34,819 nucleotides of DNA, taken from assembly GCF_000429525.1 (NCBI RefSeq), contig NZ_AUCA01000034.1:1-34819 (forward strand), read 5' to 3'. Both the position numbers and the translations under genes were made by a program. The notes under the pieces were generated by a model. The model made no database searches and was not told where the DNA came from. It saw nothing but the letters and a program-made list of their open reading frames with translations. Every line of letters begins with the position of its first letter. Position 1 is the stretch's first letter. Below, piece by piece: positions 1 through 34,819 of this stretch. The DNA is from Alicyclobacillus contaminans DSM 17975 (GTDB lineage Bacteria > Bacillota > Bacilli > Alicyclobacillales > Alicyclobacillaceae).

Positions 1-231
1 AATCCCCGAACAGTAGGCATAAATGAGGACCTTCAGCAACATCACAGGATGATACGGCGGGTAACCCCGCAATTCCCGTTCGTACGGTTCCGTAATGGCA
101 GAGGTATCCAGCCGGTCTACAACATCGCTGATAAACCGTGCCAAATGGTTTTCCGGCAACCACTCGTTCAAGTCCGGCGGCAGCAGGAGCAGTTGATCGT
201 GGTTGTGACCACGGTACTTCTTTCGTGGCAT
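1..231 (-). CDS. IS1182-family transposase, N-terminal fragment (cut by window edge)
   Basis: The first 77 codons of a transposase run off the left edge of the window. It starts at an ATG (229-231) and the protein begins MPRKKYRGHNHDQ, followed by LPPDLNEWLPENHLARF and RGYPPYHPVMLLKVLIYAY. This pattern (LPPxLxEWLPExHLARFIxDVV, then YPPYHPxMxxKVLxYxYCxGI) is the conserved N-terminal InsH/DUF772 domain of IS1182-type elements. The catalytic DDE part would lie outside the window, so whether the element is intact cannot be judged. The sequence between the start codon and about 325 would be the element's leader and terminal repeat. It lies directly against a truncated TerC-like gene, which suggests this insertion disrupted that gene. 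Confidence 0.85.
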   Translation of the reverse strand, partial: MPRKKYRGHNHDQLLLLPPDLNEWLPENHLARFISDVVDRLDTSAITEPYERELRGYPPYHPVMLLKVLIYAYCSGI

Positions 232-325
232 GGCGAAGCCTCCTCAACGCTGTTGCCGTTAGGTTTCGCCATTGATCCGGAAATTTCCTTCTGGAAACTG
301 ACTCAAAGATTACTCGGACACGCTC
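1..325 (-). mobile_element. IS1182-like insertion sequence, one end
   Basis: The transposase 5' part (1-231) plus its upstream leader make up one end of an insertion sequence. The exact boundary is not certain. It must lie between the transposase start and the point (about 320-345) where the TerC-like reading frame stops resembling its family. The other end is outside the window, so terminal repeats and target duplication cannot be compared. Confidence 0.55.
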
Positions 326-596
326 CTAGGTGCATCCAGGAGGTGTTGGCGAGCGTCTGGATGGCCATCCAACTCAGTACGGTAACCGCCATTCCTTGAA
401 ACATATGGTTGTGAAGCAAGCGCCCAATGCCCGCTGGGAGCAGAATCTGTGTCAGGGCGAGCAAGATGCCGACCACAGTCAAGACGGAAGCGCGATGGGC
501 TCCGGCCGTATGCGACAGCATCATGCCTGCTAGGAGTGCGTTATCGATGGCCACAATAACGTGAATGAGGGCCAGCGAGACGAGCGTTGTTGTCAT
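303..596 (-). pseudogene. TerC-like integral membrane protein, 3' end lost to IS insertion
   Basis: The reading frame encodes 97 residues with hydrophobic helices at about 4-28, 36-58 and 68-84. The segment LALIHVIVAIDNALLAGMML matches the first helix of TerC/YjbE-type proteins, where an (I/L)DNA motif is typical. Family members are usually 200 residues or more, so about half is missing. The hydrophobic pattern ends near residue 85 and the last dozen residues appear to be read from the insertion element. The ATG at 594-596 has a good GGAGGTG site just upstream. The gene lies directly behind a fluoride riboswitch, so its product was presumably made when fluoride rose. TerC-like proteins are linked to metal handling, including manganese export; a role with fluoride is inference. 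Assignment to TerC rests on helix pattern and one motif. Confidence 0.5.
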
Positions 597-611
597 GAGT
601 CACCTCCACTC

Positions 612-653
612 AAAAATGGCTCCTACCGCGCTGAACGAAACGGTAGGAGCCAT
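612..653 (-). terminator. Intrinsic terminator, expression platform of fluoride riboswitch 1
   Basis: ATGGCTCCTACCG (RNA 5' arm, complement of 641-653) pairs perfectly with CGGTAGGAGCCAT (complement of 616-628), a 13-bp stem with a 12-nt loop. A run of five T on the minus strand follows (612-616). The 5' arm is also the 3' strand of the aptamer, so the two structures exclude each other. Confidence 0.88.
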
Positions 654-700
654 CAAGTCTGAGCTATCCACGTTTCACGGCGAGCGCCATTGCCGATGCA
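612..700 (-). ncRNA. Fluoride riboswitch (crcB motif) upstream of the TerC-like gene
   Basis: Read on the minus strand, the leader contains CGGCAATGGCGCTCGCCG (stem with internal loop and pseudoknot bases), an AAAC linker, a short hairpin, and then TTGATGGCTCCTACC. This is the crcB motif pattern GGNGAUGGNGNNCNCC...AAC...(U)GAUGGCUCCUAC. The 3' aptamer strand also forms one arm of the terminator that follows, the expected arrangement for fluoride-dependent antitermination: fluoride stabilises the aptamer and lets transcription continue. The aptamer spans roughly 641-698. Confidence 0.88.
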
Positions 701-782
701 CTTGTATACCTGTTACAGTCGCGTTGTATCTATGGGGCAATTCTCAAAAATGATGAGCATGTCTGTGCATGTTCGCACGATG

Positions 783-1100
783 CTACTTCAGGACGGTCCC
801 GCTCAGCAAAATGGCCGGACCGGACGCCGCTTGTAGCAAAGGACGAGTGGCCGCCAGGGTGGATTCCACGGTATTGGCCTCCAGAATGGCTTCCAGCACA
901 ACCGGCGGATGCTCAGAGAAGGAGAACAAATGGGCTTTGTGGATGACATGTTCTTGACCGAATCCCTCCACAGCGCGCTGCACGTCCACCCAGATGACAT
1001 GGTGGTTTTTCAGTGCCTGCAACATGGCCTCGTAGAGGGGCGTATGATGGTATTTGTCGTCCTCTTTCATGTACACCTTGAGAATGTGTCCTGAAGGCAT
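783..1100 (-). CDS. DUF190 family protein (second of a tandem pair)
   Basis: This 105-residue protein has the DUF190 pattern: a first beta strand ILKVYMKEDDKY, then PLYEAML, a segment ending VEGFGQEHVIHKAHLFSFSE, and a PPVVLEAI strand. DUF190 proteins are small alpha/beta proteins with a GlnB-like fold and no established biochemical activity. They are often encoded next to crcB genes, which fits the fluoride riboswitch upstream here. The ATG at 1098-1100 lies inside the end of the preceding DUF190 gene (34-nt overlap) and is preceded by AAAGGGG, so the two are translationally coupled. The pair share fold and length but differ clearly in sequence. The function is unknown; a regulatory or sensing role is only a guess from the fold. 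Confidence 0.75.
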   Translation of the reverse strand: MPSGHILKVYMKEDDKYHHTPLYEAMLQALKNHHVIWVDVQRAVEGFGQEHVIHKAHLFSFSEHPPVVLEAILEANTVESTLAATRPLLQAASGPAILLSGTVLK

Positions 1101-1447
1101 ATTCGGGTCCCCTTTCCATTCGCCTGTTTCAAATCATGGACATCTGGAATCACAAGCAGACGGGAGGATTTGGGTAAATGGGTGGAGAGCTGGGCGCACA
1201 TCTGCTGTATTTCTGCCTGCAATCCAAAGACCTCCATCGTAATGGGTAGGTTATTGGACGCGTACTCAAAATAGAGGTTCTGAAAGTGTCCGTGTACATC
1301 CAGCCCTTCTTCCGCGCGAAAAACGGTGATGCCGGGCGCTCCACTTTGCCAGAGGTAGCGCACGATATCCTGGTATGCCGTGCGTGCGGACCACTTTGTC
1401 CTGTCGCTTTCATAGAGACGAATCACAAGGAGTGCGCTCTTTTCCAT
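1067..1447 (-). CDS. DUF190 family protein (first of a tandem pair)
   Basis: This 126-residue DUF190 protein shows the strand ALLVIRLYESDRTKW, the helix around AYQDIVRYLWQSGAPGITVF and the family-typical RAEEGLDVHG. These are followed by NLPITMEVFGLQAEIQQM, corresponding to the PxVIEIVDxEE part of the family. The ATG at 1445-1447 is preceded by GGAGGAGG, which overlaps the enolase stop codon region (13-nt gap), so it is expressed with enolase. Its 3' end overlaps the next DUF190 gene. It is part of the fluoride-controlled operon beginning at the riboswitch near 3250. The biochemical role of the family is not known. Confidence 0.72.
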   Translation of the reverse strand: MEKSALLVIRLYESDRTKWSARTAYQDIVRYLWQSGAPGITVFRAEEGLDVHGHFQNLYFEYASNNLPITMEVFGLQAEIQQMCAQLSTHLPKSSRLLVIPDVHDLKQANGKGTRICLQDTFSRCT

Positions 1448-1460
1448 AGGGCCTCCTCCT

Positions 1461-2753
1461 TCATTGTTTCTTTGACGCTTTTTGGTACACGCCTGCGGCC
1501 AATGGAGCATCCGGGAACGTTTCCTGCAGACGCAGCAATTGGTTGTACTTCGCCACGCGTTCACCGCGGGCGGGGGCACCGGCCTTCATTTGGCCAGCGG
1601 CCGTTGCCAAGGCGAAATCCGCAATGAACGCGTCGTCCGTCTCGCCGGATCGGTGAGAAACCACCGTCTTGTATTGATGTGCGCGGGCCAAACGCATGGT
1701 TTCCAAGGTTTCCGTAACGGTGCCGACCTGATTTAACTTGATGAGAATCGCGTTGGCAATTCCCTGGTCGATGCCGCGCTGAAAGATGTTGGCATGGGTC
1801 ACGAAAATGTCATCACCGACACACTGAATGCCGTTTTCATTCAATGCCTTGGTATGTGTCTCCCATCCCTGCCAGTCGTATTCCGAAAGTCCGTCCTCAA
1901 TGGAGACAATGGGAAACTGTTGGGCCAATTGCAGACAGTAGGCGGTCATTTCATCCGACGTCCAAGTGTGCCCCTCGAACAGGTAATGGCCATCCTGATA
2001 AAAATCATTTGCGGCAAAGTCCAAGCCCAGCGAAATCTGTGCGCCTGGAATGTAACCGGCTTGTTCAATGGCAGCCACCAGCAGTTCGAGTGCCCCCTCC
2101 GTCGTTTTTAGTTGTGGAGCAAAGCCCCCTTCGTCGCCAATGGCCACTCGAAATCCTTTCGACTCCAAGAGCAGGCGCAATGCTTGGTACGTCTCTGCAC
2201 CCATGCGAATGGCATCAGAGATGGTGTCAGCACCGTGGGGAATCAACATAAATTCTTGTGTGGATACGCCTGAATCTGCGTGCTTTCCACCGTTGATGAC
2301 ATTCATCATGGGAACGGGAAACACGAGTTTCTCAGTCTCGTAGATACTGGCGATAGACTGAACCAACGAGCACTTCTTAGAAACCGCAGCAGCGCGGGCG
2401 AAGGCCATGGAACACCCAAGAATGGCATTCGCCCCAAGACGGTGTTTGTCCATCGTCCCATCCAAATTCGTCAAATAGCGGTCGAACGCTTCTTGACTGT
2501 CGAAATCGCACCCCTGTACAGCACGGGCGATGGTGCCCTGTACATGCTGGACCGCACCCAATACCCCTCTGCCACGGAATCGAGTTTTATCTCCGTCCCT
2601 CCATTCCACTGCTTCTTTGCTGCCAGTGGATTTTCCGGATGGGACGGATGCGCGCCCACAAGCCCCATCGGTTAACTGCAATTCCACTTCCAATGTGGGG
2701 AGGCCGCGGGAATCCAAGATTTCTCGAGCTTTCAACGCAAGTATCTTCGCCAT
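1461..2753 (-). CDS. eno: Enolase (phosphopyruvate hydratase), fluoride-operon copy
   Basis: A full-length enolase (430 residues) converting 2-phosphoglycerate to phosphoenolpyruvate in glycolysis, cytosolic and Mg-dependent. Visible family signatures are LGANAILG, PVPMMNVINGG, GDEGGFAP, the metal ligands in LGLDFAAND and SIEDGL, the catalytic lysine in ILIKLNQVGT, and SHRSGETDD and AKYNQLLR. Two normally near-invariant places beside the active site differ: the SGASTG loop reads SGKSTG (Lys41) and DSRGNPT reads DSRGLPT (Leu18). GGEHA reads GGKHA. The ATG at 2751-2753 is preceded by AGGAGG. A longer in-frame start upstream overlaps the preceding gene and lacks a ribosome site. Enolase is strongly inhibited by fluoride plus phosphate, and enolase is a known member of fluoride-riboswitch regulons. 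This is therefore probably an inducible, perhaps fluoride-tolerant, second enolase rather than the housekeeping copy; the tolerance is inference. Confidence 0.93.
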   Translation of the reverse strand: MAKILALKAREILDSRGLPTLEVELQLTDGACGRASVPSGKSTGSKEAVEWRDGDKTRFRGRGVLGAVQHVQGTIARAVQGCDFDSQEAFDRYLTNLDGTMDKHRLGANAILGCSMAFARAAAVSKKCSLVQSIASIYETEKLVFPVPMMNVINGGKHADSGVSTQEFMLIPHGADTISDAIRMGAETYQALRLLLESKGFRVAIGDEGGFAPQLKTTEGALELLVAAIEQAGYIPGAQISLGLDFAANDFYQDGHYLFEGHTWTSDEMTAYCLQLAQQFPIVSIEDGLSEYDWQGWETHTKALNENGIQCVGDDIFVTHANIFQRGIDQGIANAILIKLNQVGTVTETLETMRLARAHQYKTVVSHRSGETDDAFIADFALATAAGQMKAGAPARGERVAKYNQLLRLQETFPDAPLAAGVYQKASKKQ

Positions 2754-2782
2754 TGCAGGTACCTCCTTGGTTAAGCATCGTT

Positions 2783-3136
2783 TCAAAGAGAGCGCCGAAA
2801 AGTGCGGCAACACAACCAAGCGGCAAAGCCACCGCAGAGGTTGTACAGCAGTAGAACAACCAGCCAGCCAGTCCATGTGACGGAGGATTCACGAAAGAAA
2901 ATTTGCGCTATTTCGTAGCTAAGGATGTATATGTTGGACAACGGTATGCCTGCGATGGTGCCCCATTTCACGCTGTTCACCCTGCGACAAACCCAGAGGC
3001 TGCTCAGCAATAAAACCGCCGACCACAGGTACACCTGAATACTTGGTCCCAGTCGCGTGGCACTCTCCATACCTGTAAGTATGCCAATGGGCAACATCAT
3101 GGCCAGCGACGAGAATACACGTTTCGACGGCGCCAC
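2783..3136 (-). CDS. Small four-helix membrane protein, possible diverged CrcB/Fluc fluoride channel
   Basis: This 117-residue protein has four hydrophobic segments, at about 9-28, 32-50, 57-80 and 87-108, which is the size and layout of CrcB/Fluc. The segment GTIAGIPLSNIYILSYEIAQ sits where Fluc proteins have G-x-x-G-G-x-T-T-F-S-T-F-S-x-E. The glycine, the serine and the glutamate line up, but the two pore phenylalanines are replaced by Ile and Leu, and the helix-2 Asn is not seen. The GTG start (3134-3136) is chosen because GGAGG lies 11 nt upstream. It is the first gene after a fluoride riboswitch and is followed by enolase, the position where crcB is normally found. That context is the main support. 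It could instead be an unrelated small membrane protein recruited to the fluoride operon. Confidence 0.5.
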   Translation of the reverse strand: MAPSKRVFSSLAMMLPIGILTGMESATRLGPSIQVYLWSAVLLLSSLWVCRRVNSVKWGTIAGIPLSNIYILSYEIAQIFFRESSVTWTGWLVVLLLYNLCGGFAAWLCCRTFRRSL

Positions 3137-3156
3137 CTTATGCTCTTCCTCCTTTC

Positions 3157-3206
3157 AAAAAGAAAGGCTCCTACGGACAAACTGATGACAGTCAACCGTA
3201 GGAGCC
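3157..3206 (-). terminator. Intrinsic terminator, expression platform of fluoride riboswitch 2
   Basis: GGCTCCTACGG (complement of 3196-3206) pairs perfectly with CCGTAGGAGCC (complement of 3166-3176), followed by TTTCTTTTT. The first arm is the 3' strand of the aptamer, so ligand-bound aptamer and terminator exclude each other. Confidence 0.9.
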
Positions 3207-3252
3207 ATTATCCTTTTCAGGCAGTTGGTGGTGAGCTCCATCACCGATGCAA
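3157..3252 (-). ncRNA. Fluoride riboswitch (crcB motif) leading the CrcB-like/enolase/DUF190 operon
   Basis: On the minus strand the leader reads GGTGATGGAGCTCACC, then an ACCAACTGCC linker, CTGAAAAGG, and ATAATGGCTCCTACGG. This closely matches the crystallised crcB fluoride aptamer (GGCGAUGAGGCCCGCC, AAACUGCC, CUGAAAAGG, GCUGAUGGCCUCUAC). The aptamer covers about 3194-3247 and the terminator expression platform follows. An extended -10 element (TGATATACT; TATACT is the complement of 3261-3266) lies just upstream, so the transcript would begin within the first bases of the aptamer leader. Fluoride binding should allow readthrough into the operon. Confidence 0.93.
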
Positions 3253-3260
3253 TTACCGAC

Positions 3261-3269
3261 AGTATATCA
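3261..3269 (-). promoter_or_regulatory. Extended -10 promoter element of the fluoride operon
   Basis: The minus strand reads TGATATACT, a TGn-extended -10 (TATACT). No convincing -35 is seen at 16-18 nt, which is common for extended -10 promoters. Its distance to the aptamer fits a transcript starting at about 3253. Confidence 0.45.
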
Positions 3270-3274
3270 CAAGT

Positions 3275-3540
3275 TGGGCAACAAAGAACGGATTGTGGTT
3301 GAGTCGTATCCGAAGTTTTCACTGCGGTGATGGTACCCATGTTGTCAAGGCCCACGGCGTGGACGTTTGGCACCGTATACGAGACAAACCACGGCAAAAG
3401 CGTCATCCTTGTCAAACTCATGTTGAGAAGGCGTCGGTCCTAACCACCTGCTCGCCAATATGCCTGTGCTATGCTTCTCTCAGAGGCCACAAATGTCCTC
3501 TGACTCGGAGGAGTATTGGGGACGGAGGTGAGACGGCATC
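3275..3540. other. Intergenic region with no recognised gene
   Basis: This stretch lies between the divergently read fluoride operon and the copper gene. Short open frames cross it but none has a ribosome site or a recognisable domain. A possible degraded coding remnant cannot be excluded. The only clear signal is GGAGGTG (3524-3530), the ribosome site of the CopC-CopD gene. Confidence 0.5.
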
Positions 3541-5235
3541 GTGCAGGTTGTATCGCGCAGGATGGGGTGGTTGACTGGAATTGTTTTCGGGCTATTCGTG
3601 GTCTTTACCGGTCTCTTGCTGGAGCAACCGGTGGCCTTTGCCCACGCCTTCATCGTACAATCCACGCCCACGGACAACCAAGTCTTGCAACAGTCGCCGC
3701 ACCTGGTGGAAATCACGTTTGACGAGCCGGTCCAAACGGTGTTTGGCGGATTGACCGTCACCAATGACAGCGGGCTCCGCGTGGATAATGGAGACGCGCA
3801 TCTGCAGGCGGACAACCCGCGCATCTTGGAGTGCACCTTGAAGTCGGGCTTGCCCGATGGGGTGTACCAAGTGCAATGGCGCGTGATTTCTGCAGACGGG
3901 CATCCGGTCTCTGGCATCATCCCGTTCCGTGTCGGAACGGGGACGTCAGCGGCAGGCGCGGTGACACAAAACAGTGGCTACACCCCGGGGGTGGACATGC
4001 TGCTCATCCGCTCTCTGTTTCTGCTTGGTCTGATGTTGGTTCAGGGCGGGCTCTTGTTTTGGCGCTTCGTGTTGGCACCGTCGCTGCGCGCCACCTGGTT
4101 GAAACCGCTGACGGCGGCGGTGGCTTGGCTCGGTGGCGGGTTAGTGCTGGTTGGCAGTTTGCTGGCGCTGCCGTTGCAGACGACCATTGACGCGGGGGTC
4201 CCGTGGGCGCAGGCTTTCTCCCCGCCGCTGTGGGACAGGGTATTGTTCTATTCGCAGTTCGGACTTCCCTGGGTGACTCAATGCGTGGTGGCACTGGTGC
4301 AATTGCTGTTGCTAAAACGCTTGTACGACCACCCGCGGCAGGCGGGGGGCACGGTCTTTGCAATCTTTGGCGCTGGCGCCGTCCTGGCTTGGACGCGCAG
4401 TGTGGACGGGCATGCGACGGGCACCTCCGCACCAGGGGTGTCGGTGCTGCTGGACATGGTACACATTGGGGCGGCAAGCCTCTGGGTGGGCGGCCTGGCG
4501 ACGCTGGTGGTGGCGCTGTGGCTGCTGCCGGGGCGGCTGCCGGATGCGCGGGCGCAGGCCAGGACACTGTTGCTCCGGTTTGGTCTGGCTGCGGTGGGGG
4601 CCGTGGTGATCCTGGCCCTCACGGGATTATGGAGTGCGCTCCAGAACATTCCCACCTGGTCCTCGCTCTTCCATACAACGTACGGGCAGACCCTGCTGCT
4701 GAAACTGGGGTTTGTAGCCGCCATATTGCTGTTGGCGCTGGTACAGCGCTTGGCTCTCTGGCGAAACTGGCGTTTTGCCGAGCGAGGCGGGCGCCGTTGG
4801 CTGCTCTTGGCGGAAGCGTTGCTGGCTGTGGCCGTCATTGTGGACACGTCGCGACTGACCAATCTGCCCACTGCCCGCGCCAATCCGGGGCCTGTGAAGG
4901 TGCAGAAGACGCTGGGCACAGGATCGGACAGACTTCATGCCACCCTGCTCATTACGCCCAACCGGGTCGGGCAAAACGAGTACCAGGTTCGGCTCACCGA
5001 TGCCAACGGGCGCGCTTTCAGCCAGGTGCAGCAGGTTACACTCACGTTCCTGATGACGTCGATGCAGATGGGCAATGACACGGTCCGGTTGCGCCCGGTA
5101 CAGGCAGGAGTGTACGCGGCCTCTGGGCTGGAGTTGACGATGGCAGGTACGTGGCGAGTGCACATGGACATCTTGTGCAATGACTTGACGGAAGAGACGG
5201 CAGACTGGCGCATTGTGGTTGGCTCCCTGTCATAA
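3541..5235 (+). CDS. CopC-CopD fusion copper transport protein (YcnJ-like)
   Basis: A 564-residue membrane protein. Residues 1-34 are a signal peptide ending AFA, so the mature protein begins with His35 (HAFIVQSTPTDN), the CopC copper ligand. The CopC domain runs to about 131 and contains the second copper motif D-G-HPVSG (Asp119, His121). About eight transmembrane helices from 150 to 430 form the CopD domain. The soluble tail (about 445-564) has the LxxxPNxxGxNxYxVxLxDxxG and Met-rich MTSMQMG patterns of YtkA/FixH-like copper-associated domains. This three-part layout matches B. subtilis YcnJ, implicated in copper uptake. The GTG at 3541 is chosen because GGAGGTG lies 10 nt upstream; an ATG at 3562 is an alternative. 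It is followed by a YcnI gene, as in Bacillus. No YcnK-type repressor gene is present in the window. Confidence 0.88.
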   Translation: MQVVSRRMGWLTGIVFGLFVVFTGLLLEQPVAFAHAFIVQSTPTDNQVLQQSPHLVEITFDEPVQTVFGGLTVTNDSGLRVDNGDAHLQADNPRILECTLKSGLPDGVYQVQWRVISADGHPVSGIIPFRVGTGTSAAGAVTQNSGYTPGVDMLLIRSLFLLGLMLVQGGLLFWRFVLAPSLRATWLKPLTAAVAWLGGGLVLVGSLLALPLQTTIDAGVPWAQAFSPPLWDRVLFYSQFGLPWVTQCVVALVQLLLLKRLYDHPRQAGGTVFAIFGAGAVLAWTRSVDGHATGTSAPGVSVLLDMVHIGAASLWVGGLATLVVALWLLPGRLPDARAQARTLLLRFGLAAVGAVVILALTGLWSALQNIPTWSSLFHTTYGQTLLLKLGFVAAILLLALVQRLALWRNWRFAERGGRRWLLLAEALLAVAVIVDTSRLTNLPTARANPGPVKVQKTLGTGSDRLHATLLITPNRVGQNEYQVRLTDANGRAFSQVQQVTLTFLMTSMQMGNDTVRLRPVQAGVYAASGLELTMAGTWRVHMDILCNDLTEETADWRIVVGSLS

Positions 5236-5331
5236 CATTGGGAATCTAGCGAAGCCGACGCTGCATCCCATGGGGGTACGGCGTCACAGTTCTTTCAAGA
5301 AAATAGCTCCATTTTGTCACAGAACATGCGC

Positions 5332-5368
5332 CGAATTTGCGGATATCAAGTGGATATGCGTAAATTCG
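5332..5368. repeat. Long inverted repeat upstream of the YcnI gene
   Basis: CGAATTTGCGGATATC (5332-5347) and GATATGCGTAAATTCG (5353-5368) form a 16-bp stem with one G-U pair, one mismatch and a 5-nt loop. It lies in the 206-nt space between the CopC-CopD and YcnI genes. There is no T tract, so it is not a typical terminator. It could be a regulator operator or an RNA structure. A poor sigma-A-like pair (TTGCGG 5337-5342, TAAATT 5361-5366, 18 nt apart) overlaps it. Confidence 0.6.
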
Positions 5369-5382
5369 CGAGTTGTGGTGAC

Positions 5383-5405
5383 ATGCCGCGCTTGGCGCGC
5401 GGCAT
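5383..5405. repeat. GC-rich hairpin upstream of the YcnI gene
   Basis: ATGCCGCGC (5383-5391) pairs perfectly with GCGCGGCAT (5397-5405) around a 5-nt loop. It ends 36 nt before the YcnI start codon and has no T tract. It may stabilise or control the ycnI part of the transcript. Confidence 0.6.
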
Positions 5406-5441
5406 CGCATTACACAGTGAATGGGAAAGAGGGACGAAATC

Positions 5442-6092
5442 ATGAAGGGGAAGCATACACTGGCCATGTTTGGCACCGCGGCGGCGGTGATGATTGGCTT
5501 TGCGCCGATGGCGAGCGCGCACGTCACCGTCTGGCCGAAGCAGTCGACGGTGGGGGCCTGGGAGAAGTACACGGTGCGGGTACCGACGGAAAAGGAGATT
5601 CCCACCGTCAAAGTCGTGCTCAAGATGCCCAAAGGCATCACTTTCGAGCAGTACGAAGCCGTGCCCGGATGGACCGTTGCAGAGCAAAAGGACAGCCAGG
5701 GTCAGGTGATCAGCGTGACCTGGACTGCTATCGCAGGCGGCATCGCGCCCGGACAGTTCGCCGAATTTTCATTCATCGCGGCGAACCCGAAGACTCCGGA
5801 GGCGGCCGCTTGGGACGCTTTCCAATATTACAAGGATGGCTCGATTGTGGAGTGGACGGGTGCGCCTTCGTCCCAGACGCCGCATTCCATCACCCAGATT
5901 TTGTCGAGCACGTCGGGATCGGACAGTAACAGTGCTGCGCCGACGACGAATGCGACGGGTGCTTCGACGGCAACGAACACGTCTCCGTCCACCACGTCTG
6001 GGGGCAACAGCCGGACTGCACTGGCACTCTCCATCGTGGCGTTGGTCGTGGCGCTGGTGTCACTGGCGCGGTCTGTGTGGCGGAAGCGATAA
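5442..6092 (+). CDS. YcnI-like DUF1775 copper-binding protein
   Basis: A 216-residue exported protein. The signal peptide ends ASA (residues 24-26), leaving His27 at the mature N-terminus and Trp31 in HVTVWP, the residues that bind Cu(II) in YcnI. The DUF1775 domain runs to about 150 and shows KVVLKMPKGI, VPGWTV, VTWTA and GQFAEFSFIAANP. A Ser/Thr/Asn-rich linker (about 152-188) and one C-terminal transmembrane helix ending in RSVWRKR anchor it outside the cell. The ATG at 5442 is preferred over 5421 because AGAGGG lies upstream and the signal peptide then has normal length. It follows the CopC-CopD fusion and is likely its periplasm-side (outer face) copper partner. Confidence 0.88.
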   Translation: MKGKHTLAMFGTAAAVMIGFAPMASAHVTVWPKQSTVGAWEKYTVRVPTEKEIPTVKVVLKMPKGITFEQYEAVPGWTVAEQKDSQGQVISVTWTAIAGGIAPGQFAEFSFIAANPKTPEAAAWDAFQYYKDGSIVEWTGAPSSQTPHSITQILSSTSGSDSNSAAPTTNATGASTATNTSPSTTSGGNSRTALALSIVALVVALVSLARSVWRKR

Positions 6093-6154
6093 GCGGCTCT
6101 GTCACATTTCAAAAACATCCGTGGGCATCCGCAGTAGATTTGTGATATAATTAA

Positions 6155-6171
6155 ATATTTAGACTAAATAT
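6155..6171. repeat. Perfect AT-rich palindrome, operator-like
   Basis: ATATTTAG-A-CTAAATAT, with 8-bp perfect arms, lies in an A+T-rich stretch (about 6130-6180) between the ends of the YcnI gene and the convergent hypothetical gene. Its size and composition resemble operators of metal- or stress-responsive repressors, but no gene starts nearby on either strand. Confidence 0.45.
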
Positions 6172-6295
6172 AATTATTGAAACGAAGGCGGGAGAAGGGC
6201 TGCCCTGAAGGCACAGAGAATGCTCAAAGCAACAACCACCCAAAACGGGACCCATCCTCCGTCTTACGATGGGTTTTGGAACAACACCCGCAGCA

Positions 6296-6325
6296 CAAAA
6301 ACGGCGCAGGGTTTTCCCTGCGCCG
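6296..6325 (-). terminator. Intrinsic terminator of the hypothetical gene at 6360-6797
   Basis: Minus strand CGGCGCAGGG-AAAA-CCCTGCGCCG, a perfect 10-bp stem (6302-6325), is followed by TTTTTG. It lies 35 nt beyond the stop codon. Confidence 0.88.
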
Positions 6326-6359
6326 AGTCCTCACAGTCTCCGTGCAATCGTTCGCTGTT

Positions 6360-6797
6360 CTAAAACTCCACGTCGCCAATGATGGAATCCCCGCAATCCC
6401 GACAGATGTACGTCTGGGACGCGCCAAACTGGTCGTACGTGTTCACGAGGAAAAACTCCCCCGTCGGATCGAAATCCGCCGCGGAAACAACGCCTTCCAT
6501 TCGGCACGCTTTGTTCAACGCGTAGAATTCCACCTTCTGCCCTTGGCGCACGCGGGCTCTGCGGATGGGTTTGGTTGCCAGGGCCGTGTTCGACTGGGCA
6601 CGAGAGCCGAGGAGCTTGGTGCGGACCCGCTCCATCACTTCCTGCCGATACATCTGTCCCTGCTCGAGAATTCGGGTCTCCCACCGTTGGCGCATGACCG
6701 GATCTCGGACGATTCCCGTCCATTTCCGCACCTTTCTCCCCACTTTCTCCTTGCCGGAGTAGACAATCCCGAACGTCAAGTCTCCCAAACGCTTCAC
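6360..6797 (-). CDS. Hypothetical protein with a C-terminal CxxC
   Basis: I do not recognise this 145-residue soluble protein. It is rich in Arg and Lys in its middle (GRKVRKWTGIVRDP, later RRARVRQGQKVEFYALNK). It ends with YICRDCGDSIIGDVEF, where the CxxC could be half of a metal knuckle or a redox pair. No signal peptide or membrane segment is seen. The GTG at 6795-6797 is chosen because AGGAGG sits 8 nt upstream. A longer frame exists but would place that ribosome site inside the gene. It is a single-gene unit with its own terminator. The ribosome site and terminator make it a convincing real gene. Confidence 0.65.
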   Translation of the reverse strand: MKRLGDLTFGIVYSGKEKVGRKVRKWTGIVRDPVMRQRWETRILEQGQMYRQEVMERVRTKLLGSRAQSNTALATKPIRRARVRQGQKVEFYALNKACRMEGVVSAADFDPTGEFFLVNTYDQFGASQTYICRDCGDSIIGDVEF

Positions 6798-6953
6798 GCA
6801 GCCCACCTCCTGAGTTGCCACGGGGTCAGGTGAGAAGACTTATCCTTTCTTCATTGTAGTCAATTCTGCGCAAAACTCTCCAGCACTCGTCTGAATTTTT
6901 ATTCTAGCGTTGGAGCGAAACGCGCCCTGTTCCACGCGCCGACGTGGTTCGCG

Positions 6954-8240
6954 CTACACCAAGAGGCGCGACGGCTGCTCCAGAACGGTCTTGAGCTCCG
7001 TCAGGAACGCCGCCGCCGGCGCGCCGTCCAACGCCCTGTGGTCAAAGGATAAGCTCAGCGCCATCATCGGTCGCAGCACGATTTGTCCATTCCGGCCGAC
7101 CGGACGCTCCATCATTCGACCCACCCCCAGGATGGCGGTTTCCGGCGCATTGATGATGGGCGTGAACGCGTCCACCGCATACATCCCCAAGTTGCTGACG
7201 GTAAATGTGCTCCCCGATATTTCATCGGGAGACAGACGCTGCGCACGAGCCCGGCGCGCCAAGTCTTTCAACAGCCTGGTCAGATCCGCCAGTCCTTTTT
7301 CATCCGCGTCCCGAACAACGGGAACCATCAGGCCGGCCTCGGTGTCGACAGCCACCCCGACGTGCACGCGCTGGTGCAAAACCATGTGATCCTCCCGCAT
7401 CCACGCGTTGACCGAAGGGTGTTTGCGCAGGGCATGGGCCACCCCTTTCACAATGATCTCGGTGTACGACAGACGCTCCCCGGTTTCCGCCTGAATGACC
7501 GGCAACAGCGTCTCCCGCAGATGAACGACTTCCCCCATGTCCACCTCCGTCACCAGTGTCACGTGCGGTGCGGTGAAGGCGCTTTGCGACATCCGGTCTC
7601 CAATCACTCTGCGAATCCCCTGAATGTGGACCACCTGCGCGTCGGACAGATCTGACGAAGACCGCAAGGCATCGGACCTGAGTGGCGGGTTCGCTGGCTT
7701 GGCTGGAGGTTTCACGGAAGGACTCGTTTCCGCAACGGGCGCCGATGTCACTTGGCCCTGGTTGCGTACAAACGCGTCCACATCTCGACGATAGATTCGT
7801 CGGTCCTTGAGCCCGCTGGCAAGCGCATGCAGATTCACCCCGTATTTTCGCGCCGCGGCTCTTGCAGCCGGCGTTGCCCTGACCTTGCCCGGGACTGCCG
7901 AGACTCCGTCCGCAGTGCCGCCAACTTCCGAAGTCGCGCTGTCCGATGCGTTGTTCCCCGGCTGTTGCGCCAGCGGAACGGGGTGGTCCGGGATTGGCTC
8001 GCCGGGACTGCCGATATAGGCAATCACTTGGTTCACCGGAACAACATCATCTATCTCATAGTACTTTTTCAACAGGACACCCGATTCATACGATTCCACT
8101 TCGATGTTGATTTTGTCTGTCATCACTTCCAGCAGCGGTTCCCCTTTTTCGACCGGATCTCCCTCTTGTTTGAACCACTGCAGAATGGTGCCAGTTTCTT
8201 GCGTCATGCCGAGCTTCGGCATCAATACCTCTTTGGCCAT
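6954..8240 (-). CDS. 2-oxoacid/acetoin dehydrogenase complex E2 (dihydrolipoamide acyltransferase)
   Basis: A 428-residue E2 subunit that carries the acyl group on lipoate and transfers it to CoA. An N-terminal lipoyl domain (1-80) has the lipoylation site Lys43 in TDKINIE. The peripheral-subunit-binding domain (about 120-160) reads ATPAARAAARKYG. The catalytic domain (about 200-428) ends with the active-site His401 and Asp405 in DHRALDG. The ATG at 8238-8240 has GAGGGGTG just upstream, and that site overlaps the end of the E1beta gene. It is the third gene of an E1alpha-E1beta-E2 operon. No E3 (lipoamide dehydrogenase) gene follows, so E3 must be supplied elsewhere. The neighbouring activator suggests acetoin or a related 2-oxo compound, but the substrate cannot be read from sequence. 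Confidence 0.9.
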   Translation of the reverse strand: MAKEVLMPKLGMTQETGTILQWFKQEGDPVEKGEPLLEVMTDKINIEVESYESGVLLKKYYEIDDVVPVNQVIAYIGSPGEPIPDHPVPLAQQPGNNASDSATSEVGGTADGVSAVPGKVRATPAARAAARKYGVNLHALASGLKDRRIYRRDVDAFVRNQGQVTSAPVAETSPSVKPPAKPANPPLRSDALRSSSDLSDAQVVHIQGIRRVIGDRMSQSAFTAPHVTLVTEVDMGEVVHLRETLLPVIQAETGERLSYTEIIVKGVAHALRKHPSVNAWMREDHMVLHQRVHVGVAVDTEAGLMVPVVRDADEKGLADLTRLLKDLARRARAQRLSPDEISGSTFTVSNLGMYAVDAFTPIINAPETAILGVGRMMERPVGRNGQIVLRPMMALSLSFDHRALDGAPAAAFLTELKTVLEQPSRLLV

Positions 8241-8251
8241 CTTCTCACCCC

Positions 8252-9244
8252 TCACGAATACGCGAGCGTTCTCTTCACGGCCTCAACAATATCGGGGACC
8301 TGAGGAACCGCGTGCTTTTCCAGCTCTGGATTGTAGGGGATGGGCACAGGCAGTCCTCCGAGGCGAACGATGGGCGCATCGAGGTAGTCGAAGGCCTCGC
8401 TCTCGGCAATCACACTGACAATCTCCGCACCGAATCCGCCTCGTTTCACCGCCTCGTACACCACCACCAGACGCCCGGTCTTCTTGACCGATTGAACCAG
8501 TGTCTCCTCATCCAGCGGAACCAGAGTGCGCGGATCCACCACTTCCACGTCAATCCCGTCCTGTTCCAACAGCCGCGCGGCTTCCAGCGCCTTGTGGACC
8601 ATGATGGAGGTCGCCACCACCGTCACGTCCTTGCCTTCCCGCTTCACGTCGGCCTGTCCCAGTGGAATGCTGTACAACGATTCTGGAACGTGGCACTTCG
8701 TTCGATAGAGCAGCTTGTGTTCGTAGAAAATCACTGGATTGTCATCGTCCACCGCCGCCTTGAGCAGCCCTTTCGCATCGTATGCCGTTGACGGCTGCAC
8801 CACTTTCAAGCCAGGGATGTGAGCCATCCACGCTTCCAAACTTTGCGAGTGCTGCGCGGCCGCCCCCGTACCAGATCCGCCGGGGGTTCGCACGACCATC
8901 GGCACCTTCGCCTTCCCGCCGAACATGTAGCGCAGCTTGGCGGCCTGGTTCACAATTTGATCGGTCGCGATGGTGATGAAATCGGAAAACTGCAGTTCCA
9001 GAATCGGACGCATTCCCGTCAACGCCGCGCCCACCGCGCAACCGGCGATGGCCGATTCGGAAATCGGGGTGTTGCGAATCCGCTCGCTCCCAAACTCTTC
9101 AATCATGCCGCGCGTGACACCGAACGCCCCGCCGTATACCCCGATGTCTTCCCCCATGACAAACACGTCGTCGCTTTCCCGCATCATTTGGCTCATCGCT
9201 TCGCGAATCGCCTCTTGATATGTGATCTCCCTCATGACTGCCAC
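8252..9244 (-). CDS. Acetoin/2-oxoacid dehydrogenase E1 component, beta subunit
   Basis: A 330-residue beta subunit of the thiamine-diphosphate E1 enzyme. Signatures are [18 protein letters not shown] (with the glutamate that activates the cofactor), [46 protein letters not shown] and a C-terminal transketolase-type domain. The closest remembered relatives are AcoB and PdhB. The GTG at 9242-9244 is used because GGTGAGG lies about 5 nt upstream. The ATG at 9233-9235 is a real alternative. It starts 11 nt after the E1alpha stop codon, and its stop sits at the E2 ribosome site, indicating tight coupling. Confidence 0.9.
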
Positions 9245-9255
9245 ACCGTCCTCAC

Positions 9256-10239
9256 CTATGCGTAGACATCGTCGAGAATGGATTCCAAAGCCGGCATGGG
9301 ACTGCTTTCGGCATACGCCACCGCATCCTCGATTTCCCGGGCGGCTTCGCGCTCAATCTCGTCCATGGTGCCCACGTCCAGCAAACCTTCCTCAAGCAAC
9401 AGTGCGCGAAAGCGAGCAATCGGATCCCGGGCCCGCCACGCCTGCTCTTCTTCCCGCGTCCTGTACTTGCGCGCGTCGCTCTTGGAGTGGCCCTTCCAGC
9501 GATACGTCTTCGCCTCAATCAAGGTGGGGCCGTGTCCGTCGCGCGCCCGCTGCACGGCGGTTTCTACGGTATCCATCACCTGTACAATGTCATTCCCATC
9601 GATAACTGCGCCGGGAATCCCGTACGCCTTCGCCCGATCCGCAATATTCTCGATGTTGAACATCTCCTTGACGGATCCGGACATTCCGTACTGGTTGTTT
9701 TCACAAAAGAACACCACGGGAAGTTTCCAAATGGACGCGAGGTTCAATCCCTCATGAAAACTTCCTTCGTTCGCCGCGCCGTCCCCGAAGAAGCACAGCA
9801 CCACATAGCCCAACTGTTTCATTTTCGATGTCAGCGCGGCGCCGGTTGCCAGCGGAATTCCGCCGCCCACAATGCCGTTGGCCCCGAGATTCCCCTTCTC
9901 CAGATCCGCAATGTGCATGGAGCCGCCCTTGCCCTTGCAGTATCCCGTCTCCCGGCCAAACAGCTCCGCCATCATGCGCTTCGGATCCGCGCCTTTGGCG
10001 ATGCAATGCCCGTGGCCGCGGTGTGTGCTGGTGATTTTGTCCATCGGCCGCAAAACGGCACACGCCCCCACCGCAGTCGCCTCTTGCCCCACGCACAGGT
10101 GCGTGGTGCCGTGGATCAGGCCGCGCGCGAAGAACTCGTCTACCTTTTCGTCAAAGAATCGAACCAGCCACATTTGATGCAACAGATGGACCGCCTCGTC
10201 GCGCGTCAACTTCAATGTGGATTGCGTGATGTTCGGCAC
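9256..10239 (-). CDS. Acetoin/2-oxoacid dehydrogenase E1 component, alpha subunit
   Basis: A 327-residue alpha subunit that binds thiamine diphosphate. It has the GDG...NN cofactor motif ([10 protein letters not shown] through FFCENNQYG), [14 protein letters not shown] and [10 protein letters not shown], the loop that is phosphorylated or ordered in the family. The length is typical of AcoA/short PdhA proteins. It decarboxylates the substrate and passes the acyl group to E2. The GTG at 10237-10239 has GGGGGGA 7 nt upstream. It is the first gene of the operon, 157 nt behind a PAS/sigma-54 activator gene on the same strand, from which a terminator separates it. Confidence 0.9.
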
Positions 10240-10310
10240 CGGTCTTCCCCCCTGACGGCCGTCATGGAATCGTCCAAGCCACCGTTTATTTTAGTTCCAT
10301 TACGTAACAT

Positions 10311-10339
10311 ATGCTACTTTGTTCAGTCTATTTCGTCAA
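10311..10339 (-). promoter_or_regulatory. Sigma-A-type promoter of the dehydrogenase operon
   Basis: On the minus strand TTGACG (-35, complement of 10334-10339), 17 nt, then TAGCAT (-10, complement of 10311-10316). It lies about 70 nt before the E1alpha start. I searched the same interval for a sigma-54 -24/-12 site and saw no good match. Confidence 0.5.
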
Positions 10340-10381
10340 CATCTGCCCCTGGAATGCTGCGCAGCCCAACATGAACGCGTC

Positions 10382-10412
10382 AAAAAAGCAACTCGGTTAC
10401 ACCCCGAGTTGC
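10382..10412 (-). terminator. Intrinsic terminator overlapping the stop codon of the sigma-54 activator
   Basis: GCAACTCGG (complement of 10404-10412), a 7-nt loop containing the TAA stop, CCGAGTTGC (complement of 10388-10396), then TTTTTT. The 5' arm encodes the last residues of the regulator. It separates the regulator from the dehydrogenase operon. Confidence 0.85.
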
Positions 10413-11959
10413 TTCAGTCGATACTGGAGGGTTTGCCGCGGTATGCCCAACCGTTCCGCCGCGGCTTTGACGTTGCCCGATGCCCCCGCCAGGGCACGTT
10501 GTAACACCATTCGCTCAAACACGGCCTGCATGCCTCGCCACGACACGTCCACAGGCGGCGTGGACCAGAGCCCTTGCCAAAATCGACTCATACCGGCCCG
10601 TTCAAGCGCCAGTACCCATTCCGCTTCGGACATGGCTTCTGGCACAGGCGCTCGCGCTGCGGTATCGGCTTCCGCCGCCAACGTGACCGGCTGGAGGTGG
10701 CGACGAAGTGCAAAGTCGCGTATGGGACCCGGCAGTGCATCCGCATCAAGCCAACCCGAAGGAACCAGGTTCAGCGCCGCCTCAATGGCGTTCTCCAATT
10801 CCCGTACATTTCCCGGCCAAGGATACGCCTCGAGCAATTGCCAAGCGGCGGGTGTAAGCCCTTCGACAGCGGTGCCCAACTGCTGGTTCCACTTGTCGAG
10901 AAAATGCCGTACGAGCATCCGGACATCGCCTCGTCGCTCGCGCAGCGGCGGAATATCCAGGCGCACCACGTTGACTCGGTAGTACAGGTCGGCCCGCAGC
11001 ATCCCACGCTCCACGGCCGTTTCCGGCAGCACGTTCATGGCCGCCACCACGCGGACCTTGACCCGCCGCACGCGAGTGTCCCCCACCCGCATCAACTCGC
11101 CTTCCTGCAAGACCCGCAGCAGTTTCGCCTGCAGTTCCAACGGCATGGACTGGATTTCATCCAAGAACAGTGTCCCTTCGTCCGCCAGTTCAAACAGGCC
11201 CGGTCTATCCTCCGCTCCCGTGAAACTGCCGCGCACCGTCCCGAACAGAATCCCCTCCAGCAGCGATCCCGGCAGTGCAGCACAATTCAGCGCCAAAAAC
11301 GGGGCCTGTCGCCGAGGGCCTTCGTTGTGAATGGCCTGAACCAACAATTCCTTGCCCGTCCCCGTCTCCCCAAAAACCAGGATGGGAGACATCGTCTCCG
11401 CCGCTCGTTGCGCCCGCTGAAGCAATTGCTGCATGCGCGGATCTTCAGTGAGAATGTGCGCAAACCGATACAACGCGGTCGAATGTTCGGCAGCCGGCTT
11501 GACGCGCCGGGAGGTCATTCCGAATCCTGCGGTTCGGCGCCGGTCATCCGCCACCTGCGCCTGCAGGGCCAGCACCTGCTCCGCCAGCCGCCGAACCTGC
11601 GTCAAATCTTTCGCCACTTCCAGCGCCCCCACCACGTTGCCAGCAGACAAGATGGGCAGCGTGGTGTTCACCGTGTGCACTTTCACACCGAGGTAATTGG
11701 TATATACCTGAGCCTGGTTGTGAATGGCCTTGCCCGTTTTCAACACCTGCAGCAGCGTGCTGGTGTCCACGGCCAATGACGGAAACGCGTCCAGCACATG
11801 CTTCCCAATCACGTCGGCGGGCGACAGGCCATCCAATCGGGCCGCCGCCCGATTGTAGAAGATGGTGTGCCCCTTCGCGTCCACCGCGTGAATCCCCTCA
11901 TCAATGGTGTCCAATATGGCAATCAACCATTGTTCCTGTCCGTCCCATGCTTGCTGCAC
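10397..11959 (-). CDS. PAS-domain sigma-54-dependent transcriptional activator (RocR/AcoR type)
   Basis: A 520-residue bacterial enhancer-binding protein. A PAS domain (about 8-115) contains DEGIHAVDAKGHTIFYNRAA and strongly resembles the RocR PAS. The AAA+ domain (about 170-390) has Walker A GETGTGKE, Walker B GTLFLDEI and the sigma-54 contact loop as GSFTGA, where GAFTGA is usual. A Fis-type helix-turn-helix (about 490-520) ends NVKAAAERLGIPRQTLQYRL. The GTG at 11957-11959 follows GGAGGGGGG. Its position just upstream of the E1/E2 genes suggests it controls them, as AcoR controls acoABCL in B. subtilis. However, the PAS and overall sequence look more like RocR, and the operon promoter I can see is sigma-A-like, so the target is uncertain. 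Confidence 0.88.
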   Translation of the reverse strand: MQQAWDGQEQWLIAILDTIDEGIHAVDAKGHTIFYNRAAARLDGLSPADVIGKHVLDAFPSLAVDTSTLLQVLKTGKAIHNQAQVYTNYLGVKVHTVNTTLPILSAGNVVGALEVAKDLTQVRRLAEQVLALQAQVADDRRRTAGFGMTSRRVKPAAEHSTALYRFAHILTEDPRMQQLLQRAQRAAETMSPILVFGETGTGKELLVQAIHNEGPRRQAPFLALNCAALPGSLLEGILFGTVRGSFTGAEDRPGLFELADEGTLFLDEIQSMPLELQAKLLRVLQEGELMRVGDTRVRRVKVRVVAAMNVLPETAVERGMLRADLYYRVNVVRLDIPPLRERRGDVRMLVRHFLDKWNQQLGTAVEGLTPAAWQLLEAYPWPGNVRELENAIEAALNLVPSGWLDADALPGPIRDFALRRHLQPVTLAAEADTAARAPVPEAMSEAEWVLALERAGMSRFWQGLWSTPPVDVSWRGMQAVFERMVLQRALAGASGNVKAAAERLGIPRQTLQYRLKQLGV

Positions 11960-12081
11960 CCGCCCCCCTCCTTGATGCGTACCTCGTTAGACATTCTTCC
12001 TACAAAAAATATACGCGAAATACAGAATTGTTTGCTGAATATTCGGCACAAAGCTAGCGCGCTTCCTGCTTCCTAAACACC

Positions 12082-12113
12082 AAAAAGAGCTGTCCTCTCG
12101 ATGGGACAGCTCT
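12082..12113 (-). terminator. Intrinsic terminator after the DUF4025-like gene
   Basis: Minus strand AGAGCTGTCC (complement of 12104-12113), 8-nt loop, GGACAGCTCT (complement of 12086-12095), then TTTTTGG. It is a perfect 10-bp stem, about 16 nt past the stop codon. Confidence 0.88.
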
Positions 12114-12129
12114 TCCCGTGCCGCGCTGT

Positions 12130-12354
12130 TCATGCCTCGGATTCGCCCGGAACCGCCTCACGGCCCCCTGCAGCTTTGCGGGGGACGCCGCCCTCGGCAA
12201 ACAAGATCCCGTCACTCGTGCCCGCCATGTACACATCGCTCACCTGCTCGCGGGTCACCGCCAATCCATCGGACAGTTCCGAAGCGTCGTCGTGGTCCTG
12301 ATTGGGGAACTTGGGGACCGAAAGTTTGGATGCATCGGGTTCCTTCGGGATCAT
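12130..12354 (-). CDS. Small DUF4025-like (YozQ-type) protein
   Basis: A 74-residue, acidic, soluble protein starting MIPKEPDASKLSVPKF. The core GLAVTREQVSDVYMAGTSDG resembles the short conserved T-x-E-Q-V-S-D-x-Y-x-x-G-T-x-D motif of the Bacillus DUF4025 (YozQ) proteins, whose function is unknown. The ATG at 12352-12354 has GGAGGTG upstream and an intrinsic terminator follows the stop, so it is a self-contained gene. The family call is from memory of a short motif. The start is well supported. Confidence 0.6.
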   Translation of the reverse strand: MIPKEPDASKLSVPKFPNQDHDDASELSDGLAVTREQVSDVYMAGTSDGILFAEGGVPRKAAGGREAVPGESEA

Positions 12355-12540
12355 ACCGCACACCTCCACCGCATCTCTTGAGTTTGGGGCCTTTGCCTCG
12401 GCTTAAGGTTGCCAATCCACCGCAAAAACATGCTGTCCGCGAACGTCGAAGACTGGTATCCTATCCCTGTCGTGTGGCAGCCCTTGCCGGCGGAACATGC
12501 GAAGATCCCGATTTTGGTCGAAAGGAGAGGCGATGGGTAT

Positions 12541-12999
12541 ATGGAGATTCGACAAGACGACGCAAGCGGAGCGCAGGTGGTTCAGTTGGTGCAGCAGCAC
12601 CTTCAGGAGATGGCGCAGCACTCCCCGCCGGAGAGTGTCCATGCGTTGAATTTGTCATCCCTTCAAAAGCCGGACATTACGTTCTGGACCGCCTGGGAAG
12701 GGGAGGAACTGCTGGGTTGCGGTGCGCTGAAGGAGCTGAGCCCGTGGCACGGCGAGGTCAAATCCATGCGAACCGCGACCGCGCATTTGCGTAAGGGCGT
12801 TGCCAAGCGTATGCTTGAGCACATCATCCAGGAAGCCAGGCGGCGCGGTTATCAACGACTGAGCTTGGAGACCGGCTCAATGGCCGCCTTCGAGCCAGCC
12901 CGGAGACTGTATCAAAGCTTTGGATTTGAATTCTGTCCTCCCTTCGCGGACTATGTCGAAGATCCAAACAGCGTGTTTATGACCAAAGTACTGTCATGA
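12541..12999 (+). CDS. GNAT family N-acetyltransferase
   Basis: A 152-residue GNAT acetyltransferase that transfers acetyl from acetyl-CoA to an unknown amine. The acetyl-CoA-binding signature is degenerate but readable as HLRKGVAKRMLEHIIQEA (R/Q-x-x-G-x-A). It is followed by YQRLSLETGSMAAFEPARRL and LYQSFGFEFCPPFADY, the typical C-terminal half of small YafP/PanZ-like members. The ATG at 12541 is used. AAAGGAG is 13 nt upstream, rather far, so translation may be modest. It is divergent from the DUF4025-like gene. The substrate cannot be predicted. Confidence 0.85.
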   Translation: MEIRQDDASGAQVVQLVQQHLQEMAQHSPPESVHALNLSSLQKPDITFWTAWEGEELLGCGALKELSPWHGEVKSMRTATAHLRKGVAKRMLEHIIQEARRRGYQRLSLETGSMAAFEPARRLYQSFGFEFCPPFADYVEDPNSVFMTKVLS

Positions 13000-13103
13000 G
13001 CCTCAGCCCTGCTCCAACCACCAAACACAAGCTCACGGACGATTTTGAATGGGTTGTATGCACACACAAGGACAAGGTGGCATTGATGAAAGACCAGCAT
13101 TGA
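12996..13103 (+). CDS. Possible 35-residue small protein coupled to the acetyltransferase
   Basis: The frame starts at an ATG that overlaps the acetyltransferase stop codon (ATGA), a common coupling arrangement. It encodes MSLSPAPTTKHK, then LTDDFEWVVCTHKDKVALM, and stops at 13101-13103. There is no similarity I recognise and no separate ribosome site. It may be a chance frame. Confidence 0.22.
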   Translation: MSLSPAPTTKHKLTDDFEWVVCTHKDKVALMKDQH

Positions 13104-13432
13104 GAGTCCATTTCATACTCCTCATTGCTGGTTTCAAACCCACCTCAGCAAGCGATAAAGATGATCAAGTCAAACACTTGTTCTAGGTCAAGCAACTTAC
13201 TGAATAGAAGCGCAACAATTGCGGCAAGTGTCGACGAGCAAATGGACACTATGAAATCCAAGACCACAGATTTCCCAATGTTCGCCAACATCGCCTGTCC
13301 CCCCAGACTGTAGCCAGATCAAGTACACACTCACCGTGATGTGTTTGCTCGGATTCACATATCTTGAGAAACCATTGATTCTTGGGCTGAAGCAGCCCGC
13401 ATGCAGAACGGGCCGCAAGATGCGGGCAAACA
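13104..13432. other. 329-nt region without a recognised gene
   Basis: No reading frame here has both a ribosome site and a recognisable product. The left part has an imperfect hairpin (CCAGCATTGAG / CTCATTGCTGG, about 13093-13131). The right part has the GC-rich hairpin behind the ABC permease gene, listed separately. Confidence 0.5.
13395..13427 (-). terminator. Hairpin downstream of the ABC exporter operon (terminator-like)
   Basis: GCCCGCAT (13395-13402) and ATGCGGGC (13420-13427) pair perfectly, with further pairing in the 17-nt loop. It begins 6 nt past the permease stop. No T tract follows, so it may act as a 3'-end stabiliser rather than a full intrinsic terminator. Confidence 0.4.
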
Positions 13433-14425
13433 TCACCCCATGATGTCCCTCCGTGTGAACACCAGGAAACTAACGACAATTGCCAATGCTGCCCAAATCA
13501 GCAGCACGCACAACGAAAAGGAGAATGTCATTCCGGCCAGCGGCGGTGGACTGCCGTTCAAATAACCGCTCAACTGCAGATTCACTACGGGCAGGTACTT
13601 TGCGGCCGTCCAACTGGTGGCGAGCGTGGTGAGCAGCGTGCCGGCAATCAGCGCCGCCATCATGATGCCCATGCTCGACGCGGTGGATTGCACCAGGGTG
13701 GAGACCATGAAGGACAGACAGGCGATACAGAGGCAGACGAAGAATCCCAATCCGAACGTCATGCAGAGGTACTTCCATTGAGGCACTGTGTACACGTGCC
13801 CCACGTCCACCGTTCCGGACGCCGTGGTGTGAAAGCCCATCAAAACGGGAAGTCCCCAACCCTGATACCCAAAGAACAGCCCCGAAATCAGATAGGACGA
13901 CACCGCGATGGCGGAAAGCAACAGCGCCACCAGCAAAACGAGCGCCACGAGCTTGCTCGCGAGCACCTTTGCCCGCGATACGCCGCGCGTGAGCAGCATT
14001 TTGATGGTGCCGCCGCTGAGTTCGGACGAAACCATGTCCGAGGCAATGACAATCACAAACAGGGGGACCAAGAGCGTGATGCCTTCATCCATGAACGTCT
14101 TCATGAAACTCGGAGCACCTGGAGCGTATGGGTTGATGTCGTGCGCCAGTTCGTACTGGCCCTCCTGGATGGTGGCCTGAAGCCCGGCCTTTTCGGCTGC
14201 GCTCAACAAGGGACTGCGCAGGCGGTTGGTGGCTTCGGTGATTTGATGCTGCAGTCGGACATGCCAGTCGGCGGTGCCCAATTGCCGGGCCAACGTGTTC
14301 GCCGCCTGCTTTTCCGCATATGAAAACACCGCCATGAGTGCGAACAATATCAATAAAACCACCTGGAAGCGGCGTTTGCGCAGCATTTTCATCACTTCGT
14401 TGGCAATCAAATGCGCAAAAATCAC
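13433..14425 (-). CDS. ABC-2 type transporter permease
   Basis: A 330-residue membrane protein with about six helices. It has one helix near the N-terminus (about 20-36) and an extracellular loop of about 90 residues (AEKQAANTLARQLG to APSFMKTF). Helices near 120-135, 168-190, 225-250, 257-278 and 302-325 follow. The cytoplasmic LSGGTIKMLLTRGVSRAKVL segment is typical of ABC-2/NatB-like permeases. The GTG at 14423-14425 overlaps the ATPase stop codon (GTGA) and has GGAGGTG upstream, so the two are translationally coupled. It forms the membrane part of an exporter. The substrate is unknown; BcrA-type ATPase partners often export antibiotics or lipids. Confidence 0.88.
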   Translation of the reverse strand: MIFAHLIANEVMKMLRKRRFQVVLLILFALMAVFSYAEKQAANTLARQLGTADWHVRLQHQITEATNRLRSPLLSAAEKAGLQATIQEGQYELAHDINPYAPGAPSFMKTFMDEGITLLVPLFVIVIASDMVSSELSGGTIKMLLTRGVSRAKVLASKLVALVLLVALLLSAIAVSSYLISGLFFGYQGWGLPVLMGFHTTASGTVDVGHVYTVPQWKYLCMTFGLGFFVCLCIACLSFMVSTLVQSTASSMGIMMAALIAGTLLTTLATSWTAAKYLPVVNLQLSGYLNGSPPPLAGMTFSFSLCVLLIWAALAIVVSFLVFTRRDIMG

Positions 14426-15342
14426 GCCAGCCCACCTCCGGTTGTCTGCAGAAACACATCCTCCAAGCTGGCCCTTTGGCGCGCCACCTCAAACAGTTTG
14501 CAGCCCCTCTCCGCGAGTTCCAGGGTCGCCGCGGAAACCTGCTCGTCGGACATCGTGCAGCGGACACCGCCCTCCACCCGGGTGAGCCGTCCATCCGTGG
14601 CGTGCCGACACAGTATCGGCCAAGCCACATCCAGGGGCTCCACCCGCCAGATCACGTCTGTGGAGGCTTCCGCCACCAACGTCCGGATGTCTCCCGTTCG
14701 GATGACCCGCCCATCCCGAATGATGGCCACGCGATCACAGAGCAATTCCATTTCAGCGAGCAGATGGCTGCTGATGAAGATGCTGAGCCCCTGGGCGGCA
14801 AGGGTGCGAAGAAACGCGCGCAGTTCGTGGATCCCCGCCGGATCGAGCCCATTGGTCGGCTCATCCAGAATGAGCAGGCGCGGATTGCCGAGCAAAGCCT
14901 GAGCAATACCCAGGCGCTGACGCATGCCGAGCGAGTAGGTGCGCACTTTGTCATGCAGCCGGTCGGAGAGCCGGACGCGTTCCGCCACTTCCGCAATCCG
15001 AGCCACCGCGTGCGGCCCCTGCATCCAGGCCAGTTGGTACAGATTCTCATACCCCGTCAGATAAGGATACAGGTCGGGATTTTCAACGATGCAGCCCACC
15101 TGCCGCAGGGCCTCTTGCGGATTGGATTGGAGGTTGTGGCCGGAGATCCGGATGATACCGGCGGTGGGCCGAATCAGCCCCACCAGCATGCGGATGGTGG
15201 TCGTTTTCCCTGCTCCATTGGGGCCGAGAAACCCAAAAATCTCTCCCTCGCCCACTTCGAACGACACATCTTTGACAATCAGTCGGCCGCGGACGCGCTT
15301 TTGCAGTCCGGTAACGCTCAGCACAGGTTCCCCCACCATCAT
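14422..15342 (-). CDS. ABC transporter ATP-binding protein (BcrA/CcmA type)
   Basis: A 306-residue ATPase that powers the adjacent permease. Walker A is GPNGAGKTTT, the Q-loop region ends GCIVENPDLYPYLTG, the signature is YSLGMRQRLGIAQALL, and Walker B is LLILDEPTNGLDP, with the H-loop in ISSHLLAEME. The C-terminal 75 residues are the variable extension of drug-type exporters. Several starts are close together: ATG 15342, ATG 15339 and GTG 15336, all behind AAAGGTG. The first is listed, but GTG 15336 has the best spacing. No two-component regulator is nearby. Confidence 0.92.
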   Translation of the reverse strand: MMVGEPVLSVTGLQKRVRGRLIVKDVSFEVGEGEIFGFLGPNGAGKTTTIRMLVGLIRPTAGIIRISGHNLQSNPQEALRQVGCIVENPDLYPYLTGYENLYQLAWMQGPHAVARIAEVAERVRLSDRLHDKVRTYSLGMRQRLGIAQALLGNPRLLILDEPTNGLDPAGIHELRAFLRTLAAQGLSIFISSHLLAEMELLCDRVAIIRDGRVIRTGDIRTLVAEASTDVIWRVEPLDVAWPILCRHATDGRLTRVEGGVRCTMSDEQVSAATLELAERGCKLFEVARQRASLEDVFLQTTGGGLA

Positions 15343-15466
15343 TCACCTTTCCCCTGTAACGCCATGGCTCCGGTGCCGTGGATGCACTGCAGGTGCAGAC
15401 CGGAGGCAACATTCTGAAAAGTATCCCTCTGTATAGTACACTTACTTGTCGAAGGGAGGAAATGTC

Positions 15467-16315
15467 ATGCGTGCGAAACACCGTTCACCCGCGGTATCGG
15501 AACGGTCTCTCCCCAAACGCGCAACTCGGCGGACCCACCGGTGGATTCTCGGGTTCAGCGCGGCAGCCACCGCACTCCTCGCAGGCTGTTTTTTCTACGG
15601 GTTGTACGCCGGACTGGGCGGACGGACCGGCGGCGGAACACCGCAAGCCGCGCCGCTGAGCACATCTCCCGCAGCGAATCCATCCGCCCAGAAGAAAACC
15701 GTGCACCTGGTGGCGCTGGGGGACTCCCTGGCGCACGGATACGGGGACGCTTCCGGAATGGGGTTTGTGGGGGACGTCAGTCAGCAATTCCGTCGGCAGG
15801 GCGATTCGGTCATTCAATCCAATTTGGGCATAGACGGCCTGACCTCGAGTGGATTGTTGACGGAGTTGCAACAGCCGGCTGTCCGACGCCTGCTGCCCGC
15901 CGCCGACATCATCCTCGTCTCCATTGGCGGAAACGACCTCAACGACGCCGCCGGACTGCCAACCCTTCACACGGCACAAATCGCCGTGGCACAGCGGCAA
16001 TTTGAAACCAACTTGACGCGAATTCTGACCCAAATTCAAACCATCAACCCGACCGCCCCCATCCTGCTCGTCGGGTTATACAATCCGTATCAGGACATCG
16101 CCAGCGTGCGAGTGCAAACCGATACCATCGTGCAAGATTGGGACACGCGAGAAGCGTCCATCGCGTCCAAGTTCCCTCACACAGTGGTGGTTCAGACGTT
16201 TGACCTGTTCGCGCTGCATGGCTCGTCGTACCTCTACGTGGATCACTTTCACCCGAATCAGGCGGGATATCAACGAATCGCGGATCGCATCTGGCAGGAT
16301 TTGCAGGGAGGCTGA
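15467..16315 (+). CDS. SGNH/GDSL hydrolase, probable lipoprotein
   Basis: A 282-residue esterase/lipase-like protein. The basic N-terminus and one hydrophobic segment end in ALLAGC, a good lipobox with Cys41, followed by a Gly/Pro/Ser-rich linker. The SGNH blocks are present: ALGDSLAHGYGD (nucleophile Ser), the block II Gly region NLGIDGLTSSGLL, GGNDLND (block III Asn) and DHFHPNQAGY (catalytic Asp and His). It is probably anchored outside the membrane and acts on ester or acetyl groups; the substrate is unknown. The ATG at 15467 is chosen because GGGAGG lies 7 nt upstream. An earlier in-frame start at 15446 lacks a ribosome site. It is divergent from the ABC exporter genes. Confidence 0.88.
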   Translation: MRAKHRSPAVSERSLPKRATRRTHRWILGFSAAATALLAGCFFYGLYAGLGGRTGGGTPQAAPLSTSPAANPSAQKKTVHLVALGDSLAHGYGDASGMGFVGDVSQQFRRQGDSVIQSNLGIDGLTSSGLLTELQQPAVRRLLPAADIILVSIGGNDLNDAAGLPTLHTAQIAVAQRQFETNLTRILTQIQTINPTAPILLVGLYNPYQDIASVRVQTDTIVQDWDTREASIASKFPHTVVVQTFDLFALHGSSYLYVDHFHPNQAGYQRIADRIWQDLQGG

Positions 16316-16356
16316 GACATGGGTGCAGTCTCCCAGAAATGCCTCTGTGTAAGCGG

Positions 16357-16385
16357 TTGATTAATTTGTCTATACAAGTTATGAT
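16357..16385 (+). promoter_or_regulatory. Sigma-A promoter of the trehalose operon
   Basis: TTGATT (-35, 16357-16362), 17 nt, TATGAT (-10, 16380-16385). One TreR-type palindrome sits between the two hexamers and a second just downstream of the expected start, the layout for repression by steric block. Confidence 0.75.
16366..16377. promoter_or_regulatory. TreR operator 1 (between -35 and -10)
   Basis: TTGTCTATACAA differs at one position from the TreR operator core TTGTATATACAA known from Bacillus. It overlaps the promoter spacer. Confidence 0.75.
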
Positions 16386-16396
16386 TTATGTCGAAA

Positions 16397-16410
16397 CTTG
16401 TATATACAAG
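16397..16410. promoter_or_regulatory. TreR operator 2 (downstream of the transcription start)
   Basis: CTTGTATATACAAG is a perfect 14-bp palindrome containing the exact core TTGTATATACAA. Its centre is 32 bp (three helical turns) from operator 1, which would allow cooperative binding. Confidence 0.82.
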
Positions 16411-16412
16411 CA

Positions 16413-16426
16413 TGAAAGCGTTTGTT
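16413..16426. promoter_or_regulatory. cre-like site (CcpA) in the tre leader
   Basis: TGAAAGCGTTTGTT matches the cre consensus TGWAARCGYTWNCW at all but one position. It lies just downstream of the transcription start, where CcpA would block transcription when preferred sugar is available. Confidence 0.6.
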
Positions 16427-16522
16427 CCTTAGGATGGCGTCCTCATCGGTGGTCGGCGCCAATCACCGGTGAATGCCATGGCGCCGCCCGACAGCAACTC
16501 TTGCAGGATGGGGAGAAATCAT

Positions 16523-17938
16523 ATGGACATCAACAAACAATCCGTGGCAAAGATCTTGGAGTCGGTTGGCGGAAGAGAAAACGTGGTGTCCGCCACGCAC
16601 TGTGTCACGCGGCTGCGCCTGGTGCTCAAAGACGAGCAGCAGGTGGACAAGGCCGCTTTGGAGAGCAATGATCTGGTGAAGGGATCCTTTTCGGCCAACG
16701 GACAGTTTCAAATCGTCATCGGCCCGGGCCTGGTGGACAGGGTCACCGACACGTTTGTCGAACTGGCCGGTCTGCAGCAGGCCACGAAAGAAGAAGTGAA
16801 AGCGGCGGCGGAACAAAAACTGAATCCGGTGCAACGGCTGGTCAAGACATTGTCCGACATCTTCATCCCGCTGCTGCCCGCCATTGTCACCGCGGGTCTG
16901 TTGATGGGCGTGAACAACATCCTGAGCGGGCCCGGCATCTTCTATCCGAAGCAGGCGTTCATCGATGTGCATCCCGCGTGGAAAGACTTTGCCGATATCA
17001 TCAACCTGATTGCGAACACATCGTTCACGTTCCTGCCGGGGCTCATCGGTTGGTCCGCGGTGAGGAAGTTCGGCGGCAGCGAATTGCTCGGTATTGTTCT
17101 AGGACTGATGCTGATTCATCCGGAATTGTTGAACGCTTACTCCTATGCGAACGCCCTCGAGAAAGGGACCATCCCGCACTGGAATCTGTTTGGGCTGCAT
17201 GTGCAAAAGGTTGGCTACCAGGGACAGGTGCTGCCCATCCTGGTCGCCTCGTACATCCTGGCGAAGTTGGAGCGTTGGCTTGAACAGCGCATTCCGGACA
17301 CGTTCAAGTTGATTCTGGTGGCTCCGATTGCGCTGTTGGTCACCGGATTCCTGTCCTTCATCGTGATTGGCCCTGTCACGTTTGCGATTGGCCGCGCCAT
17401 CACGTCCGCGTTCGTTTACGTGTTCAACCATTACGCATTGCTGGGCGGTCTGATTTACGGTGGATTGTACGCCGTGCTGGTGGTCACCGGCATGCATCAG
17501 ACGTTCCTGGCCGTGGACCTGCAGCTCATTGCGCAAACCGGTACCACGTTCCTCTGGCCAATCTTGGCGTTGTCCAACATCGCGCAGGGTTCGTCCGCGC
17601 TGGCGATGATGTTTGTCGCGAAAGAGGAAAAACTGCGCGGCATGGCCTTGACGTCATCCATTTCCGCGTACCTCGGCATCACGGAACCAGCGATGTTTGG
17701 TGTGAACCTGCGTTTCCGATTCCCGTTCGTCTCGTCGATGATTGGGGCGGCCCTCGGCGGTGCCTTCATCACGATGGAACACGTGCGGGCCTTCTCCGTG
17801 GGCGTCGGCGGTTTGCCCGGCTTCCTCTCGATTGTCACGCAGAAGTGGGGCGCCTTCTTCATCGGTATGGCGATTGCCATCGTGGTCCCCTTCGTGTTGA
17901 CCACGGTCCTGGCGAGGGTGCGGAAAGTTCAAGCCTAA
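16523..17938 (+). CDS. treP: PTS trehalose-specific EIIBC component
   Basis: A 471-residue phosphotransferase transporter that imports trehalose and phosphorylates it to trehalose 6-phosphate. The EIIB domain (1-85) carries the phosphorylated Cys27 in ATHCVTRLRL. The EIIC domain (about 105-471) has some ten membrane segments and strong matches to B. subtilis TreP, such as ADIINLIANTSFTFLPGLIGW, LFGLHVQKVGYQGQVLPIL and SAYLGITEPAMFGVNLR. No EIIA domain is fused; it would rely on a glucose-type EIIA encoded elsewhere. The ATG at 16523 has GGGGAG 7 nt upstream. It is the first gene of treP-treA-treR. Confidence 0.95.
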   Translation: MDINKQSVAKILESVGGRENVVSATHCVTRLRLVLKDEQQVDKAALESNDLVKGSFSANGQFQIVIGPGLVDRVTDTFVELAGLQQATKEEVKAAAEQKLNPVQRLVKTLSDIFIPLLPAIVTAGLLMGVNNILSGPGIFYPKQAFIDVHPAWKDFADIINLIANTSFTFLPGLIGWSAVRKFGGSELLGIVLGLMLIHPELLNAYSYANALEKGTIPHWNLFGLHVQKVGYQGQVLPILVASYILAKLERWLEQRIPDTFKLILVAPIALLVTGFLSFIVIGPVTFAIGRAITSAFVYVFNHYALLGGLIYGGLYAVLVVTGMHQTFLAVDLQLIAQTGTTFLWPILALSNIAQGSSALAMMFVAKEEKLRGMALTSSISAYLGITEPAMFGVNLRFRFPFVSSMIGAALGGAFITMEHVRAFSVGVGGLPGFLSIVTQKWGAFFIGMAIAIVVPFVLTTVLARVRKVQA

Positions 17939-17954
17939 CGGAATGCTTCCGGAA

Positions 17955-18013
17955 GCGCGGACGGGCTGCCTGCCGTCCCCAAACGTGGGATGGCGGGACA
18001 GCCCCGCGCTTTT
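17955..18013 (+). terminator. Imperfect terminator/attenuator between treP and treA
   Basis: A long GC-rich hairpin has its 5' arm from 17955 (GCGCGGACGGGCTG...) and its 3' arm ending at 18009 (...CAGCCCCGCGC), followed by TTTTCTC. Two small internal loops interrupt the stem. It probably lowers treA-treR transcription relative to treP, or protects the treP 3' end. Confidence 0.65.
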
Positions 18014-18059
18014 CTCATTCAATTGAGCTTCGAAATCTTTACAGGCGACGGTGATGGCA

Positions 18060-19757
18060 ATGACAGAACCTTGGTGGAAAAAAGCTGTGGTGTATCAAAT
18101 TTATCCAAAGAGTTTTCTGGACACCGATGGAGATGGTGTGGGCGATCTGCAGGGGATTATTCAAAAGCTCGATTACCTGCGCGAACTGGGCGTGGACATC
18201 CTGTGGATCACGCCGATTTACGAGTCCCCGCAGCGCGACAACGGATACGACATCAGCGACTATCGACGAATCCACGCAGCCTACGGAACGATGGAGACAT
18301 TTGATACGCTGCTCCGCGAAGCGCACGCGCGAGACTTGAAAATTGTGATGGATATGGTGGTCAACCACACGTCCACGGACCACCCCTGGTTCCAATCCGC
18401 CCGTCAATCGAAAGCAAGCCCCTATCGCGCGTATTACATCTGGCGCGACCAGCCCAACAACTGGCAGTCCAAATTCGGAGGCAGCGCCTGGGCGTACGAC
18501 GAGGGCACGGGGCAGTATTACCTGCATCTGTTCGACGTCACGCAGGCGGATCTGAATTGGGAAAACAAAGCCCTGCGGGAAGACGTGTACCGCATGATGC
18601 AATTCTGGCTGGACAAAGGCGTGGACGGATTCCGCCTGGACGTCATCAACCTCATCTCCAAAGATCAGCGGTTTCCCGACGACACCCTGGCCACCCCCAC
18701 CGACGATGGCCGGAAATATTACACGGATGGCCCGCGCATCCACGAATTCTTGAAAGAAATGAATCAACGCGTGTTTTCGCGAAAGCCGGGTTTTGTCACG
18801 GTCGGGGAGATGTCGTCCACCTCGCTGCAGCAATGCGTGAAGTACACAAACCCGGACGAACGGGAATTGGACATGACGTTCAGCTTTCACCACCTGAAGG
18901 TGGACTACCCCAATGGCGAGAAATGGGTGGCGGCGCCGTTCGACTTCCTGCGATTGAAGTCGCTGCTGGATCAATGGCAGACCGGTATGCAGGAAGGCGG
19001 CGGGTGGAACGCGCTGTTCTGGTGCAATCATGACCAACCGCGGATTGTCTCCCGGTTTGGCGATCCGGAAAGGTATCACCGGGAGTCGGCGAAAATGCTC
19101 GCGACCTCCCTTCACCTGCTGCGCGGAACCCCCTACATCTATCAAGGGGAAGAAATCGGCATGACCAATCCCGGATTCGATCGGATTGAACAGTATCGAG
19201 ACGTGGAATCCATCAACGCTTATCGCCGGCTGCTCGCAGAAGGCAAAGAGGAATCCGAAGTGATGGCAGCGCTGAAACAAAAGTCCCGCGACAATGGACG
19301 GACGCCCATGCAATGGGACGATTCCAAGCACGCGGGCTTCACCACAGGGGAACCGTGGATTGCCGTCGCACCCAATTACCGTGACATCAACGTCCAGCGG
19401 GCACTTGCCGACCAGGATTCGGTTTTCTATCATTATCAGCGACTGATTCAACTTCGAAAGACATACGACGTGATTGCGTACGGCGATTACCGCGGCATCC
19501 TGCTGGACCACCCGCATGTGTTCGCCTATCTGCGCACCCTCGGAAGCGACACGGTCCTCGTGGTGAACAATTTCTACGCCATCGACACCACGTTCACGCT
19601 TCCGGAGTCGATGTGTGCGGACGGGCCGTCCGAGATTCTCATTTCGAACTACAAGGATACGCCGAACACGCCGCACCAGCTCCAGCTGCGTCCTTACGAA
19701 TCCGTCGCCTTTCTCATTCGGGGGACCTATGAAAAGCAAAGCACAGCGAATCTATGA
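18060..19757 (+). CDS. treA: Trehalose-6-phosphate hydrolase (phospho-alpha-1,1-glucosidase)
   Basis: A 565-residue cytosolic GH13 enzyme that splits trehalose 6-phosphate into glucose and glucose 6-phosphate. It begins MTEPWWKKAVVYQIYPKSF, nearly the same as Bacillus TreA. The GH13 regions are DMVVNHTS, GFRLDVINLI (nucleophile Asp), GEMSST (acid/base Glu) and NHDQPR (transition-state Asp). The start is unclear: ATG 18060 matches family N-termini, while ATG 18054 lies 8 nt behind an AGG. Ribosome sites are weak for both. It follows treP after a terminator-like hairpin and overlaps treR by 29 nt. Confidence 0.95.
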   Translation: MTEPWWKKAVVYQIYPKSFLDTDGDGVGDLQGIIQKLDYLRELGVDILWITPIYESPQRDNGYDISDYRRIHAAYGTMETFDTLLREAHARDLKIVMDMVVNHTSTDHPWFQSARQSKASPYRAYYIWRDQPNNWQSKFGGSAWAYDEGTGQYYLHLFDVTQADLNWENKALREDVYRMMQFWLDKGVDGFRLDVINLISKDQRFPDDTLATPTDDGRKYYTDGPRIHEFLKEMNQRVFSRKPGFVTVGEMSSTSLQQCVKYTNPDERELDMTFSFHHLKVDYPNGEKWVAAPFDFLRLKSLLDQWQTGMQEGGGWNALFWCNHDQPRIVSRFGDPERYHRESAKMLATSLHLLRGTPYIYQGEEIGMTNPGFDRIEQYRDVESINAYRRLLAEGKEESEVMAALKQKSRDNGRTPMQWDDSKHAGFTTGEPWIAVAPNYRDINVQRALADQDSVFYHYQRLIQLRKTYDVIAYGDYRGILLDHPHVFAYLRTLGSDTVLVVNNFYAIDTTFTLPESMCADGPSEILISNYKDTPNTPHQLQLRPYESVAFLIRGTYEKQSTANL

Positions 19758-20442
19758 AGAATTGGCGACCGCCATCGAGGCGGGGGCGTACAAGCCCAAC
19801 AGCCTGCTTCCCTCAGAGCACGAGTTGATGGCCCAATACGAGGTTTCCCGCGGCACCATCCGGGCCGCGCTGGATCTGCTGTCTCACCATGGCTATATCC
19901 AGCGGGTGCAGGGAAAGGGATCGATTGTGCTCGATCACGACCGGTACAACTTCCCGGTCACCGGCCTCGTCAGCTTCAAAGAAATCAGCGCCCGCATGCC
20001 GGGCCGCGTGCGCACGGTGGTTCACCAACTCCTGCTGATGCAGCCGGACGAGCGTATTCGGGACGAACTGAACCTGCGGGACAATGACGAGGTCTGGAAG
20101 GTGGTGCGCTCCCGGGAGATTGACGGGGAGAGCATCATCCTCGACATCGACTACATCGCGCGCAGATACGTACCGTATCTGACGCAGGAAATCTGCGAAA
20201 ACTCGATTTACGAATACCTGGAAAATGATCTGCATCTCGCCATTGCGTTCGCCAAGAAGGAAATTGTCGTGGAGACCGCAACGCCGGACGATGTCCGACT
20301 GCTGGACCTCGGAGAATTTTCATACGTGGTGGTGGTGAAAAACCACGTGTATCTGGAGGACACGGCTCTGTTTCAATACACGGAGTCCAGGCACCGTCCG
20401 GACAAATTTCAGTTTGTCGATTTTGCGCGGAGGATTCGTTAA
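19729..20442 (+). CDS. treR: GntR-family trehalose operon repressor
   Basis: A 237-residue regulator, the same length as Bacillus TreR. The winged helix (1-70) reads LLPSEHELMAQYEVSRGTIR, the GntR/HutC pattern. The UTRA effector domain (about 85-235) includes VWKVVRSREIDGESIILD and YVVVVKNHVYLEDTALFQY, and should bind trehalose 6-phosphate, which releases the repressor. The ATG at 19729 has GGGGGA directly upstream and lies inside the end of treA. Two TreR-type palindromes at the head of the operon (16366-16410) make it the likely autoregulator of all three genes. Confidence 0.92.
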   Translation: MKSKAQRIYEELATAIEAGAYKPNSLLPSEHELMAQYEVSRGTIRAALDLLSHHGYIQRVQGKGSIVLDHDRYNFPVTGLVSFKEISARMPGRVRTVVHQLLLMQPDERIRDELNLRDNDEVWKVVRSREIDGESIILDIDYIARRYVPYLTQEICENSIYEYLENDLHLAIAFAKKEIVVETATPDDVRLLDLGEFSYVVVVKNHVYLEDTALFQYTESRHRPDKFQFVDFARRIR

Positions 20443-20475
20443 CCCCCCGCCCCGGACGGGGCAGGGGGTTTTTTA
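20443..20475 (+). terminator. Intrinsic terminator of the trehalose operon
   Basis: CCCCCCGCCCC-GGAC-GGGGCAGGGGG, followed by TTTTTT, immediately after the treR stop codon. Confidence 0.9.
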
Positions 20476-20504
20476 TGAAGTGACCGGATCGAAGATTGCG
20501 GGAC

Positions 20505-21461
20505 TCACCTTCGACACACAGCGACGCCAATTTTCGAGTCCGCCATCCCGTAGTACAGGTAGTGCGCACCCTTGAAATCGACAAGTCCCTCCACGAACAC
20601 CACATTATCGACCTGCCCCACGATTTCGTCACGGGTCCCTGGCGTGAAAAACGGGACCGTCATCCGCTTGAGAACCTGGTGAGGGTCTTCTTTCGACAGC
20701 AGCACCTGCCCCGCCGCATACCGAAGTCGACCGCAGGCCGGATTAGACGGATCCGTAATCCTTTGTGCCGCGTTGTACATCAGCAGGATGCCTTCCGGAG
20801 TCACCAGCGGTTGTGGACCGGGCTCAATCAAGGCACTGTCAAATGCGTTCGGATCCGGCGAGGGCGTGAAGACCGGCTCCTTCACGGGCGTCCAGTGAAT
20901 CAGGTCATCCGAGTACGCCATCCAGATGTTTGTATCGCCGAAATACATGATGTACCGCCCGTCGATGGGCTCTGCCAGGATGGCCCCCGACTTGGACCAT
21001 ACCCGCTCCGATCCTCCTCGCCAATCGGGAAACAGCACACCGTGCTTCTCCCATACAAAAAGATCTTTCGACGTGGCCAGGCAGAGCGTTGCGGAGTATC
21101 CGTCAAACGCGGTGTAGGTCAGATAGTATGTGTCGTCGATTTGCGTGATCCGCGGATCCTCGCACCCTCCCGGCTGTTCATAGCTCTCCGTAGGGATGAG
21201 CACAGGGTGCGGATGGCGTTCAAAGTGGAGGCCGTCTTCACTGATGGCCAGGCCAAGACGGCTGGTGCCGTTCCATTGGCCCGCCCCCGTGCCGTCCTCG
21301 GCGCGATACAGCAGATACACCTTCCCGTCCTTCACCACCGCCGCAGGATTGAACAGGTCTTTCGACTCCCAGGAATCTCCTTGGGGACTCAGAATGGGAT
21401 TGTGCTCGTACTTGACAAACGGTCCGAATGGAAACGGCACCTCGGAAACTGAGATATGCAA
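20505..21461 (-). CDS. GH130 family glycoside phosphorylase/hydrolase
   Basis: A 318-residue, five-bladed beta-propeller-type enzyme. Typical GH130 segments are KYEHNPILSP, DLFNPAAVVKDGKVYLLYRA, GCEDPRITQIDDTYYLTYTA (the EDPR aspartate is the expected catalytic acid), WSKSGAILAEPI and the C-terminal HYLYYGMADSKIGVA. Known GH130 enzymes act on beta-mannosides, either phosphorolysing beta-1,4-mannosyl links or hydrolysing beta-1,2 links; which applies here cannot be told. The TTG at 21459-21461 is the likely start because GGAGG lies 7 nt upstream. Longer in-frame starts run into the EIIC gene. It is the last gene of the PTS operon, so it probably processes the sugar brought in by that transporter. 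Confidence 0.85.
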   Translation of the reverse strand: MHISVSEVPFPFGPFVKYEHNPILSPQGDSWESKDLFNPAAVVKDGKVYLLYRAEDGTGAGQWNGTSRLGLAISEDGLHFERHPHPVLIPTESYEQPGGCEDPRITQIDDTYYLTYTAFDGYSATLCLATSKDLFVWEKHGVLFPDWRGGSERVWSKSGAILAEPIDGRYIMYFGDTNIWMAYSDDLIHWTPVKEPVFTPSPDPNAFDSALIEPGPQPLVTPEGILLMYNAAQRITDPSNPACGRLRYAAGQVLLSKEDPHQVLKRMTVPFFTPGTRDEIVGQVDNVVFVEGLVDFKGAHYLYYGMADSKIGVAVCRR

Positions 21462-21520
21462 GTTGGTTCCTCCCGTCCGCGCCCTCTTGTGGCCTTGGCT
21501 TACAGCCCCTGTCTGCTCCG

Positions 21521-22897
21521 TCAGGCTCGCAGCGAGGAATCCGTATCGACCATCGCCGCACTGCGCTTCGTCACATAGCTCGCCAAGGCAACGAGGATGG
21601 CACAGAAGACAATGGTGCAGACATACGCGCCCGCAATGCCTGTTTTCGCGAACAATCCTCCGACAATGCCGACCCAACAGAAATCACTGTCGCCAAACGT
21701 CGTATTGGCCAGACCCAACGAGCCCATGAATGCCAGCAATAACGCCGGCAGCACGGTGATGAGCAGGCCGTTGACGAACGCGCCAATCATCGCACCGCGT
21801 CGACCCCCGGTGGCGTTACCGTAGACGCCCGCAGTACCGCCGTCAAAGAAATGAGGAACCATACCAGGAATGATGAGGGCCAAACCCAACGGCCCCATCA
21901 GGAACATACCGATGATGCCACCAATCAAACTGGCGATGAACCCAACCAACACCGCGGTGGGCGCGAAGGGAAACACGGTTGGACAATCGAGAGCGGGTAC
22001 GGCGTTCGGCACGATTTTCTGAGCGATGCCTTGAAACGCAGGAATGATTTCCGCCAGAATCATGCGGACGCCCATCAACACCACGGCGATGCCCGCCCCA
22101 AACGTCAGCGCCTGCGTCAGGGCGTACATGATGTAGTTGCTGCCCTGCGTATAGCTCGCGATGGCCTTGGGCCCGGCGACAATCGCCAGAATGAGGTAAA
22201 GAACAACCATCGTCAGGGTGGTCATGACCAACGAATCCCGGAGAAAACCGAATTTCGGTGACACCTTGATTTCCTCTGTCGTCCGACTGTTTTTCCCCAC
22301 CAGTTTGCCGAGGGCAGCAGCGGTGATATAGCCGAGCGTGTTGAAGTGTCCGAGGGCAAATTCGGCCCCGCCGGTGACCTTCTTGGTGAACGGATGCACC
22401 AGGGCGGGCATCGCGGTCGAAACCGTCCCCGCCAAAATGGCGCCGAGAATCGTCTGATGGGTTCCGGTAATTCCCGCGCTGCCGAGCACTACCGCGAGCA
22501 CCGTCGCCATGAAGAACAGGTGGTGACCTGTCAAGAAGATGAACTTTGCCCGAGTGAAGCGGGCCAGAAGCAGGTTCACCACAAAGCCGAGCCCCATGAT
22601 GACGGCGGTTTGCGCACCGAACGCTTTCTGAGCCACACCGACAATCGCCTCGTTCGTCGGGATGACGCCGTGCAGATGAAAGCCGGATTGCACCAGGTTG
22701 CCGAGGGGTGCCAGCGCGCCGACAATGATGTTGGCGCCCCCCGACAGAATGAGGAAGCCCACGATAACCTTCAATGTGCCTGTAACAATTTCACTGAACG
22801 ATTTCCGCAGCGCAATCAACCCGATGAGCGCAATGAGTCCAACCAGCAACGGTGCCTGATCCAAGATTTCATGAACGATGAAATGAATGACCGCCAT
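21521..22897 (-). CDS. PTS EIIC component, ascorbate (UlaA/SgaT) type
   Basis: A 458-residue membrane transporter of the UlaA family with about eleven hydrophobic segments. Characteristic pieces are GFLILSGGANIIVGALAPLG, TRAKFIFLTGHHLFFMAT, PALDCPTVFPFAPTAVLVGF and PGMVPHFFDGGTAGVYGNAT. It translocates the sugar that EIIB phosphorylates. The ATG at 22895-22897 has AAGGGGGGA upstream. Although named for L-ascorbate, UlaA-like EIICs are found with other operons. Here there are no ascorbate-6-phosphate lactonase or epimerase genes, while a GH130 enzyme follows, so the substrate may be a beta-mannoside-type sugar (inference). Confidence 0.9.
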   Translation of the reverse strand: MAVIHFIVHEILDQAPLLVGLIALIGLIALRKSFSEIVTGTLKVIVGFLILSGGANIIVGALAPLGNLVQSGFHLHGVIPTNEAIVGVAQKAFGAQTAVIMGLGFVVNLLLARFTRAKFIFLTGHHLFFMATVLAVVLGSAGITGTHQTILGAILAGTVSTAMPALVHPFTKKVTGGAEFALGHFNTLGYITAAALGKLVGKNSRTTEEIKVSPKFGFLRDSLVMTTLTMVVLYLILAIVAGPKAIASYTQGSNYIMYALTQALTFGAGIAVVLMGVRMILAEIIPAFQGIAQKIVPNAVPALDCPTVFPFAPTAVLVGFIASLIGGIIGMFLMGPLGLALIIPGMVPHFFDGGTAGVYGNATGGRRGAMIGAFVNGLLITVLPALLLAFMGSLGLANTTFGDSDFCWVGIVGGLFAKTGIAGAYVCTIVFCAILVALASYVTKRSAAMVDTDSSLRA

Positions 22898-22913
22898 CGG
22901 TGTTCCCCCCTTG

Positions 22914-23183
22914 TCAGACCGGCAGCAAAGGCGCCAGTTTTTGCTTCATTTCCTGTTTGTCCACATAGTTCTTGATCTCCAAAATCGGCACCCCTTTGTC
23001 TTTCAACAACGGGGCAAATTCCGTAGACGTGACGATGATGTCCGCCGTCTCCGCCTTGGCGGAGCCGATGTCGGCCGTCGCAACCGCAGCCTTCACCCCA
23101 AGTTCCTTGAGCACCGATTCGATGGTCATTCGCAGCACCATGCTGCTCCCAAAACCCATGCCGCACACCGCGAGAATTTTCAT
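22914..23183 (-). CDS. PTS EIIB component, lactose/ascorbate type
   Basis: An 89-residue cytosolic EIIB. It starts MKILAVCGMGFGSS with the phosphorylated Cys7 in the P-loop CGMGFGSS, and continues with ADIIVTSTEFAPLL and EIKNYVDKQEM. It takes phosphate from an EIIA and gives it to the sugar at the UlaA-type EIIC encoded just downstream (16-nt gap). The ATG at 23181-23183 has AGGAGGAGG upstream. It sits directly behind the PRD regulator gene. Confidence 0.92.
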   Translation of the reverse strand: MKILAVCGMGFGSSMVLRMTIESVLKELGVKAAVATADIGSAKAETADIIVTSTEFAPLLKDKGVPILEIKNYVDKQEMKQKLAPLLPV

Positions 23184-23213
23184 CTTCGATACCTCCTCCT
23201 TCTTGTGTGACGA

Positions 23214-25421
23214 TCACGCTGTGACCCGGCGGATGATGTCCAACACTCGGCCGGTCGATTGCGCCTGGCGGATGGCGGTCAACGCCTCGGCATCCGCCAG
23301 CAGCCGCATCAGGTCAGACAGTGCCTGCAGGTGCGCCTCGTGATCGATGGCGCCAAAGGCGATGGCGATATCGACCGGATCGTTGTCCGGGTGGCCAAAA
23401 GACACGCCCTGTTCGAGCGTGACCAGGCTCATGCAGACGCGATGGACGCCATCCTCCGGCCGGGCGTGCAATATTGCAATCCCGGGCACAATCACCATGT
23501 ACGGCCCGTTGATGGCAAGCGAAGATTTCATCGCGCTGACATATCCCGGTTCGACCGCACCGGCGTCGACCAGAAGGCGCCCGGCCAAGTCCACCACATC
23601 GTCGGGACGCTCCGCACGCGCCCGCACTTGAACACATTCCTCGGTGAGCACATCCAACATTCTCAGGACCTTCTTTCTGACACTCTCCACAGGGGGCGAA
23701 GGAACCGTGAGATACGGGGCCACACGCCGAAGCATGCGTTGGATCTCCTCTCGAACGGCACGTTCGTCCCCCACCTGACACGTTTGTTGAATCAGTTGAA
23801 ACATCGGTTCTGCCAACGCTGCGGCCGCCCCGCCGACACCCTCCGGCCCCCCCGTGACCTCAGTAACCCAACGCTGCAGCCGGCGTTCGTCCTCCGTCGG
23901 CAGCAGCGGATTGACCACGATGTGGGGGACGGGGGCATCGTGCAGCTCGACGGTGGAAACAATCACGTCCACCGAACGAGTTGGCGCTTGATGCACCCGG
24001 CTCTGGTCGAGCACATCCACCACCTGAAGGTTGGTGACGCTGGCTCCGATGCGGGACTGCAGAATCTTGCCGGTGCCAATCCCCCCCGCGCAGACCACCA
24101 GGGCGCGTACGGTTCCCACCGCACCTTTGGGCCGCGCCCATCTGCGCTCCAAGGCGGCGCCGAAGTGAAGGGCCATGTACCCGACTTCCGCTGCGGCGAG
24201 CGGCTGCCCAAACACTCTTTCCAAGAATTGCGCTGCGACCACAGCGGCATAATAGGCGAGGGCGTGATCCTCCCGGATCTCGTCCAACAGATCGTTTTCA
24301 ATGGAAATCCCGAGCAACCAGCGATGGATCATCGGTTTCACATGGAAGGCCAAACCGCGAAACAGCTCTTCGTCCGCACCGAGCCTCATGCCGAGGGCAT
24401 CGTCAACCGCCGCAAGCATGCGAGAGACCCAGTTCCGCGAGAAGTCGTCCAGGTTGGCCGTGTTCTGCGCTGAACCTTCCAGGTGGAGATTGGGATAGGC
24501 CCCGAGCATGTGCAGCGCCAGGGCGATGACCTCTTCCTCGGACCAGGTCAGGGAAAGCATCTGTTCCAAACGCTCCGCCACCTGCACGGCAAATGAAAAT
24601 TCCGTGGTTTCCCGCAATGCGTTGACATTTGGCTTGAACAGATCGACCGGGTATCCGAGGCGAATGCGTTGGCACGTGACCGCCCCGTACAGGGCCACCT
24701 TCGCCCACCACGATCCGAAACGCATTTCGGACGCCGGATTCCAACGCAACGCCCGCGCCATCGCAAGGAGGTCCGATTCCTCCAGCAACCGACGCTTGAC
24801 GAACGGATCGACATGCTGTCGCACGATGTCAAGCAACCGCTGGCCCTCATTGCCCGCATCGTTCGACGCGGTCCATCCGCAAGCGGCGAGCAGCAGCCGG
24901 AACGCTGCCTGCCGCCGAATCAGTTCGTCTCCCTCCACCTTGGCGCCGTAATGTGGTTTGCGAATCAGGCGAAGGCCGTGCGAAGCCAGCCAGAGGTCGG
25001 CTCTGTCCATGTCTGCGTAGATCGTTCGGAGGCTCGCTTCCAACCAGTCCTGCACCTGTTTGACGACGATGGGTTCGGGCGTGGTCAGCAGCACTGCCAA
25101 CAGACGGTGAAGCCGCCTGTCGGCCGCAGCCATTTGCACTGTCCCCTGCACCGCTGACCACTGGTGCCTCAGCGTCAATTTGGCTTCCGGTGTGTCCTCG
25201 AGCCAAACGCCGCTCCGCCGGTGAACCAGCCTCACCGGCATCGCTTCGCACGCCGTGGCCAACGCTTCCAAGTCATATCGGATACTTCGGTCGCTCCGTT
25301 GATACCGGCGGGCAAGTTCCTCGGTGGTCACCGGCTCCGAACGTTGCATCAATTCCTGAAATATCTGCTGCGCGCGTGGTCTCAACGAACGGATCTGGGC
25401 TATCCACGACTCGGAGTGCAT
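23214..25421 (-). CDS. PRD-domain transcriptional regulator with fused EIIB-like and EIIA domains
   Basis: A 735-residue BglG/MtlR-type activator. Its parts are an N-terminal HTH (about 10-65; EPVTTEELARRYQRSDRSIRY), further DNA-binding and linker sequence, and two PTS regulation domains (about 190-400). An EIIB-like domain has a conserved Cys in RALVVCAGGIGTGK (near 415). A C-terminal EIIA of the fructose/mannitol type (about 590-735) has its His in GIAILHARPEDGV and ends AHLQALSDLMRLLADAEAL. The ATG at 25419-25421 has AGGAGG upstream; earlier in-frame codons lack one. It should sense the phosphorylation state of the PTS and activate its own operon. No other EIIA gene lies in the operon, so its EIIA domain may also phosphorylate the EIIB (inference). 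Confidence 0.9.
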   Translation of the reverse strand: MHSESWIAQIRSLRPRAQQIFQELMQRSEPVTTEELARRYQRSDRSIRYDLEALATACEAMPVRLVHRRSGVWLEDTPEAKLTLRHQWSAVQGTVQMAAADRRLHRLLAVLLTTPEPIVVKQVQDWLEASLRTIYADMDRADLWLASHGLRLIRKPHYGAKVEGDELIRRQAAFRLLLAACGWTASNDAGNEGQRLLDIVRQHVDPFVKRRLLEESDLLAMARALRWNPASEMRFGSWWAKVALYGAVTCQRIRLGYPVDLFKPNVNALRETTEFSFAVQVAERLEQMLSLTWSEEEVIALALHMLGAYPNLHLEGSAQNTANLDDFSRNWVSRMLAAVDDALGMRLGADEELFRGLAFHVKPMIHRWLLGISIENDLLDEIREDHALAYYAAVVAAQFLERVFGQPLAAAEVGYMALHFGAALERRWARPKGAVGTVRALVVCAGGIGTGKILQSRIGASVTNLQVVDVLDQSRVHQAPTRSVDVIVSTVELHDAPVPHIVVNPLLPTEDERRLQRWVTEVTGGPEGVGGAAAALAEPMFQLIQQTCQVGDERAVREEIQRMLRRVAPYLTVPSPPVESVRKKVLRMLDVLTEECVQVRARAERPDDVVDLAGRLLVDAGAVEPGYVSAMKSSLAINGPYMVIVPGIAILHARPEDGVHRVCMSLVTLEQGVSFGHPDNDPVDIAIAFGAIDHEAHLQALSDLMRLLADAEALTAIRQAQSTGRVLDIIRRVTA

Positions 25422-25770
25422 ACAAGGCTCGCCTCCTGCCACAGCGTTGCGGAAAGAGAACTGCAAGAACTACAGTCTATGAAACCCCTTACAAACGAAA
25501 TTTTATGCCTGCTTTCAGCAGACGACAACCATTGAATGTTGTAGCCAGTTTCCGAATCATTGTGGAAGCAGACACGCACACCGGCGCCGCCCAAGTCCCG
25601 TTGCTGTGATGTGTGCCATCGTCGCGCCGACAGGCACATTCGCGCCTTGGACGCCATAGGATAAGAACGATGACATGCTCGGTAAGGCCCATTCGATGGG
25701 CTTTCCGTGGAAGTATCGACAGCCTGTGGGCGCCATGCGCTGCCTCAGGCGGTGAAAGTGGGGGGATGGA
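25422..25770. other. 349-nt divergent intergenic region
   Basis: This stretch lies between the PRD regulator (minus) and a small membrane protein gene (plus). It holds the promoter listed at 25500-25528 and a GGGGG ribosome site just before 25771. I see no convincing gene or clear palindromic operator here. Confidence 0.5.
25500..25528 (-). promoter_or_regulatory. Sigma-A-type promoter of the PRD regulator/PTS/GH130 operon
   Basis: Minus strand TTGTCG (complement of 25523-25528), 17 nt, TAAAAT (complement of 25500-25505), about 80 nt before the regulator start. Confidence 0.6.
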
Positions 25771-26319
25771 ATGGATTTGGGCCACATGCCCAGTGAGGCA
25801 TTCGCTGCGTTCAAGGGGGTTGTGATTGGTTTCGCATTTGTTCTACTGCTCATTGTGATAGCATGCTACATCTTCGTCGGCTACCTGCACTACCGATTAT
25901 TTCACAAGGCAAACGTGCGGCACGCTTGGCTGGCGTGGGTGCCTTTCGCCAATTTGTGGCCCCTGTTCGCGACGGTGCAGCTCAACCGCTGGCATATTGT
26001 CTGGTACTTCGCCGCGCCTGCCGCGGGCGTGCTTGCCTTCGCCGGAAACTCCGGTGCCCTGGCGTTCCTGGCCGTGCTGCTTGTCATACCGCTTGTTGTG
26101 GTCTCCATTCTCGTCCTCATCCGTCTCTATCGCGCATTTGGCATCAGTCTGTGGTGGCTTTTGCTGTATCTGGGGGCATTCATCCCCGGAGTGAAATGGC
26201 TGGCCAGCCCGGCCATCCTCGTCTTGCTGGCATACATGGCGTTCAGCCGGTCCGTGGTGTACCACTCCGATTTTCTCCAAAAGCCGCCGAATGCAAATCC
26301 TCCGCCGGGCTCCGATTGA
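25771..26319 (+). CDS. Small integral membrane protein of unknown function
   Basis: A 182-residue protein with helices at about 14-40, 52-66, 74-92, 94-117 and 125-155, and a short polar tail rich in Pro and Asn. The segment VRHAWLAWVPFANLWPLFAT, with an aromatic-rich 'WxAWVPFxNxW' and then LIRLYRAFGISLWW, resembles DUF5684-like small membrane proteins. I would not assign it firmly. No function is known. The ATG at 25771 follows GGGGG. It is a single gene ending at a two-way terminator. Confidence 0.7.
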   Translation: MDLGHMPSEAFAAFKGVVIGFAFVLLLIVIACYIFVGYLHYRLFHKANVRHAWLAWVPFANLWPLFATVQLNRWHIVWYFAAPAAGVLAFAGNSGALAFLAVLLVIPLVVVSILVLIRLYRAFGISLWWLLLYLGAFIPGVKWLASPAILVLLAYMAFSRSVVYHSDFLQKPPNANPPPGSD

Positions 26320-26336
26320 ACCCGCCGTTTCAAACA

Positions 26337-26367
26337 GCAGGCGCCCGGCTCGTCGCCGGGCACCTGC
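26337..26367. terminator. Bidirectional hairpin terminator between convergent genes
   Basis: GCAGGCGCCCGGC (26337-26349) pairs with GCCGGGCACCTGC (26355-26367), a 13-bp stem with one mismatch and a 5-nt loop. It lies between the ends of the membrane protein gene (plus) and the YwiB-like gene (minus). T tracts are short on both sides. Confidence 0.6.
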
Positions 26368-26381
26368 GGATATCATCCAGC

Positions 26382-26846
26382 CTATCCATTCACCGCGTTG
26401 TCGCCAAATTGGAGGGACAAGGCGACCTGTTGCGCCACATCGCCGATGGTCATTCGATACGCCACGCGAACGGTCCCACCGTGCGGGTGAATCTCCACGT
26501 CCACCGTCTCCGTGTCGGACACCACATCGAGCCACAGTTCCCCCATGCGCAGCGTTGAAGAAAACGTCAGTCCCGCCGCAAACGTGTGATTCCAGGTGAC
26601 ATCTCCGAAGCGCGTCAACATCACCGCCTCAGGCTCCACCCGCAGCACCAGGGTTCCCGATACGCCCGTTTCCGCGTCGTTGGGAAGCGCGAACGTCAAG
26701 GCGTGGAGACGACCTTTCTGGCGCCACGTGGCCTCCTTGACCACGACGCGTTCCTCCTCTGCGGGATGACCCGACTCATCCTGCGCCGTTCGATGCCAGG
26801 TCAGCGGGACCGTCCGTGCAAAGTCCTCCTTCGCCAGCCAGTACAT
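26382..26846 (-). CDS. DUF1934 (YwiB-like) beta-barrel protein
   Basis: A 154-residue soluble protein with the alternating-strand pattern of DUF1934, a small calycin-like barrel. Seen are GHPAEEERVVVKEATWRQKG, EAVMLTRFGDVTWNHTFAAG, LWLDVVSDTETVDVEIHPHG and GTVRVAYRMTIGDVAQQVAL. These match the family layout of a polyanion-like barrel with a VTLxRxG strand and a GxxxLxYxL end. The function is unknown. It begins 6 nt after the speB stop with a weak ribosome site, so it is probably translated by coupling. In B. subtilis ywiB also lies near the speE-speB region, which supports the call. Confidence 0.65.
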   Translation of the reverse strand: MYWLAKEDFARTVPLTWHRTAQDESGHPAEEERVVVKEATWRQKGRLHALTFALPNDAETGVSGTLVLRVEPEAVMLTRFGDVTWNHTFAAGLTFSSTLRMGELWLDVVSDTETVDVEIHPHGGTVRVAYRMTIGDVAQQVALSLQFGDNAVNG

Positions 26847-26852
26847 GGCCGG

Positions 26853-27731
26853 TCACTTCACAAACGCCAGCAGTGCCTCTCGCACCAGCTTGGCGGCCAA
26901 AATCTGAGCCAATTCGCTGGGATCTATCTGTGGCGCGACTTCGACGAGGTCAAAACCCACCACATTCAGCCTCGACAGCAGTTGAATCGCGCGAAACGCC
27001 TCCTGCGGGGTGATCCCGCCGTGTTCCGCCGTGCCGGTGCCCGGTGCGAAGGCTGGATCCATCACGTCGATGTCCCACGTCACGTAGACCGGATGTCCCT
27101 CCAGTTCCGGAAGCACCCGCTCCAAAGGCTGCGCCACTTCAAACGGGAAAAAGTGCGTGTGCGCCCGAGCCCATTGGAACTCCTGGCGCGTGCCGGAGCG
27201 AATGCCGAACTGGTAGACTCGATCCGGGCCGATGGCGTCACACACCTTTTTTATCACGGTGGCGTGGGAATACGATTCTCCCTCGTAGTCGTCGCGCAGA
27301 TCGGTGTGCGCGTCGATATGCACCACGCGGAGGTCCGGATATTTTTCCCACGCGGCGCGCAAACTGCCCCAGGACACCAGGTGTTCACCGCCGAGACCCA
27401 ACGGAAACTTATCCGCAGCGTACAGCGTCTTCACAAATTCATAGATCTGCTCCACGCTCTTTTTCGGATTGCCGAACGCGAGCGGAATGTCCCCGGCGTC
27501 GTAGTATTGGAGGTCGGCGAGATCCTTGTCCAGGTAAGGACTGTACTCTTCCAATCCCAGCGAGACCTCGCGAATCCGGGCGGGGCCCAGGCGCGTGCCG
27601 GATCGGAACGATACCGTCCAGTCCATCGGCATGCCGTAAATCACGGCTTTCGCCGACGCAAAATCGTCGGTCGCGCCGATGAACACATTGCCCGAATACG
27701 CGGGGTTGAACGGTTGAAATGCCTGGGTCAT
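26853..27731 (-). CDS. speB: Agmatinase
   Basis: A 292-residue ureohydrolase that converts agmatine and water into putrescine and urea. The binuclear manganese motifs are all present: [18 protein letters not shown] and [21 protein letters not shown] (more usually EV.P.D) is near the C-terminus. The ATG overlaps the speE stop codon (ATGA at 27728-27731). Together with speE it makes spermidine from agmatine, although the gene order places the aminopropyltransferase first. Confidence 0.95.
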
Positions 27732-28561
27732 CCGCGGACCAGCTCCTGCACGAATTTCGGCAGCGCGAACGCCGCCTGATGGACCTGTTCAGTGTAATAC
27801 TTCGTGTCCTGCACACGAATCGGCTGTTGGTCTCTGAGCGGGTGATATTTCTTGCTGCCCATCGTGAAACTCCACATTCCCGTGGGGTAGGTGGGCACGT
27901 ACGCCAGGTACAGCTCGCAGATGGGGAACAGATCGCGAACATCCGCGTGCACCTTCTGAATCAGGTCCTGATTTACAAAAGGAGATTCCGTCTGCGCGAC
28001 GAACAGCCCGTCTTCACGCAGCGCGTTCGACACCGCCTGATAGAATTCCTTGGCGAACAGCCCCACAGCCGGGCCGATGGGATCCGTGGAGTCGATGTAA
28101 ATCACGTCGAACTCGCCGGGATGATCCTTGACGTACTGGATGCCGTCCGTAATCTGCACATCCACCCGCGGATCGGACAATCCGGATGCGATGTTCGGGA
28201 AGTACTGTTTCGACACCTCCACCACGCGGCCGTCGATTTCGGCCAGCACGGCGCGTTCGACCGAAGGATGCTTGATGGCTTCCCGAATGACGCCACCATC
28301 ACCGCCGCCCACAATCAGGACGCTCTTCGGATTGGGATGAGTGTGCAGCCCGACGTGGGCCAGCATTTCGTGATACACAAACTCGTCCTTGTCCGTGGTC
28401 ATGATGCAGCCGTCGAGCACCAGCAGCGTGCCGTACTGCTCGGTCTCAACCACATCCATGGATTGATATTCTGTTTGTTCACTATGTAATATCTTGTTGA
28501 TTCGAAGGCCTATCTCCAAGTTGTCATTCTGTCGTTCGGTGAACCACAGTTCGGATCTCAC
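27728..28561 (-). CDS. speE: Spermidine synthase (polyamine aminopropyltransferase)
   Basis: A 277-residue enzyme that transfers the aminopropyl group from decarboxylated S-adenosylmethionine to putrescine. Motifs are [34 protein letters not shown] (cofactor loop), [12 protein letters not shown], and the active-site [12 protein letters not shown]. The GTG at 28559-28561 is chosen because AAGGAGGG lies just upstream and the length then equals B. subtilis SpeE. A longer frame has no ribosome site. It is the first gene of speE-speB-ywiB. Confidence 0.95.
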
Positions 28562-28591
28562 GGCAAGTCCCTCCTTATCAATGCCTGATGT

Positions 28592-28619
28592 ATTATACCA
28601 AACCTGTTCACGCCGTAAA
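28592..28619 (-). promoter_or_regulatory. Sigma-A promoter of the speE operon
   Basis: Minus strand TTTACG (complement of 28614-28619), 16 nt, TATAAT (complement of 28592-28597) preceded by TGG, an extended -10. It lies 30 nt before the speE GTG. Confidence 0.72.
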
Positions 28620-28748
28620 CCGTCGTCTGCCGCCACTGCTCGACATATTTCCCGGGCAACGAAGCGGCGGATTTACCTTTCCAATTTCGCTGCATGAATG
28701 GGGTCGGCACGGGCATACTAGGCCCTGGAATTTGGAGGAGGGTTTGGT

Positions 28749-30815
28749 GTGCCCAACCAGCCAACGACCGTTGCCAACCAGCAGAATCCCTCATCCCGCC
28801 GCTCCAATGGGTGGTGGCAGAGCCTCCCCTGGTGGAGCAAGTACTTGGCACTACCCCTCGTCTGCGGCTTCGGCAGCATGTCCGCGCTGCTTGTGAGCCT
28901 GCGCCTCACGCCGCTGCCGGAAGGAAGCATGGTCAATCCCACCCATGTCGACAGCGCCAACGGACAGCGTCTGGCGGAATGGACGCTGAAAGGAGACCGA
29001 ACGCTGTACGTCTCGCTCGCGGACATTCCGCCCGCGCTGCGAAACGCGACGATTGCCGTGGAGGACGCGAATTTCTACCACCACCTGGCGTTCAATCCCC
29101 TCTCCATCGCCCGCGCCCTGTGGGTTGATATGCGGCACGGGCACGTGGTGGAGGGCGGATCGACCATCACCCAACAGTTGGCGAAAAACCTCTACCTCAG
29201 CCAGGATCGCACCATCACCCGCAAGGTGAAGGAAGCGCTGTACGCCATTCAGTTGGAGCTGCACGCGAGCAAGGATGCCATTCTCGAAGCATACCTGAAC
29301 AATGTGTACTACGGTCACGGCGCGTACGGTGTGGACGCCGCCGCTCGCCTGTACTTCAATAAACCGGTGGAGGACCTCGACGTCGCGGAGTGCGCGCTGC
29401 TGGCGGGCCTCCCCAAAGGCCCGAGCCTGTACTCCCCGCTGGTCAATCCAGCGGCCGCCAAACGCCGCCAGCAGTTGGTGCTCCAGCGCATGGTGGCCAC
29501 CGGCGATTTGACGCCATCCGAGGCCAATGCGGCCTACGCGGAAAAACTGACGTTCCAGACCATGCGCTCACCGGTGGAGCACGCGCCCTACTTCACGTCG
29601 ACTGCGGTGGCCGAAGCAAAGCGCCGCTTCCATCTCACGCAGGAGGACCTGTATCGCGGCGACTTGCGCATTCAGACCACGCTCGATCCGCTCCTGCAAC
29701 AGGCGGCCGAACGCGCCATCGCCACCACGCTGCCAAAGGGCTCCCAACTGCAGGCGGCGCTCGTGGCACTGGATCCGCAGACAGGCGCAGTCCTGGCCAT
29801 GGCCGGGGGACGCGATTACACGACTTCGCCGTACAACCGGGCGCTGGCAGAACGTCAGCCCGGCTCCACGTTCAAGGGCATTCTCTACACCGCCGCGCTC
29901 CAGCACGGCTGGACCCCAGCGCGCCAGGTGAACAGCGCGCAGACCACGTTCCTGTACGATCAGGATAAGCTGTACACCGTGCATGACTACGGAGACATCT
30001 ACGCGCACCGCCCCCTCACGATGCGTGAGGCCATCGCGCGTTCGGACAACGTGTACGCGGTCACGGCGAACCTCGACGTAGGACCGGACACGGTGATGAA
30101 GTTAGCCGAACGGATGGGACTGGACAGCCCCATGAAACCCTACCCGTCCCTCGCGTTGGGCGTCTTCCCGGCAAGCCCACTGCAGATGGCCACCGTTTAC
30201 GCCACGTTGGCCAACGGTGGCTACCGCGTGCACCCGTTCACAGTGTCCTCGGTGCGCAATGAGCGGACCGGAGGGACCTGGGGCACGCGGACCCACGCCG
30301 ACCGGGTGCTCACCCCGCAGGTGGCCTTTCAGATGACCGACCTGTTGCAGAGCGTCTTTCAACCGCACGGCACCGGCTACGCCGTGCGCGGATACCTGCA
30401 TGGTCCGGCGGCGGCAAAAACCGGCACCACCAACGCGGATGTGTGGATGGTCGGCTACACCCCGCGCGTGGTCTGTGCGGTGTGGGTTGGATACGACGAC
30501 AATCGCGCACTGACGCTGCCCGAGTCCCACCTGGCGGCGCCCATTTGGGCCAAGTTCATGGGCACGGCGCAGCAGCGGCTGCCTTCCGATTGGTTCCATC
30601 CCCCCGCCGGGCTGGTGAAGCGCACCATCGATCCGCTCACGGCACAGCTCGCAACGGATCAGTGCAGCGTGACGGAAACGGATTACTTTGTGCGGGGCAC
30701 GGAGCCCACGGAGTCCTGTTCCCTGCACCCTGCCGCGCACAGCCAAGGGGCGGACACGCCCTGGTATCGACGCTGGCTCCGTGGGTGGTGGCCCCCGGGT
30801 TTGGGCCAACGGTGA
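28749..30815 (+). CDS. pbpG: Class A penicillin-binding protein (bifunctional peptidoglycan synthase)
   Basis: A 688-residue membrane-anchored cell-wall enzyme. There is one N-terminal helix (about 36-56). The GT51 glycosyltransferase domain (about 75-250) carries EDANFYHHL (catalytic Glu), GGSTITQQLAKNLYL and the NNVYYGHGAYGVDAAARLYF segment. The transpeptidase domain (about 310-600) has the SxxK serine in PGSTFKG, SDN in ARSDNVYAV and KTG in AKTGTTNADVW. A short tail has two cysteines (QCSVTETDYFVRGTEPTESC). The GTG at 28749 follows GGAGGAGGG. The position divergent from speE-speB matches B. subtilis pbpG (PBP2d), a sporulation enzyme there, and that synteny is the reason for the gene symbol. 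Confidence 0.9.
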   Translation: MPNQPTTVANQQNPSSRRSNGWWQSLPWWSKYLALPLVCGFGSMSALLVSLRLTPLPEGSMVNPTHVDSANGQRLAEWTLKGDRTLYVSLADIPPALRNATIAVEDANFYHHLAFNPLSIARALWVDMRHGHVVEGGSTITQQLAKNLYLSQDRTITRKVKEALYAIQLELHASKDAILEAYLNNVYYGHGAYGVDAAARLYFNKPVEDLDVAECALLAGLPKGPSLYSPLVNPAAAKRRQQLVLQRMVATGDLTPSEANAAYAEKLTFQTMRSPVEHAPYFTSTAVAEAKRRFHLTQEDLYRGDLRIQTTLDPLLQQAAERAIATTLPKGSQLQAALVALDPQTGAVLAMAGGRDYTTSPYNRALAERQPGSTFKGILYTAALQHGWTPARQVNSAQTTFLYDQDKLYTVHDYGDIYAHRPLTMREAIARSDNVYAVTANLDVGPDTVMKLAERMGLDSPMKPYPSLALGVFPASPLQMATVYATLANGGYRVHPFTVSSVRNERTGGTWGTRTHADRVLTPQVAFQMTDLLQSVFQPHGTGYAVRGYLHGPAAAKTGTTNADVWMVGYTPRVVCAVWVGYDDNRALTLPESHLAAPIWAKFMGTAQQRLPSDWFHPPAGLVKRTIDPLTAQLATDQCSVTETDYFVRGTEPTESCSLHPAAHSQGADTPWYRRWLRGWWPPGLGQR

Positions 30816-30835
30816 ACAAGGCCTGCCGACCTGAG

Positions 30836-30861
30836 CGGGTACCTGTGACCACAGGTACCCG
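30836..30861 (+). terminator. Hairpin after the PBP gene
   Basis: CGGGTACCTGTG and CACAGGTACCCG form a perfect palindrome with a 2-nt centre, 20 nt past the stop codon, followed by TCTTCAT. The T tract is poor, so termination may be partial. Confidence 0.5.
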
Positions 30862-31060
30862 TCTTCATGCGCGAACCTGTATAATCCTTCGCACAAAGCG
30901 CACGGATCGCCGAATATTTGTGCTAAAATGGCGCTGATTGACGCCGAACGTACGCAGCCAGGGTGGTCGGCTGTCCGCAGTCGAGATGGTCGTTCAATCC
31001 GAGCTGTGACGGCCCCGGCGGTCTGCCCAGAGAGGGTTACCCCCGAGAGGAGTGTCAGAG

Positions 31061-32248
31061 ATGAACCACCGCATCTCCAGCCGAGTACGGAACATCGCAC
31101 CGTCTGCCACCATGAGCGTGGATGCCAAGACGAAAGCGCTGTTGAAAGAAGGCAAACCGGTCGTCAACATGAGCGTGGGCGAACCGGATTTCAATACGCC
31201 GTTGCCCGCCTCCTTTGCGGGAATCCAGGCCATCACGGAGGGAAACACCCGGTACACGGCCGCCGCCGGCACTTTGGAATTGCGGCGAGCCATTGCCAGC
31301 AAGCTGATGGTCGAAAACGGGTTGCAGTTCAGTCCGGAGCAAATTGTGGTCTCTTCGGGCGCGAAGCATTCTCTGTTCAACATCTTCCTGAGCATCTGCG
31401 ACGACGGAGATGAAGTCATCCTTCCTGCGCCGTACTGGGTGTCGTATCCGGAACAGATTCGCCTCGCCGGCGCAGTGCCTGTGATTGTGTCGTGCGATGA
31501 GGCGTCCGGTTACAAGCTGACGCCGGAACAGTTGGAAGCCGCCATCACGCCGAAGACGAAGGCGGTGTTGTTGAACTCGCCGAACAACCCGACGGGCGCC
31601 GTGTATTCTGAGTCGGAACTGCGTGCGCTCGGCGCGGTGCTGGCACGTCACGATGTGTACGTGGTGACCGACGAAATCTACGAACGGTTGGTATACAACA
31701 CGCGCCATTTCAGCATTTCCGCCCTGGTGCCGGAATTGCAGCCGCGCACCATCGTGGTCAACGGGTTTTCCAAGGCATTCGCCATGACCGGATGGCGCCT
31801 CGGCTATATTGCCGCACCGCTCGATGTGGCGAAGGCGATCGCCAGCCTGCAGAGCCACGGCACCGGCAGCCCGTCCACCATTTCCCAGGCGGCCGGCGTG
31901 GTCGCACTGCAATCCTTCGATCCCTCGATGGTGGAAGAGTTCCACCGCCGGCGCGACGTTCTGGTACGGGAACTGCAGAGTATGCCCGGCATTCAATGCC
32001 TGATGCCGGAGGGTGCCTTCTACGTGTTCCCCAACATCAGCGGCGTATTTGGCAAAAAATTGGGCGGGAAAGTCGTGGACTCGGCAGCGACCTTCTGTGA
32101 ACTCCTGCTGGAGCACGACCTCGTGGCCGCCGTACCGGGTGAGGCATTCGGCGCGCCCAACAACATCCGCTTGTCCTATGCGACCTCCATGGCCAACATC
32201 GAAACGGCGGTGGAGCGGATCCGCTCATTTCTCGGCCGTCTGGCGTAG
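31061..32248 (+). CDS. Aspartate aminotransferase (class I, Ib type)
   Basis: A 395-residue PLP enzyme moving an amino group between aspartate and 2-oxoglutarate. Family signatures are VVNMSVGEPDFNTP, GNTRYTAAAGTLELR, APYWVSYPEQI, LLNSPNNPTGAVYS, VVTDEIYERLVY and the PLP-lysine site NGFSKAFAMTGWRLGY. PEGAFYVFPN and NIRLSYATS lie near the end. The Thermus/Bacillus AspB-type length and N-terminus fit. The ATG at 31061 is preferred because GAGAGGAG is 8 nt upstream; GTG at 31052 overlaps that site. A TATAAT at 30880-30885 could be its -10, without a good -35. It is a single gene with a hairpin after the stop. Confidence 0.92.
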   Translation: MNHRISSRVRNIAPSATMSVDAKTKALLKEGKPVVNMSVGEPDFNTPLPASFAGIQAITEGNTRYTAAAGTLELRRAIASKLMVENGLQFSPEQIVVSSGAKHSLFNIFLSICDDGDEVILPAPYWVSYPEQIRLAGAVPVIVSCDEASGYKLTPEQLEAAITPKTKAVLLNSPNNPTGAVYSESELRALGAVLARHDVYVVTDEIYERLVYNTRHFSISALVPELQPRTIVVNGFSKAFAMTGWRLGYIAAPLDVAKAIASLQSHGTGSPSTISQAAGVVALQSFDPSMVEEFHRRRDVLVRELQSMPGIQCLMPEGAFYVFPNISGVFGKKLGGKVVDSAATFCELLLEHDLVAAVPGEAFGAPNNIRLSYATSMANIETAVERIRSFLGRLA

Positions 32249-32277
32249 TCTGCTTGCCGTGCAGGGGCACAAGCGGG

Positions 32278-32313
32278 ACTTCAGGAGGGGAGCCGTGGGG
32301 CCCCTCTTGAAGT
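32278..32313 (+). terminator. Hairpin after the aminotransferase gene
   Basis: ACTTCAGGAGGGG (32278-32290) pairs with CCCCTCTTGAAGT (32301-32313), a 13-bp stem with one G-U pair. No T tract follows. Confidence 0.5.
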
Positions 32314-32485
32314 GCCGTTACACATCCAGATTGTCCAGTATGCTGGGACGGCCAGTCCATGTCCTCTCGCACTGCTGTAGATGTGGATCCCCATGCGGCG
32401 GGTGCTCCATCGACGTATAGCCAATTTGTGTAGAGTTTTGTAAATGACCAATTCTGCTTTGTGTGTTCACAGAGGAGGAGTTTCT

Positions 32486-32566
32486 TTGAAGGGGATTGGG
32501 TCAACGGTTCATCTGTATGTTGCCACACGCCCCCCTAAAAACCCAAAAATCGCTCACACTTTTTAA
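32486..32566 (+). CDS. Possible 26-residue small ORF, perhaps an IS66 TnpB remnant
   Basis: A TTG start lies 6 nt behind GGAGGAG and encodes MKGIGSTVHLYVATRPPKNP plus six residues, ending one base before the patatin gene's stop. The beginning faintly resembles the start of IS66 TnpB proteins (a short strand, then a 'VxLxxxxxDMRK' pattern), but the diagnostic DMRK is absent. It may be a degraded remnant or chance. Confidence 0.2.
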   Translation: MKGIGSTVHLYVATRPPKNPKIAHTF

Positions 32567-33382
32567 TCAGAAATCGGAAGAATTCGCATGCAATACGTCA
32601 TGGCGTATTAAACCTAGCTCCCTCAAACGAGGCAAGCTCTTACGTGCCGCGTGTTCACCCGCTTGAATACATTCCCTCATCTTAGAAAAATCCAACGCGA
32701 ACACATGACCTACTTTAGGCTGCAACACCAAATCAGCGTAGTGAAGGTTCTTGCGACTCATCATTGTGGCCATAATGGAATACGAACGATATAAAACCTC
32801 TACTGTATTCCTCGGTTCACGTTCTTCATGCTGCCTCTCCACATCAACCACTATGACGAGATCCATACCCGCCATTTTTGGTATGTCCGCCGGCAGATTG
32901 TTGGTCAGTGCTCCATCAACCAATACCATATCCTTATAATGGACAGGAGCAAAAATCCCCGGAATGGATACGGTTGAACGAAGGGCCAGCAAGAGACTTC
33001 CTCGCTCCCAAATATAAGGTTTACCACTTTTCAAATCGGTGGCCACTGTGCGAAATGGTATGTCAAGCTCCTCGATGGTTGCATCTCTCAAGCCATATTG
33101 ATTGAGAAAGTCAGCGAGTACATTGTATAACTTCCTTCCTGACATGACGCCACGTTTTCCCATTCCCATGTCCAACAACCCATACCACGGATAAGAAAGG
33201 ACAAAGTCCTCGATTTCATTGATGTCAATCCCGGCAGCGACCAAACTGCCAATGGCACCACCTATGCTCGTTCCAGAAATAAAATCAATGGGCACATTCC
33301 ACTCCCTAAAGACCTTCAGCACTCCCACATGGGCCAAGCCACGTACGGCTCCACCCCCTAAAGCGAGACCGACAGTCGACAT
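32567..33382 (-). CDS. Patatin-like phospholipase (RssA/YchK type)
   Basis: A 271-residue cytosolic or membrane-associated lipid acyl hydrolase. The oxyanion loop is GGGAVRG (9-15, beginning LALGGG), the nucleophile Ser39 is in GTSIG, and the catalytic Asp156 is in VDGALTNNLP. The length and compact form fit the bacterial RssA-like group. The substrate is unknown. The ATG at 33380-33382 has GAGGAG 7 nt upstream. It is transcribed away from a winged-helix regulator. One copy of the 21-bp repeat shared with that regulator and the MFS gene lies over its probable promoter. Confidence 0.88.
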   Translation of the reverse strand: MSTVGLALGGGAVRGLAHVGVLKVFREWNVPIDFISGTSIGGAIGSLVAAGIDINEIEDFVLSYPWYGLLDMGMGKRGVMSGRKLYNVLADFLNQYGLRDATIEELDIPFRTVATDLKSGKPYIWERGSLLLALRSTVSIPGIFAPVHYKDMVLVDGALTNNLPADIPKMAGMDLVIVVDVERQHEEREPRNTVEVLYRSYSIMATMMSRKNLHYADLVLQPKVGHVFALDFSKMRECIQAGEHAARKSLPRLRELGLIRHDVLHANSSDF

Positions 33383-33434
33383 TCTTCCACTCCTCGTTTC
33401 ACGTATGGATTCTTATTTGGGTGGAATATATCAC

Positions 33435-33458
33435 TTTTTTGGTTTTTTGGGTAGTCGG
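33435..33458. repeat. Operator-like repeat, copy A (patatin promoter)
   Basis: TTTTTTGGTTTTTTGGGTAGTCGG is the most diverged of three copies. On the minus strand it lies directly upstream of TATATT, a possible -10 of the patatin gene. Confidence 0.5.
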
Positions 33459-33547
33459 TGTTCTTGACGAACCTCGGTTCTATTTCTCATTTCTCGATGT
33501 CATGTAGCACTTGAGCAACGCACTCGGAGGTACCATCACTTCTTGAC

Positions 33548-33577
33548 TTGACATGAGCTTCGATTTACGGATAAGAT
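33548..33577 (+). promoter_or_regulatory. Sigma-A promoter of the winged-helix regulator
   Basis: TTGACA (33548-33553, perfect -35), 18 nt, TAAGAT (33572-33577). The operator-like repeat copy B begins 15 nt downstream, at or just past the transcription start. Confidence 0.65.
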
Positions 33578-33591
33578 AAACCACAATATTA

Positions 33592-33612
33592 TTTGGTCTT
33601 TTGGGTGACTGG
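33592..33612. repeat. Operator-like repeat, copy B (regulator leader)
   Basis: TTTGGTCTTTTGGGTGACTGG, 20 of 21 bases identical to copy C at 34344. It sits between the promoter and the start codon of the regulator gene. Confidence 0.7.
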
Positions 33613-33624
33613 TAGGGGGCTACA

Positions 33625-34302
33625 ATGAAACTCACCGACCGTCGTAAACAGTTCCTTCAACAATTGATCGATATGTATCAGCGTTCCCAGCTTCCAGTGC
33701 ACTATGAGTCTCTGGCCAAAATGATTGGCGTGAGTAAATGGACGGCATATGACATGCTTAGAGAACTGGAAAAGCTCGGCTTGCTTTCGCGTAATTATTC
33801 CCTCTCGCGTGGCGAAGCTGGCAGATCCCAAATTGTATTCTTGCCCACACCAAAGGCCTATGAATTGTTTCAACAAGAACGTACCACGAAAACAGGTTCG
33901 CACGAATGGTTGAAGGTTCGAAGTAATATCTTGGAACTCATCGACTTAGCAGAACAGCACTCTCCAAAAAAAACTGTTTCGGAGCTTGTAAATCAATTGG
34001 TCAGTGCTCAGACAAAAATTTCATTTTGCGCCTACGTGATTGGACTTCTGATTGTTCACCTGCGTGGTTTGGATAAGTCTGCATCCGTATTGATTCGACA
34101 TCTGATTGATGGTGTCGAGAATGCCGAGACACGTTTGAGTGTTTTTGTTGCATTGGTTCTCGGCACTGTCATTGAAAAGCAGCAAGCTGCAATCGGTGCG
34201 GAAGCAGCGACTCTCATCGGTAGATTTTGGGAGGAGATTGCCTTTCTACCATCCAGTGATAAAAATCTGTTATTGCAATTACTCGACGAAATACTGATTT
34301 GA
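33625..34302 (+). CDS. Winged-helix transcriptional regulator
   Basis: A 225-residue regulator. Residues 1-85 form a winged helix: LPVHYESLAKMIGVSKWTAYDMLRELEKLGLL is a clear HTH followed by a wing with RGEAGRSQIVF and a proline strand. The rest (about 95-225) is all-helical and probably a ligand or dimer domain, with no family I can name. The ATG at 33625 follows TAGGGGG. It precedes a DHA2 drug transporter gene and is divergent from a patatin gene. The same 21-bp sequence fronts all three, so it likely represses itself and both neighbours, perhaps responding to a toxic lipid-like compound (inference). It is A+T-richer than the genes to its left. Confidence 0.72.
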   Translation: MKLTDRRKQFLQQLIDMYQRSQLPVHYESLAKMIGVSKWTAYDMLRELEKLGLLSRNYSLSRGEAGRSQIVFLPTPKAYELFQQERTTKTGSHEWLKVRSNILELIDLAEQHSPKKTVSELVNQLVSAQTKISFCAYVIGLLIVHLRGLDKSASVLIRHLIDGVENAETRLSVFVALVLGTVIEKQQAAIGAEAATLIGRFWEEIAFLPSSDKNLLLQLLDEILI

Positions 34303-34343
34303 GGGAATCCGATTCCTAAACAACAATTTTTCAATCTAATTTT

Positions 34344-34364
34344 TTTGGTCTTTTGGGTTACTGG
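34344..34364. repeat. Operator-like repeat, copy C (MFS leader)
   Basis: TTTGGTCTTTTGGGTTACTGG, differing from copy B at one base. It ends 13 nt before the MFS start codon and partly overlaps its ribosome site. Confidence 0.7.
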
Positions 34365-34377
34365 AGGCGAGGCTGGG

Positions 34378-34527
34378 ATGACAGAAACCTGGCGAAAATG
34401 GTTGAGCTTGATTGCTGTTGTTTTAGGATTATCCATGGACTTAATGGATATGACAATTGTCAACGTAGCTATACCAGACATCATGACCGAATTTGGCTCT
34501 ACTGCCCCTTCAGGCAACGTAGTTTGA
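34378..34527 (+). pseudogene. DHA2-type MFS drug transporter, truncated by an IS630-like element
   Basis: The N-terminus of a 14-helix EmrB/QacA-type drug:H+ antiporter. The first helix and the family motif appear as GLSMDLMDMTIVNVAIPDI, where L-D-x-T-I-V-N-V-A-x-P is diagnostic. Coding similarity ends at about 34500 after TEFGST. The next bases belong to the insertion element, and the frame stops at 34525-34527, leaving 49 codons instead of 450 or more. The ATG at 34378 has GGAGG 10 nt upstream. It lies 75 nt behind the winged-helix regulator, probably in one operon with it. The product is certainly non-functional unless the rest is restored by excision. Confidence 0.82.
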
Positions 34528-34557
34528 GGAAAGTGGAGGATCAACCAGTGGAATGGA

Positions 34558-34583
34558 GAATATCACCAACGGTGGTGATATTC
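34558..34583 (+). repeat. Hairpin touching the transposase start codon
   Basis: GAATATCACC (34558-34567) pairs perfectly with GGTGATATTC (34574-34583), and the ATG begins on the next base. The expected ribosome-site position is inside the stem, which would hold back translation from incoming transcripts. Confidence 0.6.
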
Positions 34584-34819
34584 ATGTGCCTGTATGTCCG
34601 TGAATTGAGCCCTGCCGAGGGTAACAGATTGGTTCGTATTGCCCGTAAGGGGTCCAATCCGGTCTCCGTGCGTAGAGCACTGGTTGTCCTGGCTTCTGCT
34701 CAACGAATGAAGGTCCCCGAAATCGCACGACTCTATCACTTGTCGGAGGAACATGTCCGCCATGTGATTCACGCATTTAACGAGAAAGGCTTTGAGGCTC
34801 TTCAACCCCGCTATGGTGG
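34584..34819 (+). CDS. IS630-family transposase, N-terminal fragment (cut by window edge)
   Basis: The first 78 codons of a transposase are present. The helix-turn-helix segment, VRRALVVLASAQRMKVPEIA, then LYHLSEEHVRHVIHAFNEKG and LQPRYGG, matches the paired-type DNA-binding half of IS630/Tc1 transposases (RRAxxLLLSAQGxSVxEIA...SxxTVRRxIxxFNExGxxxLxPR). The DDE catalytic domain lies outside the window. The ATG at 34584 is the only reasonable start before this domain; no clear ribosome site precedes it. Confidence 0.8.
   Translation, partial: MCLYVRELSPAEGNRLVRIARKGSNPVSVRRALVVLASAQRMKVPEIARLYHLSEEHVRHVIHAFNEKGFEALQPRYG

Follow-up and report, generated by a model that had tools for sequence, protein, structure and literature searches.

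A putative orphan membrane protein at the crcB place of a fluoride riboswitch operon in Alicyclobacillus contaminans

Two types of bacterial fluoride exporter, Fluc and CLC-F, are described (PMC11139923), and Ec2 is described as requiring F80, F83 and N41 (PMC5636608). Eukaryotic FEX, a Fluc in which one pore is vestigial, is a precedent for a chain of Fluc origin that has lost pore residues (PMC5417652). In Enterobacter cloacae FRM, a fluoride riboswitch operon has the order ppaC-uspA-eno-gpmA-crcB-orf5249 (PMC5533749). Here we analyze a locus of Alicyclobacillus contaminans DSM 17975 that lies in a window of 34,819 nt (the whole stretch of DNA analyzed). As in E. cloacae FRM, a fluoride riboswitch drives an extra enolase and a membrane protein gene; however, the membrane gene there is CrcB and here appears to be an orphan, and the companions here are DUF190 genes. 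The protein is similar to Fluc/CrcB, above all to the heterodimeric kind encoded by crcB-a/crcB-b pairs, in that it is a small, probably multi-helix membrane protein of ~120 aa whose gene is first behind a fluoride riboswitch and upstream of DUF190. Unlike Fluc/CrcB, it is encoded by a single gene rather than a pair and has no PF02537 match, no TTFSTFS motif and no helix-2 Asn motif.

The open reading frame had been pointed out in an earlier note, made from the letters alone, as a gene of CrcB-like size and the first behind a fluoride riboswitch. Its coordinates were exact; the frame is on the minus strand, and its 117 codons give a product close to the ~120 aa of Fluc. A ribosome-binding site, AAAGGAGG, lies ahead of the GTG start. 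The gene is indeed the first behind an RF01734 aptamer, and RNAfold of positions 3212-3137 yields a structure of -32.7 kcal/mol with an outer stem of 11 bp, the terminator ahead of the gene (Table 1). The gene order behind this riboswitch is the 117-aa gene, eno, DUF190 and DUF190, with 29 bases between the 117-aa gene and eno. The genome has another enolase (C9:41047-42306) that is 53% identical to the enolase of the window, and the latter is therefore regarded as an extra copy under the riboswitch. The third-position G+C of the 117-aa gene (0.63) can be set beside that of eno (0.59) and the DUF190 genes (0.58/0.69). These riboswitch operon values (0.58-0.69) compare with 0.70-0.76 in the six other non-TerC genes of the window that were examined, and the lower third-position G+C of the operon genes (783-3136) may reflect transfer.

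Table 1. Features of the riboswitch operon and its surroundings (positions within the window)
Feature	Position	Strand	Basis
Fluoride riboswitch aptamer, RF01734	3254-3192	minus	50 bits (gathering score 34), E 3.8e-11; covers the whole model, 1-64
Riboswitch terminator hairpin, GGCTCCTACGG...CCGTAGGAGCC, with T-rich tail	3157-3206	minus	RNAfold
Putative orphan small membrane protein, 117 aa	3136-2783	minus	ORF and RBS, GTG start
Second enolase, eno	1461-2753	minus	TIGR01060, 540.7 bits
DUF190 protein, first copy	1067-1447	minus	PF02641, E 3.3e-12
DUF190 protein, second copy	783-1100	minus	PF02641, E 1.1e-20
Second, weak fluoride aptamer	637-703	minus	33.5 bits, gathering 34, E 2e-06
Truncated TerC-like gene, 97 aa	303-596	minus	PF03741, E 6.5e-4, 19.9 bits vs cut-off 27.8

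The second, weak aptamer, which comes with a strong hairpin and a T-run at 653-612, precedes the TerC-like gene shortened to 97 aa. Over its first ~80-90 residues this gene is 32-55% identical (27 rows) to genes that relatives have in their riboswitch loci, where TerC-like first genes form a cluster of 17 with lengths of 179 to at least 215 aa. Beyond it, positions 231-1 on the minus strand encode what we take to resemble the start of a transposase. Elsewhere, the genome has two canonical adjacent crcB pairs, C12:35623-36356 and C19:63055-63797; the C12 pair has its own riboswitch (55.3 bits), and the C19 locus showed none. Since these two pairs are retained, the 117-aa protein would add to Fluc and not be its replacement in the cell.

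To determine how the product relates to Fluc, we compared it with profiles of CrcB. PF02537 (CRCB) gave no match to the 117-aa protein at E<=10, and a six-frame CRCB search of the genome gave no PF02537 row on the contig of the window at the same threshold. The pore phenylalanines, two in the helix-3 TTFSTFS segment of Fluc, and the helix-2 Asn were described as not conserved in the earlier note and are indeed absent: the sequence has no TTFSTFS-like motif and no Fluc helix-2 motif, and predicted helix 2 (31-53) is free of Asn. The proposed correspondence of an S-x-E segment (SYE, residues 73-75) with the Fluc TTFSTFSxE region is not supported, as the profile comparisons place no such alignment and the homologue described below has THG there. 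CrcB HMMs built from 84 family proteins, of which 38 are 'a', 40 are 'b' and 6 are single-gene, scored the gene at about 4 bits or less and in the wrong register. In the profile-profile comparison that the note had called for, the gene and its homologue, paired or single, were set against four CrcB sets in 12 comparisons, and Hhalign returned probabilities of just 0.1-4.7%. As a control, CrcB pairs sharing 18-30% identity were drawn at random and each compared with a CrcB subgroup containing neither member of the pair; all 25 pairs scored at least 97.96%. PF02537 was still matched, with E values no higher than 1.4e-9, by five divergent single-gene CrcB-like proteins whose genes follow fluoride riboswitches (four come from the six-member single-gene HMM set, the fifth from G026), and because all five do so we see no gradient towards the 117-aa protein. 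Single divergent CrcB-like genes of this sort, with their own fluoride riboswitch and apart from the usual crcB pair, were observed at six loci (L060, L092, L068, L128, L131 and L139), and by eye the loop between helices 1 and 2 is shortened in their products. A profile made of just two sequences, the gene product and its homologue, found no Fluc or FEX in the PDB, its sole match being NuoK at E 0.82, below any cut-off. In contrast, a two-sequence CrcB control profile found 16 distinct CrcB sequences and a FEX1 entry (E 3.3e-5). FEX, a two-domain protein (PMC5417652), is thus found by a CrcB profile of that depth, whereas the profile of the present family finds none. A frameshifted crcB was ruled out, the best score in six frames of 2700-3200 being 3.8 bits, and DNA similarity of the gene to the riboswitch loci was limited to short matches of E 0.78 and above.

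A faint resemblance to CrcB-b was nevertheless seen. Residues 30-107 of the gene product align with CrcB-b residues 4-81, out of register, at a raw score of 58, compared with a mean of 43.7 +/- 5.7 for decoys made of 300 membrane-protein segments, of which 4 (1.3%) reach 58. When phmmer was run against 4666 frames that extend from stop to stop over at least 60 aa, the best two matches outside the family were also CrcB-b (E 0.052 and 0.22); a fragment of another fluoride-regulon protein is ruled out, as nothing in these frames save the homologue matched below E 0.05. Shuffle z-scores of the gene against 40 CrcB-b proteins averaged 1.28 (local) with a maximum of 4.97 (100 shuffles each), and against the C19a CrcB of the genome itself the value was 3.27 (3/300 shuffles). 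For the homologue, the mean local z against CrcB-b was -0.13 and the maximum 2.39. We provisionally take the resemblance, of which the homologue shares little, to be most likely chance.

AlphaFold, given the two-sequence family alignment, placed helices at residues 5-28, 31-53, 56-81 and 88-116, in line with the four helices of the earlier reading, but at a pLDDT of just 57.7 and a pTM of 0.41. The hydropathy of helices 1 and 3 is only moderate. We consider the product probably a four-helix membrane protein, and the charge pattern suggests an N-in/C-in orientation. A true CrcB modelled with a two-sequence alignment, taken from a real CrcB pair of one viral contig, reached a pLDDT of 53.2 and a pTM of 0.33. 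Foldseek found no match of the family model at E<=0.001, and the CrcB control model was likewise without a significant PDB match. VIA-align 2 matched the family model to, among others, helical bundles and ABC transporter membrane parts, with Z < 9 throughout; for the CrcB control model, no Fluc was among the 50 matches listed. Because the control modelled as badly, the structure result is used neither for nor against the Fluc fold, which has four helices with a break in helix 3 and forms an antiparallel, dual-topology dimer.

No other family accounted for the gene. Pfam and NCBIfam contain no family that it matches at or above the curated cut-off; in NCBIfam, TIGR04086 appeared at E 1 for the gene and nothing for the homologue. 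A VanZ-like match (PF04892) reached 13.2 bits, where the cut-off is 30.1, and was without counterpart in the homologue, and a BrkB match (E 0.0023) was seen with the homologue only, below cut-off; the weak BrkB and VanZ matches are thus not common to both members in Pfam. The CLC domain has ~400 residues with signature motifs. A CLC-F antiporter was rejected for a gene of only 117 aa for which Pfam, searched at E<=10, lists no CLC family. PHROGs and PADLOC gave no match at E<=1, plasmids none for gene or homologue at E<=1, and viral contigs no members. Among the 41 genomes of the family, matches came from the genome itself, from Alicyclobacillus ferrooxydans TC-34 (G018) and, weakly (E 0.0094), from within an ORF that is transporter-like by eye; among the 59 of the order there were two, the genome itself and G018. 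With the threshold at E<=0.01, the 398 genomes of the class gave, besides this genome, two weak matches below 19 bits, and the 398 of the phylum, searched with the homologue, gave three besides this genome, likewise weak. Relaxing the threshold to E<=1 brought in 131 genomes of the class and 90 of the phylum; we take these matches as noise because the best other score is 20.9 bits, compared with 208 bits for the gene itself, and many are in long or stop-broken frames. Seven weak small-frame matches and one further locus (L148) showed no Rfam family at the gathering threshold. A pattern scan of the genome contigs returned one locus, that of A. ferrooxydans.

The sole homologue found is thus a 126-aa protein of A. 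ferrooxydans TC-34 (L012:4995-5375), ~25% identical over residues 6-107 with one single-residue gap. None of 2000 shuffles, run within 8-residue windows so that the hydropathy profile was kept, reached the observed score (z 11.3, local). Conserved positions include W38 (predicted helix 2), S46, T60, G63, S67, I69, Y70, T87, G90, W91, Y98, N99 and W107. The homologue has no Fluc motifs and scores no better than the gene against CrcB. It is preceded by genes for a formate-dehydrogenase-like molybdopterin oxidoreductase, a protein we take to be DUF1641-like, FdhD and a PF03458 protein, presumably TRIC-like. No recognizable fluoride aptamer was found at this locus. A terminator tail of the fluoride-riboswitch type, CTCCTGTGG...CCGTAGCAGCCATTTTTT, ends ~25 bases ahead of the ATG of the homologue. 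With at most one mismatch, the tail GTAGGAGCCATTTT occurs 38 times in 1,107,434 bases, counting both strands of a set that is self-overlapping in places and enriched for riboswitch loci. A pattern match shows the aptamer 3' end in 20 of the 38; inspection by eye assigned a further 12 to CTCCTGC/CTCCTGT-type terminators and 3 to riboswitches read in reverse. One (L081) lies ~50 bases upstream of an aptamer, and two rows are the same A. ferrooxydans place. Another genome, G019, has an fdhD 98% identical to that of the homologue locus, but its DNA identity ends close to where the PF03458 gene terminates (3' end), and the homologue was not found in that genome. Given this break and the terminator tail, the homologue segment looks to have arrived, or to have been lost, along with part of a fluoride riboswitch. 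Fluoride control would be historical at best in A. ferrooxydans, since the gene is without a recognizable aptamer and follows formate dehydrogenase genes.

We also assessed what usually stands behind fluoride riboswitches in this family, in which summed rows give 139 such places in 39 of the 41 genomes. We examined 135 of them; the four not included were the window's own pair and a further pair located where a contig of G031 begins. The order riboswitch, crcB-a, crcB-b, DUF190, DUF190 is present at five loci in five other genomes (G021:C27, G022:C23, G027:C69, G030:C1 and G032:C2). Because the crcB pair lies between the riboswitch and the DUF190 pair in these relatives, the 117-aa gene occupies a crcB slot. 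This pattern is not uniform: a DUF190 gene directly follows the riboswitch, without crcB, at G036:C29, and the DUF190 genes are opposite the riboswitch, on the other strand, at G022:C35. Among first genes picked heuristically behind 134 riboswitches, some of them in wrong frames, 52 match the CrcB HMM and 82 do not; the picks also include clusters of 24 (from 381 aa, at least 9 helices), 17 (TerC-like), 10 (257-326 aa) and smaller ones. In a tblastn search behind the 135 riboswitches, nothing like the gene or its homologue was found at E<=0.01. At several loci of the cluster of 10 (L054, L083, L085, L095, L096 and others), the riboswitch stands before operons of multi-helix subunits, which we take to resemble formate hydrogenlyase/complex-I-like membrane subunits. 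At seven loci (L054, L083, L098, L099, L100, L102 and L119), two to three tandem fluoride aptamers lie ahead of one gene.

Based on these results, our main reading, to which we give a probability of roughly 0.55, is that the gene belongs to an orphan, fluoride-switched family of ~120-aa, probably four-helix membrane proteins that by sequence is not Fluc. Of the two readings that the earlier note had left side by side, the evidence favors a different small membrane protein family at the crcB place. The other, a Fluc that tolerates far more change than thought, has no significant sequence support; the fold leaves room for it, as the structure test did not recover a true CrcB used as positive control. 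No confident match to another family was found, which together with a fold unlike Fluc was to have counted against the note. A Fluc diverged beyond sequence recognition, perhaps the pore-dead partner of an ordinary CrcB in the manner of the vestigial half of FEX, would explain why size, riboswitch and operon slot equal those of crcB pairs. Pore decay is described for heterodimeric Flucs (PMC5636608) and for FEX (PMC5417652), and the weak, out-of-register match to CrcB-b would fit as well. However, profile tests of strong power were negative, the homologue at ~25% identity is no closer to CrcB, and the five divergent single-gene CrcB-like proteins all match PF02537; we consider such a Fluc unlikely.

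Less improbable, although still rather unlikely, is a fluoride-induced membrane protein without fluoride transport, such as an accessory in balancing protons or ions, or one that assists the enolase or DUF190 products. The host already has two crcB pairs, the homologue lies in a formate dehydrogenase operon, and 82 of the 134 heuristic first-gene picks, not all of them correct, fail to match the CrcB HMM; all this is consistent with the idea. Na+/H+ antiporters are described as the next commonest riboswitch-associated class after exporters (PMC11139923). Against it stands the position, which is the place of crcB pairs before DUF190 pairs in five relatives, and there is no pointer to any specific alternative activity. 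A decaying or spurious ORF could be suspected from a family of just two known members ~25% identical and from the truncation of the adjacent TerC-like gene. That explanation is very improbable: the gene has an RBS and is tightly packed in its operon, the frame is intact in both species at 25% identity, the third-position G+C of 0.63 resembles that of the operon genes, and the six frames of 2700-3200 hold no crcB signal above 4 bits.

With the gene taken as a member of an orphan membrane family, support of fluoride tolerance is the best reading of its role. Fluoride would enter as HF, F-Mg would bind the aptamer and the terminator would not form; the 117-aa protein would then be made together with the second enolase and the two DUF190 proteins. 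The second enolase would serve as a spare copy of a fluoride-sensitive enzyme, and the 117-aa protein would supplement the two ordinary Fluc pairs of the genome. As its most likely biochemical role we speculate that the protein might be an oligomer that releases fluoride from the cell or in some other way eases HF/F- stress on the membrane, a plausible guess that stays doubtful even if the rest holds. From the two sequences we would guess S67, Y70, Y98 and N99, hydrogen-bond donors shared by both members, as candidate pore or functional residues, and these might suit an anion path. A third kind of bacterial fluoride exporter, independent of Fluc and CLC, of ~120 aa with different residues and replacing the crcB pair in the operon, is a more distant prospect that we hold to be unlikely.

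In titles and abstract openings, which cover subscription journals and bioRxiv thinly, no unrelated small membrane protein at the crcB place came up. A membrane protein in the crcB slot that by sequence is neither Fluc nor CLC-F would be a direct and inexpensive test case for a further type of exporter or, alternatively, for how far Fluc drifts. If accessory only, it would still add an unannotated family to the fluoride response, and it may be an unrecognized part of fluoride survival in some bacteria.
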